In this document: piece by piece, positions 1 through 51,986 of the stretch
How positions within the stretch are numbered: position 1 is the stretch's first letter
Layout: the number at the start of each line of letters is the position of its first letter
Assembly: GCA_025451235.1 (NCBI GenBank)
Contig: JANWKT010000025.1
Coordinates: 120,201 to 172,186, forward strand
Length of the DNA stretch: 51,986 nt
Direction of reading: 5' to 3'
Source: Flavobacteriales bacterium
Lineage (GTDB): Bacteria; Bacteroidota; Bacteroidia; CAIKAF01
Position numbers and translations under genes: made by a program
The notes under the pieces: generated by a model
Databases searched by the model: none
Seen by the model: only the letters and a program-made list of their open reading frames with translations
Told to the model about the DNA's origin: nothing

Positions 1-567
1 GAAAAAGTGAAACATGGAAAATACATAGCCCCCTTCCTCTTGATTATTTTTGTTAACACTACTCTCCTATCCTATATTCCTGTTAGTACTCCCCCCAGGA
101 CCACCTTGATCAACTTCATGATCGAAAAAGTCCAACCCTATCCTACTGCCTATTCGGAGACCATAGCCTATATCAACAAGAATTTCGATACCAGAAAAAA
201 GATCCTTACGGTCCCTGATTTTCACAATACCGTATTGTTAAGGTATTTCAGCGAGAAGATCGAGATCACGAATACCCTGGATTCCAATACCACCCATTTA
301 AGCAGATCTGTGATAGATTCTTTGGGGATGAATTGTTTGTATATAGGTAAATGCAAACCCGATTACGTATTTCTTTTTGGAGGTAGGAACGACCTATCCC
401 TCTATCCTATCTATGATAAATATTTCACAGAGTATAAGTATACTGATACGATCCCTGTTTATGCAGAATGGTTTGATATCTCCAGACCGGAGTTTTTCTG
501 GCATTCGTTCGGCCCCGAAAAAAATATTGATTTGTCGTACCAGGCTTTATATATCCTTCACAACTGA
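1..567 (+). CDS. C-terminal part of a membrane glycosyltransferase-like protein (truncated by window start)
   Basis: The frame is open to base 1, and the first possible start inside the window is a GTG at base 7, so the gene most likely begins upstream. The visible part has one hydrophobic segment (residues about 8-25 from that GTG) followed by a soluble domain of about 150 residues. This layout is common at the C-terminus of polytopic GT-C type glycosyltransferases. The stop overlaps the ATG of the next gene (TGATGA), indicating translational coupling with the membrane protein that follows. The family assignment is an inference from shape and context; no catalytic motif is visible. Confidence 0.6.
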   Translation, partial: EKVKHGKYIAPFLLIIFVNTTLLSYIPVSTPPRTTLINFMIEKVQPYPTAYSETIAYINKNFDTRKKILTVPDFHNTVLLRYFSEKIEITNTLDSNTTHLSRSVIDSLGMNCLYIGKCKPDYVFLFGGRNDLSLYPIYDKYFTEYKYTDTIPVYAEWFDISRPEFFWHSFGPEKNIDLSYQALYILHN

Positions 568-1949
568 TGAAACAATTGAGCAGGCATATTGCTTTCATCT
601 TCAAAAATCCATACTTACTGGCTTATTTTGTCATTTTTATAGTATTGTGGAGTACCAAAGGCATGACCCATCCAAATGATATGGGTTTTCCATACGGAAC
701 AGGTTTTCTGATCCTGGTATTTATTTTCTTACTATGGGTCTCTTTTAAAAAACCAAAGATGTTGGACGGATCTAAAGATTTCCATATCGAGCTGATCTTG
801 TTCATACAATTCGTATTATTTACGGTAGCCAACCTATCACACAGGTATTCAATTTATCATTATACAAAAGAAACCTCCTACCTTTTTGTATTCAATATTT
901 TATTCTATCTGGCCTTTGCTATATATATATTATCCGTTCTGGTGAAGAAACAGCAGCTGTTATTGATCAAGATCTGCCTGGCAGTTTGTATTTTATTTTC
1001 GATTTCAGTTATATTTTGCTCGATCGACAGTGGGATCGACACCCATCTTTTCTTGAACCTGGCCAGTGATCATTTTCTGCAATTCGAAAATCCTTATAAT
1101 TACAATTACCCGGATATATACAACGGACAATATTCGGCTTTATACGGAAACAAATACTATTTTAACTATTGGCCGATTGCCCTCTATATATGTTCCGTTT
1201 TTCGTTTGCTCTTCGGTGATATAAGATATGCCTTCGTTTTTGCCCAGTTCGTTTTTGTTTTCCTATTGATCAGGTACCGCAACAAATTAAGTTTAAAAAA
1301 TGCCATGGTGGTCTCCGTCCTATGGCTTTCCAACCTGGTGATATTATTCATCAATGAGCGGGGATGGCTGGATGCATTGGTGGCTCCGTTTTTCCTGGGG
1401 GCCTTATTGTTATTAAAAAACAAGAAGTTTTTCTGGGCAGCTGTATTGATAGGCCTGATGGCATCCATTAAACTCTATTATATTTTCGCTCTTCCTTTCT
1501 TTGGGATCTATTATTTAAAAGAAAAGAAGTTCAAAGAGATCGTTGTGATGGGTCTGGCGTTGGTGTCTACCTTTATTCCCTTCCTCATCATGTCGTTTGA
1601 TAATTTCTACTATAGCACCATTGTTTTTATCAATAATACCAAGGTAAGGGTCGACAGCCTTTCCCTCATCTCAGCAATACAAAGGATATCCGGCGTAGAT
1701 GTCTCCTCCTGGGGTATGATCATCATGTTCTTGTTCATGGGTATTTTTATAGCGATATTTGCGTGGAGAAAGAATAACTTGCTGAATATTGTAAAATATA
1801 TAAACCTCACTTTTTTTGCCATTTTTCTGTTCTCGAAGCAATCTTTTTGTAACTATTTTTATTTTAACATGCTTTGTGCATTTATTATATTTTATCTAGA
1901 AGCTAATTTTGATCATGAAGAAAAAGAACAACACGGAGTACACATTTGA
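567..1949 (+). CDS. Polytopic membrane protein, probable GT-C (GT87/DUF2029-like) glycosyltransferase
   Basis: This 460-residue protein has about ten hydrophobic segments. After residue 150 an extracytoplasmic loop carries an acidic GIDTH motif and an aromatic/Asn-rich stretch (NPYNYNYP, then YFNYWP). An acidic residue in the first large loop and NPY/YPP-like motifs are seen in polyprenyl-phosphate-sugar-dependent GT-C enzymes such as GT87, so a role in building an envelope glycan is plausible. It overlaps the gene before it by one base and the methyltransferase after it by 35 bases, so the three form a tight operon. The exact substrate cannot be read from the sequence. Confidence 0.6.
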   Translation: MKQLSRHIAFIFKNPYLLAYFVIFIVLWSTKGMTHPNDMGFPYGTGFLILVFIFLLWVSFKKPKMLDGSKDFHIELILFIQFVLFTVANLSHRYSIYHYTKETSYLFVFNILFYLAFAIYILSVLVKKQQLLLIKICLAVCILFSISVIFCSIDSGIDTHLFLNLASDHFLQFENPYNYNYPDIYNGQYSALYGNKYYFNYWPIALYICSVFRLLFGDIRYAFVFAQFVFVFLLIRYRNKLSLKNAMVVSVLWLSNLVILFINERGWLDALVAPFFLGALLLLKNKKFFWAAVLIGLMASIKLYYIFALPFFGIYYLKEKKFKEIVVMGLALVSTFIPFLIMSFDNFYYSTIVFINNTKVRVDSLSLISAIQRISGVDVSSWGMIIMFLFMGIFIAIFAWRKNNLLNIVKYINLTFFAIFLFSKQSFCNYFYFNMLCAFIIFYLEANFDHEEKEQHGVHI

Positions 1950-2685
1950 TTATACCAGTATCCCTTTGGGTTTTTATGATGAGGTAGCTAAGAAAAAGAA
2001 AGGAATGCGTAGCTTCTGGCACCACTTAAAATTTCAAAGAATAAAAGATTATATCGAAACTACGAAAGCAACCTCTATCATAGATTATGGTTGTTTTTGT
2101 GGAACGTTTTTAGGAAGCACTGATAACTCACAACTAAAAGAGCAGTATGGACTTGATATTCTACAGGACCAGATCGATTATGCACAAAAAGTATACGCTA
2201 CTGACTATAGAAAATTCATGCTCATTGATGAGTTTAAGAGGGATTATCCTCATAAAAATGTGGATGTCATTACCATCATAGAAGTGATTGAACACCTGGA
2301 AATCTCACAGATCCAGGAGATTTTACAGTTTGCTACGGAAAGGATCAAGCCGGGAGGGAAGTTTATTTTAACCACTCCCAACTATGCAAGTATGTGGCCA
2401 TTGCTTGAATTTGTCCTGAATAAGGTCTCAGACGTAAATTATGAAGAACAACATATTACCAGGTTCAGGTATGGCAATATCGAAAAGAGGCTCAGGGGAA
2501 TGGACCAGGCATTTTCAGACAACTTTACAACGGAATTTGTAACCAGCTCCCATTTTTTTACTCCTTATGTGGCTCAGCTTTCTTTCAGCCTGGCTGATAA
2601 GATGTCAAAATTCTCTCCCCATCAAAAATGGCGTTTCCCTTTGGGAAATCTATTGATGATATGTTTTTCAAAGAAACCCGGATAA
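1915..2685 (+). CDS. Class I SAM-dependent methyltransferase
   Basis: A Methyltransf_11/23-type protein of 256 residues. The SAM-binding motif I is IIDYGCFCGTFLG near residue 45, unusual in having two cysteines in the glycine-rich loop. An acidic end of beta-2 (GLDIL) and the post-I motif DVITIIEVIEHLE near residue 108 follow. A TTG lies six bases upstream, but I chose the ATG at 1915, which overlaps the end of the membrane protein gene. The context suggests methylation of a sugar or lipid-linked glycan intermediate; that is inference. Confidence is high for the fold and low for the substrate. Confidence 0.85.
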   Translation: MKKKNNTEYTFDYTSIPLGFYDEVAKKKKGMRSFWHHLKFQRIKDYIETTKATSIIDYGCFCGTFLGSTDNSQLKEQYGLDILQDQIDYAQKVYATDYRKFMLIDEFKRDYPHKNVDVITIIEVIEHLEISQIQEILQFATERIKPGGKFILTTPNYASMWPLLEFVLNKVSDVNYEEQHITRFRYGNIEKRLRGMDQAFSDNFTTEFVTSSHFFTPYVAQLSFSLADKMSKFSPHQKWRFPLGNLLMICFSKKPG

Positions 2686-2808
2686 AATTATTTTCCAATT
2701 AATCTTTTATTTCTTCGTTGCTGACACAACTCATAATTGTTTCCCGCAGATTTCGCAGATTTTCACAGATTCCTATTCTCTGATTTCGCCATCCGGCGGC
2801 TCTCATTT

Positions 2809-2842
2809 CGCAGATGAGGCGCCGTGACGCCTCCCATCTGCG
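2809..2842. repeat. Intergenic hairpin within a CGCAGAT-rich repeat region
   Basis: Between convergent genes, a 13-base arm CGCAGATGAGGCG is followed after CCGTGA by CGCCT-CC-CATCTGCG. This forms a strong stem with a two-base bulge. A weaker outer arm (GGCTCTCAT at about 2797 against ATGAGCC at about 2855) extends it. Upstream there are several CGCAGATT/CACAGATT direct repeats (2746-2770). The whole 2686-2939 gap holds this repeat structure and no gene I can support. It may be a bidirectional terminator or a dispersed REP-like element. Confidence 0.5.
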
Positions 2843-2939
2843 GGAACTAATCAGATGAGCCGTTAGGTGAATCTGCAGGAACTAAACCCTGCTAAACGTA
2901 ACTCATCAAAGCGACTCCCGAGAAACTTCCGGTGGAATC

Positions 2940-4052
2940 TTACTCCCTGGGAGCTATCAGGTACATAATGATCTTGTACAGATAGTAACCAAACATAAAT
3001 TGGATCGTAGTGAAAAAACCTGTTTTTTTGTTCCAGGATTCCATGGTTACCTGTTCACATTTATTCTCCAGGATGGATTGAAGTTCTAAAGACACATGCT
3101 TGCCAAAAGCTTCATCATCGATGTCGGCATTCATTTCCATACATTTATACCGACTCAAATTATTGAGGTTATACGACCCAATGGTCGACCATTTTTCATC
3201 AAATATGGCTAGTTTGCCATGCATTACAGATTGGTTCCATTCATATATTTCAATACCGTTCTTCAACAAATAGGAATATAAATACCTTTCAGCATGGTGA
3301 AACAATGGAATATCTGAAACTCCTCCTACCAGAATGCGGATCTTCACCCCTCTTTTTACTGCATTCTTCATTCGTCTAAGAAAAAAGACTCCCGGTAAAA
3401 AATAACTAGCTGCAATGGTAATAGATTTTGTGGAGGTGGAAAGCTGTTTTTTATAGCTGTTATAAATCTGGTTTTTTCTTTGTAACCAATCACTTCTGCT
3501 GAACCTCACCAAAATGGGTCCCATATGCTTTTTTAAAAGGAGTTGAGGCCTTTTCTTTTGGAATAACATCTCACAAAACTGATGAACCTCTGCTGAACAA
3601 TGTCCTTTTATTAAAACTGCAAAATCAAGCCAGGCGGGAGTTTTTGCCGTTCCATGGTAGTGGTTTCCAATATTGATCCCTCCAATAATGGTGAGTTTTT
3701 TGTCCACAACAATGATCTTGTGATGCATCCTGCGGGCCATAGAAATATTCTCCGCTGAAAAAAAAGTGGAAAAAAAACGCAATTGGATGCCAGCCAATTT
3801 TAGGCCAGTGATAAAGGAGGTGGATAATTCTTTTGAGCCATAACCATCCAGCAATAGAAAAACTTCTACACCCCGTTGAGCCGCCAGCTTAAGGTGTTCA
3901 GCAATCTTTTTACCCGTGCTATCTTCTGCGAAAATATAAGTTTGAAAATGGATCACTTCTTTGGCCTCATCAATAGCAGCTGCCACATGATCGAAAAAAT
4001 GATCTCCACTTTTGAGTAATTCTGCTGATTCTGCCCTGGTATATCGATTCAT
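2940..4052 (-). CDS. Cardiolipin synthase-like phospholipase D family protein
   Basis: This protein has two PLD half-domains, each with a full HxKxxxxD motif. The first is H110-K112-D117 in HHKIIVVD followed by GGINIGN. The second is H278-K280-D285 in HGKLAIFD followed by GSYNLNN. The pair is the signature of bacterial cardiolipin synthases and related phosphatidyltransferases, which join two phosphatidylglycerols at the inner membrane. At 370 residues it lacks the usual two N-terminal membrane helices of ClsA, so it resembles ClsB/YbhO-type enzymes. A hydrophobic C-terminal stretch (about residues 350-366) could attach it to the membrane. The gene stands alone, convergent with the methyltransferase operon. 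Confidence 0.85.
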   Translation of the reverse strand: MNRYTRAESAELLKSGDHFFDHVAAAIDEAKEVIHFQTYIFAEDSTGKKIAEHLKLAAQRGVEVFLLLDGYGSKELSTSFITGLKLAGIQLRFFSTFFSAENISMARRMHHKIIVVDKKLTIIGGINIGNHYHGTAKTPAWLDFAVLIKGHCSAEVHQFCEMLFQKKRPQLLLKKHMGPILVRFSRSDWLQRKNQIYNSYKKQLSTSTKSITIAASYFLPGVFFLRRMKNAVKRGVKIRILVGGVSDIPLFHHAERYLYSYLLKNGIEIYEWNQSVMHGKLAIFDEKWSTIGSYNLNNLSRYKCMEMNADIDDEAFGKHVSLELQSILENKCEQVTMESWNKKTGFFTTIQFMFGYYLYKIIMYLIAPRE

Positions 4053-4136
4053 ATCGGTTGTTCGTCAATAGATGAGGGATAAAATTAATCACTCACTCTG
4101 GTAAATGTGGGCAGTGTATGGAAATCGTTTATTGTT

Positions 4137-5351
4137 TTAAGCTTTCACCAATTCTATAACGGTTATTTCGGGTCGTATCCCAATTCTTCCGCTATAACCT
4201 AAACAGCCCAATCCACGGTTCACATATAAATATTGGTTACCATTCTGGTATAAGCCGGCCCATTGTTTGTATAACCATTGGCTCGGACTCCATTTAATAC
4301 CCGGTATCTCAATCCCGAACTGAAAGCCATGGGTATGCCCGGCCAGCATCAGGTCCATATCTTGATGATTTTTGAGCACTTCAGCATCCCAATGAGATGG
4401 ATCGTGTGACAGCAATATTTTAAAATCAACCTCTTCAGTTCCCGATTTCGCTTTTACCACATCTCCTTTTTTAGGAAAACGGAAGGATGCTCCCCAGTTT
4501 TCCACTCCAACCACTGCTATTTTTTGCCCTCCTTTATCCAGCAATGCATGTTCATTGTTCAATAATTTCCAGCCCAGATCTTTATGCAATTGATGCATGG
4601 CCTCCATATTTTCTATTTGGGCCTGCTTACTTGGCCATTTATGATAATCCCCATAGTCATGGTTACCAAGGGTGCTAAAAACGCCATAGGGTGCATGTAA
4701 TTTGCTGAGTATATCTTTAAAATCATAGGCCTCCTCCGTCTTGTTGTTCACAATATCACCGGTAAAAAAAATAGCGTCCGGTTTTTCCAATAAAGTAAGC
4801 CTCACTGCTTCGCCTAATTCGTCTCTTTTTAAAAAGCTACCCGTATGTATATCCGATAGCTGAACAAACCTGAATCCTACGAATGCTTCTGGCAAATTGG
4901 GAAATTTCAGGGTGATCCGATGGATCTTAAAATTATAAGCAGTTTTTAGCAAACCCCAGAACATGGTACCCAATGGAATTGCCAACAGCACCAAACCCAG
5001 GTTGGCCAGCATCCTTCTTCTACCCAATAAAACCACATCCGTAGCGGGTTTCGCAAGCCTGTTCATAACAATATGAGTAATATCTGCAATAGCAACCAGG
5101 ATGGTAGTAAGAAGGATGGTGAAGAAAAAGATCATAGTGAAATTGGTTACCCATAACTTTCCGCTTTTGTCCATAAAAGGAGTTAAGAAAGCCACGATAG
5201 TAAACAAAACGGGAATGGCAAACCATATAATAGTAAATAGCCGAAGAGCGGTTGTATTTTGCAAAAAATAAACCCTGAATACCCGGTATAGATAAAATTC
5301 CATAGCCAAAAAAGCCAGGATAAAAATACATAAGACAATCATTCGGCTCAT
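4137..5351 (-). CDS. Membrane-anchored calcineurin-like metallophosphoesterase
   Basis: The N-terminal 140 residues contain about four hydrophobic segments. A metallophosphoesterase domain follows with the full metal-binding series: QLSDIHTG (D167, H169), FTGDIVNNK (D199), LGNHD (residues 229-232), SHDP, and AGHTHG near the C-terminus. The layout matches the YkuE/YaeI-like group, several members of which act on lipid pyrophosphates at the membrane; the substrate here is unknown. The start is ten bases after the stop of the DUF4442 gene, so the two form an operon on the minus strand. Confidence 0.85.
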   Translation of the reverse strand: MSRMIVLCIFILAFLAMEFYLYRVFRVYFLQNTTALRLFTIIWFAIPVLFTIVAFLTPFMDKSGKLWVTNFTMIFFFTILLTTILVAIADITHIVMNRLAKPATDVVLLGRRRMLANLGLVLLAIPLGTMFWGLLKTAYNFKIHRITLKFPNLPEAFVGFRFVQLSDIHTGSFLKRDELGEAVRLTLLEKPDAIFFTGDIVNNKTEEAYDFKDILSKLHAPYGVFSTLGNHDYGDYHKWPSKQAQIENMEAMHQLHKDLGWKLLNNEHALLDKGGQKIAVVGVENWGASFRFPKKGDVVKAKSGTEEVDFKILLSHDPSHWDAEVLKNHQDMDLMLAGHTHGFQFGIEIPGIKWSPSQWLYKQWAGLYQNGNQYLYVNRGLGCLGYSGRIGIRPEITVIELVKA

Positions 5352-5361
5352 ATCAACATTT

Positions 5362-5871
5362 TTACACCTTTGTTTTTACACTGTTCCATTTCTTTATTTG
5401 CCATTTGGTAGTAGCTGTACATATATGGTTTTTTTCCAGGTCATATACATCTGTTTTCAATTCCACAAATACAGCTTCTTCTGTTTCCAAAGGCTTTTTT
5501 ACCTGACTGGATAAAAACTCTTCGCTCAACTCATAATTAACCCTTACCGGCATTTTTGCCTGATAAAAATATTCCATATTCAATTCCTGCATGATCAACC
5601 TATAATCCTTAAATCCTAGTTTGCGGATCAAAGTTAAGCCAGCACATAATTCAGATAAAGTGGCCAGGCCACAAGCATGCAACCCTTTCAGGTGGTTTAA
5701 ATTTTTACGCATATAAGGCATTTCAATTTCAAACCCATCATCGGTAATACCTATGATCCTATATTTATGCGGACCATTAAAAGGGATGAATTTTCCTATA
5801 AAAATATTGAGAATCCACAACTGGAAATTAGATTTTCTTGCTTTTTCAATGGCTGCGGTAAACTTATCCAT
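5362..5871 (-). CDS. DUF4442 domain protein (hotdog-fold thioesterase-like)
   Basis: This 169-residue protein has the DUF4442 pattern. A central helix region HLKGLHACGLATLSELCAG (about residues 60-78) corresponds to the long hotdog helix. It is preceded by a YRIIGITDDGFEIEMPY strand and followed by strands ending in CTATTKWQIKK. The family is related to PaaI/YiiD thioesterases, but the substrate is not established. No signal peptide is present. It is the first gene of a two-gene operon with the metallophosphoesterase, and a TAAGTTTG -7 box lies 16-23 bases upstream of the start. Confidence 0.8.
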   Translation of the reverse strand: MDKFTAAIEKARKSNFQLWILNIFIGKFIPFNGPHKYRIIGITDDGFEIEMPYMRKNLNHLKGLHACGLATLSELCAGLTLIRKLGFKDYRLIMQELNMEYFYQAKMPVRVNYELSEEFLSSQVKKPLETEEAVFVELKTDVYDLEKNHICTATTKWQIKKWNSVKTKV

Positions 5872-5886
5872 GCATGATATTTAATA

Positions 5887-5894
5887 CAAACTTA
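5887..5894 (-). promoter_or_regulatory. Bacteroidota -7 promoter box of the DUF4442 operon
   Basis: Minus-strand TAAGTTTG fits the TAnnTTTG consensus of the Bacteroidota primary sigma factor and lies 15 bases upstream of the start codon. I did not find a convincing -33 TTG at ideal spacing. Confidence 0.45.
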
Positions 5895-5956
5895 TTCAAT
5901 TATTTAATGAAGTTTTCCATTTTATTGTTTTTTAATAGGGCGGCCTGCTATCTAGC

Positions 5957-5990
5957 TTAGCTAAGGCCAACTGGTGCTGGCCTTAGCTAA
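5957..5990. repeat. Perfect 13-bp stem hairpin between divergent genes
   Basis: TTAGCTAAGGCCA and its exact reverse complement flank an eight-base loop. Downstream (5995-6075) is a GC-rich tract (GGGCCGGGCAATCCGCTAAACT..., AGCC/GGCT pairs). Its wording resembles a dispersed intergenic sequence I recall from other Bacteroidota genomes; that recollection is unverified. The hairpin lies in the 233-base gap between divergent genes, so it is unlikely to be a simple terminator. Confidence 0.5.
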
Positions 5991-6092
5991 ACTACATCAG
6001 GGCCGGGCAATCCGCTAAACTCCTCACTAGCCGTTGAAACGCTGGCTGCGGGGTATCGTTACTCTCCCTGCCGCTTAAAAAAAGGAATTAAC

Positions 6093-6100
6093 TATATTTG
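6093..6100 (+). promoter_or_regulatory. TAnnTTTG box five bases before an ATG (possible leaderless transcript)
   Basis: TATATTTG matches the Bacteroidota -7 consensus exactly and ends four bases before the ATG at 6105. If used, transcription would begin at or next to the start codon. No Shine-Dalgarno-like sequence is visible between them. Confidence 0.45.
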
Positions 6101-6104
6101 TTGT

Positions 6105-6503
6105 ATGAAAAAGATGATGTTATTTATTTCTGCCATAGCTCTTCTTTCCTGTGGAGGAGATACCAAAAAACTGGAACAAAGGATAGCGGATCTTCAACTG
6201 CAAAATGATCAATTAAAAAAGGAGCAAGTAACGATGCAAGTTTCTTTTTTCGAACCATTTAATAAATATCAGGAACTGGTTTTATCAGAACCAACAACAC
6301 ATCCTGATACCCTTATCAGCAAGTATAACTTGCTGATCAAGGATTATCCGAAATCATACTGGAACCACGAGGCAAGAAAAAGGATCAAAAAGATCAATAA
6401 AAACCGGAAATATTGGATCAAAGGTAAATGGGAATTGCCGGAAGAAGATGAGGACGTGATCCAGATTGACCCATATGAAATCATTTCCTGTCCTGGTTGC
6501 TAA
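6105..6503 (+). CDS. Small lipoprotein with coiled-coil region
   Basis: The protein has 132 residues. Its N-terminal signal ends in a lipobox-like ALLSCGG, so Cys16 is probably lipidated. Residues about 22-45 (KKLEQRIADLQLQNDQLKKEQ) form a heptad-like coiled coil. A basic middle region (KRIKKINKNRKYWIKGKW) and an acidic tail ending in CPGC follow. The segment HPDTLISKYNLLIKDYPKSYW looks like a short TPR-like helix pair. I do not recognise a family. The tail-to-tail neighbour is the serine hydrolase, and the two stops overlap by four bases. Confidence 0.75.
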   Translation: MKKMMLFISAIALLSCGGDTKKLEQRIADLQLQNDQLKKEQVTMQVSFFEPFNKYQELVLSEPTTHPDTLISKYNLLIKDYPKSYWNHEARKRIKKINKNRKYWIKGKWELPEEDEDVIQIDPYEIISCPGC

Positions 6504-7738
6504 AAGTATTTCTCCCCGATATCATAAATAAAATGATCTGCCGCAGCATGTTTTTTATGCTGCCAATAATGGCCCGTTCTTACTATGATGAGATTTTTTT
6601 TGGGATGTACATAAATATATTGGCCCAATAATCCCTCGGCATGGTATGCTTCTTTTAAATAATATACATAATAGATCCTGGCGGCCTTGATGCCTCTTTC
6701 CTTATCTTCCTTGCGATTGTAAACAAAAATATTCGGTTCACAATGAGGCGTTTTTCTAATATAATTCAAAGCTTGCAGGGAATCCCTGAAGCTTATGGAA
6801 TATTCATTGCTCCACCATTGGTTTTTATAGCCCTGACTCAATACCATAGAGTCTATTTGGGTGGTACAGGTTACCCACTCCGCAGGTAATAATTGTACCC
6901 CTTCAAATACGCCGTTCTCTAAGTATAACCTGCCCAATTTAGCATAATCCCGGGTGGTAGCATTCAAACAGCAAAAGGCCCTTACCATTCTATGTTTTTT
7001 GCTATCTATGTTCCAGGTGGCATAACTTTCCATTCCTAGGGGTTTCCATATTTTTTGATAAAAATAATCCTGGGTTTTTTTTCCGGTAGCCCGTTCAAGA
7101 ATAAAAGCGAGCAATTGGGTATTCACACTTTTATATTCAAAATCTCCCGGAGGTTTTTCAATTTTTAGTTTTTTTATCTGGTTCCAGATATTATTTCCAA
7201 AGCCCATTTTTAATACGTCACTCGACGGATTATAATAATTCTCATCGCTTTTGATCCCACTCCGCATATCTAATAAATGCTGGATAGTAATATTTGCAAA
7301 TCGCTGATCTCTTTTTAATAATTCAGGGATATAATGTGTGATGGGTTCATAAAGATGTTTGATATATCCTTCTTTCCAGGCTATAGCTATCAACGTAGAT
7401 ATAAATGATTTGGATACAGAAAAAGAAGGCAGCAAAGTAGTTTGGTTAACTCCTTCCCAATAATTTTCATATAAAATGGTATCATTCCTGATCACCAGGA
7501 ATGAAAAAGTATTTGAATTGGCCAGGTTGGTATCCAACATCGTTTTCAGGTAAGCCGGGGTTGAGGAAGCTTGTTTGAAATAAAAGGAAGTCCCGGGTTT
7601 TTGAATGGTATCAGTAATAAAATCGTTGATATACTTCAGCTCAAAGTTTTTATACTTTATGGCCTTGAACAGGTAACAGGAAGATAAGGAAGACATGAAC
7701 ATCATTACACCAGCTAAATACAGTATTCTCCTTTTCAT
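6500..7738 (-). CDS. Serine hydrolase lipoprotein, class C beta-lactamase/esterase family
   Basis: The signal peptide ends in SLSSC, so Cys21 is the likely lipidation site. The beta-lactamase-type SxxK nucleophile motif is S107-V-S-K110 in PSFSVSKSF. The second-motif tyrosine is in YKSVN near residue 205, and a C-terminal RTGH stands where a KTG/HTG box is expected. Such proteins are usually esterases or D-aminopeptidases rather than antibiotic resistance enzymes. The C-terminal portion (GLLGQYIYVHPKKNLIIV) matches the usual strand before the third motif. The gene starts two bases after the stop of the beta-propeller gene, so they are co-transcribed. Confidence 0.85.
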   Translation of the reverse strand: MKRRILYLAGVMMFMSSLSSCYLFKAIKYKNFELKYINDFITDTIQKPGTSFYFKQASSTPAYLKTMLDTNLANSNTFSFLVIRNDTILYENYWEGVNQTTLLPSFSVSKSFISTLIAIAWKEGYIKHLYEPITHYIPELLKRDQRFANITIQHLLDMRSGIKSDENYYNPSSDVLKMGFGNNIWNQIKKLKIEKPPGDFEYKSVNTQLLAFILERATGKKTQDYFYQKIWKPLGMESYATWNIDSKKHRMVRAFCCLNATTRDYAKLGRLYLENGVFEGVQLLPAEWVTCTTQIDSMVLSQGYKNQWWSNEYSISFRDSLQALNYIRKTPHCEPNIFVYNRKEDKERGIKAARIYYVYYLKEAYHAEGLLGQYIYVHPKKNLIIVRTGHYWQHKKHAAADHFIYDIGEKYF

Positions 7739-7740
7739 TG

Positions 7741-9102
7741 TTACCGTTGAGGTGATAGTTTCATGATTAATAGATCTCTGCCTCCAATGCCCAATTTCAT
7801 TGACCCTACGTAAGCCTTGTCTCCTGTTTTTACATAGCCCAGGAGATACAGGTTGCCCTCCAAATCCTCCACCATTGATTGAAACTCATCTTCTAGCTTA
7901 TGGCTACTGTTATAGGTGAACTGTGAGATCATATTGCCATCAGGATCGTAAACAGTGAGTGCTGCATTTTCAGCAGTCTTTTCCAGATGATTGCAGAGTA
8001 GATAAACTTTATTCCTACCTGCTTTTATTTGAAAGCCGGGATTATAGGATTCAGTGACCGGATCAGCATGTGTATAAGATTTCAACCATTTCAAATTTCC
8101 CATTAAATCATACTTGAATAGAACAACGCTGTCGGCTGCTGAGATCTTATATATCTTGCAAGTACCGTAAACATTCCCTTCATCATCTACATCGAAGCCG
8201 AAAGCATCCAGGGAATGTTCACCAGGATGGTCATACGTCCTCGTCCACTGTAAAACACCGTCGGTATTATACTGATTAATAAAAAATATCCAGTTCCGAT
8301 CTTTGGCTGTATACCCGGCCTGGTAAAAAATGTTCTGTGAGGCTGAGTAGTTCAAAAAATAGGTCTGTTCATGCAGATCTGTTAAATTGTATTGTTGGGT
8401 AAATATGACTTTGCCAGCAGGTGTTATTTTTACCAAAACGGCATCCGATCCTGTGGTTTGATTAAAATAATCACCGGATACATAAATATGTTGATCGGCC
8501 CCCACCAGGATATTGTTGTATTCATCATCTTCCGATTTAATGCTGTTTCCTTTATGGATCAATCTCCATTCCTCTTTTTTGTCGGTATTAAATTTCACCA
8601 CAATGGCATCATAGGTACCATCCTCATAATTACCGATCCTGCCAGCTACGTATACATTTCCCTTGGCGTCCAAAGCAAAACCATTCATTTTACAATCCCC
8701 GTTCATAGGATCTCTTGCTATGTATTTGGCCGTTACTTCACCATTGATATCATAAGCCAATACTACCGATTCGTAGTGTCGTGAAGGACCAATGGCATAA
8801 CAGCCCACATAAATTTGGTTATTGAAGATCAGTATCCCCTTAGGCGAGGAGGATTCGGGATAATACTTTCCCCATTGGAATTGCCCAGAAGAATTGTATT
8901 TGGATACAAAAAGCTGCTCTCCATTATTAACAGAGGTCCCTAAAGCATAAAGGTTGCCTTCATGGTCGGCAATCAGCTTATAAGCCGTTTCGTCCATCTT
9001 ACCTGCTCCATCCACCAAATACTCCCATTGCACGTTGTATTGCTGTGCATTAATGCATAAGAGTTTAGCAAGGAAAAAGAGGATTTGAAGGCCTTTTTTC
9101 AT
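7741..9102 (-). CDS. Secreted beta-propeller protein (SBBP-like repeats)
   Basis: A signal peptide (residues 1-19, ending INAQQ) is followed by about eight copies of a blade motif of the form D-x-x-GN-x-Y-x-x-G (for example DHEGNLYALGT, DAKGNVYVAGR, DDEGNVYGTCK, DLEGNLYLLGY). This is typical of the SBBP/seven-bladed propeller repeat. Such proteins are exported and act in binding; no enzymatic residue is visible. At 453 residues it is one complete propeller with no T9SS tail. It is first in a minus-strand operon with the serine hydrolase. Confidence 0.8.
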   Translation of the reverse strand: MKKGLQILFFLAKLLCINAQQYNVQWEYLVDGAGKMDETAYKLIADHEGNLYALGTSVNNGEQLFVSKYNSSGQFQWGKYYPESSSPKGILIFNNQIYVGCYAIGPSRHYESVVLAYDINGEVTAKYIARDPMNGDCKMNGFALDAKGNVYVAGRIGNYEDGTYDAIVVKFNTDKKEEWRLIHKGNSIKSEDDEYNNILVGADQHIYVSGDYFNQTTGSDAVLVKITPAGKVIFTQQYNLTDLHEQTYFLNYSASQNIFYQAGYTAKDRNWIFFINQYNTDGVLQWTRTYDHPGEHSLDAFGFDVDDEGNVYGTCKIYKISAADSVVLFKYDLMGNLKWLKSYTHADPVTESYNPGFQIKAGRNKVYLLCNHLEKTAENAALTVYDPDGNMISQFTYNSSHKLEDEFQSMVEDLEGNLYLLGYVKTGDKAYVGSMKLGIGGRDLLIMKLSPQR

Positions 9103-9122
9103 GGATAATAATGAGGTTTAGA

Positions 9123-9130
9123 CAAAAATA
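9123..9130 (-). promoter_or_regulatory. -7 box of the beta-propeller/serine hydrolase operon
   Basis: Minus-strand TATTTTTG fits TAnnTTTG and lies 20 bases upstream of the ATG. Confidence 0.45.
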
Positions 9131-9270
9131 GCAATAATCACCGGTTTGCGCCAGCGATGCCCGCCTGGCTGAAAGCCCTTGGAGCGGGTGAAGGGGAAGC
9201 CCACCAGAGAAGGGCCGAAGTGAAGCCCTGGCACCCCAGCTGAAGTCACAAAATCATCAATTTTACCCAA

Positions 9271-9302
9271 CTTTGAACCTTGAACCCTTTGAACCTTGAA
9301 CT
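9271..9302 (+). repeat. Tandem 16-bp repeat overlapping the rpsP promoter
   Basis: Two copies of CTTTGAACCTTGAAC(C/T) stand head to tail. The second copy supplies the TTTG at the -33 position of the rpsP promoter. The preceding 9130-9260 sequence is GC-rich non-coding DNA with short imperfect repeats. Confidence 0.6.
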
Positions 9303-9317
9303 TTTATGCTATCTTTG
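9288..9317 (+). promoter_or_regulatory. Promoter of rpsP-rimM
   Basis: TTTG at 9288-9291 and TATCTTTG at 9310-9317 are separated by 18 bases. This matches the Bacteroidota -33/-7 arrangement and leaves a 5' leader of roughly 55 bases before the rpsP ATG. Confidence 0.7.
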
Positions 9318-9378
9318 CACCTCGTTTTTACCAAATATTATTAATAAACAATACAGTAAAACTTAATTTTAAGAGACT

Positions 9379-9975
9379 ATGGCTGTACGAATCAGACTCA
9401 CCAGACAAGGTAAGAAAGGTGCTCCTTATTACCACATCATCGCAACTGATAAAAGATCACCACGCGATGGCAGATACATTGAAAGATTGGGATCCTATAA
9501 CCCTCTTACTCAACCTGCAACAATAGAAATTGATATTGACAAGGCTGTTGCCTGGCTTCAGGAAGGTGCTACCGCAACTGATACTGCTCATGCTATACTT
9601 AAGTACAAAGGAGTGGTTTATAAAAACCACTTATTGAACGGAGTTAAAAAAGGGGCATTGAAAGCCGAAGATGTAGAAGCTAAATTCCAGGCTTGGATCG
9701 ATGGTAAAACTTCTAAGATCACTGGTCATGAAGATAAAGTGAAGAAAGCAAAAGCGGATGCCAAATCTGCCAAACTGGACGCAGAAAAAGTGGTGAATGA
9801 AAACCGTAAAAAAGCAGCTGAAGAAGCCCTTAAAGCTTCGGAAGATGCCGCAAAAGCAGAATTAGAAGCAGCCAATTCTACCGAAGAAAAAGTGGAAGCA
9901 GTTGCCGATACCGAAGCCCCTGCTGATAATGTTGAAGCCCCAGCTGCAGATACCAAAGAAAATCCAGAAGCATAA
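9379..9975 (+). CDS. rpsP: 30S ribosomal protein S16 with long Ala/Glu/Lys-rich C-terminal tail
   Basis: Residues 1-80 carry the S16 signature: MAVRIRLTRQGKKGAPYYHI, DKRSPRDGRYIERLGSYNP, and WLQEGATATDTAHAILK. S16 binds 16S rRNA early in 30S assembly. Family members in proteobacteria are about 82 residues. Here residues 110-198 form a low-complexity Ala/Lys/Glu tail, a type of extension common in Bacteroidota. The gene is followed after 23 bases by rimM, the conserved rpsP-rimM order; trmD and rplS are absent. Confidence 0.97.
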   Translation: MAVRIRLTRQGKKGAPYYHIIATDKRSPRDGRYIERLGSYNPLTQPATIEIDIDKAVAWLQEGATATDTAHAILKYKGVVYKNHLLNGVKKGALKAEDVEAKFQAWIDGKTSKITGHEDKVKKAKADAKSAKLDAEKVVNENRKKAAEEALKASEDAAKAELEAANSTEEKVEAVADTEAPADNVEAPAADTKENPEA

Positions 9976-9998
9976 TTAATTCCCTTACTCCTGCCGGC

Positions 9999-10535
9999 AT
10001 GATTCAAGTAGAAGATTGTTTTTATTTGGGTTATGTAAAAAAAACAAATGGAGTGCAAGGAGCAGTAGAATTACAACTGGATGTTGATGATCCAGTAAAA
10101 TATAAAAAAAAGGAGTCGATGTTATTGATGATAAAAAATAGCCTTACTCCTTTTTTTATTGAACAATTTTCGGTTCGGCCCAAAACTGTGTTAGTAAAAT
10201 TTAAAGGAGTACAATCGGCCACCGAAGCTGAATTATTAATAGGCACCTCCGTTTATCTTCCTTTAACAGACCTTCCTCCACTCAAAGGCAAAAACAAGTT
10301 TTATTACCACGAGGTAATTGGCTTTACGGCCATTGATATCAACCTGGGCAAAATTGGGATCATCAAGGATATTGTAGACCTTACCGCCCAGCCGGTTATC
10401 CAGATCATGGCGGGTGAAAAAGAGATCCTGGTTCCTCTTATAGATGAGTTTATTGTTGAGGTCAACAAAACTAACCAGGAGTTTACCTTGAATACTCCTG
10501 AAGGTTTGGTCCATATGTACTTGTCGGAGAGCTAG
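9999..10535 (+). CDS. rimM: Ribosome maturation factor RimM
   Basis: The protein has 178 residues, the normal RimM length. The N-terminal RimM barrel has FYLGYVKKTNGVQGAVELQL (the G-K-x-x-x-x-x-G-E pattern is partly changed), a middle VKFKGVQSATEAELLIGTSVYLP, and a C-terminal PRC barrel-like domain with YYHEVIGFTAID and ILVPLIDEFI. RimM binds S19 and helps mature the 30S head. It is co-transcribed with rpsP. Confidence 0.95.
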   Translation: MIQVEDCFYLGYVKKTNGVQGAVELQLDVDDPVKYKKKESMLLMIKNSLTPFFIEQFSVRPKTVLVKFKGVQSATEAELLIGTSVYLPLTDLPPLKGKNKFYYHEVIGFTAIDINLGKIGIIKDIVDLTAQPVIQIMAGEKEILVPLIDEFIVEVNKTNQEFTLNTPEGLVHMYLSES

Positions 10536-10591
10536 AAAAATTTATTTGGAGTCCGTTTTTCATTTTATTTAATTTACCTAAAATTCCACCT

Positions 10592-10993
10592 ATGAAAAAG
10601 CTCCTCACTTTTACACTATTGTTTTTGGGTCTTTCATTTCTACTTTCCGCACAAAACGTTAGCTGGCTAGAAGGCACCTGGTCCGGCAAAGGATACCAGC
10701 CGGATGCACTTAACCAACAGTTCTGGCTAATGAAGCTATATTATGCTCCTGGGGGAAAAGATATCATTGTAAGCTATCCAACCATTCCTTGCGCCGGCAA
10801 ATGGACTTTGGAGAAACTGGAAAAAAACAAGGCCATATTTAAAGAAACCCTTACCAGCGGTTTTGAAAATTGCATAGATGGAAGTAAACTGGTGGTAAGT
10901 TATATAGATAATAGCTATGTAAATGTTTCCTTTTATGATATCACCAACACAAGCACGGTAAATTCAATTGTGCTTTTGAAGCGAGAAAAATAA
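10592..10993 (+). CDS. Small secreted protein of unknown function
   Basis: This 133-residue protein has a clear signal peptide ending in LLSAQ. A mature region opens with WLEGTWSGKGY and ends in a strand-rich VNSIVLLKREK. The W-x-x-GTW-x-G opening and alternating strands suggest a small lipocalin-like barrel, similar to DUF6265-type proteins; this is a shape-based guess. It follows rimM by 56 bases on the same strand, and no separate promoter is evident. Confidence 0.75.
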   Translation: MKKLLTFTLLFLGLSFLLSAQNVSWLEGTWSGKGYQPDALNQQFWLMKLYYAPGGKDIIVSYPTIPCAGKWTLEKLEKNKAIFKETLTSGFENCIDGSKLVVSYIDNSYVNVSFYDITNTSTVNSIVLLKREK

Positions 10994-10997
10994 TCCG

Positions 10998-11579
10998 TTA
11001 CTGGTTCCACTCTACCTTATTGAGCCATATATTTCTTTTGCCTTTTGGCCATTCTCCTTCGGGGTACCCCACATAGATAAACCCCAAACAACGGTCCTTT
11101 TCTTCCAGATGAAGGTATTGATGGATCCTTTCATGGCCTATGGAGCCTGTTGACCAAAAAGTACCTATTCCGTAAGCCGATGCTACCAGCATTAAATTTT
11201 GGACCGAAGTAGCCACCGCCATGATTTCATCAAGTTCTGATATTTTGGTTTGGTCATGTCTTTTCATGCAAACTGCCACAACAAAACTCGACTTTTCTGC
11301 CCGTTTAGCATATCGCAGGTACTTAGATTCCATATATTTTTCCGCTGAGGTAGATTCCTTATATACTTCGGCCAGTTCACTCATGAGGTTGGTTAACGCA
11401 TGGTCAGAAAAAACCTTGAATCGCCAGGGTTCAGTATGACCATGGGTAGGGGCCCAATTGGCAGATTCAAGCATGAGCTCAAGTTGCTCTTTATGTACCT
11501 TCCGAGGCCCGAAATTCTCGGGATAAACGGTCCGTCTTTCTTTTATAAGTTCAACTATTTCAGTGAGATTATATTTCAT
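10998..11579 (-). CDS. Nitroreductase family protein
   Basis: The open frame extends to a TTG at 11615, but the ATG at 11579 gives the family-typical N-terminus MKYNLTEIVELIKERRTVYPENF. The FMN-binding motif ERRTVYPE, the LESANWAPTHGHTEPWRFKVF segment and the C-terminal GFIYVGYPEGEWPKGKRN are characteristic of YdjA/TdsD-type nitroreductases. These are FMN-dependent NAD(P)H oxidoreductases in the cytoplasm. The length of 193 residues is normal. It is convergent with the small secreted protein gene and divergent from the SPFH gene. Confidence 0.9.
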   Translation of the reverse strand: MKYNLTEIVELIKERRTVYPENFGPRKVHKEQLELMLESANWAPTHGHTEPWRFKVFSDHALTNLMSELAEVYKESTSAEKYMESKYLRYAKRAEKSSFVVAVCMKRHDQTKISELDEIMAVATSVQNLMLVASAYGIGTFWSTGSIGHERIHQYLHLEEKDRCLGFIYVGYPEGEWPKGKRNIWLNKVEWNQ

Positions 11580-11644
11580 ATGGATGTGTTTATGGGCAAC
11601 CCTTCGCCGGTACAAAAATAAATCTAAAAAACTTTGAATTATTG

Positions 11645-11697
11645 AAACTATTCAATAGTTTTACATGGCCGAGCATACAAACTTCCTATGGAAGTTT
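11645..11697. repeat. Two palindromes between nitroreductase and SPFH genes
   Basis: AAACTATT-C-AATAGTTT (11645-11661) is a perfect palindrome, and AAACTTCC-TAT-GGAAGTTT (11679-11697) is a perfect hairpin followed by T's. The half-site AAACTATTGAATTATTTCA recurs at 11761-11780, just before the SPFH gene. Their place between divergent promoters and the recurrence suggest an operator pair; nothing identifies the regulator. Confidence 0.45.
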
Positions 11698-11816
11698 TTG
11701 CGAGGAGCCAGCTTGCGGGACGGCAGGACACTAAAATAACTGTAAAAAGTATTATTTTATGAAACTATTGAATTATTTCACGTATAAACTCCACTAACCT
11801 AATAAACTAAAACAGA

Positions 11817-12953
11817 ATGGGATTATTTGATAAAGTAAAGACAAAGCTGGTCAATGAATTCATTGACATTATAGAATGGGCCGATGATACGAAGGACACC
11901 ATAGTATGGAAATTTCCGAGATATAATAATGAGATCAAAAATGGGGCTCAGCTGGTGGTTAGGCCAGGTCAAGCTGCTATTTTGGTAAATGAAGGTGCCT
12001 TGGCTGACGTTTTTATGGAAGGACGTCATAAACTGGAAACCGCCAACATTCCTATCCTTTCGACCCTAAAAGGATGGAAATATGGATTCGATTCACCATT
12101 TAAAGTAGACGTTTTCTTTGTGTCATTGCGTGATTTTGTGAACCAGAAATGGGGAACTAAAAACCCCATTATGTTGCGTGATGCTGAATTTGGACCTATC
12201 CGGGTAAGAGCCTTTGGATCTTATTCCTTTAAGGTATCGAATGCAGAAAATGTGTTAAGGAAACTTTCAACTACCAACGAAAAATATACTGTAGAAGATA
12301 TCAATGAACAATTACGTAACATTATTGTTACCCGTTTTACAGATGTGATTGGAGAAGCTAAGATTCCTGTATTGGATGTAGCCAGCAATATGAATGAATT
12401 CTCAGAATTACTTCATAAAAATATGGATACCGAATTTGCGGATTATGGATTCCAGATCACCAAATTCTTAGTAGAGAATGTAAGCCTACCACCAGAAGTG
12501 GAAGCGATGCTCGACAAACGTACCAGTATGGGTATTATTGGCGACATGAACAAGTTTACCCAGTTTAGTATGGCTAACTCCATTGAAACCGCCGCTAAAA
12601 ACGAAGGTATGGGTGGAGCATTTGTGGGTGCCGGTTTTGGAATGGGCATGGGAAATATGATGGGAAATCAGATGCAAAATTCCATGAACCAAAACAACCA
12701 GCAAAACAATAACGGTGGAAATAACAATCCTCCTCCTCCTCCATTAGCTCAGTTCTATATAGCTGTAAATGGCGCTCAACAAGGCCCATACGATGCTAAT
12801 ACTATTGCGCAGATGATTTCAGGTGGACAGATCACCAAAGCTACCATGATGTGGAAAAACGGAATGGCCGGATGGGCAACTGCCGATACATTGGCAGAAC
12901 TAGCTCAGTATTTTAATTCGGTGCCTCCTCCTCCACCCCCTCCTGCCCCTTAA
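11817..12953 (+). CDS. SPFH domain protein with C-terminal GYF_2-like domain
   Basis: Residues 1-250 form an SPFH domain of the YdjI/virion-core-protein-like type: IIEWADDTKDTIVWKFPRYNNEIKNG, a VRPGQAAILVNEG strand, RVRAFGSYSFKV, and ITKFLVENVSLPPEVE. A Gly/Met/Asn/Gln-rich linker (about 255-300) and a poly-Pro run follow. A GYF_2 domain (QFYIAVNGAQQGPYDANTIAQMISGGQI, W-x-x-GMAGWATA) spans about 310-368, and the protein ends in a second poly-Pro run. No membrane segment is present. In Bacillus subtilis the SPFH protein YdjI works with zinc-ribbon YdjG at the membrane in PspA-linked stress handling. The two zinc-ribbon genes downstream make a similar role plausible here. Confidence 0.85.
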   Translation: MGLFDKVKTKLVNEFIDIIEWADDTKDTIVWKFPRYNNEIKNGAQLVVRPGQAAILVNEGALADVFMEGRHKLETANIPILSTLKGWKYGFDSPFKVDVFFVSLRDFVNQKWGTKNPIMLRDAEFGPIRVRAFGSYSFKVSNAENVLRKLSTTNEKYTVEDINEQLRNIIVTRFTDVIGEAKIPVLDVASNMNEFSELLHKNMDTEFADYGFQITKFLVENVSLPPEVEAMLDKRTSMGIIGDMNKFTQFSMANSIETAAKNEGMGGAFVGAGFGMGMGNMMGNQMQNSMNQNNQQNNNGGNNNPPPPPLAQFYIAVNGAQQGPYDANTIAQMISGGQITKATMMWKNGMAGWATADTLAELAQYFNSVPPPPPPPAP

Positions 12954-12973
12954 CACTTAACTATAATAAAGGT

Positions 12974-13008
12974 AAATTGGTCTCGGTTAAACCGAGACCA
13001 ATTTTTTT
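12974..13008 (+). terminator. Strong rho-independent terminator after the SPFH gene
   Basis: A 15-base stem AAATTGGTCTCGGTT with its complement AACCGAGACCAATTT is followed by a T run (TTTTTTT). Confidence 0.9.
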
Positions 13009-13044
13009 AGTTTTAATTCTTCATAACCACATTAACAACCTACT

Positions 13045-14181
13045 ATGGATAATAAAAGCAAAGATGAGTTGGCATACGATGGCCCTAATTCCCAGGTAAC
13101 CGATAAGTTTCCTTGTACCAATTGCGGGGCCAATTTAACCTATAAACCCGGTACAACCCATTTAAAATGTGAGTTCTGTCAAACCGAAAATGAGATCCCC
13201 AAGATCGAAGGAAACGTGGAAGAGCAGGATTTTACCTCCTTCCTTGAGCAGGAATCAACTACAGCTCCTAAACTTACGGTAAGTACGGTGAATTGTCATA
13301 ACTGTGGTGCCACCACTACAGTCGAACCACATTTACAAACCGCAGACTGCCCTTATTGTGCTTCGCCATTGGTATTGGCAGAAAAGAAAGATGAAAATCT
13401 CATTCGCCCGGGGGGGATTCTTCCATTTAAAATAAAAAGAGAGGAAACCTTAAAAATATTCCAGAACTGGCTCAAAAAACTTTGGTTTGCACCCAGCAAA
13501 TTAAAACATGCCGTAAATACGGTTGACGCATTCAAAGCCATGTATGTTCCTTATTGGACCTTTGATTCGTTTTGCGATTGTAATTATACCGGGATGAGGG
13601 GAACCTACTATTATGTTACAGAAACCTATACAACTACCGAAAATGGCAGAACAGTTACCAGAACCCGTCAGGTTCGTAAAACCAGGTGGACACCCTGTTC
13701 AGGAAAAGTAACCAATGCGTTTGATGATATTTTAGTGCTGGCCAGTAAAAATCTTCCTCAAAAAGATATTGATTCATTGGAGCCATGGGATCTTAAGCAA
13801 AACGAACCCTTTAACGATGCCTATTTGAGTGGGATCATTACCGAAAAATACCAGGTTACCCTAAAAGATGGGTTTAATGTGGGAAAAGGTAAAATGGATA
13901 TTGTAATGAATGGCATTGTAAGGAGGGACATAGGTGGGGATGAACAAAGAATCCTGAGTATGCATCCAAGATACAGTAAGATTACTTTTAAACTCTTGTT
14001 ATTACCTCTTTATATCAGTGCTTATAAATTCAAGAACAAATTATACAATGTATATGTAAATGGTCGTACAGGTAAGATGAAGGGCCAGCGACCGATTGCA
14101 TGGGGCAAAGTGGCCCTATTGGTAATAGGCATCATCGCAGCCATTGTGATAGCCTACCTGATCTTTGGAAATAAAAACTAG
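13045..14181 (+). CDS. Zinc-ribbon protein with C-terminal membrane anchor
   Basis: The first zinc ribbon is CTNCGANLTYKPGTTHLKCEFC (about residues 24-45) and the second is CHNCGATTTVEPHLQTADCPYC (about 83-104). A long soluble middle region with LPFKIKREE, a YVPYWTFD motif and TRTRQVRKTRW follows. One membrane helix near the C-terminus (ALLVIGIIAAIVIAYLIF) is followed by a short basic tail. Automatic pipelines often mislabel such proteins as primosomal protein N'; no helicase motif is present. It lies 91 bases after the SPFH gene with a terminator between, so it probably has its own promoter. A partnership with the SPFH protein is inferred from family context. Confidence 0.8.
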   Translation: MDNKSKDELAYDGPNSQVTDKFPCTNCGANLTYKPGTTHLKCEFCQTENEIPKIEGNVEEQDFTSFLEQESTTAPKLTVSTVNCHNCGATTTVEPHLQTADCPYCASPLVLAEKKDENLIRPGGILPFKIKREETLKIFQNWLKKLWFAPSKLKHAVNTVDAFKAMYVPYWTFDSFCDCNYTGMRGTYYYVTETYTTTENGRTVTRTRQVRKTRWTPCSGKVTNAFDDILVLASKNLPQKDIDSLEPWDLKQNEPFNDAYLSGIITEKYQVTLKDGFNVGKGKMDIVMNGIVRRDIGGDEQRILSMHPRYSKITFKLLLLPLYISAYKFKNKLYNVYVNGRTGKMKGQRPIAWGKVALLVIGIIAAIVIAYLIFGNKN

Positions 14182-14187
14182 TAATAC

Positions 14188-14218
14188 AAAAAGCCCCCCG
14201 GTTCAACCGGGGGGTTTT
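14188..14218 (+). terminator. Rho-independent terminator
   Basis: The arm CCCCCCGGTT and its complement AACCGGGGGG flank a single C and are followed by TTTTC. It sits eight bases upstream of the next ATG, so some read-through is likely. Confidence 0.85.
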
Positions 14219-14225
14219 CTTTTAT

Positions 14226-15260
14226 ATGAAAAAATATTTTAAATATAAATGGCATTCACTCAACCTGAATGTGGATTGCACCAAATGTGGAAATAATATT
14301 GTTTTACAGGAATTTGAGGGCTTCCCGGAATGTAATGAATGCGGAAACACCAATAAAATAAGTTGGTCAAATATCCTACAGGATGTAGATATCGAAGGCA
14401 TGCGTCGGGGCGATAGCTCAATGAAAAAGATGTTAGGTATCATTGATGCCTCGGTAACTTTAGAGCCTGCGGAGAAGATCCATTGCTACCATTGCAAAGC
14501 AACATTAGAAATTTCGGAAGAAGAAGATCTGAAAAACTATTCCTGCAGTGCTTGCAAAAAATCTTTGATTTTTAAAGAGTTTGAAGAGATAAAGGATATT
14601 GTATTCTATAAAAACGGTTCTGAAAGCAAATCTCAGGAAGCTGCCAAAATGATTGCGGTACGTTGTGTTTCCTGCGGTGCACCCTTGGAGGTAGATCCCA
14701 CCAAAACCAATTTTAATTGTAAGTTCTGCGCCACAGAAAATATCTTACCCATGTCGTTAAGATATAAGGTAGTACTGGATGATATTTTTGTGGGTGAAAG
14801 AAAAAGCAGGTTCCCCAAATTATTGGTATTCGAAAGAGATGGAAAAATTGTAAAACAGGCTTTGAACGAAAACGGCAAAGCCAGCTTCGCAGACGCCGAA
14901 CTGGATAGGGTACTCATCGAAAAAATGAACGATGTAGGTATATATAATATCATCACCAACAACTTCAAGTATCTGCCGCCCGATAAGGTGTTAAATGAAA
15001 TGTTCAGCAAGAGTACTAACCAGGAAATGATAAAAATGACCGGACTTCGCTTACAAAAATCGACTGCGGAAATCGATGACAGGATCCAGGAGGTAAATCC
15101 GAAATACAAGGAAAATAAAAAAAAGGCGGAAGCTCATTTTGAAAAGAGAGAAAAAAAGAACAAACTCAAGAAACTTTTTGGCAACACCGCATTTCGGTTC
15201 ATCGCCATTTCAATCGTGATTATTCTAATCATTATACTTGCATATAACAAGGTTCTGTAA
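14226..15260 (+). CDS. Three-zinc-ribbon protein with C-terminal membrane anchor
   Basis: Three CxxC pairs are seen: CTKCGN...CNEC (about residues 18-38), CYHC...CSAC (about 89-111), and CVSCGAPLEVDPTKTNFNCKFC (about 146-168). A soluble region with a charged linker (KKKAEAHFEKREKKNK) leads to one membrane helix (FIAISIVIILIIILAY) at the extreme C-terminus. The third ribbon resembles the first ribbon of the preceding protein (GAxLxxxPxxxxxxCxFCxTEN), so the two genes are distant paralogues. It starts right after a terminator, so the start at 14226 gives almost no leader if transcribed separately. Confidence 0.8.
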   Translation: MKKYFKYKWHSLNLNVDCTKCGNNIVLQEFEGFPECNECGNTNKISWSNILQDVDIEGMRRGDSSMKKMLGIIDASVTLEPAEKIHCYHCKATLEISEEEDLKNYSCSACKKSLIFKEFEEIKDIVFYKNGSESKSQEAAKMIAVRCVSCGAPLEVDPTKTNFNCKFCATENILPMSLRYKVVLDDIFVGERKSRFPKLLVFERDGKIVKQALNENGKASFADAELDRVLIEKMNDVGIYNIITNNFKYLPPDKVLNEMFSKSTNQEMIKMTGLRLQKSTAEIDDRIQEVNPKYKENKKKAEAHFEKREKKNKLKKLFGNTAFRFIAISIVIILIIILAYNKVL

Positions 15261-15269
15261 TTTGATCCC

Positions 15270-16214
15270 ATGAAATTCATCCAGGGTATTTCAGCACGAT
15301 CATTTCATTCCTTTCGAATAGGAATCTGTTTTATTTTCTTACCGGTATCTACGTTACACCTATTTGGCCAACAAATGCCTCCCAACTATTTTTTGGAAAT
15401 GTTTGATGTGTTCAAGCATGATACATTATTATTAAGCTCCACCCAATATGAAAATAATAAGAAAATAAATACCTGGAATTTTGATACAACCGGGCTTCCT
15501 GAGTTCTGGACCCATTATGAATATAAAGATTCTCTGTTGACTGATCAACAAAGCTACAATATCCATGACAACGATAGCTTTCTGATCTCAACACATAGTT
15601 ATGACCAATTGGGAAACAATATCTCCAGCATTCATTATCAAAGCGATGGTATTACCTCAAGATTATTGGTGAACCGTGAATATGATTCCCTGAACAGGTT
15701 GATTGTTGAGACCATGTTCCATTATAATAGTAAGAAAGAACCTTTTTTGTATTGGTGGGATTCCACCTTTTATGAAGGCATGAATGCCATTGCTCACAGG
15801 TGGGAAGTAGTGGATCCAAGTGGAACGGAGGCAATACCCTATGTACCTTACGATACCATTTATATACGTAAAAATAAAAGAGGGAAGGTAGTGTTTTATA
15901 AAGGGGTCCATCTTGTCAAAGACCTCACCTTAGGTTCGCATCACCTTAGCCTGAGTGATGAAACCGTAAAGAACAGGTATGTATGCCTGAGCAACCGTAT
16001 AAGCCGCAGAGAAAGTATAACGAACAACCAGCACATTATCTCCCGTTGGAAATATTATCCGAATGGTCAACTAAAATATTTTACCTGGAAAGAAATGCCG
16101 GATGATTGGGAATCCTGGACCAAGTTTGATAAAAATGGTATTAAAACAGAACAAATGAGAAAGGAAAAAGATAAAATTATATATCACTGGATTTATAAAA
16201 TAAGAAAACAGTAA
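15270..16214 (+). CDS. Secreted protein with YD/RHS-like repeats
   Basis: An N-terminal hydrophobic signal segment (about residues 16-34, ending in LFGQQMPP) is followed by repeated motifs of the form YDxLGNxxxxxHYxxDG and YDSLNRLIVETMFHYNS. These resemble the degenerate YD repeats of Bacteroidota RHS-like and WapA-like proteins. The end (RWKYYPNGQLKYFTWKEMPDDWESWTKFDKNG) looks like a MORN/YwqK-type repeat. No toxin domain is visible. It starts nine bases after the zinc-ribbon gene. Confidence 0.65.
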   Translation: MKFIQGISARSFHSFRIGICFIFLPVSTLHLFGQQMPPNYFLEMFDVFKHDTLLLSSTQYENNKKINTWNFDTTGLPEFWTHYEYKDSLLTDQQSYNIHDNDSFLISTHSYDQLGNNISSIHYQSDGITSRLLVNREYDSLNRLIVETMFHYNSKKEPFLYWWDSTFYEGMNAIAHRWEVVDPSGTEAIPYVPYDTIYIRKNKRGKVVFYKGVHLVKDLTLGSHHLSLSDETVKNRYVCLSNRISRRESITNNQHIISRWKYYPNGQLKYFTWKEMPDDWESWTKFDKNGIKTEQMRKEKDKIIYHWIYKIRKQ

Positions 16215-16275
16215 TTTGACCTTTCTTATCGATTAAATTTATTATAATATTAACCCTGGCTTAACGCCATTTTAG

Positions 16276-16283
16276 TACATTTG
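16276..16283 (+). promoter_or_regulatory. -7 box upstream of the agmatinase-family gene
   Basis: TACATTTG fits TAnnTTTG, 20 bases upstream of the ATG. No clear -33 element is seen. Confidence 0.45.
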
Positions 16284-16303
16284 GCCGCGCCTAATCGCTA
16301 ATT

Positions 16304-17377
16304 ATGGCTACTAAAACACCTACTTTTGATCCCAATGGCCCTGCCGCAGAAAACGCTGGGATCTTTGGATTACCGTATGCTGAAAAAGAAGCAGAGCTCA
16401 TATTGATCCCTGTGCCCTGGGATGTAACGGTAAGTTATTCCACCGGTGCTGGTAAAGGCCCTGCGGCCATTTTAGAAGCCAGCAAACAGGTGGACCTTTT
16501 TTTAATGGACGTTCCGAAAGCCTGGGAAAACAAGATCCATATGCTGGAGGTGCCGGAAGAGTTAAGAAAATATGGTAAAAAAGCGCGGAAAAGTGCCGAG
16601 GAATACATCCATCTTTTAATGGAAAGCCCACAAATCGCCAAAACTGCAGAAGGAAAAGAATTGCTGAATGTAGTAAATACCGCTTGCCATGAAATGAATA
16701 CCTGGGTTTATACCCAAAGTAAAAAATATATAAAGGCTAAAAAGAAGGTAGCTTTGATCGGTGGAGACCATTCTACCCCATTGGGCATCTTGCATGCATT
16801 GGCCGAAACTTCTTCGTTCAGTATTCTGCATATTGATGCTCATTGTGATCTTCGCAAGGCATATGAGGATTTTACCTATAGCCATGCCAGTATCATGTAC
16901 AATGCGCTTAAAATAAAACAGGTAAAAAATATTGTTCAAGTAGGGATCCGAGACTGGTGCCAGGAAGAACAAGACCTGATCTCCAAAAGCAAAGGAAGGG
17001 TGAAAGCCTATTTTGATGAAAATATAAAAAATGAACAATATAACGGTAAATCATGGTCGGCCATTTGTGATGGAATCGTAAAAGATCTTGACCAGCGTGT
17101 TTATATTAGTTTTGATATAGATGGGTTAGACCCCAAACTTTGTCCCAATACCGGTACGCCTGTTCCAGGAGGATTCGAATTCCACGAGGCATTGATGCTC
17201 ATTAAAAAAGTGGTGGCCAGTGGGAGAAAGATCGTTGGTTTTGATGTAGTGGAAGTAGCTCCTGGTAAGGATGATGAATGGGATGCTAACGTGGGGGCAA
17301 GATTGATCTATCAATTGGCCAATCAAATGCTGGTTTCGGAAAAAAAATCGGCTGCTAAAAAGAAACAAAACCTTTGA
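16304..17377 (+). CDS. speB: Agmatinase/arginase family ureohydrolase
   Basis: The manganese-binding motifs of the ureohydrolase fold are all present: GGDHSTPLG (about residue 154), HIDAHCDLR with a downstream YSHASIM (about 178-200), and SFDIDGLDP (about 269). The protein likely hydrolyses agmatine to putrescine and urea, but a related guanidino substrate cannot be excluded. The length of 357 residues is slightly longer than typical SpeB because of an insertion at about 85-145, as in Bacteroidota members. The next gene encodes a deoxyhypusine-synthase-like protein, pointing to polyamine synthesis. Confidence 0.88.
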   Translation: MATKTPTFDPNGPAAENAGIFGLPYAEKEAELILIPVPWDVTVSYSTGAGKGPAAILEASKQVDLFLMDVPKAWENKIHMLEVPEELRKYGKKARKSAEEYIHLLMESPQIAKTAEGKELLNVVNTACHEMNTWVYTQSKKYIKAKKKVALIGGDHSTPLGILHALAETSSFSILHIDAHCDLRKAYEDFTYSHASIMYNALKIKQVKNIVQVGIRDWCQEEQDLISKSKGRVKAYFDENIKNEQYNGKSWSAICDGIVKDLDQRVYISFDIDGLDPKLCPNTGTPVPGGFEFHEALMLIKKVVASGRKIVGFDVVEVAPGKDDEWDANVGARLIYQLANQMLVSEKKSAAKKKQNL

Positions 17378-17422
17378 CCAACGAGCGATTCAGCACCAAA
17401 GGTACTTTTCCAAAATAATGTG

Positions 17423-17430
17423 TATTTTTG
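17423..17430 (+). promoter_or_regulatory. -7 box upstream of the DHS-like gene
   Basis: TATTTTTG fits TAnnTTTG and lies about 100 bases upstream of the ATG, so the leader would contain the palindrome at 17481-17508. Confidence 0.4.
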
Positions 17431-17480
17431 GCATCCTTAATTACATTTTATAATCAAATTGTAAATAAAATGACGTTTGC

Positions 17481-17508
17481 ATATCCCACGACTTAAGTGG
17501 TGGGATAT
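17481..17508. repeat. 28-bp near-perfect palindrome in the speB/DHS intergenic region
   Basis: The arms ATATCCCACGACTT and AAGTGGTGGGATAT are reverse complements with one mismatch and no loop spacer. It lies 22 bases before the DHS-like start, so as RNA it could mask or insulate translation initiation. The CCCACGACTT core is reminiscent of REP elements mobilised by RAYT transposases; no RAYT gene is in the window. Confidence 0.6.
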
Positions 17509-17530
17509 TTGACGAAAAAAAATAGAATAC

Positions 17531-18502
17531 ATGAAAGGTCCGATCTCACAATTCGTAGAAAAAAATTATTTACACTTTAATGCGGCTGCCTTGGTAGATG
17601 CTGCCAAAGGATATGAGACCCATTTATTGGACAATGGTAAAATGCTCATTAGCCTGGCTGGTGCCATGAGTACGGCTGAATTAGGTAAGTCGTTGGCCGA
17701 AATGATCCGCCAGGATAAGGTGCATATTATCTCCTGCACCGGTGCTAACCTGGAAGAAGATATTATGAATTTAGTGGCACATAATAGCTATAAAAGAGTT
17801 CCTAATTACCGTGACCTGAGTCCGCAGGAAGAATGGGATTTACTGGAAAACCACTATAACCGTGTAACCGATACTTGTATTCCTGAAGAAGAAGCATTCC
17901 GCCGCTTACAAAAACATTTGTTCGAAATATGGAATGATGCGGATAAAAAAGGCGAAAGATATTTTCCCCATGAGTTCATGTTTAAAATGCTGAATTCAGG
18001 AGTGTTGAAACAATATTATGAGATTGATCCGAAAGATAGCTGGATGATAGCTGCAGCCGAAAAGAACATACCGATGGTAGTTCCGGGTTGGGAAGACAGT
18101 ACGATGGGAAATATTTTTGCTTCCTATTGCATTAAAGGTGAATTCAAGCCTACCACCATGAAGAGTGGAATTGAGTATATGATGTTCCTTGCTGATTGGT
18201 ATCCGAAGAATTCGGGAGGAAAAGGGGTTGGATTTTTTCAGATTGGTGGCGGTATTGCCGGGGATTTTCCCATATGCGTAGTGCCTATGTTATACCAGGA
18301 CATGGAAATGCATGACATTCCATTCTGGGCTTATTTCTGCCAGATCTCCGACTCAACCACTTCTTACGGAAGTTATAGCGGTGCAGTTCCCAATGAAAAG
18401 ATTACCTGGGGGAAGCTGGGGATTGAAACTCCCAAATATATTGTTGAAAGCGATGCTACCATTGTAGCTCCATTGATCTTTGCCTGGATACTGGGTTGGT
18501 AA
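17531..18502 (+). CDS. speY: Deoxyhypusine synthase-like protein (probable homospermidine-type aminobutyl transferase)
   Basis: The 323-residue protein keeps the deoxyhypusine synthase fold motifs. These are the NAD-binding region MLISLAGAMSTAELGKSLAEMI and ISCTGANLEEDI, VPGWEDSTMGN, GGGIAGDF, and the catalytic lysine segment ITWGKL near residue 289, followed by ESDATIVAPLI. Bacteria lack eIF5A, and bacterial homologues have been linked to homospermidine formation from putrescine or spermidine; which reaction occurs here is inferred. The upstream agmatinase-family gene would supply putrescine. The gene symbol follows the bacterial family name and is tentative. Confidence 0.85.
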   Translation: MKGPISQFVEKNYLHFNAAALVDAAKGYETHLLDNGKMLISLAGAMSTAELGKSLAEMIRQDKVHIISCTGANLEEDIMNLVAHNSYKRVPNYRDLSPQEEWDLLENHYNRVTDTCIPEEEAFRRLQKHLFEIWNDADKKGERYFPHEFMFKMLNSGVLKQYYEIDPKDSWMIAAAEKNIPMVVPGWEDSTMGNIFASYCIKGEFKPTTMKSGIEYMMFLADWYPKNSGGKGVGFFQIGGGIAGDFPICVVPMLYQDMEMHDIPFWAYFCQISDSTTSYGSYSGAVPNEKITWGKLGIETPKYIVESDATIVAPLIFAWILGW

Positions 18503-18510
18503 GAAATAAA

Positions 18511-18948
18511 TTATTTTTTCTCAATACCCAATCTGGCAAATTTTACTTTTGCCACATAAGGCTGTGGCGTGTTTGAATAACTGTATGTAGCCGTCCCTAT
18601 TAAACTGTCTTTTGATGCATCCAGCTTAAGATCATATTTTACCCCGTTGTCTTCAGGATCCACAGTAAAGGATAATTCATCACGATCACCATAACATTTT
18701 GCATCTGGTAATTTTATATCTGGATTGGCAAGGTCTCCTCTTTGCGTTTGGGTAACTTCAATGGCTTCGCATTTGCCCTTTACATCCAAAATAAATTCTC
18801 CCTCCTGGTCGATCCAGGTTTTAGTTGAATCTACGTATTCCTGAACCTGCATCCAGCTTCCGTACAGTGTTTTGGTTTCTTTTCCTTTGCCGCATGATAA
18901 TAATACCATACAAATTCCGGCACTTACAATTAAGATCGATTTTTTCAT
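18511..18948 (-). CDS. Lipocalin-like lipoprotein
   Basis: The signal peptide ends in MVLLSCGKG, so Cys19 is likely lipidated. The mature region begins with LYGSWMQVQEYVD, the GxW opening of small Bacteroidota lipocalin-like proteins. It has alternating strands with two cysteines (KGKCEA, DAKCYG) that could form a disulfide. At 145 residues it has typical length. The ligand is unknown. It is convergent with the DHS-like gene, with eight bases between the stops. Confidence 0.75.
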   Translation of the reverse strand: MKKSILIVSAGICMVLLSCGKGKETKTLYGSWMQVQEYVDSTKTWIDQEGEFILDVKGKCEAIEVTQTQRGDLANPDIKLPDAKCYGDRDELSFTVDPEDNGVKYDLKLDASKDSLIGTATYSYSNTPQPYVAKVKFARLGIEKK

Positions 18949-18968
18949 ATGTAACCATTGGTTTTGAG

Positions 18969-18976
18969 CAAAGATA
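18969..18976 (-). promoter_or_regulatory. -7 box of the lipocalin-like lipoprotein gene
   Basis: Minus-strand TATCTTTG fits TAnnTTTG, 20 bases upstream of the ATG. Confidence 0.5.
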
Positions 18977-19072
18977 AAGTAAAACTTTGGCTATAGGTTT
19001 TGTACTATTTATTCCGCACAAATAAGCTATGTTTTACCGGTCTTTCAGCTCGTTGCCGGTATGAAATCATTG

Positions 19073-19102
19073 ATAAAAAAAAGGCCGGGATGAACCCGGC
19101 CT
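19073..19102 (-). terminator. Terminator of the 543-residue secreted protein gene
   Basis: The arms AGGCCGGG and CCCGGCCT have a five-base loop. On the minus strand the hairpin is followed by a run of at least eight T's. Confidence 0.88.
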
Positions 19103-19124
19103 GAAATATTTGAAGTATTTTATA

Positions 19125-20756
19125 CTATCTTTTTTCTAAACCAAGTTCCGTTCTGTTAGCCGGAATACTTGTTGTAACACCTATGGCTGTTTTAAACTTA
19201 CCGGAACTAGGACCTCCCCTAATAATATCCCCTACTTCAACAAAATCTGCCGGATCGTATTTATATACAATATGGTCTGCTGGCCAATAGAAGATCTCTC
19301 TTCCATCCAGTGGATTATTTTTTGCTTTGGCTGCCTCCGGATTTTCATCTGCTTTCAAATAACTAGGACCTGGGGCCTGAGGGAAACGACCTTCACCAAA
19401 TCCCGTTTTAGGTTTTACTACGACCTGGTATTGCAGGTTGCCGCTATTGGTGCCACCATTAAGCTCCACCACGTCAAATCCAGTAGCTGTTTGGTTTACA
19501 ATAGCTGCTCCATTAAAATAAAGCATGTTTTCAGGAGTAAAAAAGGCCCTAATCGGATTGTTTGCATCTACAACAATGATGTCAACCAATATTGGATCCA
19601 GGTCCACATGAGCTTTTCCATTCACCAGTTGAACTGTTCCATAATCCTGGTAAAAATATTCAGGTGACTCAGGACAGGTGAGCATGATCCTTCCATGATC
19701 CTCTGTGGGTATAATTTCGCTTACTGCGTTGGTTCCAGTAATTTTACGTGCAACGCCTCCAAATGTGGTAGCAACAAGGGCATATGCCTGGCTAGTACCC
19801 ACATAATTATAGGATTCAAAATACCCTCCAGCTCTGGTAGTTGTATTGGTAAACGCCAAACCCTGTACTCCAAATGCATCCTGGTTCTGAGCATCAGCTA
19901 TACCTTCTGTACCAATGGTATAACCTGGATTACCGGCTATAGTTCCACGTACGTTATATCCTCTCAATGCGATCTGGTCTCCACCTAAAGCTGCATTGGT
20001 AACATTCAATTGGTTATAGTTGGCTGATGGATTAAAAACACCCGAACCGTTTTGAACATAATTATAAGTAGCCATCCACACATCAGAATAGTTAATACTA
20101 GCCGCTACGGTGGCTGCTCCGGTAGATTGTGAATACAAGCTGGTATAGCCTGCTGCAGGATTGGCAGCATATACGCCTGACCCCTGTACTGTTTGTACCG
20201 GAACTCCGAAGGTAATATTGGTTTCTCTTCCTAAATATCCTCCTACGTTGGTGCTATGTCCATAAATAGCATCGCCTGCCCCACTGGATACTTCCAGTTT
20301 AACTGTAGGGATGGCAATTCCTATTCCCACTCTTTGGTTGGTGGTCATCCTAAAGGTTTCAGTATTGTTGGTTCTAAATACCACATCCACGTTGTCAGTA
20401 CTTCCCATAAAATTGGTGGCTGCAGTAGTTCCTGCATTTCCTGTAACAAGCCAACCTGTTCCTGTGGCAAATCTTACCCAAATGGCACCATTCCAATAAT
20501 AATAACCTGGGGTAACATCCGCAACAGTGGCTGTATTGTATACCAACAACGAAGTGGCCGGGGCAACCACAGGAGCCGCGGCTGTTGTCATGGTTAAAGC
20601 TACTCTGGGGATAAGCACTCCGGTAGTGGTTGAATTTACATCCAGCATAGCTGAAGCATTTGCGCCAACGCCGGTGGTATTGATCGCCACATTTTGGGCT
20701 TGTGCTTTAAAGGAAAGCACCAATAGAACGATCAGAACTGGGGAGATTCTTTTCAT
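19125..20756 (-). CDS. Large secreted protein, tail-fibre-like N-terminus
   Basis: A signal peptide (ending in SFKAQAQN) precedes a region typical of Bacteroidota cell-surface or tail-fibre-like proteins. It includes NVAINTTGVGANASAMLDVNSTTTGVLIPRV, YYYWNGAIWVRF, and WLVTGNAGTTAATNFMGSTDNVDVVFRTNN...RVGIGIAIPTVKLEV. The DVNS-x-GxLxPR pattern and the WLVTGNAG motif also occur in the S74 protein at 27602-29380, so the two share N-terminal modules. Residues about 200-540 are strand- and Gly/Ala/Asn-rich; neither an S74 peptidase domain nor a T9SS tail is visible. Function unknown. Confidence 0.75.
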   Translation of the reverse strand: MKRISPVLIVLLVLSFKAQAQNVAINTTGVGANASAMLDVNSTTTGVLIPRVALTMTTAAAPVVAPATSLLVYNTATVADVTPGYYYWNGAIWVRFATGTGWLVTGNAGTTAATNFMGSTDNVDVVFRTNNTETFRMTTNQRVGIGIAIPTVKLEVSSGAGDAIYGHSTNVGGYLGRETNITFGVPVQTVQGSGVYAANPAAGYTSLYSQSTGAATVAASINYSDVWMATYNYVQNGSGVFNPSANYNQLNVTNAALGGDQIALRGYNVRGTIAGNPGYTIGTEGIADAQNQDAFGVQGLAFTNTTTRAGGYFESYNYVGTSQAYALVATTFGGVARKITGTNAVSEIIPTEDHGRIMLTCPESPEYFYQDYGTVQLVNGKAHVDLDPILVDIIVVDANNPIRAFFTPENMLYFNGAAIVNQTATGFDVVELNGGTNSGNLQYQVVVKPKTGFGEGRFPQAPGPSYLKADENPEAAKAKNNPLDGREIFYWPADHIVYKYDPADFVEVGDIIRGGPSSGKFKTAIGVTTSIPANRTELGLEKR

Positions 20757-20784
20757 AAAATTTATCTTTGTTTCTTATTCATAC

Positions 20785-20792
20785 CAAATTTA
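20785..20792 (-). promoter_or_regulatory. -7 box of the 543-residue secreted protein gene
   Basis: Minus-strand TAAATTTG fits TAnnTTTG, 28 bases upstream of the ATG. The rest of the 20793-20995 gap is AT-rich and I see nothing else in it. Confidence 0.45.
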
Positions 20793-20995
20793 GGGTAATA
20801 TTTTGGATTCCAGAAAGGGCATACAGGTGGCATAGATATATCACTGATTATCAATATATATAAATACTCAATAAGAATTCAACCTTAAACAGGCATCCTA
20901 TACTGAGGCTTCCCTCAAATAAAAAAACAGCTCACCCAGATTTTTACGCCTGGTTCGTATGATTGATTATATTGCTTGCTCAAACCACTTTTAAT

Positions 20996-22264
20996 ATGAA
21001 ACATGTCCTGTTTTTAACCATTTCCCTCGTATTATTTTCCTGCTCAGCCAAAGCTAAAAATAATCCGACCAACGCCAACCAACCTTCCGGTGAACAAACC
21101 TATGCAGTAATTGTGGGTGCCCTGGAGTGGACAGATCAATACCTTCCACCTTTTGAAAAAAGGAACCGTAAGGACGAAGAATTGTATAATCTTCTAAAGA
21201 CAACCGGAGTAGACGAGAACAATATTGTCTTTTTAAAAGACCAGGAAGCTACCCTCAAAAGCATCAAGGAGAATATGAAAACGATCTTGCAAAAAACCAC
21301 CACCGGATCTCATTTTATATTCTACTATGCAGGTCATGGTATGCACGAAAAAGGGAAATACTATTTTGCGAACTATGATATTGTAACGACCAATCCTTCC
21401 GAAACTGGTTTGGACCTTGACATCATTGCCAATATCATTTCAAACAATTTTAAAGGAGAAAGGGTTACTCTTTGGGCGGATTGCTGTTATTCAGGTGGAT
21501 TAGAAACCACCGCTGAAACGATATCAAAAAAAGGGTTTAAAACCTGTGCACTTACCTCTGCCACTGCAACCAATACTTCTACCGGTAACTGGACCTACTC
21601 TCAGGCCCTTATAGATTGTTTAAAGGGAGAAGCTATGATGGATAGAAACAATGATGGTAACATTACCATGAACGAAATGGCAGGAGAAGTAAAAGATGCC
21701 ATGAAATTCCGTGAAAGGCAGCTAAACACGTTTGCCACTTTTAATTTAGATGCAGACAAGACCATTATCTCTTATGTAAGCGGAAAAATGAATCGATCCG
21801 ACAAAGAAGTAGGGTCTTATGTTTTTGCGATGCATAAAGGAAAATGGGAAGTAGCCCGTGTAATCGGAAAAACAAATGGAGAATACGACTGTGAGTTTTA
21901 TTTTTACTGTGACAAAGAAAGTAAAACAGTATCTCCTCAAAAGGTAAGAAAGCCACATTTTATTCAACATAAGGTAGGTGCATCAGTAAAGGTGGAATGG
22001 GATAAAAAATGGTATGATGCGACCATTACCAAGGCAGACGGAGATTTTTACTATATTACTTATGCCGGTTATGATAAAAGCTATGATGAATGGGTATTGT
22101 ATGACCGTATAAGAACCGGATCTGAACCTAAAGTTCAGGTACTCTGGGAAGGACAATACTATTCAGCCGACCTCCTGGAAAAAAACGGGGCCCAATCCTA
22201 CGTGCATTATGATACCTATGATTATACCTGGGATGAATGGACGGATTCGAAAAATATAAAGTAA
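20996..22264 (+). CDS. Caspase-family (C14) lipoprotein with EF-hand-like loop and Tudor-like C-terminus
   Basis: I chose the ATG at 20996 because it gives a lipoprotein signal ending in LVLFSC (Cys16). The p20-like caspase core has the catalytic histidine in YYAGHG (H114) and the cysteine in DCCYSGG (C164 by alignment with the DSCHSG motif). Residues 216-227 read DRNNDGNITMNE, a full 12-position EF-hand calcium loop. The C-terminal 100 residues hold two Tudor/agenet-like units: VKVEWDKKWYDATITKADGDFYYITYAGYDKSYDEWV, and VQVLWEGQYYSADLLEKNGAQSYVHYDTYDYTWDEWT. It is a probable protease tethered in the envelope and possibly calcium-dependent like metacaspases; the substrate is unknown. Confidence 0.85.
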   Translation: MKHVLFLTISLVLFSCSAKAKNNPTNANQPSGEQTYAVIVGALEWTDQYLPPFEKRNRKDEELYNLLKTTGVDENNIVFLKDQEATLKSIKENMKTILQKTTTGSHFIFYYAGHGMHEKGKYYFANYDIVTTNPSETGLDLDIIANIISNNFKGERVTLWADCCYSGGLETTAETISKKGFKTCALTSATATNTSTGNWTYSQALIDCLKGEAMMDRNNDGNITMNEMAGEVKDAMKFRERQLNTFATFNLDADKTIISYVSGKMNRSDKEVGSYVFAMHKGKWEVARVIGKTNGEYDCEFYFYCDKESKTVSPQKVRKPHFIQHKVGASVKVEWDKKWYDATITKADGDFYYITYAGYDKSYDEWVLYDRIRTGSEPKVQVLWEGQYYSADLLEKNGAQSYVHYDTYDYTWDEWTDSKNIK

Positions 22265-22402
22265 GGTCCAAAATAAAATATACTCACCGTAACAATCCAC
22301 TGGATCATAGCAACGGATTTACCGCTGGATAAAAAAAATGGCCGATATCGGTGAAAGCTGACCCTAAATGATAAAGTTTTATACATTTATAAAAAAAATG
22401 CT

Positions 22403-22936
22403 ATGGAAAATATTGTTCAGCCACCTCCTCATCAACAAGAATCACCCAACTATGCCAGCTTCGGAAAAAGATTTGCAGCCAACATGATCGATAGGGTGCT
22501 GATCACCTTTTTTTGCAGCCCTATATATTGGGAAATTTCCAGAGAAATGGATCGCTACAAACGGCTTTTACCCCGCAGAAGAAGATCCTTTGATGCTTTT
22601 TTCGGTGGATCTTCGGACTTTTATGGAGGCAGGAGCGAACTGGTGGATTCTTATACAACCATGGCCTTTGGAATAACCGTAATCATTATCGCCTGGTGTT
22701 ATTTTGCAGGCATGGAAAGCTCTCCTTGGAGAGCCACCCTCGGAAAAAGATTATTGGGCCTTGAAGTAAACGACGAAAGTGGAAAAAGAGTGAACTTTAT
22801 ACAGGCCACCGGGAGGCATTTTGGCAAAATATTGTCCGGGATCCTATTTTATATTGGATATTTAGTCATGCTTGGCAGCCCCAAAAAACAAACCTGGCAT
22901 GACCAGATGTCGAATTGCATAGTAACAGAAAAATAA
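22403..22936 (+). CDS. RDD family membrane protein
   Basis: The RDD fold is visible as FGKRFAANMIDRVLITFF (Arg and Asp of the first helix). A second long hydrophobic helix (TMAFGITVIIIAWCYF) is followed by the ATLGKRLLGLEVND motif. A third helix (ILSGILFYIGYLVMLG) and the closing TWHDQMSNCIV follow. The family is membrane-embedded with poorly known functions, some in ion transport. A low-complexity arginine run (RRRRS) lies in the insertion between helices one and two. It is 27 bases upstream of pepT on the same strand. Confidence 0.85.
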   Translation: MENIVQPPPHQQESPNYASFGKRFAANMIDRVLITFFCSPIYWEISREMDRYKRLLPRRRRSFDAFFGGSSDFYGGRSELVDSYTTMAFGITVIIIAWCYFAGMESSPWRATLGKRLLGLEVNDESGKRVNFIQATGRHFGKILSGILFYIGYLVMLGSPKKQTWHDQMSNCIVTEK

Positions 22937-22963
22937 TAACCGACCAAGAAATATTTTCAATCT

Positions 22964-24214
22964 ATGATCACATTTGATAAGTACAATTATTCGGTAGTAG
23001 ACCGCTTTATCCGTTACGCCAAAATTGATACCCAAAGTGATCCTACATCGCCAACCTGTCCCTCAACAGCAAAACAAAAAGATTTGGGTAAATTGTTGGT
23101 CAAAGAATTGTTGGAAATTGGCATAAAAGATGCTGAGTTAGATGAACATGGGTACGTATATGCCACTTTACCCTCCAATACCACCAAAAAAGTTCCGGTG
23201 ATCTGTTTCTGTTCTCATATGGATACCTCACCTGATTGTACCGGCGAAAAAGTAAATCCTGTTTTGCATAAAAAATATGATGGAAAGGATCTTGTTTTAC
23301 CTAAAGATCCATCACAGGTATTAAAAGTATCTGAACATCCTTCCTTATTAAAGCAAATCGGTAATACCATTATTACCACTGATGGTACTACTTTGTTGGG
23401 AGCAGATAACAAAGCGGGTTTAGCTGAGATCATGGATGCGGTGCATTATCTGGTTCAACATCCGGAGATCAAACATGGCGACATACGGATATTGTTTACC
23501 CCTGATGAAGAAATTGGCAGAGGGGTTGACAAAGTAGATATGAAAAAGCTGGCTGCTGATTTTGGTTATACAATAGACGGCGAAGAACTGGGCCATATTG
23601 AAAATGAAACTTTCAGTGCGGATGGAGTGATCGTAACCATTCATGGCTTCCCAACACATCCGGGCTTTGCCAAGGATAAAATGCAGCATGCTATCAAGAT
23701 CGCTGCAAAAATAATTGACCTTCTCCCTAAAGACAAGGCTCCCGAAACCACTGAAAAGAAACAACCCTTTATGCATCCGGTTTCCATTAAGGGTGGGTTA
23801 GATCAGGTAGATATTGGTTTTATTATCCGTGCATTTGATACCCCTACTTTATATGAACTGGAAAGGGAATTGGAATCGATCGCCCAAAAAGTAGTGGCTG
23901 ATTACGATAAATGTACATGCACTTTTAAGATCACGGAACAATACCGGAATTTTAAGGAAGTACTGGATGCAAACCCTCAGGTGGTAGCAAATGCATTTGA
24001 GGCCGTGAAAAGATCAGGGGTAGAACCGGTGCTCTCCAGTATACGAGGTGGAACGGATGGATCACGTTTAAGTTTTATGGGCCTCCCCTGTCCTAATATT
24101 TTTGCAGGAGAACATGCTTTTCATAGCAAGTTGGAATGGGTAAGTGAATCTGATATGCAGAAAGCTGTACAGACCATCGTGCATCTATGCAATATCTGGG
24201 AAGAGAAATCCTGA
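22964..24214 (+). CDS. pepT: Peptidase T (tripeptide aminopeptidase)
   Basis: The M20 zinc peptidase motifs are present: FCSHMDTSPD (first metal histidine and catalytic Asp), TDGTTLLGADNKAG (bridging Asp), TPDEEIGRG (catalytic Glu pair), a GEELGHIENETFSADG segment, and SIRGGTDGSRLSFMGLPCPNIFAGEHAFHS near the end. The length of 416 residues matches PepT, which removes N-terminal residues from tripeptides in the cytoplasm. Confidence 0.95.
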   Translation: MITFDKYNYSVVDRFIRYAKIDTQSDPTSPTCPSTAKQKDLGKLLVKELLEIGIKDAELDEHGYVYATLPSNTTKKVPVICFCSHMDTSPDCTGEKVNPVLHKKYDGKDLVLPKDPSQVLKVSEHPSLLKQIGNTIITTDGTTLLGADNKAGLAEIMDAVHYLVQHPEIKHGDIRILFTPDEEIGRGVDKVDMKKLAADFGYTIDGEELGHIENETFSADGVIVTIHGFPTHPGFAKDKMQHAIKIAAKIIDLLPKDKAPETTEKKQPFMHPVSIKGGLDQVDIGFIIRAFDTPTLYELERELESIAQKVVADYDKCTCTFKITEQYRNFKEVLDANPQVVANAFEAVKRSGVEPVLSSIRGGTDGSRLSFMGLPCPNIFAGEHAFHSKLEWVSESDMQKAVQTIVHLCNIWEEKS

Positions 24215-24224
24215 TCATTGGGAC

Positions 24225-25892
24225 ATGAAAACTCGCCTTTATATCCTGATTTTCATTCTTAGTATTACAAATGCACTTTCATCGGCACAAGGATTGTTGA
24301 TCCCCTATCGCAAAGGGAAATTATGGGGTTATGCGGATACCAATGGAAAAATCATAGTCGCACCCCGATTTGATGAAGTGGATAATTTTTTTACCCAACG
24401 ACATGCCCTGGTAAAAGAAAATGGGAAATGGGGCGTGGTGGATCAAACCGGAAAACTAATCCTTGAAACCAAATATGCATGGATGCAAAATATGGGAGAA
24501 GGAAAATTTTTATGCCATGACGAACGATACAATGGGCTCTTAATGGACAGTACCGGACATATTATTAACAAGGATACATTTAATTATGCATGGTCATTTA
24601 AAGCCGGAAATGCCGTTGTTGAATCAAACAATGGACATCAGCAGGGGGTAGTAGATGAGAATGGCAAATATGTGCTGCCTTGTAAATTTGAGCAAATACA
24701 AATTTGCGACAACGGGATCATCAAAACCAGGACCTTTGATCAAGCCAACAAACCTGGTTATTTTAGATTTTATAAACCTGATGGAGAACCGTTGGTAAAA
24801 GAAAGTTTTGTAGAAGCCATATGTTTTAAATATGGGTTTGCAAATGTTCGAATCAAAGGTAACCGGGTCGTTAAAACATTTTATCTGCATAGTGATAGAT
24901 ACGGACACGATTCCCTGGCTGAGGGTCCTAAAGTATGGAACACTGCCCAATACAACATTCTCACCGAAAGGGGTGAATATATTTCCAAAGAGAACCTGGA
25001 AATAAAAGCTCCACATTTAAATTACGGAATGCATGTAGTACGCAATGATAAAAAGTACGGACTCATGAATCCTTCAGGGGACCTTGTTTTACCATTGACC
25101 TACGATCTGATCAACGGAAACTATGGCGATAGCTGTTTTACGCTGGTAGTTGGCAGTTCCCACGATTATTATTACAACCACACCGCCCTTGTAGGAACTT
25201 ATATTCAATCTACACATACACTGGTAAAGCCCCAATTCAACGATATCGAAGAGTTTTCGTATGGATTGGCCGTGGTAATGCTCAACAATAAGTATAATTA
25301 TATCAATAAGTATGGAGAATTGATCCTGCCTGAATATAGAGACTATCGACTGCATGAAATGTACAGCAGGGGAAGCATTATTGAAATAGATTCACAGGAG
25401 TATTGGATAAATAGAAATGGTGATATTATTTTGAAGGATATTGCTAAAAAATACGATGACATCATGCCGTTCTCAGAAAATGGCCAGGCACAAGTACATA
25501 GAAATGGAAAGTACTTTCTGGTCGACACCATGGGAAACGAAATAGAAATAAGAAAAGAAAAAAAATGGGAATCTTTTGATCAGGTAAACAATATTTACCC
25601 TTTATGCGGTATGTGTTGGTACTCCAAAAATGGTCAACGGGGAGTATGTGATACCAGCGGAAGCATTCAATTTCAATTACAGTTAAAAGATATCCGTTAC
25701 ATGGGAGGAAAACTATTCATCTATAATCGACCGGAGGACTTTCAGCAACCTGGTATTTGGGGGGTGGTAGATACGGAGGGAAACATCCTTTTAGAACCTG
25801 TTTATATAAGTTATCCGGTTGAATACCCTGGTTATTTATATTTGCTGAATATTGGCTATATAAGTTTGGACGGAAAAAAATTCTGGGAATAA
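24225..25892 (+). CDS. Secreted WG-repeat protein
   Basis: The open frame runs back into pepT, but the ATG at 24225 gives a proper signal peptide (MKTRLYILIFILS...SSAQG). The mature protein has repeated WG/KWG motifs of the form G-x-x-G-x-x-D-x-x-G-x-x-x-x-P-x-F-D-x-x-x-x-F. Examples are GKLWGYADTNGKIIVAPRFDEV, GKWGVVDQTGKLIL, KYGLMNPSGDLVLP, and GIWGVVDTEGNILLEP. WG repeats form beta-structured surface modules. The gene starts 10 bases after the pepT stop and is followed one base later by a methyltransferase. Confidence 0.85.
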   Translation: MKTRLYILIFILSITNALSSAQGLLIPYRKGKLWGYADTNGKIIVAPRFDEVDNFFTQRHALVKENGKWGVVDQTGKLILETKYAWMQNMGEGKFLCHDERYNGLLMDSTGHIINKDTFNYAWSFKAGNAVVESNNGHQQGVVDENGKYVLPCKFEQIQICDNGIIKTRTFDQANKPGYFRFYKPDGEPLVKESFVEAICFKYGFANVRIKGNRVVKTFYLHSDRYGHDSLAEGPKVWNTAQYNILTERGEYISKENLEIKAPHLNYGMHVVRNDKKYGLMNPSGDLVLPLTYDLINGNYGDSCFTLVVGSSHDYYYNHTALVGTYIQSTHTLVKPQFNDIEEFSYGLAVVMLNNKYNYINKYGELILPEYRDYRLHEMYSRGSIIEIDSQEYWINRNGDIILKDIAKKYDDIMPFSENGQAQVHRNGKYFLVDTMGNEIEIRKEKKWESFDQVNNIYPLCGMCWYSKNGQRGVCDTSGSIQFQLQLKDIRYMGGKLFIYNRPEDFQQPGIWGVVDTEGNILLEPVYISYPVEYPGYLYLLNIGYISLDGKKFWE

Positions 25893-25893
25893 T

Positions 25894-26688
25894 ATGGAAG
25901 AAGATAAATACATTACGGAAAACCGAAAGTTGTGGAATGCCAGGGTGCCCATACATGTGGATTCTGATTTCTATGCAATGAAAGAATTCATGGCAGGTAA
26001 ATCATCCTTAAAGCCCATTGAATTGGAACTATTAGGGGATGTAAAGGGTAAGAGTATATTGCATTTACAGTGTCATTTCGGCCAAGATAGTTTGTCCCTG
26101 GCCAGAATGGGGGCTCAGGTGACTGGCATGGATCTATCGGATGAAGCCATTGGCAAGGCAAAGGAATTAAACAAACAATTGAATACTGATGCTGAGTTTA
26201 TCTGTTGTGATGTATACAGCTTGAAAGAGCACCTCGATAAAAAATTTGATATTGTATTTACCAGTTATGGAACCATTGGCTGGTTGCCTGACCTGGATAA
26301 ATGGGCTGATATTATTTCACATTTTCTACAACCTGGTGGCGCATTTGTATTTGCAGAGTTCCACCCGGTGGTATGGATGTATGATGACCATTTTAAAGAA
26401 GTGGCTTATTCTTATTTCAATATTGAACCCATCATCACAGAGTCGAAGGGCACTTATACGGATAGAGATGCGACGATCTCCAATAAGGAATATGGGTGGA
26501 ACCATTCTCTGGATGAAGTGATCACCGCGTTATTGAACCAAGGATTTAGATTGACGGATTTTAAAGAGTATGATTACTCTCCCTACAATTGTTTTCAGCA
26601 CACCGTAAAAGAAGGAGAGGATCGTTATTATATCGAACATCTCGGTAAAAGGATACCCATGGTATATGCATTGAAAGCAGTTCTATAA
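25894..26688 (+). CDS. Class I SAM-dependent methyltransferase
   Basis: The SAM-binding motif I is SILHLQCHFGQDSLSLARMGAQ near residue 50, followed by VTGMDLSDEAIGKAKEL. Motif post-I is FDIVFTSYGTIGWLPDLDKW, and the LQPGGAFVFAEFHP strand follows. The 264-residue length and the LH-x-x-C-x-x-GxD motif match a Bacteroidota methyltransferase group often linked to small-molecule methylation. The start lies one base after the WG-repeat stop, implying co-transcription. Confidence 0.88.
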   Translation: MEEDKYITENRKLWNARVPIHVDSDFYAMKEFMAGKSSLKPIELELLGDVKGKSILHLQCHFGQDSLSLARMGAQVTGMDLSDEAIGKAKELNKQLNTDAEFICCDVYSLKEHLDKKFDIVFTSYGTIGWLPDLDKWADIISHFLQPGGAFVFAEFHPVVWMYDDHFKEVAYSYFNIEPIITESKGTYTDRDATISNKEYGWNHSLDEVITALLNQGFRLTDFKEYDYSPYNCFQHTVKEGEDRYYIEHLGKRIPMVYALKAVL

Positions 26689-26803
26689 GTTAAAAACTGT
26701 TTATACCATTATTTCAAGCAATAATTAACCTTGGCTCGGAGTTTCTACTTCCAAAGCAGAAAAAATGCTTTTAATAACCCAAGTGTAAATTAAATTTCAA
26801 AAA

Positions 26804-27487
26804 ATGAAAAGAATCCAGGTAGTGTTACTTGCCATCATGGTAGGTATGTTAAGCAGTTGTGCAACCGTTTACAAAAACGCAACTTTCGAACAGGAAGTTA
26901 GCGAACTCAAAACAATGGCGATCATCCCATTCAATGTTCACATTAAACCGGCAAAATCAGCAAAGAATCGACGGGTGGAGCAGGACATAAAAACTCAAAA
27001 CGACGAGGGGTTTAGGTTACAAAATGAAATCTATATCCAGTTCCTTCGAAAAAATGAGTTATTAAACACTAGTATTCAGGACATATCACTCACCAATTCG
27101 AAATTAACCGAAGCCGGTTATGATTTGAATAACTTAAAATCCCTTTCAAAAAACAAATTGGCCGAAGTGTTGGGAGTAGATATGGTATTAAGCGGTGAAG
27201 TATTTGAGAAGAAACCTGTAAGCACAGGCGGGGCTATTGCTATTGGTGCGGCAACTGCTTTGCTTACACCTGTTGGATTATTCTTACCCTTTATCATCCC
27301 CACCAACGAAGTGATCATGGACATTAACCTGCATAAGAAAAATGAAAGTATTTTGATGTGGAAATATCATCATACGATTTCCGGAGGACTCGGGTCCTCT
27401 CCTGAAAAGATTGGAGATTTGCTGGTAAAAGAAGTGATTACAAAGATTCCGGTGATTAAGAAGAAGGTGAGATCGAAGAAGAAATAG
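26804..27487 (+). CDS. Lipoprotein of unknown function
   Basis: The signal peptide ends in GMLSSCATV, so Cys19 is the likely lipid anchor. The mature part has LKTMAIIPFNVHIKPAK, a stretch VLGVDMVLSGEVFEKKP, a glycine/alanine-rich hydrophobic segment (GGAIAIGAATALLTPVGLFLPFIIP) that could be a membrane hairpin, and ILMWKYHHTISGGLG. The order of an IPF opening, then a GxDxVxxGxV strand, resembles GNA1162-like outer-envelope lipoproteins; I rate that weakly. The end is basic (KKKVRSKKK). Confidence 0.75.
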   Translation: MKRIQVVLLAIMVGMLSSCATVYKNATFEQEVSELKTMAIIPFNVHIKPAKSAKNRRVEQDIKTQNDEGFRLQNEIYIQFLRKNELLNTSIQDISLTNSKLTEAGYDLNNLKSLSKNKLAEVLGVDMVLSGEVFEKKPVSTGGAIAIGAATALLTPVGLFLPFIIPTNEVIMDINLHKKNESILMWKYHHTISGGLGSSPEKIGDLLVKEVITKIPVIKKKVRSKKK

Positions 27488-27505
27488 GGGATTTTTAATC
27501 GCTGT

Positions 27506-27564
27506 AGTGCCGTATAGATGGATTCTGTGAAATTGATCATCACAGGATCCATTGGCACTTTTTG
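27506..27564 (+). terminator. Long-stem terminator after the 227-residue lipoprotein gene
   Basis: The outer arms AGTGCC/GGCACT and inner arms TGGATTCTGTGA/TCACAGGATCCA (one G-T pair) form a long bulged stem followed by TTTTTG. Confidence 0.7.
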
Positions 27565-27601
27565 AGCATGGTCATTTAGCTCAATCTCAAATTAAATCAG
27601 C

Positions 27602-29380
27602 TTACTGTTCAATCTCCTCTTTTGCTACCAAGCTTTTTAATTTTTCAATATCTGCTTTCATTTTTTCTAATTCAGAAGTTTGAAGATTAAGATTGGATTT
27701 CAAATCATCAATTATTACTTGTTGCTCCTGAACTGCATTGATCAATGGCATCACTAGTTCTGAATACCGGATCCCCCACGATCCTGTACCGTCGTCATTT
27801 GGTTTAGCTACAATGGACGAGTTAATTCCAAGCTGTTGTAAAATTGCATCTACATCCTGAGCTAGCAAACCGGTATAACGGATCGAGTTTTCTTTACCGA
27901 ATGATTCCAAATGGGAATTGTAATAATAAGTTACAGGCTGAAGTTTAGTAACCAGGTTTAATCCCGGTACATCAGAGCGAATCTCTGATTTTTCATTTTT
28001 GTCCGAAGTGATTGTCCAGTTGACCTGAATATCAGCAGCTGTAATAGCTGCATTCCCCAACCTGATTTTATTTGATGCATTTACTATCGCTGTATTTCCT
28101 ATCGCAATTGAATTGGTGAGTGAAGTTCCGGATAAATCGGCATCGTAACCAATCACAACGTTCCCGGTTCCGGTTGCGTTATTATCTCCCGACTGGTAAC
28201 CCATAAACACATTGTTTCCTCCTGTAGCGGAACCAATGGTATAAAACCCTGCACGCCAGCCCACATAAGTATTGTTTGCAGCGGTAGTATAGTTTTGTCC
28301 AGCCTGGCAACCTAAATAAGTGTTTTGTGAACCGGTGTTCGCATTGATCCCAGCATTGTTACCTACAAATGTATTACCTCCGGCGGTTGTATTAGCAAAA
28401 CCGGTCATATATCCAACAAAAGTGTTCGCAGATGCCGTCGCCCCATTCAATGCATTTCCAGACCACATACCAATGCACACGTTATAAGTACCAGAAGTAT
28501 TTCCCTGTCCTGCCAGGTCGCCAACAAATACATTTCCACCGGCGGTATTGTTCTGTCCTGCTTGTCTTCCAATTGCAACGTTGAAGTTACCGGTAGTATT
28601 TACATTTCCTGCGAGATGACCAATTGCCACATTGCCCCCACCTGTTGTATTGCCATTGAGTGCAAGGTTTCCGATCGCAACATTGTTTCCACCTGTTGTA
28701 TTGTTCCGAAGCGCTGAATAACCCACAGCGGTATTGTTATTACTCGTAGTATTAACCATCATGGACTGGTATCCTATGGCAACATTATTCGTGCCCCCTG
28801 CGATACTATTTCCGGATTGGTATCCAAGAAAAGTATTTCCTGTAGGAGCATTTTCAATTCTTCCTGCTTTCTGGTTGTTTACCCTGAAGTTTAATGGAAT
28901 ATTGTCTGTAGTTCCAAGAAAATGAGTACCATCAACAGTACCGGCATTCCCAGTTAACAACCAATCGGAGCCGCCGCCACCGGATGAACCAGCAGGGCGC
29001 CAGATTCCGTTGGTATAAATAAATGTTCGGGCTTCGTTGGAAGGAATGGTTACACCTACAAAGGTGGCAGGATTATCATCCTCATTTGAAATATATAATT
29101 CTTGTCCTTCATCAGCAACTGCTGTGTAGGTCACTGCATTTGCTTGTACTCCTGCTAGAAAAGTGATCCTGGCAGTAGAATACTGAACATTAATATTCGG
29201 AGCTGCAGCTGCTGCAAAAGCACCAGGCCATAGAATACTTGCATTGTCGGTACGAATGCTACCTGCAACATGCAGCTTTTCTAAAGGTACCGCAATGCCA
29301 ATTCCTACGTTTTGACCTGTTAAAGAAACAGTAACCATCATTGTTGATGCTACCATTAAAACGACAAGTAAATTTTTCAT
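27602..29380 (-). CDS. Tail-fibre-type protein with YadA-head-like repeats and C-terminal S74 self-cleaving chaperone
   Basis: A signal peptide and the same WLLTGNAGTVDGTHFLGTTDN module as the 543-residue protein come first. About ten repeats of the type N-x-x-x-G-x-x-N-V-A-I-G-x-x-A-L/A-G follow (residues about 180-430), resembling YadA/collar-type trimeric head repeats. The final 110 residues form an S74 intramolecular chaperone: ITSDKNEKSEI (Ser and Lys five residues apart as in the catalytic dyad), PVTYYYN, TGLLAQDVDAIL, WGIRYSELVMPLINAVQEQQ, and a coiled coil. In the family this domain trimerises the protein and cuts itself off. No phage genes surround it, so it is probably a surface protein. 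Confidence 0.85.
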   Translation of the reverse strand: MKNLLVVLMVASTMMVTVSLTGQNVGIGIAVPLEKLHVAGSIRTDNASILWPGAFAAAAAPNINVQYSTARITFLAGVQANAVTYTAVADEGQELYISNEDDNPATFVGVTIPSNEARTFIYTNGIWRPAGSSGGGGSDWLLTGNAGTVDGTHFLGTTDNIPLNFRVNNQKAGRIENAPTGNTFLGYQSGNSIAGGTNNVAIGYQSMMVNTTSNNNTAVGYSALRNNTTGGNNVAIGNLALNGNTTGGGNVAIGHLAGNVNTTGNFNVAIGRQAGQNNTAGGNVFVGDLAGQGNTSGTYNVCIGMWSGNALNGATASANTFVGYMTGFANTTAGGNTFVGNNAGINANTGSQNTYLGCQAGQNYTTAANNTYVGWRAGFYTIGSATGGNNVFMGYQSGDNNATGTGNVVIGYDADLSGTSLTNSIAIGNTAIVNASNKIRLGNAAITAADIQVNWTITSDKNEKSEIRSDVPGLNLVTKLQPVTYYYNSHLESFGKENSIRYTGLLAQDVDAILQQLGINSSIVAKPNDDGTGSWGIRYSELVMPLINAVQEQQVIIDDLKSNLNLQTSELEKMKADIEKLKSLVAKEEIEQ

Positions 29381-29420
29381 TATTTAGGGTGTTTAAAATG
29401 AATATTTAGAAAATCTTGAA

Positions 29421-31001
29421 TTAATGTCTAATAAGTTTATGTGAAAATGTTTTATCATTGATTACTACTTGCAAATAATATATCCCGCTAGCCAACTCGG
29501 AAAGATCTACCATATAATTAGATACCAATACCTGTTCCGAACGAATCACCTGACCAAGTTCATTCAACAATTGAAGAGAATAATTTGCCTCACCGTTTTG
29601 GAGCATGAGGTTAACCACATTTGTACTTGGATTAGGAAATACAGAAATAGTTATTCCTCCATTCGGATCAGTTACGATTGCACTGGCTATGTTCGAATAG
29701 GTATAGATATCATTGAAATCTATTTGTTTAAGCCGGTAATAATATAGCTGGTTAACCACCACATGTTCATCCAACCAGGAATAATTGATCTGAGCATTGC
29801 TATTTCCGTTACCATCCATCCAACCAATGGATTCATATTGAATGGCGTCGATACTTCTTTCTATTTCAAAGCCATCATTATTCATTTCACTATAGGTTGG
29901 CCAGGAAAGTAAAATATTCTTCCCTTGTGGATGAGCCGAAAGAAACATTCCAACCGTAGGTAAAGGAGGATTGCACCAATAATCTATTTCATCAAACAAT
30001 ACAAATGCATTCGAGACCCAGGGTGTTGGATAGGTTCCCGGGTATCCTGTTTTTTGTGTCCAGCTCAGCATGGGTGAAATGTTGGTTGTAAAAGGGGCCG
30101 GTGACAAGCTCCTCCAGGAAGACAAGTTCCATTCGGCAATTGAAATTTGAGCTAACGGACATAATCCTTCCACAGTATAATCGTAATATATTCTGAGATT
30201 TTCGGGAGAACCGGCAGCAACCCCTCTTTCAATAAAATGATAGTAGCTGGCGTTAACGGCTGTAACACCTGGACCCAGTAATCCAGTAGAAAAGGTTGGT
30301 AAATTAACCAACTGAGCAGCATAAACATTATTTCCCACAGAAGTAGGGGTTATTTCTATAGGTCGAAACCGTGTTCCATTGCCCAAAGGGTAAAAATAAG
30401 TAGCTCCGGGAAAAAGGTTGCTGGTAGACCTGGCCAATCTTCCTGCTGAGCCAGGTGTTGATGATACATAACCCAATGTCATCGAGTTGGTATAATTAGG
30501 TATAACGGGCCCTGTTCTGGTAATAGCGGTAGGATTTGGATTGGCTACCAAAAACGTAAAGGTTTGGGTATTCAAAAAATCGTTGGTAAGATTCAGAACC
30601 CCATCACAAAGCGAATTCCGAAGCATTCGAACTTCCTGGGTCGCACCACCCGATTTATTAATGGTTAAGTTATTGAAGTAGGTATCCAGGGTCCCGCCTA
30701 TCGTTTGAACTGCTCCAGTCCCAAGAAAAGTTACCGTACCCGGATCAAAAGATTGGAATACGTTAGAAGTTGCTGTATTTGTCCAGTTTCCCGTTAACTG
30801 AATATCTCCTGAATTGTAAATTCTTCCGACATTACCCGCTTGGTCATCATTGATAACGGTCCCCTGCACATAAATGAGCCCACCTGCTTGAACATAGACG
30901 TTAGCCCCATCATTGTAAAATTCATTTTGAGCATGAGAACTGAGCCAATGGCAGTTGAAGGTGCCAATAAAGAAAATTCCTACAATATGAATATGCCTCA
31001 T
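29421..31001 (-). CDS. Secreted protein with T9SS type A sorting domain
   Basis: A signal peptide (ending SSHAQN) is followed by a beta-helix-like region (GGLIYVQGTVINDDQAGNVGRIYNSGDIQLTGNWTN). A FINNL-type FNNLTINKSGG motif and a fibronectin-like segment (NNDGFEIERSIDAIQYESIGW...YYYRLKQIDFND) follow. The end is a T9SS sorting tail: SVFPNPSTNVVNLML, LLNELGQVIRSE, LASGIYYLQVVINDKTFSHKLIRH. The protein is probably exported across the outer membrane and attached to the surface. Its ligand is unknown. A TATCTTTA-like -7 box may lie about 30 bases upstream. Confidence 0.88.
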   Translation of the reverse strand: MRHIHIVGIFFIGTFNCHWLSSHAQNEFYNDGANVYVQAGGLIYVQGTVINDDQAGNVGRIYNSGDIQLTGNWTNTATSNVFQSFDPGTVTFLGTGAVQTIGGTLDTYFNNLTINKSGGATQEVRMLRNSLCDGVLNLTNDFLNTQTFTFLVANPNPTAITRTGPVIPNYTNSMTLGYVSSTPGSAGRLARSTSNLFPGATYFYPLGNGTRFRPIEITPTSVGNNVYAAQLVNLPTFSTGLLGPGVTAVNASYYHFIERGVAAGSPENLRIYYDYTVEGLCPLAQISIAEWNLSSWRSLSPAPFTTNISPMLSWTQKTGYPGTYPTPWVSNAFVLFDEIDYWCNPPLPTVGMFLSAHPQGKNILLSWPTYSEMNNDGFEIERSIDAIQYESIGWMDGNGNSNAQINYSWLDEHVVVNQLYYYRLKQIDFNDIYTYSNIASAIVTDPNGGITISVFPNPSTNVVNLMLQNGEANYSLQLLNELGQVIRSEQVLVSNYMVDLSELASGIYYLQVVINDKTFSHKLIRH

Positions 31002-31192
31002 GATTTGCTCCTATTCTGATTTTTAAAGATATATATAATGATGAAATATCTTATATCGCTTTCTCCAAATACGCGGAAACTACATCATAACTAAATGATA
31101 ATAAACATATTAGTTTAATATTAATTAACTGACAATCTTGGTTAATTAATAAATGCTTTTTACATTTTCAGGAAAAGGATCATAATCCTTGT

Positions 31193-31393
31193 TTGCCTTA
31201 TTTCTTAATCGACGATATTGAAATTGGTAAAATGTATCAGCAATTAAAAAAGTGTTTAGATCGACCAAAGGAAGTAAGTTTTGATCAATTAGAAAATATC
31301 TTTAAAAAAATGCAGGATACTTACACTTCAATGGAAAAATTTTTATTAGAGAAAAAGTACAATTGGATTTGGTGGAGCCTTTTAATTTTGTGA
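31193..31393 (+). CDS. Possible small gene or gene remnant
   Basis: A 66-residue frame starting at TTG, with an internal ATG at 31232. The frame is open further upstream, past base 31142, with no ATG. Its composition is protein-like: IDDIEIGKMYQQLKKCLDRP, FDQLENIFKKMQDTYTSMEKFLLEKKY. It ends in a hydrophobic WIWWSLLIL right where the tRNA-derived sequence begins. I read it as the trailing piece of a gene or a small gene, not a confident CDS. The remaining 31002-31192 sequence is AT-rich and holds nothing else I can support. Confidence 0.3.
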   Translation: MPYFLIDDIEIGKMYQQLKKCLDRPKEVSFDQLENIFKKMQDTYTSMEKFLLEKKYNWIWWSLLIL

Positions 31394-31444
31394 GTAAATA
31401 CCTGCCTACCGGCAAGGCTTTGGCCGCAGGACAAAGTAACATAA

Positions 31445-31481
31445 CAAAAAAAGGGGCACACTCGCAAAACGTAGTGTACCC
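31445..31481 (-). terminator. Terminator behind the damaged tRNA-Asp copy
   Basis: On the minus strand GGGTACACT pairs with AGTGTGCCC (one G-T pair) across a ten-base loop, followed by CTTTTTTT. It lies five bases beyond the CCA end of the tRNA fragment, as expected for the original tRNA-Asp terminator. Confidence 0.7.
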
Positions 31482-31485
31482 TCTC

Positions 31486-31545
31486 TGGCGGTCGGGACGG
31501 GGCTCGAACCCGTCCCGGCTCAGCCGGGATGACAGGCATGTATTC
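31486..31545 (-). pseudogene. Damaged partial copy of tRNA-Asp (3' portion)
   Basis: Bases 31486-31512 are identical to the last 27 bases of the intact tRNA-Asp (T-arm, acceptor 3' strand, discriminator, CCA). Bases 31530-31545 are identical to its D-stem/anticodon segment. The 12 bases between them in the real tRNA are replaced by a 17-base perfect palindrome TCCCGGCT-C-AGCCGGGA, which destroys the anticodon stem and variable loop. The 5' acceptor strand and most of the D-arm are missing, so it cannot be a functional tRNA. Confidence 0.85.
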
Positions 31546-31819
31546 AGCCATTTTTTTTGTTTTGGATCAGCCAAAGAAAGTATTCCTTCTTACATTTTTT
31601 CAATGCTTTTTCGCGGATCAATGCTTCTCTTTTGGTAGGATATTCTTCTGTATACACCAACTCCCAAGGTCCTTTCCCTGCGGTATATCTGCTTAAATCT
31701 AAGTTATGATCCTTAACTCTTTTAATAGGATCTTCAGAATATCCTTTATAATAGATATCATGAGAAGCAGAATATATGATGTATACAAAATGACCCATGA
31801 TGGAATTGACATAAAACAT
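31544..31819 (-). CDS. GIY-YIG endonuclease-family protein, inserted directly behind tRNA-Asp
   Basis: The protein has 91 residues from the ATG at 31819 (84 from a second ATG at 31798). It has the small UvrC/SLX1-type GIY-YIG fold: FVYIIYSASHDIYYKGYSEDPIKRVKDHN, in which VYIIYS and YYKGYS correspond to the GIY and YIG strands. The catalytic Arg region (PIKRVKDHN), the YTAGKGPWELVYTEEYPTKREAL segment and the REKALKKCKK helix follow. A perfect AAGGAG lies six bases before the first ATG, inside the tRNA terminator hairpin. The stop codon overlaps the first base of the partial tRNA copy. Longer forms starting inside the tRNA are artefacts. Confidence 0.8.
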   Translation of the reverse strand: MFYVNSIMGHFVYIIYSASHDIYYKGYSEDPIKRVKDHNLDLSRYTAGKGPWELVYTEEYPTKREALIREKALKKCKKEYFLWLIQNKKNG

Positions 31820-31820
31820 C

Positions 31821-31844
31821 AAAAGCTCCTTAAAAGGAGCTTTT
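31821..31844. terminator. tRNA-Asp terminator hairpin that also carries the GIY-YIG ribosome binding site
   Basis: AAAAGCTCCTT and AAGGAGCTTTT are perfect complements with a two-base loop. On the minus strand the 3' arm contains AAGGAG six bases upstream of the GIY-YIG ATG, so folding would hide the ribosome binding site. Confidence 0.7.
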
Positions 31845-31851
31845 GGAAAAT

Positions 31852-31928
31852 TGGCGGTCGGGACGGGGCTCGAACCCGCGACCCCATGCGTGACAGGCAT
31901 GTATTCTAACCAACTGAACTACCCGACC
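31852..31928 (-). tRNA. tRNA-Asp (anticodon GTC)
   Basis: On the minus strand the acceptor stem GGTCGGG pairs with CCCGACC and is followed by discriminator G and an encoded CCA. The anticodon stem CATGC/GCATG encloses a CTGTCAC loop with anticodon GTC. The T-arm is GCGGG-TTCGAGC-CCCGT. All invariant positions appear intact in the 77-base gene. Confidence 0.96.
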
Positions 31929-31976
31929 AAAAAACGAGATGCAAAAGTACATGAAAAAATCAGATTTTCAAAAAAA

Positions 31977-32138
31977 TCATTTTTTGGGGTCGTTGGCTAT
32001 CTTATAAATAGCTTGAATCCCTTTGTTTTCAGTAGGTACAAGGTAATCCTCTAAAAACCAGGGTGGTTTTCGGTATGATGGCCCATGCATCATTAGCCTG
32101 TCTCTACATATCTGAAAGAGGTGTCCGGACCAGACCAT
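31977..32138 (-). CDS. Small ORF or remnant upstream of tRNA-Asp
   Basis: A 53-residue frame from an ATG, preceded two codons earlier by an in-frame TAA. Its composition is protein-like, including HLFQICRDRLMM, HGPSYRKPPWFLEDYLV and NKGIQAIYKIANDPKK. I do not recognise the family. It may be a small protein or the C-terminal remnant of a longer gene; the frame directly upstream is closed. It is divergent from the lipoprotein gene at 32246, whose regulatory element begins seven bases away. Confidence 0.35.
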   Translation of the reverse strand: MVWSGHLFQICRDRLMMHGPSYRKPPWFLEDYLVPTENKGIQAIYKIANDPKK

Positions 32139-32144
32139 GGATTA

Positions 32145-32200
32145 CACAACTCTTTGCAGAAATTGTATAACAATCCTCCACTAAAAGCTATGCAACTTTG
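32145..32200 (+). promoter_or_regulatory. Shared regulon promoter, site 1 (small lipoprotein gene)
   Basis: The left hexamer CACAAC and right TATAAC are 21 bases apart. ATTGTATAA is followed by 25 bases and then CTTTG at 32196-32200. It is the only member on the plus strand and the most divergent in the right hexamer, but the spacing is identical to the other eight sites. Confidence 0.7.
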
Positions 32201-32245
32201 TATCAGACCTATTCATGATGAATAAGTGAGTTAACAGCTAAAAAA

Positions 32246-32440
32246 ATGAAAATACTTAAAGCAATTATTCCAATACTATTGAGCCTGGTAATTATTCTTA
32301 ACCTAACCTCCTGCTTTTTGGTAGTTAGACAAGATAACGGAAAGCATAAAGGATGGTATAAAAACCCACACAATCCACATAACCCGAGTAAGGTCACCAT
32401 CATAAAACCAGGAAACGGACATGGTAAGCACCATAAATAA
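32246..32440 (+). CDS. Small lipoprotein, Asn/His/Lys-rich
   Basis: This 64-residue protein has a signal ending in LNLTSC (about Cys23). The mature region is very basic and His/Asn/Pro-rich: KHKGWYKNPHNPHNP and PGNGHGKHHK. Similar tiny Bacteroidota lipoproteins are sometimes labelled quinol oxidase subunit 4 by automatic annotation, which is not supported here. Its promoter belongs to the shared stress regulon, so it is likely an envelope stress protein, perhaps metal-binding through its histidines. Confidence 0.75.
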   Translation: MKILKAIIPILLSLVIILNLTSCFLVVRQDNGKHKGWYKNPHNPHNPSKVTIIKPGNGHGKHHK

Positions 32441-32460
32441 TTACGAATGGTATCTTAAAA

Positions 32461-32503
32461 AAAGAAAGCAGTAAATTTTGGATTTACTGCTTTCTTTTTT
32501 TAA
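32461..32503. terminator. Bidirectional terminator between convergent genes
   Basis: AAAGAAAGCAGTAAAT and its complement ATTTACTGCTTTCTTT flank a five-base loop, with a T run on the plus strand and A-rich sequence on the other side. Confidence 0.85.
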
Positions 32504-32511
32504 GAAGTTTA

Positions 32512-34209
32512 TTACATCTCTACTTTTAAATTTTTAGCAGGCACCTTCAGGATTATCTTTTTCATACTTTCAAAAAAGAACTCCCATATCAGATTGGCAA
32601 ATGGTTGCCTTCTTTTTCTTTCTACATAAATATGATCAGCGATCACTTCTTTTTTACCCATTTTGTTATGTGACCTAACGGCAACCAGGTTGGCAAAGAA
32701 GGATATAAATCCTTGTTTTTTTGTTTTATGTGTTTTTGCATCTACCCCTAATATTTCAATCTTCAGGTCATGATATAAAATCCTTGCAACACCGGTTATC
32801 CCTTTATGATTACCTCTAAATTTAACGTGGCCTTCATCAATGGTAAGGCTTTTAAGTTCTATGTTTGCGAAAGGGATAAAAATGGTATTTAACTCATTTG
32901 CCTTCATGGACCCCAGGTCTGCAGAGGCGGTATAAGCACCTTCAGGGGACGCCAGATCAAAATCAAATTTAACCTTCAATCTTCCATGTGTAAGAAAAAA
33001 ACCATGAAGATCCATTTTGCAATGGCTATTTTTCTCAATATCCTCCTTCTTATTGGTAATGTTAGAAATACTGCCTGTTACATGACTGAAATAAGCATCT
33101 CCGGTTTTTAATGATAGTTTTTGTCTTTCTATATAGTGTATTTCGGCATCCTCCAACAACATCAATGGCACCCTTACTATAAAAGGTGCAGCTAACAATG
33201 CTTCGTTGGGGTATTTACCTAGTTGGGAGGTAGTATCGTAATGAGCAGTGCGATCCCTATGTATATTAAGAATAGGTTTTTTTAGAATAATGGTGTCAAA
33301 ACATAGTTCATTTTCAGTGAAAATTTTTTCTATCTGAAAATTGATAGCTGTCAAATCAGGTATACTTGCTTCAAAAATATCCACCTGCATTCCATGCTTC
33401 CTGGTAAACGCTATTGGCGTGATGGTAGGTTGAAGGTCCAAATTTTTCGATATGACCTTCTTTAAAAAAGAAGAATAGCTCAAACTATCGATCTTAAGAT
33501 GATATAAAGAATCAGGGGTGAAGTAATTGAGTCCAACCAGCCTGATGGCTATATCCTCTGTAAATAAGATCCTCGATGAATTTGCGGCCCCAATGCTATC
33601 AATACGTATATGCTGAAGTTTTACTGAGCAATCCTGGTAAGCCAACGAAACGTCCTTTTTATCCTCCGAATGACGATAGGAAAATTTAATTTTGTTTAAT
33701 AAAATCTCGTTCACATAAATCCCATTGATCACGGGTTTCATCATCCTCCAAAGTGATTCTTCGGATGGAGCAGCTTTTTTCTTTTCTTTAAATTGCCTGC
33801 ACATAGCAATGGCCGCACTATCCACTTCAATGGCATCGATCCTTATTTTTTTTGAAAAGATCAAGGGAAATACCTGAAGGCCCTTGATAGACCCTTTGAG
33901 CATTTTCAACTCAAAGGTAATGTTCGGAAGGCGACCAGACAATTTTTGCTCCCGGTATTTTACACTATCCACTGAAATATTCACACCCTCAACAGAAACC
34001 TTACCCAACCATAGGTTAACAGAGATCTTATCAATGGAACATGAATATAAGCTATCCGATCCATTTACCACCATATGATGGATCTTGTTACGAATGAGAT
34101 TCGGTACATACCGGTTTAAACAAAATATTCCTGTAACCAATAAAACAACAAGTCCCAAACCCGTCCATGCTCCAACCCGGATAAATTTTCTTAGTTTTGA
34201 TTTTCCCAT
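32512..34209 (-). CDS. AsmA/DUF748-like envelope protein
   Basis: One N-terminal membrane helix (WTGLGLVVLLVTGIFCL, residues about 14-30) precedes a long strand-rich region with AsmA-type repeats. These include LWLGKVSVEGVNISVDSVKY, IRIDAIEVDSAAIAM, ALLAAPFIVRVPLMLLEDAEIHY and LKSLTIDEGHVKFRGNHKGI. AsmA-like proteins bridge the periplasm and influence lipid transport to the outer membrane. It is the last gene of a minus-strand operon and starts six bases after the AI-2E family gene. Confidence 0.7.
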   Translation of the reverse strand: MGKSKLRKFIRVGAWTGLGLVVLLVTGIFCLNRYVPNLIRNKIHHMVVNGSDSLYSCSIDKISVNLWLGKVSVEGVNISVDSVKYREQKLSGRLPNITFELKMLKGSIKGLQVFPLIFSKKIRIDAIEVDSAAIAMCRQFKEKKKAAPSEESLWRMMKPVINGIYVNEILLNKIKFSYRHSEDKKDVSLAYQDCSVKLQHIRIDSIGAANSSRILFTEDIAIRLVGLNYFTPDSLYHLKIDSLSYSSFLKKVISKNLDLQPTITPIAFTRKHGMQVDIFEASIPDLTAINFQIEKIFTENELCFDTIILKKPILNIHRDRTAHYDTTSQLGKYPNEALLAAPFIVRVPLMLLEDAEIHYIERQKLSLKTGDAYFSHVTGSISNITNKKEDIEKNSHCKMDLHGFFLTHGRLKVKFDFDLASPEGAYTASADLGSMKANELNTIFIPFANIELKSLTIDEGHVKFRGNHKGITGVARILYHDLKIEILGVDAKTHKTKKQGFISFFANLVAVRSHNKMGKKEVIADHIYVERKRRQPFANLIWEFFFESMKKIILKVPAKNLKVEM

Positions 34210-34215
34210 GTTGGA

Positions 34216-35310
34216 TTATTTTTTAAACCTTATTTTTTTGATAAAAGAGAACTTGGAAGTAGTAGGAACAATATTACCCAACAGGAATCCCCATGGTTTT
34301 AGAGGTTCAATATGATCGAAAATTACCTTGATAATCCCAATTAATGGAATGGAAAGGAACATACCGGGAACTCCCCAAATAGCTCCTCCAACCAAAACGG
34401 CTATAATGGACACCAACGCATTTATTTTTACCCTGGAAGCCACTATCTTAGGGGAGATATAATGATTATCGATGAACTGAGTGAATATATAAATGATCAA
34501 AACCAACCCAGGATATACTAAGGAGTCTTTGGTTACAAATGCAATGATCATGGGTAGCCCGATTGCAATCACTCCCCCAATATATGGAATGATATTGAGA
34601 ATAGCTCCGGTAATTCCGAGTATGATGGCATAATCAATTCCAAGTATTAAGAGTCCCGTAGAATTCAAGACCGCCATAATGACCATTTCGAAGAAAAGCC
34701 CCACTAAATAAGTTTGAATAATTTTTTTAGTTTTTGTCAATACTTCCGTAACTGCTATATGATGCTCTAACTTGAAAAGTTTACTGATAAACTCCAGCAG
34801 TAATGGTTTATAGTAGAGTATCATGAATAAGTAAACAGGCAGTAATAACCCAATTACGATCATTTTACCAGCTTCTGCAAGGGTCGCTCCGATTGCAAAA
34901 TTACTAATGGCTTTGCTTTGAGTTTCAGCAATCCAAGTATTTATTTTTGCTTCCTTGACTTTAAAAGTTTTGGAAACCCAATGAACCAGCTCAGCACTTT
35001 TCACATCTATTTTTTGTTGTAATTGCGGATACGAGTCACTAAACATTGTAATTTGCGCAGAAACAGTATAAAAAATTCCAATCACTATAACCAATGACAA
35101 GGTTACTGCAATTGAAATAGAAAGAATTTTATTTATCTTCTTACGAATAAGGAAATTCACCAAGGGATTTAGTAAAATAGCAAGAATGGTTGCGTACAGA
35201 AGAGGCACTATAATATGCTGGCCAATCTTCATGGTAAATACAAATGCAAAAATACAGATAGAAACAAGTGCTACCTTAGCATAAAAGGGTATTTTATAGG
35301 AGGCGTTCAT
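34216..35310 (-). CDS. AI-2E/PerM family transporter
   Basis: The 364-residue protein has about eight membrane helices. A long amphipathic region follows the second pair (SAQITMFSDSYPQLQQKIDVKSAEL). The family motif GIDYAIILGITGAILNIIPYIGGVIAIGLPM and the C-terminal SPKIVASRVKINALVSIIAVLVGGAIWGVPGMFLSIPLIGIIKV are present. Family members have been linked to AI-2 export or Na+/H+ exchange; substrate uncertain. Its start is one base from the upstream stop, within the CsbD-led operon. Confidence 0.92.
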   Translation of the reverse strand: MNASYKIPFYAKVALVSICIFAFVFTMKIGQHIIVPLLYATILAILLNPLVNFLIRKKINKILSISIAVTLSLVIVIGIFYTVSAQITMFSDSYPQLQQKIDVKSAELVHWVSKTFKVKEAKINTWIAETQSKAISNFAIGATLAEAGKMIVIGLLLPVYLFMILYYKPLLLEFISKLFKLEHHIAVTEVLTKTKKIIQTYLVGLFFEMVIMAVLNSTGLLILGIDYAIILGITGAILNIIPYIGGVIAIGLPMIIAFVTKDSLVYPGLVLIIYIFTQFIDNHYISPKIVASRVKINALVSIIAVLVGGAIWGVPGMFLSIPLIGIIKVIFDHIEPLKPWGFLLGNIVPTTSKFSFIKKIRFKK

Positions 35311-35311
35311 A

Positions 35312-35704
35312 TTATTCTTTGGAAATCATATATTCGTATAATAATTTTTTGAAAATTTTCTTTTCAATAATACTTGTTGTTACAGAACTATTGTCAACAG
35401 CCTTCTTAATGGTCTTTATTAAAAGTATTTCTGATAACTCAGCTTCCGTCACGGCCTTTTTCGGAGTAAATAGCTTTTTAGTAACAAATCCGGTAATGTA
35501 TCCAAAAACCGTCTTGATCATTTCTGTCTTTAGGTCAGGTGATCGTTTAATGTCCTTCATCAGGCTTACAAGAAGATTAGCCGGTCCGAGGCTGGTACAA
35601 GTTGACTGAAAATCTTCTTTAACACGTCTTTCTGCGTGCTCTTTTTCAGCTTCCTTCATCAGAATAAATTTCTTTAGCTGACTTGAGGTTTTCGGCTTTT
35701 CCAT
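35312..35704 (-). CDS. Conserved hypothetical protein in the stress operon
   Basis: This 130-residue protein has no signal. It has a charged helical N-terminus (KKFILMKEAEKEHAERRVKEDF) and a possible amphipathic segment (MIKTVFGYITGFVTKKLF). I do not recognise a family. It overlaps the holin-X gene by 31 bases and the next gene starts one base later, so it is translated with membrane partners and may bind the membrane face. Confidence 0.7.
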   Translation of the reverse strand: MEKPKTSSQLKKFILMKEAEKEHAERRVKEDFQSTCTSLGPANLLVSLMKDIKRSPDLKTEMIKTVFGYITGFVTKKLFTPKKAVTEAELSEILLIKTIKKAVDNSSVTTSIIEKKIFKKLLYEYMISKE

Positions 35705-36054
35705 GGTAATTCAATATTTAATGCATATCTAATAATGGAATTTTTGATCGGTGCTTTCGCCAGGAGGTTTCCAAATAAATACAGCGCAAGACCTATCAGT
35801 CCATAAAATCCTCCAAGGATAAAAAACCCAAAGGAGGTTTTTCCCAATGCTTCGCCTATCCAAAGGGCGGTAGCAATATTCAACATAATAAAAAATAAGA
35901 CCACAAAAGGAATAATAATAATCCGTGAAAACAGTTTGGCAACTCCATCAGCCGCCTTATCAATGGCTTTCAGCTTATATAGTTCTACGCTTGTACGAAC
36001 ATAATGTTCAGTACTGTCTACAAGCGATTTGATCTTCAATACTTGATCTTCCAT
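35674..36054 (-). CDS. Phage holin / Holin-X family membrane protein
   Basis: This 126-residue protein has an N-terminal amphipathic helix (LVDSTEHYVRTSVELYKLKAIDKAADGVAKLFSRI). Two membrane helices (IIIPFVVLFFIMLNIATALWIG and FGFFILGGFYGLIGLALYLFG) and a short basic tail follow. This is the Holin-X/DUF1469 pattern, which in Bacteroidota usually occurs with YtxH proteins in stress clusters and not in phages. The order YtxH then holin-X is seen here. Confidence 0.85.
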   Translation of the reverse strand: MEDQVLKIKSLVDSTEHYVRTSVELYKLKAIDKAADGVAKLFSRIIIIPFVVLFFIMLNIATALWIGEALGKTSFGFFILGGFYGLIGLALYLFGNLLAKAPIKNSIIRYALNIELPWKSRKPQVS

Positions 36055-36096
36055 AATATTAATTATTAGAGTATATTGGTGAAAATGTAGCTATGG

Positions 36097-36348
36097 CTAT
36101 TTTTTGTGGCCATCCAAAATCAAATGACCTGCTTTCTCCCTGGCATTTTGCACTTCTTTCTTCACTTCGTCCAGCAGTGTTTTGAACCTTTCTTCCAGTT
36201 CGTCCTTTAAATCATCCGTTTTACCAACGATTTTTTTCCGGGTTTTGCTTCCTTTATTAGGGGCCAGAAGAATTCCTAATGCACCACCTACCGCAACACC
36301 TACCAATAAGGCACCTACCATTTTAATTGTTTGATTTGAATTTTCCAT
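36097..36348 (-). CDS. YtxH domain protein
   Basis: The YtxH signature is clear. An N-terminal membrane helix GALLVGVAVGGALGILLAPNKGSKTRKKI is followed by a charged amphipathic helix (DDLKDELEERFKTLLDEVKKEVQNAREKAG). At 83 residues it has normal length. YtxH proteins are general stress proteins in Bacillus. It is co-transcribed with the lmo0937-type and holin-X genes. Confidence 0.92.
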   Translation of the reverse strand: MENSNQTIKMVGALLVGVAVGGALGILLAPNKGSKTRKKIVGKTDDLKDELEERFKTLLDEVKKEVQNAREKAGHLILDGHKK

Positions 36349-36379
36349 TGTTCTATTTTTTTTAATTGTTTGTGTAACC

Positions 36380-36535
36380 CTAGGATATTTTTCTACCCTG
36401 GATAATTCTTAATATAACTGCAATAACTGCAATGATTAATAAGATGTGGATGATCCCTCCTGCATTATAACCTAAAAAGCCGACAGCCCAGGCGATAACA
36501 AGAATAATGGCTACTATATAAAGTATATTGCTCAT
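36380..36535 (-). CDS. lmo0937-family small membrane protein
   Basis: This 51-residue protein is MSNILYIVAIILVIAW..., with two hydrophobic helices joined by GFLGYNAGGIIH, and it ends IIQGRKIS. The G-Y-x-A-G-G-I-I-H hinge and the closing RxIQGRK are characteristic of the lmo0937 family, commonly found beside CsbD and YtxH in stress clusters. It lies in the same minus-strand run as those genes here. Confidence 0.85.
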   Translation of the reverse strand: MSNILYIVAIILVIAWAVGFLGYNAGGIIHILLIIAVIAVILRIIQGRKIS

Positions 36536-36567
36536 GGTTTTATTTTTTTATTGAATTAGAATATGCG

Positions 36568-36777
36568 TTATTTCTTTTTTGTTATATCCGAATCGGTATC
36601 TATTCCGGTTTTATCCGGGTTAACCTCCTTTTCGGGTTTATCAAATTTGCCAGGTTCTTTTCTCTTATGTGTTTTATCCGAATCAGTATCTGTACCCGAT
36701 TTATCCGCACCTGTATCCGGAACAATTGGTTGACCTGTTACAGTTGCATTCTTTACATATACCTTTTTTCTTTTCAT
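36568..36777 (-). CDS. Small hydrophilic repeat protein in the stress operon
   Basis: This 69-residue highly charged protein contains two copies of a DK-x-G-x-DTDSD motif (DKSGTDTDSDKTHK and DKTGIDTDSDITKK). It has no signal or membrane segment and is probably disordered. Acidic-repeat composition and stress-operon location recall hydrophilin-like protectants; this is inference. Confidence 0.6.
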   Translation of the reverse strand: MKRKKVYVKNATVTGQPIVPDTGADKSGTDTDSDKTHKRKEPGKFDKPEKEVNPDKTGIDTDSDITKKK

Positions 36778-36843
36778 CTACTTATTTTTTATATATTATA
36801 ACATTACCCGACTTATATTATATGGATAATTAAAGTAATCCAT

Positions 36844-37032
36844 TTATAGTTCAGAGATAAGCTTCTGAACCTCTTCCTTAGTTTTACCAAGTTTGATTTG
36901 CAATCTTGCTAACATCTCATCTAACTTCCCTTCTATCAATAAAACATCCTTATCAGTTAATAGTGCAAATTTTTGTTTAAGCTTGGCTTTTTGAAGATTC
37001 CAATTACGGGTTATTTCAGTGCTCTCTTTCAT
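36844..37032 (-). CDS. CsbD-like general stress protein
   Basis: I placed the start at the ATG at 37032 because the longer frame up to 37155 runs through the promoter. The 62-residue product NWNLQKAKLKQKFALLTDKDVLLIEGKLDEMLARLQIKLGKTKEEVQKLISEL matches the CsbD fold: a W-x-x-x-K-x-K-x-K opening, a DLxxxxGKxDEhxxxLQxKLG core and a C-terminal helix. CsbD is a sigma-B type stress marker in Bacillus. Here it heads the operon to AsmA and has a regulon promoter with a CATCTTTG -7 box. Confidence 0.85.
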   Translation of the reverse strand: MKESTEITRNWNLQKAKLKQKFALLTDKDVLLIEGKLDEMLARLQIKLGKTKEEVQKLISEL

Positions 37033-37067
37033 TGATGTTGATTTATTTGTATTAAAAGTTGTTTTAA

Positions 37068-37123
37068 CAAAGATGGTGTTTAAGCCGATAGTGCCTATTA
37101 CATAATCTATATAATAAATTGCA
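37068..37123 (-). promoter_or_regulatory. Shared regulon promoter, site 2 (CsbD operon)
   Basis: On the minus strand the left hexamer is TGCAAT and the right is TGTAAT, 21 bases apart. ATTATGTAA is followed by 25 bases and then CTTTG (37068-37072). It drives the CsbD-to-AsmA gene run. Confidence 0.8.
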
Positions 37124-37176
37124 CGATTCTTATGTCCTCCTAATTCAACGAGCAATAAATGACTGGTCTAAATATA

Positions 37177-37206
37177 AACAGCCAAGCACGTACATACTTG
37201 GCTGTT
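37177..37206 (-). terminator. Terminator of the 194-residue lipoprotein gene
   Basis: AACAGCCAAG and CTTGGCTGTT form a ten-base stem with a ten-base loop. On the minus strand it is followed by TTTATATTT. Confidence 0.75.
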
Positions 37207-37238
37207 GACATCTTCATGACTCTTTAGGTGGATGTAAC

Positions 37239-37823
37239 CTAAATGAGACCTACGAGACCTAAAATAAGTATGATAAACCCTGCAAGTATACACAGTGCAC
37301 CAAAGGTCCAGAATAACCACCAAAATCCGCCATATATAAACACTGAAAGGAAAATACCGATCAGCAATAATATAAAGCCAACCACAAATAAAATCACCAT
37401 GATTCGAACCCAACCACTCAAGGCGTTTTTTTCAACCTGCTGTGCTTTGAAGATTTTATGTGGAGTTTTTATAAGATCAGAAAATAGATTTAAAGGCGTT
37501 TTGCTTTTAGTATAGTTAGCACTTGCTTCAGATGGCAATTTTTGGTCATTCATATTTTCAACATACGAGATATCGGTGTTCACCCGATTTTTGGTAGAAT
37601 CTACAGCTAGCGTATGTTCCGCTTTTTTATCTTCCATTCCTTCGGCCCATGGTATGGCGGCGAGTTCTGCTGGTTCTTCTATTTCGTTATTTGGGTATGT
37701 TGAGTTCTGCTTGTCTACCCTTACCCGAGGATTGTTATAATGCCAAGTAGAGCACGAGGAAAGGATGAAAGTTAAACTTATCAAGCCTATTACTGCTTTT
37801 GTGATTGTAAAATTCCGTATCAT
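37239..37823 (-). CDS. Lipoprotein with two C-terminal membrane helices
   Basis: The frame reaches a TTG at 37847, but that codon lies inside the -7 box of the regulon promoter, so the ATG at 37823 (MIRNFTITK) is the start. The signal ends in FILSSC. A hydrophilic middle (residues about 30-120) is followed by two long hydrophobic helices joined by a short turn (VRIMVILFVVGFILLLIGIFLSVFIYGGFWWLFWTFGALCILAGFIILILGLVGLI). I do not recognise the family; it is an envelope protein of the stress regulon. Confidence 0.75.
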   Translation of the reverse strand: MIRNFTITKAVIGLISLTFILSSCSTWHYNNPRVRVDKQNSTYPNNEIEEPAELAAIPWAEGMEDKKAEHTLAVDSTKNRVNTDISYVENMNDQKLPSEASANYTKSKTPLNLFSDLIKTPHKIFKAQQVEKNALSGWVRIMVILFVVGFILLLIGIFLSVFIYGGFWWLFWTFGALCILAGFIILILGLVGLI

Positions 37824-37844
37824 AATTGTATTTTTAGATTTGAT

Positions 37845-37900
37845 CAAAGATGGTCACTCCCGAAGGAGTTGTTGTTACATAGTACATATAACAAGTTGCA
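37845..37900 (-). promoter_or_regulatory. Shared regulon promoter, site 3 (194-residue lipoprotein)
   Basis: The left hexamer TGCAAC and right TGTAAC are 21 bases apart. ACTATGTAA is followed by 25 bases and CTTTG (37845-37849). The spacer carries an ACTCC-CGAA-GGAGT hairpin. Confidence 0.8.
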
Positions 37901-37943
37901 TGATTCCCACTTTTAACCTCTGAATAGCCTGGGTTTCAATACG

Positions 37944-37977
37944 AAAAAGGTCAAAGCACTATTGCCCTGACCTTTTG
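37944..37977 (-). terminator. Terminator of the 539-residue DUF3494 gene
   Basis: AAAAGGTCA and TGACCTTTT form a nine-base stem with a 14-base loop, T-rich on the minus-strand side (TTTTTCG). Confidence 0.7.
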
Positions 37978-37990
37978 TAAGCTTATATAT

Positions 37991-39610
37991 TTACTGCTGA
38001 GAAATCAGCGTGCCTGTTTGTACTATTTTATTTTGATGGATCACTTTATAGAAATATATTCCGGAACTAAGATTATTAGTAGGAATAATGGTTGTTTGTT
38101 GGAGGATGATAGCATTCAGGATCTCCTGTCCAAAAACATTGTATATCCTTAATTCGGCTTCAGTTAATTGTGAAGGGTCGTTGATTTGTACCGTAGTGTA
38201 TTCAGTAAATGGATTAGGATAAATACTAACTACATTGGTAGTTCCTTCAATATCGGTGACACTTAAATTTGAGCAATTAAGAGGTATATTCGTAGCATCG
38301 ACAGTAACTGCCGAAGTGGATAGTGCCCCAACCGTTGTTAAGGCCCTGCCATCGATGGTAACACCGGTATTTAAATTGATTGCTCCGTTATTGCAAATAA
38401 TCGTTCCTTTGAATTCAGAATAATCGTTTATATCCAACGCTCCATCAATTTTCCAATAAACATTTCTTGACTTAGCTCCATTGATCAATAATACTTTTGA
38501 ATAAGTACTGGTGGAAACAGCCCCATTTATTTGAATAACAAAAACGGCATTTGAATCATTCAGCGCATTTAAATAAAGTGTATCGGTAAATGTAACTGCA
38601 CCATTCATAATATAAGTATGTGGTGTAAGTACCAGGTTACCCCCAAACTGAGCCGGGTATAATAACTCAATATCGGCTGGAAGCAGATTGAGGTAATTAT
38701 AGACAACTAATAAATCAGTTGCGCAAGCCGAGGTAGACCCATCGGGTATAGGATGGATGGTTCCTGTTATATTTAAAGCATTATAACCGGTAGTTAAACC
38801 ACTATTTGATCCAACATCTCCCGTAGCATAGGTAACACCTACATTCGTTGTTGGCCCGGTTGAAGAGAATAAAGCATAGCATGCTACCGAATTAAGAACT
38901 GGAGCAATCGGTCCTGTAAGAGCGGGACTTCCACATCCAATGGGCGTGTAAGCAAATACTCCATCAACAGTAACAGCTCCGGCTGTAGAAAGCACTCTTC
39001 CTTCAAGGGTGTCACCTGCGTTCATATTAATAGCTGCATTATTCGCTATAACTGTTCCTTTCATTGAAGTACCTGAGGCCATACTCACCAAACCTTCCAC
39101 TTTCCAATAAACATTACAGGCCAATGCTCCATTTATCAATTTTACTTTTGAGTTGGCATTCGTAGAAAGAGGTCCCTGGATTAGAATGATGAATACTGCA
39201 CCCGGGATACCTTGTGCATCCAATATTAGATCTAAATTCAAGGTGGCGGCAGCTGAAATGGAATAAACACCCGCTACGAGTGTTTGACCGTTTCCCAGCA
39301 AAGGCGCCGGAAAAAAAGTTGGTACTGTTGCATTTAATTGATTGTAGGCAATGAGCAGATCTGCTGTACACTGAGCACTCACTCCATCTGCCTCATGCAT
39401 ACCTCCATTCACGTTTCCAAAAAAAGTACATGAGCCGTTGTTAGTACCAACATTACCAGTTATCTGTGAAATACCAGAGTTACTTACTGCTCCATCGGTA
39501 CTAAACAAAACAAAATTAGCGGTTGTTCCTAAATTAGGGGCCTGTCCGAAATGTATATTCGGGATAGATAATAGGGCAATGGTTATAACAAAGGGTAATT
39601 TTCTTTTCAT
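37991..39610 (-). CDS. Secreted protein with two DUF3494 (ice-binding type) domains and T9SS sorting tail
   Basis: The signal peptide is followed by two DUF3494 modules. The first (about residues 25-225) has LGTTANFVLFSTDGAVSNSGISQITGNVGTN and AGDTLEGRVLSTAGAVTVDG. The second (about 240-440) has CYALFSSTGPTTNVGVTYATGDVGSNSG and NVYWKIDGALDINDYSEFKGTIICNNGAINLNTGVTIDGRALT. Each module has the G-x-V-x-x-N-x-x-V-x-W-x-V-x-G-A-x-x strand typical of the beta-solenoid. The end is a T9SS tail (IYPNPFTEYTTVQIND...SGIYFYKVIHQNKIVQTG). DUF3494 proteins bind ice or act as adhesins. Promoter site 4 belongs to the stress regulon. Confidence 0.9.
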   Translation of the reverse strand: MKRKLPFVITIALLSIPNIHFGQAPNLGTTANFVLFSTDGAVSNSGISQITGNVGTNNGSCTFFGNVNGGMHEADGVSAQCTADLLIAYNQLNATVPTFFPAPLLGNGQTLVAGVYSISAAATLNLDLILDAQGIPGAVFIILIQGPLSTNANSKVKLINGALACNVYWKVEGLVSMASGTSMKGTVIANNAAINMNAGDTLEGRVLSTAGAVTVDGVFAYTPIGCGSPALTGPIAPVLNSVACYALFSSTGPTTNVGVTYATGDVGSNSGLTTGYNALNITGTIHPIPDGSTSACATDLLVVYNYLNLLPADIELLYPAQFGGNLVLTPHTYIMNGAVTFTDTLYLNALNDSNAVFVIQINGAVSTSTYSKVLLINGAKSRNVYWKIDGALDINDYSEFKGTIICNNGAINLNTGVTIDGRALTTVGALSTSAVTVDATNIPLNCSNLSVTDIEGTTNVVSIYPNPFTEYTTVQINDPSQLTEAELRIYNVFGQEILNAIILQQTTIIPTNNLSSGIYFYKVIHQNKIVQTGTLISQQ

Positions 39611-39630
39611 ACGATATATTTTAGTTTGTT

Positions 39631-39646
39631 GTGAATTAGTTTCACA
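39631..39646. promoter_or_regulatory. Downstream dyad next to the -7 box (copy A)
   Basis: GTGAA-TTAGT-TTCAC, followed by A, is an inverted repeat just downstream of the -7 box. Related sequences lie at the same relative place in sites 5, 7 and 9. Confidence 0.55.
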
Positions 39647-39650
39647 GTTG

Positions 39651-39706
39651 TAAAGTTCGGTCCATTGCTAACCTTAAATCTTACATAACTTTAGAAATAA
39701 GTTACA
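39651..39706 (-). promoter_or_regulatory. Shared regulon promoter, site 4 (539-residue DUF3494 gene)
   Basis: The left hexamer TGTAAC and right TGTAAG are 21 bases apart. GTTATGTAA is followed by 25 bases and CTTTA (39651-39655). The TAACTT/AAGTTA inner dyad is complete. Confidence 0.85.
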
Positions 39707-39759
39707 TAGTTCTGTTTTTCAGACTACAAAAAACATTTTTAAAAAGATCAATAATGAGA

Positions 39760-39972
39760 TTAAGTGCCTGTAAATTTGGCATTTAAGAGCTCAAGTTTTA
39801 AATTTTCCTTATGAACTTCAGCGGTAAGTGCTGTATAACCTTTTGCCTTAATAGTCCCTTAGCTTCTATTGTCATAATTCCATGCTTCGTAAAGTACTAT
39901 AACTTGAGGATCAAGTTTTACGACTTCCACAAAATGCTGGCTCCCTTTTTTTTCTAGAGTGTTTGTTTCCAT
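39760..39972 (-). pseudogene. Small regulon gene with an in-frame stop codon
   Basis: From the ATG at 39972 the frame reads METNTLEKKGSQHFVEVVKLDP... for 37 codons, meets a TAA (39859-39861), then continues open and protein-like for 32 more codons (GTIKAKGYTALTAEVHKENLKLELL...) to a second TAA. The parts flow together as one small soluble protein of about 70 residues, so a recent nonsense change, or a short 37-residue product, is likely. It keeps a complete regulon promoter (site 5). I do not recognise the family. The rest of the 39707-40119 gap holds only this gene and its promoter. Confidence 0.55.
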
Positions 39973-39990
39973 CTTGTTTGTTTTTATGTT

Positions 39991-40006
39991 GCGAATTATT
40001 TTCACA
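39991..40006. promoter_or_regulatory. Downstream dyad next to the -7 box (copy B)
   Basis: GCGAA-TTATT-TTCAC, followed by A, differs from copy A at two positions and lies six bases downstream of the CTTTA box of site 5. Confidence 0.5.
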
Positions 40007-40012
40007 ATAGTG

Positions 40013-40068
40013 TAAAGTTCGAATAGTTAAGATAACTATGTGTTACATAACTTTAGAAATGAATTGTA
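40013..40068 (-). promoter_or_regulatory. Shared regulon promoter, site 5 (gene with in-frame stop)
   Basis: The left hexamer TACAAT and right TGTAAC are 21 bases apart. GTTATGTAA is followed by 25 bases and CTTTA (40013-40017). Confidence 0.8.
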
Positions 40069-40119
40069 CCATTCATGTACACCAAAGAGGCAGTTAAGCA
40101 AAAACTGTTGGGTCTTGCC

Positions 40120-40926
40120 TTAAAAGTAATGGCCAATGATGGCATGTACCACTTCAAAAAGAATCAGAAAAATAATGATCCATTCCAACTTGTTGCTATC
40201 ACGATGTTGAATCAGCTGAGCGAAGGTACGCAGGTTGTGGTCTATTATTTTTAATGTATACTCCACCTCTCGAAATCGTGTTTTTAGCTCAAAAGTTTTG
40301 GAGAGTCCAGTATTGATCTTAGATAAATACTCATTCTCCCAAACGGTATCAGGAGCATCCAGAAAATAAAGACTATCAATGATCCTATTTTGCGTATTCA
40401 ACGTTTTTCCAATAAACTTCATGAGTTTTATTTTTGAAATTCCCAGCTTACCCCTTTGCTCAAGTTCACCAGTTATTCTATTAGTATCATGCAAAAGATC
40501 AAGGGATAATTGAGTAAAATAATCCAATACAACCGATTGACTTACGTTGAGCATCACTATTTTTATCACATCCGCATCGATCTTCGGAACTTGAATGGAG
40601 GTATAATAGAAATGAAGAGGACTGTTTGAATCCACCGAAATCAAAAAATCTTCCTTATATTCCCTATCAATTAAGGTGGGGCGGGTTACAAAATATCTTA
40701 AGAGGTCTATATACTCTTTGATTATAGCTTCATTACAATTGGCAAAAGAAATCTCACCATAATTTTGAATATAAATATAAGAATCCTCACCTTTTTTGAT
40801 GAAAATATCGGTTAGACTACTAGAATAAATATCGTTTTTATATTCTGACTTGAAATTTTTTATATTAATTTTTTCTCCAAGTTGATAGGCCAATATTTTA
40901 ACTTTCTGTTCTATTATGGGCTTCAT
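40120..40926 (-). CDS. RMD1/YagE (DUF155) family protein
   Basis: This 268-residue protein has an N-terminal strand-rich region with ...SYIYIQNYGEISFANCNE. A helical core (LDLLHDTNRITGELEQRGKLGISKIKLMKFIGKTLNTQNRIIDSLYFLDAPDTVWENEYL) is followed by a closing segment NKLEWIIIFLILFEVVHAIIGHYF, a single C-terminal membrane helix. This matches DUF155, whose yeast members are RMD1 and RMD8; their mechanism is not known. It lies 22 bases after the pyruvoyl decarboxylase stop, so the pair is probably one operon. Confidence 0.82.
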   Translation of the reverse strand: MKPIIEQKVKILAYQLGEKINIKNFKSEYKNDIYSSSLTDIFIKKGEDSYIYIQNYGEISFANCNEAIIKEYIDLLRYFVTRPTLIDREYKEDFLISVDSNSPLHFYYTSIQVPKIDADVIKIVMLNVSQSVVLDYFTQLSLDLLHDTNRITGELEQRGKLGISKIKLMKFIGKTLNTQNRIIDSLYFLDAPDTVWENEYLSKINTGLSKTFELKTRFREVEYTLKIIDHNLRTFAQLIQHRDSNKLEWIIIFLILFEVVHAIIGHYF

Positions 40927-40948
40927 GGCTAAACTATGTTTTTATTAA

Positions 40949-42094
40949 CTATATAACCGGATATGCCTGAGCAATCCTGGTACCCATTTTATAATGCACC
41001 TTGGGTTGTGCAATAAAACTAATATTGCTGGAGGATTCAAAAAGCACAATGCAATCAGAGCCACCAAACTGGAAATAGGATAGCTCTTCCCCTTTTCGAA
41101 GAGTAACTCCCTCCTCCGCAGTAATAATTACCGAAGAAACCTGTGACATGCCTATTGGTAAAACAGCTACCAGGCCTATTACAGTATCCAATACAATCAA
41201 TGCTCTTGACTGGGCAAACTGATATCCTGGAAGGTCGAGCGAATCATAATTTTTCTTAAGTCGTATTTGTTGGATGGTGGAATGTTCATCAATAGGCACC
41301 GCCTCTACTTCCTGATATACCTGACCATGAATAACACGAGCTTCCAACACTTTTCCACCTACCGGTGCATGTTGGCGATGATAATCCGTTGGACCTAGAT
41401 AGGTGTGCATGAAGAGTCCATTTTCAAAACTGTCCTTGTATGGACTTCCTTCGAGTAATTCGCTTATTTTCCAATTTAAGTTTTTAACGGTTACATTAGA
41501 GTCTTTTCTGATTTCCCACTGACCACCGAAGGTAGAATCAGCAGGCGATACGATCACCGACGGATCTAATATAGCAGCTATCGGTCGGAACCCAGGTTTA
41601 AAATTTCTTGCAAAAAACTGGTTAAATGATTTCCATCCACCGTGGGGACGGATATATTCATTCATATTATAGTAGGGAGAGTTATAAAAAGTTCTCTCAG
41701 ACTCCTCTGTCAATGATTCAGGTGTATCAAGAAATAATCCCATCGCGTTGGCATAGTTTACCAGCCATTCTGAAAAGGGTGTGATGGGAGGGGTTCGGTT
41801 ATACGGAATTACTTTGTTTTGGAGTAATAAAAGAGGTTTCTGATCAGCAATAAAATAAAATGCACTTAAATGGTCATTTACGTTTTGCCCGGAGGAATTT
41901 TCTGTAGGGATCCAATAAAGAAAGTTGTTGATCCAATCCAGGTATTGATCCAGTTCTTTTACATCCTCTAAAAGAGGCACATGGTTACTGTTCGCTGCTT
42001 TGATAGCTGATTCAAAACTATCTTTCCAATTGTTTGCCTGGATCAATTTTACCAAATCATTCACGATGGGATGGTATTTCGCTTTAGTTACCAT
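40949..42094 (-). CDS. Phosphatidylserine-decarboxylase-related pyruvoyl enzyme, PsiD-like
   Basis: The C-terminal domain has the phosphatidylserine decarboxylase features: TDYHRQHAPVGGKV (conserved histidine), an IGLVAVLPIGMSQVSSV strand, and the self-cleavage site FGGSDC with Ser346 expected to become the pyruvoyl group. The N-terminal 150 residues match the PSDC-type extension (WLVNYANAMGLFLDTPES, GWKSFNQFFARNFKPGFRP) seen in fungal tryptophan decarboxylase PsiD and relatives. There is no membrane helix, unlike true phosphatidylserine decarboxylases. It is therefore more likely a soluble amino-acid decarboxylase; substrate unknown. Confidence 0.8.
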   Translation of the reverse strand: MVTKAKYHPIVNDLVKLIQANNWKDSFESAIKAANSNHVPLLEDVKELDQYLDWINNFLYWIPTENSSGQNVNDHLSAFYFIADQKPLLLLQNKVIPYNRTPPITPFSEWLVNYANAMGLFLDTPESLTEESERTFYNSPYYNMNEYIRPHGGWKSFNQFFARNFKPGFRPIAAILDPSVIVSPADSTFGGQWEIRKDSNVTVKNLNWKISELLEGSPYKDSFENGLFMHTYLGPTDYHRQHAPVGGKVLEARVIHGQVYQEVEAVPIDEHSTIQQIRLKKNYDSLDLPGYQFAQSRALIVLDTVIGLVAVLPIGMSQVSSVIITAEEGVTLRKGEELSYFQFGGSDCIVLFESSSNISFIAQPKVHYKMGTRIAQAYPVI

Positions 42095-42130
42095 AATATA
42101 ATTTTTTATTTTCTGATCATTTCATTCATT

Positions 42131-42186
42131 CTGCAGGTTGCTCGAATTTTATTCAGCATATTACATGTCTTTTCATACCATAAAAT
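42131..42186 (-). promoter_or_regulatory. Weak tenth regulon-like site before the PsiD-like gene
   Basis: ACATGTAA is followed by 25 bases and then TGCAG in place of CTTTG. The left half is poor. I list it only as a degenerate candidate. Confidence 0.25.
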
Positions 42187-42212
42187 CATTTCTTATGGCT
42201 AATACATCAAGA

Positions 42213-42569
42213 TTATCTTCTCTCCAATTTCTCCCACTTTGCTTTTATGTCAACCCGGTTTTGATCCATTTTATTTTCAAACACAACACTGTCCTTTTCT
42301 ACGGGTATACTATTTTTAAATAAATTGATTTTTGATTTAGTAATGACTTTTGTTTGTATAGCGTTATTTTTATTCAAGCTCTTTGCTTTTTTGGACACAT
42401 GAATGATCTCTTCACCCTTGTTATTATCATCTTTTGGCATTTCTTTATCTTCCTTTACACGTTCAAACGCATCATCCGATTTTTGTGGATGTGATTCACA
42501 AGAAACCAACATCATAACTAAAAAACAGCTACTGATAATTGTTGAAATAAAGTTTAATTTTGAAGTCAT
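42213..42569 (-). CDS. Small lipoprotein, Lys/Glu/Asp-rich
   Basis: The signal peptide (ISTIISSCFLVMMLVSCESH) has the lipobox cysteine at about residue 24. The mature part is highly charged (DDAFERVKEDKEMPKDDNNKGEE, KSKINLFKNSIPVEKDS) with no recognisable domain. It follows the DUF4239 gene by 13 bases and is the last gene of that minus-strand run. Confidence 0.7.
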   Translation of the reverse strand: MTSKLNFISTIISSCFLVMMLVSCESHPQKSDDAFERVKEDKEMPKDDNNKGEEIIHVSKKAKSLNKNNAIQTKVITKSKINLFKNSIPVEKDSVVFENKMDQNRVDIKAKWEKLERR

Positions 42570-42582
42570 TTAGTTTTTTGCT

Positions 42583-43398
42583 TTATTTATTTTTTTGGGT
42601 AAGATCATTAGCCCATTCCTCCATAGTGAATATCTGCATATAGGATTTGGGCTCAACGGATAAGCTACCAGTATATGGATGATCAAGCAGAATAATCATG
42701 AAAAGAAGCATGCAAATGAAAGTGCTTAAAAATGCATTTAATGCCACATGCATGCGTGTATGTTCAATATCCAATAACATGGCACAAGCGATCGTAATGA
42801 TAGCACCAAATATCATGGGCAGCCACATAGGAGGAGGAATTTCTGTCTCAACGGAATTAATACGAAGTTCTCTATAGGTGCTTAGTTCATGCAAATGGCC
42901 CAACATTTCTCCTACCAACCGGATCTGGAGCGGATCCTTGGGATTGAGATGTTCCATCTTATTAAATACCAGGTTAAATGATTCTTCTGTTTTCTGGCTT
43001 GGCTTCATAAGCTTCATATTGGGAAATTCCTCATTGATTACATTGTACACAAAATCAAGGTATACTGTCATGAGTTCTTTTGATTCAGCCGAGTCCGGGT
43101 AAAACTCAATGTCGCGGTATAGTGCAAGTGCCGAACTCCCTTCTTTGCTTACATTACTATGTGTTTCATTTAACTGATCCCATACTAAAAATACAACGAA
43201 GCTGAGCAACAAGGCATAAAAACTGGCAATAGCGAGGAAAAGGAAGCCTGTTACTTCATTATGTGACCGGAGAATTTTTAATCTAACGTATTTACGAAAA
43301 AGGAAAGTGGCTAACCCGGCAACAACTGAGCCAAAAGTAATGATCAAAACAAAAAACAACCATGAAGGTATTTGTAGCATGTAATATGTGATGGCCAT
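42583..43398 (-). CDS. DUF4239 bestrophin-like membrane protein
   Basis: This 271-residue protein has two N-terminal helices (WLFFVLIITFGSVVAGLATFLF and GFLFLAIASFYALLLSFVVFLVW). The conserved motif SFYALLLSFVVFLVWDQLNETHSNVSKEGSSALALYRD and two C-terminal helices (WLPMIFGAIITIACAMLL and ALNAFLSTFICMLLFMIILLDHPYTGSL) follow. That matches DUF4239, distantly related to bestrophin anion channels; its function is not established. It lies 65 bases after yceI in the same direction. Confidence 0.85.
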   Translation of the reverse strand: MAITYYMLQIPSWLFFVLIITFGSVVAGLATFLFRKYVRLKILRSHNEVTGFLFLAIASFYALLLSFVVFLVWDQLNETHSNVSKEGSSALALYRDIEFYPDSAESKELMTVYLDFVYNVINEEFPNMKLMKPSQKTEESFNLVFNKMEHLNPKDPLQIRLVGEMLGHLHELSTYRELRINSVETEIPPPMWLPMIFGAIITIACAMLLDIEHTRMHVALNAFLSTFICMLLFMIILLDHPYTGSLSVEPKSYMQIFTMEEWANDLTQKNK

Positions 43399-43463
43399 TT
43401 GGTAAAAATATTTAAAGCATAATTAAAAACTGAAACAGACAAGGTTGAATTTATTGTACTTGG

Positions 43464-44060
43464 TTAATTAGAATGAAGGCTTTTGTTACCCATAGGGTCC
43501 AAACTCAAATGCAGACCTTCACTTCCCAAATTAATAAGTTGAAGAGCACATAAAATTTTTACTTCTTTACTTACCATCATACCTCCACTTTCGAAAGATG
43601 AGTTCCCATACAGTCCCCAATCGGCACGGTTTAACTTACCAGTAATTTTACAACTAACGTTTTCATTACCATTCAGATCATTCGAAATCCCACTGAATTT
43701 TACATTTAACTTTATTAATTTCGTATTCCCTTTTATTATTAACTCGCCCCATAACTCATGGTTACCTTCCTTGTCAGGTGGACCCATAGTGGTTGATTTG
43801 AATTTGATCTGCATATAGTTTTGGACATCAAAAAAATCAACACTCCTTAAATGCACATCGCGATTTAAATCTCCGGTTGTAACTGAGGCAGCTTCAATCC
43901 AAAAATCTATCTCCGCAGTTTGGAAGTCCTTGGATTTTGTATAGATACTTGCATCGAAGTTTTTAAATACACCTTTGAGGGTAGTAATGACCAGATGTCC
44001 CACTTTAAAGGTAATATCACTGTTAATTTTATCGATTGACCATTTTGTTTCGTTTTCCAT
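43464..44060 (-). CDS. YceI family lipid-binding-type protein
   Basis: The YceI barrel motifs are WSIDKINSDITFKVGHLVITTLKGVFKNFDASI, DLNRDVHLRSVDFFDVQNYMQIKFKST, and KLNRADWGLYGNSSFESGGMMVSKEVKI. YceI proteins hold isoprenoid or fatty compounds in a barrel. This one has no signal peptide in the predicted 198-residue product, so it may be cytoplasmic. It follows the coiled-coil lipoprotein gene by 67 bases. Confidence 0.9.
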   Translation of the reverse strand: MENETKWSIDKINSDITFKVGHLVITTLKGVFKNFDASIYTKSKDFQTAEIDFWIEAASVTTGDLNRDVHLRSVDFFDVQNYMQIKFKSTTMGPPDKEGNHELWGELIIKGNTKLIKLNVKFSGISNDLNGNENVSCKITGKLNRADWGLYGNSSFESGGMMVSKEVKILCALQLINLGSEGLHLSLDPMGNKSLHSN

Positions 44061-44127
44061 AACCTTTGGTATTTATATGGTTGATAATTCAACATCCTTC
44101 AATGGTGTAGGCATGTGGTGCAATTTT

Positions 44128-44568
44128 CTACTTTACATTGTCTACTGCCAGGTCGTTAAGGGCTTTCTCCAGTTCCTCCATATCATGCTCAAATTCCTCC
44201 TTAAACGTTTTCCATTTATCTTTTCCTTCTCCTTTGTAATTGGCCAATTCATTTTTCAATTCATTGTTTTTCTTCTCAAGATCAGCTATCCTGTCTTCAA
44301 GATCGGCTTTAGCACTTCCCTTTGAATTTTTTATCTTTGATCTAAGTTCAAGGATCCTTTGCTCGTTCGCTGTAATGATGCCATTTGTTTCTTTCTTGTA
44401 CTTTTCTATATCGGCTAAATATTCTTCAGTGGCTTCGTCTAAATCAATATTGGCTTGTTCAACCTTGTTTTCTGCATCCTCTACTTTTTGAGCAGGAGTC
44501 TTGCAGCCTGTTAAAATTGCTCCTGAAATGAGGACATATGCCGCCAGTATTAAAATTGATTTTTTCAT
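44128..44568 (-). CDS. Coiled-coil lipoprotein
   Basis: The signal peptide (ILAAYVLISGAILTGC) puts the lipidated cysteine at about residue 22. Residues about 27-110 form a nearly continuous heptad pattern (VEDAENKVEQANIDLDEATEEYLADIEKY, LRSKIKNSKGSAKADLEDRIADLEKKNNELKNEL). This resembles an Lpp-like or stalk protein of the periplasm. It heads a minus-strand run with YceI, DUF4239 and another lipoprotein. Promoter site 6 is directly upstream. Confidence 0.8.
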   Translation of the reverse strand: MKKSILILAAYVLISGAILTGCKTPAQKVEDAENKVEQANIDLDEATEEYLADIEKYKKETNGIITANEQRILELRSKIKNSKGSAKADLEDRIADLEKKNNELKNELANYKGEGKDKWKTFKEEFEHDMEELEKALNDLAVDNVK

Positions 44569-44606
44569 TTTTTGATGTTTTAGTGTTAAACAATGGGTTT
44601 AAAACA

Positions 44607-44662
44607 CAAAGGTGGACACTCCAACATGATTAAGTATTACACAATTCTTGCATATGTTGCAT
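44607..44662 (-). promoter_or_regulatory. Shared regulon promoter, site 6 (coiled-coil lipoprotein run)
   Basis: The left hexamer TGCAAC is shifted by one base (20-base period). ATTGTGTAA is followed by 25 bases and CTTTG (44607-44611). The remaining 44663-44790 sequence holds no gene I can support. Confidence 0.7.
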
Positions 44663-44790
44663 CATTATGAATGTTTTTGGGCAGCCTGCGGGCCTTCTGC
44701 AGTACAGTAACCAGTCCCTGGTTGGAGATCGTCATCTTCTGTCCCTAGTTTAACCATGTGAATTACATTTCCGGACCGTCATTGCAATAA

Positions 44791-44819
44791 AAAAGGCTGC
44801 TCAATGTGAGCAGCCTTTT
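44791..44819. terminator. Terminator of the 980-residue DUF3494 gene
   Basis: AAAAGGCTGCTCA and TGAGCAGCCTTTT pair perfectly with a three-base loop. On the minus strand it is followed by TTTTTTATTG. Confidence 0.88.
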
Positions 44820-44839
44820 AGGAATGATATGAAGAAATA

Positions 44840-47782
44840 TTATTTACTAATAATCAATTTCATTTGAACCGAATTTCCATTGGCAGTCATTCTTAAAAAA
44901 TAAATTCCCATGGTTAAACTCGTAAAGTCAAATGGTTCGATAACACTACCGGATACAGAACCTATGTATCTATTGTATACCACTCTTCCAGTCATATCCA
45001 ATAGATCCACTACCAGGTTGTCTGTTTCCATGTTTTGGATACTTAGGTTGATTGGTCCGTTAGATGGATTTGGATACATCGCGATGATAACAATACTTCC
45101 ATCTTCATTAATAATGACGTTGGTAAAGTTCACCTGAATGGTATCGCTGTTGGAGCAACCAAACTCATTGGTTACAAATACTATGTAAGTTCCATTTGTA
45201 TTTACTGTAATGGTTTGGGTTGTATCAGAAGTACTCCATAAATAGCTTGCAAAACCACCACCGGCATTTAAGGTTGCACTTGGACCAGGTTGAACGATAT
45301 CACCTGTACCCAAACTAACAACAGGAACCGGATTCACGGTTAAAGATACATAGGGTGAAGTAACATTGGGTGCACATACCCCGCTTATAACAACATTATA
45401 GTTATATGCCGTGTCGGAAAAGCTTGCCGGATTAATTGTAAGAACTGCCGAAGTTGCTCCGGAAATATTTCCTCCATTGATTAAGTTGGTTACTCCTTTT
45501 CTCCATTGATAAACAAGTCCAGTACCTGTAGAAGTTACTGAAAAGCTTGCTGAACTTCCGTCGCATACTGTTTGATCGGCTGGCGAGGCAGTAATGCTTG
45601 GTGCTGTATTCACTATCAATGCTACATTTAACGATGTAACATTTGGTGCACATACACCACCTATAACAACGTAATAGTTGGTTTCGGCATCCAGAATGTT
45701 TACAGGGTTAATAGTAAGGGTAGCTGAGGTGGCTCCAGAGATATTTCCACCGTTCACTAAATTTACAGCTCCCTTTTTCCACTGATAGGTAAGACCTGTT
45801 CCAGTTGCAGTTACGGAAAAGCTTGCTGAACCTCCAGCACATACTGTTTGACTAACTGGCTGGGTGGTAATGATAGTGGTTGAAGAAGCTGTTACTGATA
45901 AAGAAGCATTTATAGATGTATCATTTGGCGAACAAGATCCGGAAATAATAACATTATAGTTGGGTGCTGCGTCGGAAATACTCAATGGATTAATTGTTAA
46001 GACCGAAGAAGTTGCCCCGGAAATATTTCCCCCATTGATCAGATTGATCACCCCTTTTCTCCATTGGTAAGTGAGACCTCCTCCCGTTGCGGTTACCGAA
46101 AAACTTACTGAGCTTCCATTACATCCTGTTTGATTAGTAGGATCTGAAGTAATTATAGGAGCAGTATTTACCGTTAAAGAAACATTTGCAGAAGTATCGT
46201 TTGGGGCAGTTGCTCCACCCACAATCACATTATAGTTAGTTGCAGCATCTAAAGCATTCACCGGGTAAAAGGTAAGTGTAGGTGTATTGGTTCCGGAAAT
46301 ATTTCCTCCGTCGATTAAGTTAACCGTGCCTTTTCTCCATTGATAGGTTAAACCTGTACCTGTAGCAGTTACTGTAAAACTCACCGAATCTCCTACACAA
46401 GCGGTTTGATTCGCTGGTCCTGAAATAATATTAGGAGGATAGGTAGTGCCACAACCAATGGGCATAGTTACTGTAATTGCTGTAGTATTTAAAGCGCCGG
46501 TAGTTGTTAAAGCTCTACCTTCAAGTGTAACTCCGGTATTTAGATCCATTGCTCCATTATTGCAAATAATGGTTCCTTTAAAATCTGAATAATCATTTAT
46601 GTCAAGAGCACCATCAACCACCCAATATACATTTTCTACCTGTGTTCCGTTGATCAATATAACTTTTGAATAGGTGCTGGTTGAAAATGCTCCGAATGTA
46701 TGAATAACAAAAACGGCATTTGCATTGCCTTGGGCATTCAAATAAACAGTATCGGTAAACGTTACTGCCCCGTTCATAATATATTTATGAGGAGTTAACA
46801 CCAGATTACCTCCAAATTGAGCTGGATATAATAATTCAATATCACTAGGTAATAAGTTCAAATAATTATAGGCATTTAATAAATCCGTTGATGCAGCTGC
46901 TGTGGAACCATCAGGGATGGGATGGATCATACCAGCAACAAACAATGGATTGAATCCTGTTGTTAAGCCACTGTTTGTTCCAACATCACCTGTAACATAG
47001 GTTGTCCCTGAATTTGTTACCGGGCCACTGGAAGAAAATAAAGCATAACATTCTACAGATACAAGGTTAGGTTCCAACGGTCCTGTAAGAACCGGGCTGC
47101 CACATCCTATAGGTGTATATGCCAAAATACCATCAACGGTAACTGCTCCTGCTGTAGACAACACTCTTCCTTCAAGGGTATCACCTGTATTCATACTAAT
47201 GGCTGCATTGTTAGCGATTACGGTTCCTCTCATAGTGGTGCCGGAGGCCATACTTACCAAGCCTTCTACTTGCCAATATACATTGCAGGCCAACGCGTTG
47301 TTAATTAATTTTACTTTTGAATTTGCGTTGGTAGAAAGGGGGCCTAAAATCCTGATAATAAATACTGCATTCGGATTTCCCTGTGCATCTAAAGTAAGAT
47401 CCAGGTTCATAGTAGTAGCTCCAGAAATTTCATAAACTCCGGGAATTAACGTCTGTCCATTTCCAAGTAATGGAGCAGGAAAGAAGGTTGGGATAGTTGC
47501 ATTTAATTGATTATATGCAATCAATAAATCGGCAGCACATTGACCACTAACCAGGTCATTGTCATGCATTCCACCATCAACATTTCCAAATCCAGTGCTT
47601 GAACCGTTGTTGGTACCTACGTTACCCGTAAGGTGTGTAATACCTGTATTGCTCACTGCTCCAACTGTGGAGAAGAGAACAAAATCAGCAGCTGTCCCTA
47701 AATTGATCACCTGTCCGAAATTTACATTCGGAAAAGTGAATAGAGCAAGTGTTGATATAATAAAGAGTAATTTACTTTTCAT
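44840..47782 (-). CDS. Large secreted DUF3494 protein with Ig-like repeats and T9SS sorting tail
   Basis: The first 450 residues are a close paralogue of the 539-residue neighbour and contain two DUF3494 modules (LGTAADFVLFSTVGAVSNTGITHLTGNVGTN, and CYALFSSSGPVTNSGTTYVTGDVGTN). Four Ig-like repeats of about 90 residues follow, each with the pattern P-x-x-Q-T-x-C-x-G-x-S-x-S-F-x-V-T-A-T-G-x-G-L-x-Y-Q-W-R-K-G. A PKD/SprB-like unit (LGTGDIVQPGPSATLNAGGGFASYLWSTSDT) comes next. The end is a T9SS tail (MYPNPSNGPINLSIQN...MGIYFLRMTANGNSVQMKLIISK). It is probably a surface-displayed ice-binding protein or adhesin. Confidence 0.92.
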   Translation of the reverse strand: MKSKLLFIISTLALFTFPNVNFGQVINLGTAADFVLFSTVGAVSNTGITHLTGNVGTNNGSSTGFGNVDGGMHDNDLVSGQCAADLLIAYNQLNATIPTFFPAPLLGNGQTLIPGVYEISGATTMNLDLTLDAQGNPNAVFIIRILGPLSTNANSKVKLINNALACNVYWQVEGLVSMASGTTMRGTVIANNAAISMNTGDTLEGRVLSTAGAVTVDGILAYTPIGCGSPVLTGPLEPNLVSVECYALFSSSGPVTNSGTTYVTGDVGTNSGLTTGFNPLFVAGMIHPIPDGSTAAASTDLLNAYNYLNLLPSDIELLYPAQFGGNLVLTPHKYIMNGAVTFTDTVYLNAQGNANAVFVIHTFGAFSTSTYSKVILINGTQVENVYWVVDGALDINDYSDFKGTIICNNGAMDLNTGVTLEGRALTTTGALNTTAITVTMPIGCGTTYPPNIISGPANQTACVGDSVSFTVTATGTGLTYQWRKGTVNLIDGGNISGTNTPTLTFYPVNALDAATNYNVIVGGATAPNDTSANVSLTVNTAPIITSDPTNQTGCNGSSVSFSVTATGGGLTYQWRKGVINLINGGNISGATSSVLTINPLSISDAAPNYNVIISGSCSPNDTSINASLSVTASSTTIITTQPVSQTVCAGGSASFSVTATGTGLTYQWKKGAVNLVNGGNISGATSATLTINPVNILDAETNYYVVIGGVCAPNVTSLNVALIVNTAPSITASPADQTVCDGSSASFSVTSTGTGLVYQWRKGVTNLINGGNISGATSAVLTINPASFSDTAYNYNVVISGVCAPNVTSPYVSLTVNPVPVVSLGTGDIVQPGPSATLNAGGGFASYLWSTSDTTQTITVNTNGTYIVFVTNEFGCSNSDTIQVNFTNVIINEDGSIVIIAMYPNPSNGPINLSIQNMETDNLVVDLLDMTGRVVYNRYIGSVSGSVIEPFDFTSLTMGIYFLRMTANGNSVQMKLIISK

Positions 47783-47800
47783 ATTTAAAGAGTTTAAATC

Positions 47801-47817
47801 GTGAATTAATTTTCACA
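47801..47817. promoter_or_regulatory. Downstream dyad next to the -7 box (copy C)
   Basis: GTGAA-TTAATT-TTCAC, followed by A. Same position relative to the -7 box as copies A and B. Confidence 0.55.
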
Positions 47818-47820
47818 TAA

Positions 47821-47876
47821 CAAAGTTGCGTACTGTTTGTTGAGTTGTTATTACAAAACTTTATTAAACAGTTACG
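47821..47876 (-). promoter_or_regulatory. Shared regulon promoter, site 7 (980-residue DUF3494 gene)
   Basis: The left hexamer CGTAAC and right TGTAAT are 21 bases apart. GTTTTGTAA is followed by 25 bases and CTTTG (47821-47825). Confidence 0.82.
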
Positions 47877-47894
47877 TAATTCCCCTGTATATTT

Positions 47895-49649
47895 TTACGG
47901 AGTGATCAGATTAGACAATAATTCATCCCTGGCTGCTACAATGCAAGCAATCACATGATCCATTACCTCTGAAGTGATGTGAACATTTAAAGGAAATATT
48001 TTGATTGCATAGATAACCGCTTCAGGGTCTTTCATATCCCGGTTGTATTCTGCAGCCCGAAAGCCGGTACTATAACTGAGATAAGGGGTGCATTGATCAT
48101 TTATTTTTTTCCCTGAACGATACCATTCGAACAATTTATCTCCAATCGCCTGTGTCATTTTATTGTGTTTGATTAAATCATCCCTAAAGGTCACATCCTT
48201 AAGTTCCCGGTCAAATTGAAATGCTGCATCAACATCCTTTGGATATATTCTAAGAAGTGTTACAAACCCATAATCGCCAGAGTTCACACAAACCATCTCC
48301 GAATTATTGGCCATTTGGTTTTGTAGATACACTTTATTTTCCAGTATACCGCCTAAAACAGATTGAAAGCCTTCGTGGCCAAAAAACTTGAGGGTGGCCC
48401 ATCCAGCCAATGAACCTGTGGCTGCTCTGGATACTTCCAACGTATAGTTCAATGGATTATAAGGCGATCTTGGCTGAAGATAGACCGAAGGTCCACGGGA
48501 AAGCAAGGATTCGAATTCCTCCGCATCCCGATAAACAAAAGCACTGCTTACGTATGGAGAAAACCCTGTTTTATGAAAATCCACTCCAAAAGCATCCGCA
48601 TAAAAAATACCCTTGATATCGTTGTAATTCTTTTCAAGATATGGTAGAACCGCATCCGAGAAACCCAAGGGGTTTAATTTGAAATCATAGTTCTTAAAAG
48701 CAATCCATGACCATCCAATGACGGAATCGCAATAGAGCAAAGCTTTACCGTAACCTTCAGGATTTGGATATTTATCCATCAATTTCCTTACCTCTTCAAC
48801 CGGATCAAATGCGGAAGCATCTGTTGTTCCCATGGTGCATACGATAGATGCAACGGGAATTTTCTTTACCTGACAATCTTTCAATACTTCCTCAAGATGT
48901 TTGGTATCCATTGCATTTGTTTCCATATCCGTTTCTATGCGAATGATATTGTCCATGCCCAGGCCCATCCAATCGGTGCTATTAAGCATTGTATAATGGG
49001 CCTGTTGCGAACAGATAACTTTTGCATCTGTTCGTACCCCTTTATTTCTAGAGCCAGGAAGTACCCGGGTAAGTGCATATTTTAAATGATAGGTCCAACA
49101 ACCCGAACCTCCGTAGGTATAAATGCATCCGGCTTCTTTTGGTTTCCATCCAGCGAGATTAGCTAATATTCCGGCGGATTCCAGTTCAGCCTGATGAACA
49201 TTCCAGGCATATTCCCCTTCAAGAATATTTGGTGCAAATATTTCTGATAAAATGGCGGCCACTATTGCCGCTGTATTCCCCTGTGGATTCACATTATTCA
49301 TGGTAAGTGGATGTCCCCAATTTGGCAACCCCTCGAACATTTTAATGACTTGTTGGATCACATCATTGGATGAACTCATTTTAGGATGTAAAGACGAATC
49401 TTTTACATTTTCAAAATCAATGGTAAGTGCCGAATTGGTTCCCAGGAATGCAGGACCACCAACTATCTCCGGTTTTAGTTTATCTAATTCTCGAATAGCT
49501 AAATAAATTCCTTCGGCCAAAGAATCATTCTCTGTTTTGAATGGCGAGGGAAATGAATGAAGCATTTCTGAACGGAATTTTGCCCATGCTGGAACTGTTT
49601 GCTTAGAGGTATCATTTTCTGTAATTTGTTCATCCATCTTATTGCTCAT
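47895..49649 (-). CDS. PLP-dependent group II amino-acid decarboxylase
   Basis: The 584-residue protein has the PLP fold motifs of the glutamate/aromatic amino-acid decarboxylase family. These are a GCIYTYGGSGCWTYHLKYAL region, SQQAHYTMLNSTDWMGLG, CTMGTTDASAFDPVEEV, LLYCDSVIGWSW (Asp for the PLP ring nitrogen), and ADAFGVDFHKTG with Lys360 as the Schiff-base lysine. The product amine and substrate cannot be fixed from sequence; aspartate, glutamate or an aromatic residue are all possible. The promoter is site 8 of the stress regulon, consistent with acid or osmotic stress use. Confidence 0.85.
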   Translation of the reverse strand: MSNKMDEQITENDTSKQTVPAWAKFRSEMLHSFPSPFKTENDSLAEGIYLAIRELDKLKPEIVGGPAFLGTNSALTIDFENVKDSSLHPKMSSSNDVIQQVIKMFEGLPNWGHPLTMNNVNPQGNTAAIVAAILSEIFAPNILEGEYAWNVHQAELESAGILANLAGWKPKEAGCIYTYGGSGCWTYHLKYALTRVLPGSRNKGVRTDAKVICSQQAHYTMLNSTDWMGLGMDNIIRIETDMETNAMDTKHLEEVLKDCQVKKIPVASIVCTMGTTDASAFDPVEEVRKLMDKYPNPEGYGKALLYCDSVIGWSWIAFKNYDFKLNPLGFSDAVLPYLEKNYNDIKGIFYADAFGVDFHKTGFSPYVSSAFVYRDAEEFESLLSRGPSVYLQPRSPYNPLNYTLEVSRAATGSLAGWATLKFFGHEGFQSVLGGILENKVYLQNQMANNSEMVCVNSGDYGFVTLLRIYPKDVDAAFQFDRELKDVTFRDDLIKHNKMTQAIGDKLFEWYRSGKKINDQCTPYLSYSTGFRAAEYNRDMKDPEAVIYAIKIFPLNVHITSEVMDHVIACIVAARDELLSNLITP

Positions 49650-49684
49650 ATAATATTCTTTGAAATTTTTGAACGATTCGGTTT

Positions 49685-49740
49685 CAAAGATGCGGAGCTA
49701 TGACCTTGTGTACGTTACACAATCTTACGAATGAATTATG
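49685..49740 (-). promoter_or_regulatory. Shared regulon promoter, site 8 (PLP decarboxylase)
   Basis: The left hexamer CATAAT and right TGTAAC are 21 bases apart. ATTGTGTAA is followed by 25 bases and CTTTG (49685-49689). Confidence 0.78.
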
Positions 49741-49822
49741 TAATTCTCACATGAGATAGGTATTATGTACTACCAGATGGGAACATATTGATCCAGATCT
49801 CAGTAAAACACCGCCGTAAAAA

Positions 49823-50683
49823 CTATTTATAATTGAGCAGGAACTTTCTTTCCTTCAACAAATAGCCACTTCCTTCGGCAAGGATACTTACTATTAAATT
49901 TTCGATTACAATAGGTGTATATTCATCCACCTCCATTATATTTGTTTCTCCTATATTACTCCCGTCAATAAGGACCACCATTCCTGACCCGATACAATGC
50001 GCCCGGTTCCCTTCCGAAATGATAAGTGCTGTGTCTTCTTCCAATCCAATTCCTAAACAGGATGGGTTTAATGTCACGGCATGAGCTAACCGGGCAAATC
50101 GTCCTCTTTTTATAAAATGAGTATCCACTATGATTTCCTTTATTAACCCAAATCCCTTATTTATTTTAATTTCCCCTTTGTACAGCGCTGCTCTAATTAA
50201 ACCACCGGTGATAATTATTTCCGGCATTACCATTGCTCCGGCACTTGTGCCGGCAACAATAAAATCTTTATCAGTATAATATTTAGTTTTTATGGCTGCT
50301 AACAATTCTGTTTCTGCCAGTCTTGATATAAGCTTAGTTTGCTCCCCTCCGGTAAAAAAGACAGCATGGGACTCGTTAATACGATTTATTGAAACAGGAT
50401 TACGTGCATCATCCTCGTCTTCTACTTTTATATATCCTACATGTGTGAAACCAACACGTTTAAATGAGCTAATATATAGTTCCTCCATTTCCTGCCATTT
50501 GGAAGAGGCGGATGCTATAATTTCAATAACATGATGCTCCCTTGGAATGGTTGAAATAAGGGTGCCCAATATTTCAAAGTGTGATTGAGACCTGTCTTTT
50601 TTATGAATTGTTAGATTTTCTCCGTCGGCTTTACCTTTGCTCTCATGTCCGCCGATGATAATCAATTTTCCTTTGGGTACCAT
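49823..50683 (-). CDS. cphB: Cyanophycinase (peptidase S51)
   Basis: The nucleophile motif GTSAGA (Ser147) and the upstream FFTGGEQ motif are the S51 signature. The opening GKLIIIGGHESKGK and the DTHFIKRGRFARLAHAV segment (conserved in cyanophycinases) support the assignment. The enzyme cuts cyanophycin into beta-Asp-Arg dipeptides. The length of 286 residues is normal and no signal is visible, so it acts in the cytoplasm. No cyanophycin synthetase gene is in the window. It lies 66 bases after the DUF3494 lipoprotein gene and may be transcribed from site 9. Confidence 0.9.
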   Translation of the reverse strand: MVPKGKLIIIGGHESKGKADGENLTIHKKDRSQSHFEILGTLISTIPREHHVIEIIASASSKWQEMEELYISSFKRVGFTHVGYIKVEDEDDARNPVSINRINESHAVFFTGGEQTKLISRLAETELLAAIKTKYYTDKDFIVAGTSAGAMVMPEIIITGGLIRAALYKGEIKINKGFGLIKEIIVDTHFIKRGRFARLAHAVTLNPSCLGIGLEEDTALIISEGNRAHCIGSGMVVLIDGSNIGETNIMEVDEYTPIVIENLIVSILAEGSGYLLKERKFLLNYK

Positions 50684-50696
50684 ATAGTTGATCTAT

Positions 50697-50736
50697 ATAT
50701 AAAAGGAGCATTGTTCTATCAACAACACTCCTTATA
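50697..50736 (-). terminator. Hairpin between the DUF3494 lipoprotein and cyanophycinase genes
   Basis: On the minus strand AAGGAGTGTTGTT pairs with AACAATGCTCCTT (two mismatches or G-T pairs), followed by TTTATAT. It may act as an attenuator between the two genes. Confidence 0.55.
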
Positions 50737-50749
50737 TATTCGCAAATAA

Positions 50750-51472
50750 TTATTGTGCAACGATGGTATTGCCTTGCATTACCACTGCTCCATTTATTGC
50801 CAGGGCTCTGCCATCAAGCGTTGCTCCTGTGTTTAAAGTAATGGATTGCATCGCAATTACCGTTCCCTTAAATTCTGAAGTAGTTCCAAATGTTGCAGAA
50901 GTACCCACTTGCCAATAGATATGGGAAGCTAACGCCCCACCGCTCAGGATAACCCTGCGGCCAGATGTTGTAGTGAGGGTAGATGCTATTTGAATAACGA
51001 ATACTGCATTGGGATCTCCCATGGCATCAAAGGTAAGGTCACCCGATGATATGGCAAGAGACGATGTTGACATATAAAGTCCAGGAGTAAGTGTTAAACC
51101 ACCTATGTTTCCTGATAATGTTACCCGATCAGTACAATTTCTGCTGGCGGTCTCATGATAAGCGGCCGTTAGGTCAAGTTTGGCCTGATCAGCAATGGCA
51201 CCATTAATAAAAAATGTTCCGTTCAATGTACCAGGAGGAAAACCACCTACTGAAGAACCCGGACTTAAACCAAGGTCGCCTGTAATTACGGTTGCACCAG
51301 TACTTGTAACGGAGGAACCTGCAAAAACTCCGAAGCTGGAAGCACTCACAAGTGCCACAGTTGGCTGAACAGTTGTTTGAACCGGTATATCCGAAGGATT
51401 CTCACTTTTACAACCCGCAATCAATGCTATAGATGCAATGGCAAGCGTAAATACTAATGTTTTTGCTTTCAT
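50750..51472 (-). CDS. DUF3494 (ice-binding type) lipoprotein
   Basis: The signal peptide ends in IALIAGCKSE (lipobox cysteine at about residue 21). One DUF3494 domain spans residues about 40-240: SFGVFAGSSVTSTGATVITGDLGLSPGSSVGGFPPGTLNG, RVILSGGALASHIYWQVGTSATFGTTSEFKGTVIAMQSITLNTGATLDGRALAINGAVVMQGN. It is anchored by lipid, unlike the two T9SS paralogues. Promoter site 9, the best-conserved copy, is directly upstream. Confidence 0.9.
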   Translation of the reverse strand: MKAKTLVFTLAIASIALIAGCKSENPSDIPVQTTVQPTVALVSASSFGVFAGSSVTSTGATVITGDLGLSPGSSVGGFPPGTLNGTFFINGAIADQAKLDLTAAYHETASRNCTDRVTLSGNIGGLTLTPGLYMSTSSLAISSGDLTFDAMGDPNAVFVIQIASTLTTTSGRRVILSGGALASHIYWQVGTSATFGTTSEFKGTVIAMQSITLNTGATLDGRALAINGAVVMQGNTIVAQ

Positions 51473-51512
51473 TTTTTATTTGTTTTAAAGTTCGCTTACT
51501 TGCGAACCCAAT

Positions 51513-51528
51513 GCGAATTTATGTCACA
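51513..51528. promoter_or_regulatory. Downstream dyad next to the -7 box (copy D, degenerate)
   Basis: GCGAATTTATGTCACA is the weakest copy of the GYGAA...TTCACA element, at the same position relative to the -7 box. Confidence 0.4.
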
Positions 51529-51531
51529 TAA

Positions 51532-51587
51532 CAAAGGTGAGTAACTTTGAATAAGGAAATGTTACATAACTTTCGAAAGAAGTTACA
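51532..51587 (-). promoter_or_regulatory. Shared regulon promoter, site 9 (DUF3494 lipoprotein)
   Basis: The left hexamer TGTAAC and right TGTAAC are identical, 21 bases apart. GTTATGTAA is followed by 25 bases and CTTTG (51532-51536). An inner perfect palindrome CTTTCGAAAG is present. Confidence 0.88.
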
Positions 51588-51621
51588 GGATTATGGTAGT
51601 ATAAAAAGATATTATGTAAAA

Positions 51622-51986
51622 TTACATTCTATCCATATACCAGCTCAATTCTTTTTCCATTTTTTTGTATTTGAAAATAGCAGTGATATTTTTTTGCAAG
51701 CGAAGGAAAGCGGTTTCGCTTTTTACAACATAGTCGAAAGCCCGGTGGTGCATACAATTAATAGCCACATCAATTTTATCCTGAGAGGATAGCATGATAA
51801 CGGAAATATCCGGGTGGGAGGTTTTTATTTTATCCAATGTTTCTATGCCATTCATAGCATTCTTATCAATGCCGTCCAAATGGTAATCCAATATGATCAC
51901 ATCCGGCGAATTGGAGAGATTTTGAACACAAAGTTCACCCGTGGAAAATATTTCAATATTAAAATCGGCATGTTGGAGAAATTCAA
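51622..51986 (-). CDS. Response-regulator receiver domain protein (5' end outside window)
   Basis: The frame is open to the window edge, so the start is not visible. The domain has the phosphoacceptor strand VIILDYHLDG (Asp), a conserved Ser region VIMLSSQDK, and the lysine loop FDYVVKSETAF. It ends soon after helix 5 in EKELSWYMDRM, so no DNA-binding output domain follows; it is a stand-alone receiver or a connector protein. Its location next to the regulon promoters makes it a candidate part of the signalling path, but it cannot bind DNA itself as seen. Confidence 0.85.
   Translation of the reverse strand, partial: EFLQHADFNIEIFSTGELCVQNLSNSPDVIILDYHLDGIDKNAMNGIETLDKIKTSHPDISVIMLSSQDKIDVAINCMHHRAFDYVVKSETAFLRLQKNITAIFKYKKMEKELSWYMDRM

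Follow-up and report, generated by a model that had tools for sequence, protein, structure and literature searches.

Genes and features of the tRNA-Asp locus

The window, i.e. the whole stretch of 51,986 nucleotides that was analysed, carries on its minus strand a small GIY-YIG endonuclease gene enclosed by an intact tRNA-Asp gene and a damaged copy of the same tRNA. In minus-strand order, the locus consists of the following features:

31852..31928, minus strand: intact tRNA-Asp (GTC), identified by ARAGORN and Rfam (RF00005, 66.3 bits)
31821..31844, minus strand: terminator-like hairpin AAAAGCTCC-TTTTAA-GGAGCTTTT between the tRNA and the GIY-YIG start codon, from the sequence
31544..31819, minus strand: GIY-YIG endonuclease gene, 91 amino acids (PF01541, 55.4 bits), with the stop codon TGA at 31546-31544
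31530..31545, minus strand: damaged tRNA-Asp copy, nt 23-38 (anticodon arm to the A after GTC), a 16-nt exact match to the intact tRNA
31513..31529, minus strand: perfect 17-bp palindrome TCCCGGCTGAGCCGGGA in place of tRNA nt 39-50, from comparison with the intact tRNA-Asp
31486..31512, minus strand: damaged tRNA-Asp copy, nt 51-77 (T arm, acceptor strand, CCA), unchanged, a 27-nt exact match to the intact tRNA
31454..31481, minus strand: terminator-like hairpin GGGTACACTACG-TTTTG-CGAGTGTGCCC followed by a T run, 3' of the damaged copy, from the sequence

Without its stop codon, the coding frame runs from 31819 to 31547 and encodes the 91 amino acids. The minus-strand order of intact tRNA-Asp, hairpin and 91-residue GIY-YIG gene, as read in the initial annotation, is confirmed by ARAGORN, Rfam and PF01541, and the stop codon does overlap the tRNA fragment, sharing 2 nt with its start. 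The second tRNA-Asp copy described there is present together with its own terminator, but it is not the simple 3' portion that had been claimed. Spanning 31545-31486 as a whole, it starts with 16 nt of the anticodon arm, continues with a hairpin and closes with the 3' third of the tRNA. The longest exact match, 27 nt, stands against a maximum of 11 nt both elsewhere in the window and when the 1-kb flank was shuffled 300 times. The insert, taken as the offset between the 3' ends of the two tRNA-Asp copies, measures 366 bp, in line with the earlier estimate of about 0.4 kb and a single nuclease gene; the GIY-YIG gene is its sole open reading frame with a family match, and no integrase is encoded. 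A group I intron in the tRNA was rejected as a candidate, as no intron family reached the Rfam gathering threshold and the working tRNA is uninterrupted.

No second tRNA-Asp was found among the tRNA loci read in the window's genome, leaving 31852..31928 as the single Asp gene found. An empty counterpart of the window site was sought via the neighbouring gene, and none was found, because the same-genus relative is not syntenic there: its homologue of the neighbouring gene adjoins a tRNA-Arg instead. The conclusion of an insertion at the window site therefore rests on analogy. By comparison with the Flavobacterium alleles described below, nt 51-77 of the intact tRNA-Asp may be the copy delivered by the element, while the piece at 31486..31512 would represent the old 3' end, whose displacement is seen in Flavobacterium. 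The hairpin at 31454..31481 is inferred from the empty Flavobacterium sites to be the putative native tRNA terminator.

Filled and empty alleles in Flavobacterium

At one tRNA-Asp site in Flavobacterium, the GIY gene is present in some genomes and absent in others. In the empty alleles, the tRNA is immediately followed by the native terminator and then by an AraC gene, with 243-495 bp from the tRNA start to AraC. This distance is 673-1051 bp in the filled alleles, in which the intact tRNA is followed by a different terminator, the GIY gene, the hairpin-bearing copy and then the native 3' flank. The native flank of L267 matches that of L268 over 74 nt at 98.6%, and a second, independent pair (L258 and L271) matches over 74 nt at 98.6% as well. 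The two filled alleles carry two different native flanks, each with its own matching empty relative, which argues strongly against local tandem duplication. At this site, the element is inserted as a unit, the tRNA is restored, and the old 3' end is displaced downstream. Presence is patchy, with a minimum of three changes between the filled and empty states on the flank trees.

An insertion that restores the tRNA at one end and displaces the old 3' end to the other had been proposed from the window alone, with a comparison of empty sites as the check. The Flavobacterium relatives, in which filled and empty alleles occur at the same tRNA-Asp site, support this reading. Of the empty alleles, 13 were read in detail, and none showed a tRNA fragment without the nuclease gene, the pattern that would have refuted this reading. 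The dN/dS values of the Flavobacterium copies that were compared amount to 0.06-0.19, so the protein is under purifying selection and functional. The intact tRNA sequence is the same in filled and empty alleles; hence no sequence-level self-protection is visible, unlike the classical homing expectation.

Most of the Flavobacterium genomes at L256-L276 contain two tandem tRNA-Asp genes, with or without the element. The spacer between them is very variable, at about 0.3-1.4 kb, and is perhaps an older insertion.

Tandem arrays, mini units and non-coding inserts

The element grows in tandem, with arrays of at least 12 units of 360 bp at L177, 10 units of 457 bp at L159, 8 units at L149 and 4 units of 404 bp at L025. 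Mini units of about 85-180 bp are arranged in tandem upstream of the intact tRNA at L013, L095, L099, L114 and L122. They comprise the promoter region, the tRNA 5' part, a hairpin and the first T-arm strand, and contain no nuclease gene. At L165, which belongs to the window's family, several hairpin-bearing tRNA-Asp pieces and terminators are located between the tRNA and the nuclease gene. A tandem run of tRNA-Asp and tRNA-Gly was observed directly upstream of the element-bearing tRNA-Asp at L099 (G315:C12).

Arrays of identical units, such as those of L159 and L177, could also grow by ordinary tandem duplication of a tRNA gene and a resident GIY-YIG gene, one copy having decayed, without any mobility. 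As an account of the element itself, we consider this exceedingly improbable: the filled alleles have a non-native terminator after the intact tRNA with the native one displaced, the hairpin junctions recur exactly and not as random decay, and the same arrangement is found at many isotypes.

A second, non-coding type of insert was observed in the window's genome behind four tRNA genes, namely tRNA-Val (L345/L052, C20:32971), tRNA-Pro TGG (L060, C7:221727), tRNA-Pro GGG (L363, C24:101171) and tRNA-Leu TAA (L366, C39:1695). It features a long palindrome with the loop AAGCTYTGCTT. In the Val and Pro-TGG inserts, the last 17-18 tRNA nucleotides, from the T loop onward, occur a second time about 160 nt downstream. 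The inserts behind these four tRNA genes are possibly non-autonomous tRNA-nested elements. The tRNA-Arg(CCT) of L330 in G001, a genome of the same genus, stands next to the homologue of the window's DUF748-like gene and has a comparable small palindromic insert; the repeat there spans the 3' 17 nt of the tRNA, and the T loop again holds the break, as for Val and Pro.

Distribution and linkage to tRNA isotypes

Relatives of the window protein at an E value of 1e-8 or better occur in 127 of 395 genomes (32%) of the same class. Loci were pooled from a class-wide search, from nearer relatives, and from a contig scan of named genomes that was seeded by an alignment of the tRNA-Asp subset, and GIY-YIG genes and tRNAs were located in all of them. 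As this sample was gathered via similarity to the window protein, the proportions hold for that region of sequence space. Restricting the count to loci with a good profile score and excluding those that touch contig ends left 149 loci. A same-strand tRNA is located at most 130 bp upstream of the GIY gene in 99 of these, a tRNA is found only downstream in 16, and an opposite-strand tRNA in 2. The adjoining isotypes include Asp, Val, Met, Asn, Ala, Leu, Arg and Phe, and further His, Lys, Gly, Pro, Glu, Gln, Ile and Ser. The initial annotation had described small GIY-YIG genes just behind tRNAs as frequent in Bacteroidota; the arrangement proves far more widespread than was known there.

That annotation had also suggested looking for partial tRNA copies beside tRNA-linked GIY-YIG genes. 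Such a copy of the adjacent tRNA, within 600 bp, was found for 139 of the 145 GIY hits that have a tRNA within 250 bp, across many isotypes, and a hairpin lies in or beside the partial copy in 133 of the 145. Lower-scoring GIY genes provide an internal control: in the window's own genome, for instance, neither a tRNA nor a tRNA fragment accompanies L001, L002 or L005, and no tRNA adjoins L030, L034 or L035 of the data set.

Outside Bacteroidota, loci named Patescibacteria, other candidate phyla, Nitrospirota, Aminicenantes and Desulfatiglandales were found, and those from candidate phyla often have their intact tRNA on the downstream side of the GIY gene. The mirrored order of damaged copy, GIY-YIG gene and intact tRNA was observed at L214, L216, L218, L220, L221, L228 and L235, which mostly belong to candidate phyla and unnamed bacteria (L221 is from Nitrospiraceae). 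Either end can therefore hold the intact tRNA.

The element is linked to the isotype of its tRNA. A tree of 178 proteins requires 52 switches of the neighbouring tRNA isotype, compared to 87-98 in 200 shuffles. When tRNA-Asp was left out and only intact tRNAs were used, 42 isotype changes were counted, against 58-68 in shuffles. On this basis, nuclease clades appear to track the tRNA isotype. The tree comes from a short alignment and leaves many forks unresolved, and vertical descent or common ancestry at one locus may contribute to the isotype signal, but the tRNA-Asp clade covers several orders according to the record titles.

The direct repeat of the tRNA 3' half, accompanied by restoration of the tRNA, matches the classical att pattern. 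A non-autonomous tRNA-integrating element could accordingly be served by a tyrosine recombinase in trans, with the tRNA 3' end as att and the GIY-YIG gene as mere cargo. This origin seems very improbable to us, since the insert lacks an integrase gene, the same nuclease cargo occurs at many isotypes and in many families with the nuclease clade predicting the isotype, and neither hairpin substitutions nor tandem arrays are integrase footprints.

The GIY-YIG protein and its expression

With a PF01541 score of 55.4 bits against a cut-off of 22.6, the protein belongs to the GIY-YIG superfamily. Residues Y24, G26, R34, H38, E70 and K74 are invariant among 16 relatives and Y13 is nearly so, representing the Tyr-x-Gly/Arg/His/Glu core. 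An AlphaFold model (pLDDT 89.6) depicts a single GIY-YIG domain, residues 10-78, and one extra helix, the last, extending to residue 89 of 91. A separate DNA-binding domain is absent. Profile comparison yielded E values of 4.5e-16 for 1zg2, 4.5e-8 for SLX1 and 0.01 for I-TevI, and the Foldseek ranking agrees, with UPF0213 (BH0048; 1zg2, 1ywl) first, SLX1 next and I-TevI far behind. Given that its nearest relatives are UPF0213 and SLX1, the protein groups with structure-selective nucleases more than with the known GIY-YIG homing endonucleases.

The first in-frame ATG lies at a median of 43 nt 3' of the tRNA. Among 110 tRNA-gene gaps of related loci, 97 contain a T5 run and 62 a stem of at least 6 bp, compared to 8 in shuffles. 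A gap of 43 nt that mostly holds a T5 run makes a promoter of its own unlikely, and we infer that the gene is probably transcribed only through read-through from the tRNA promoter.

Searches for a carrier returned only six unannotated matches from Listeria and Staphylococcus in phage records and only five matches in plasmid records, all at 33-41% identity, and no matches in viral contigs. The annotated plasmid matches are located beside trmN or rsmI, the usual setting of yazA. A phage or plasmid vehicle is therefore unsupported.

The protein could instead perform a host role at tRNA genes, in the repair of collapsed forks or in defence, so that its linkage would be functional and not selfish. 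Purifying selection is compatible with such a role, and SLX1 relatives resolve branched DNA. However, presence is patchy (32% of class genomes, with empty sites in close species), arrays are formed, and no defence family model (PADLOC) matched. We regard a host role as improbable.

Hairpins in the partial tRNA copies

Interrupted partial tRNA copies were listed at 181 places, corresponding to 134 distinct inserts. Hairpins constitute 127 of the 134 and are perfect in 99; their stem score was equalled by shuffles in 123 of 2680 trials. The insert junctions recur in an isotype-dependent manner. At most loci with tRNA-Asp copies, nt 38 is followed by the hairpin and then by nt 51, and a minority has nt 41 before the hairpin. 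The hairpin mostly stands in place of nt 26-35 in tRNA-Asn, in place of roughly nt 38-48 in tRNA-Met, and in place of either the anticodon arm or the T loop in tRNA-Val, while in tRNA-Arg it is mostly added with no loss of tRNA. At the same tRNA-Asp junction, different genomes carry TCTCGTCTAGGGACGAGA, TCCCGAGTACTCGGGA and TCTCTACGACCGTAGAGA; the sequence varies and the palindrome is kept. Pairing of the right arm of the window hairpin with the acceptor strand was tried as a candidate and dropped, as it does not generalise to tRNA-Asn or tRNA-Val loci.

Non-Watson-Crick pairs in the hairpins amount to 14 A-C and 15 G-T, which are small numbers. That A-C is as frequent as G-T fits selection or formation at the level of DNA and not of RNA, and the candidate of RNA-level selection is unsupported by the counts of G-U versus A-C.

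Some of the palindromes are dispersed in host genomes. Copies of CCTGCCTGCCGGCAGGCAGG with up to 2 mismatches number 107 in G022, 23 in G049 and 18 in the window's genome, and the reversed control gave zero. TCCGCCNNNGGCGGA is dispersed in some genomes and absent from others, and several hosts have few or no further copies of the queried hairpin family in the rest of the genome.

The places of CCTGCCTGCCGGCAGGCAGG include L247 of G022 and, in the window's genome, C7:81239, C19:3127 and others; it was also seen inside tRNA-Arg copies adjoining GIY-YIG genes. A further palindrome, TCCCGGTTNAACCGGGA, is repeated in the window's genome at L039-L049 (e.g. C8:161096, C20:181084, C34:123924), mostly within apparent ordinary intrinsic terminators.

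These palindromes could themselves be the target. An SLX1-like nuclease would then recognise them as hairpins or cruciforms and act on the damaged-copy hairpins and on the arms of tRNA genes, which would be targeted because they fold, with dispersed palindromes as by-products, like the REPs of RAYT transposases. We consider this unlikely, although the nearest solved relatives are UPF0213 and SLX1, hairpins dominate the inserts (127 of 134, 99 perfect) with sequences that differ among genomes, the A-C and G-T counts (14 and 15) are as expected for selection on DNA and not RNA, and some hosts contain identical palindromes at dispersed positions (CCTGCCTGCCGGCAGGCAGG 107, 23 and 18 times, controls 0). 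Fidelity to an isotype implies more sequence information than a hairpin provides, the queried hairpin family is scarce or missing elsewhere in several hosts, the TCCCGG palindromes of the window's genome mostly resemble ordinary terminators, and the pair counts are small. Our data do not decide whether the hairpins blind the spare copy to the nuclease, reduce deletion-prone homology or serve as substrate, each of which may apply.

A proposed mechanism of homing into tRNA genes

We postulate, as the reasonably probable explanation, a mobile, self-promoting endonuclease gene that homes into tRNA genes and brings along a tRNA 3' part that keeps the tRNA working; cleavage is untested. Nuclease-driven homing, including DNA cleavage, is inferred, and the tRNA as the cleavage target is an assumption. 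The inserted unit comprises a tRNA 3' part, a terminator, the bare GIY-YIG gene and a tRNA copy that is partial and carries palindromic hairpins. As the Flavobacterium alleles show, it is placed between the 5' and 3' parts of a tRNA gene, its own 3' part completing a working tRNA and the old 3' end being shifted downstream with the native terminator. In the proposed sequence of events, the nuclease would cut or nick a tRNA gene of matching isotype that has not yet been invaded. Homologous recombination with a copy bearing the element, either on incoming DNA or in a neighbouring unit, would then repair the lesion and copy the unit in, and unequal repair between tRNA repeats could build the tandem arrays. 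In what are the least certain steps, the hairpins may replace the part of the spare copy that is recognisable to the nuclease or the host, and may shorten the homology that permits deletion of the element.

Homing finds support in a parallel with the GIY-YIG endonuclease SegB of phage T6, which cuts within tRNA genes and tandemly amplifies tRNA-segB (PMC13096335); this support is by analogy. Against homing, the protein resembles UPF0213 and SLX1 and not I-TevI or Seg, it has no DNA-binding domain with which to read the tRNA sequence, and no phage, viral-contig or clear plasmid carrier was found. Self-protection is a weak point of the homing explanation, and one of three things would have to hold: a target that reaches past the tRNA, an enzyme that reads structure, or very low expression.

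A more far-reaching proposal, which we put forward only tentatively, is a class of integrase-free elements that rely on one structure-selective GIY-YIG domain, for which DNA hairpins act as the signal. Such an element would invade tRNA genes because their arms form hairpins, swap the arms of the spare copy for palindromes, rebuild the tRNA, build arrays, and perhaps seed some of the dispersed palindromes of Bacteroidota.

Novelty and implications

In a full-text literature search, this element type was not found described. Preprints and most subscription journals were outside the search, so the absence of a description is not proof of novelty. The available part of a 2006 survey of the GIY-YIG superfamily contains no mention of such an arrangement. 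A tRNA-nested endonuclease gene is a known kind of element, and there is a fair chance that the hairpin part makes the present one a separate kind. The element is easily missed, because its gene resembles a generic nuclease and its remainder resembles a broken tRNA.

If the homing explanation is right, the element would be among the smallest self-sufficient bacterial mobile elements, at about 0.37 kb with one 91-residue protein, and would exploit essential tRNA genes without destroying them. Its isotype-linked nuclease clades would serve as a natural experiment in site finding by a bare GIY-YIG domain, and some palindromes of Bacteroidota genomes would gain a concrete hypothesis. The element may furthermore account for a class of tRNA pseudogenes and for assembly breaks at tRNA loci.

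Comparison with known systems

UPF0213/YazA proteins (PDB 1zg2, 1ywl) are the closest solved relatives in both sequence and fold, and the window protein belongs to this branch. A difference lies in the lower-scoring GIY genes of our data set, which have no adjoining tRNA. SLX1 has the GIY-YIG core fold in common with the element's protein (E 4.5e-8 by profile), but the 91-residue protein is without the SLX4-binding domain, and SLX1 has no known mobility. Tyrosine-recombinase tRNA islands are alike in their insertion into tRNA genes, the restored 3' end and the displaced copy. In contrast to these islands, the present element has no integrase, measures only 0.37 kb, and features hairpins and nuclease arrays. 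REP/RAYT systems likewise pair a small nuclease gene with short palindromes that are scattered through the genomes of some hosts, yet here the enzyme is GIY-YIG and not HUH/Y1, and the palindromes occupy fixed positions of tRNA copies.

SegB of phages T4 and T6, a free-standing GIY-YIG homing endonuclease, likewise has its gene adjoining tRNA genes (PMC13096335), and the reverse complement of its motif RAWTSGAAC corresponds to GTTCSAWTY, the tRNA T-loop consensus. As for a Seg-type element, presence and absence alternate between alleles, here at the Flavobacterium tRNA-Asp site; the tRNA as cleavage target is assumed, and the separate DNA-binding domain that would follow the catalytic domain is lacking. 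SegB is phage-borne, whereas the present element is chromosomal and isotype-linked and encodes 91 amino acids with a bare UPF0213/SLX1-like domain. Unlike SegB, it rebuilds the tRNA 3' part and places hairpins into the spare tRNA copy.
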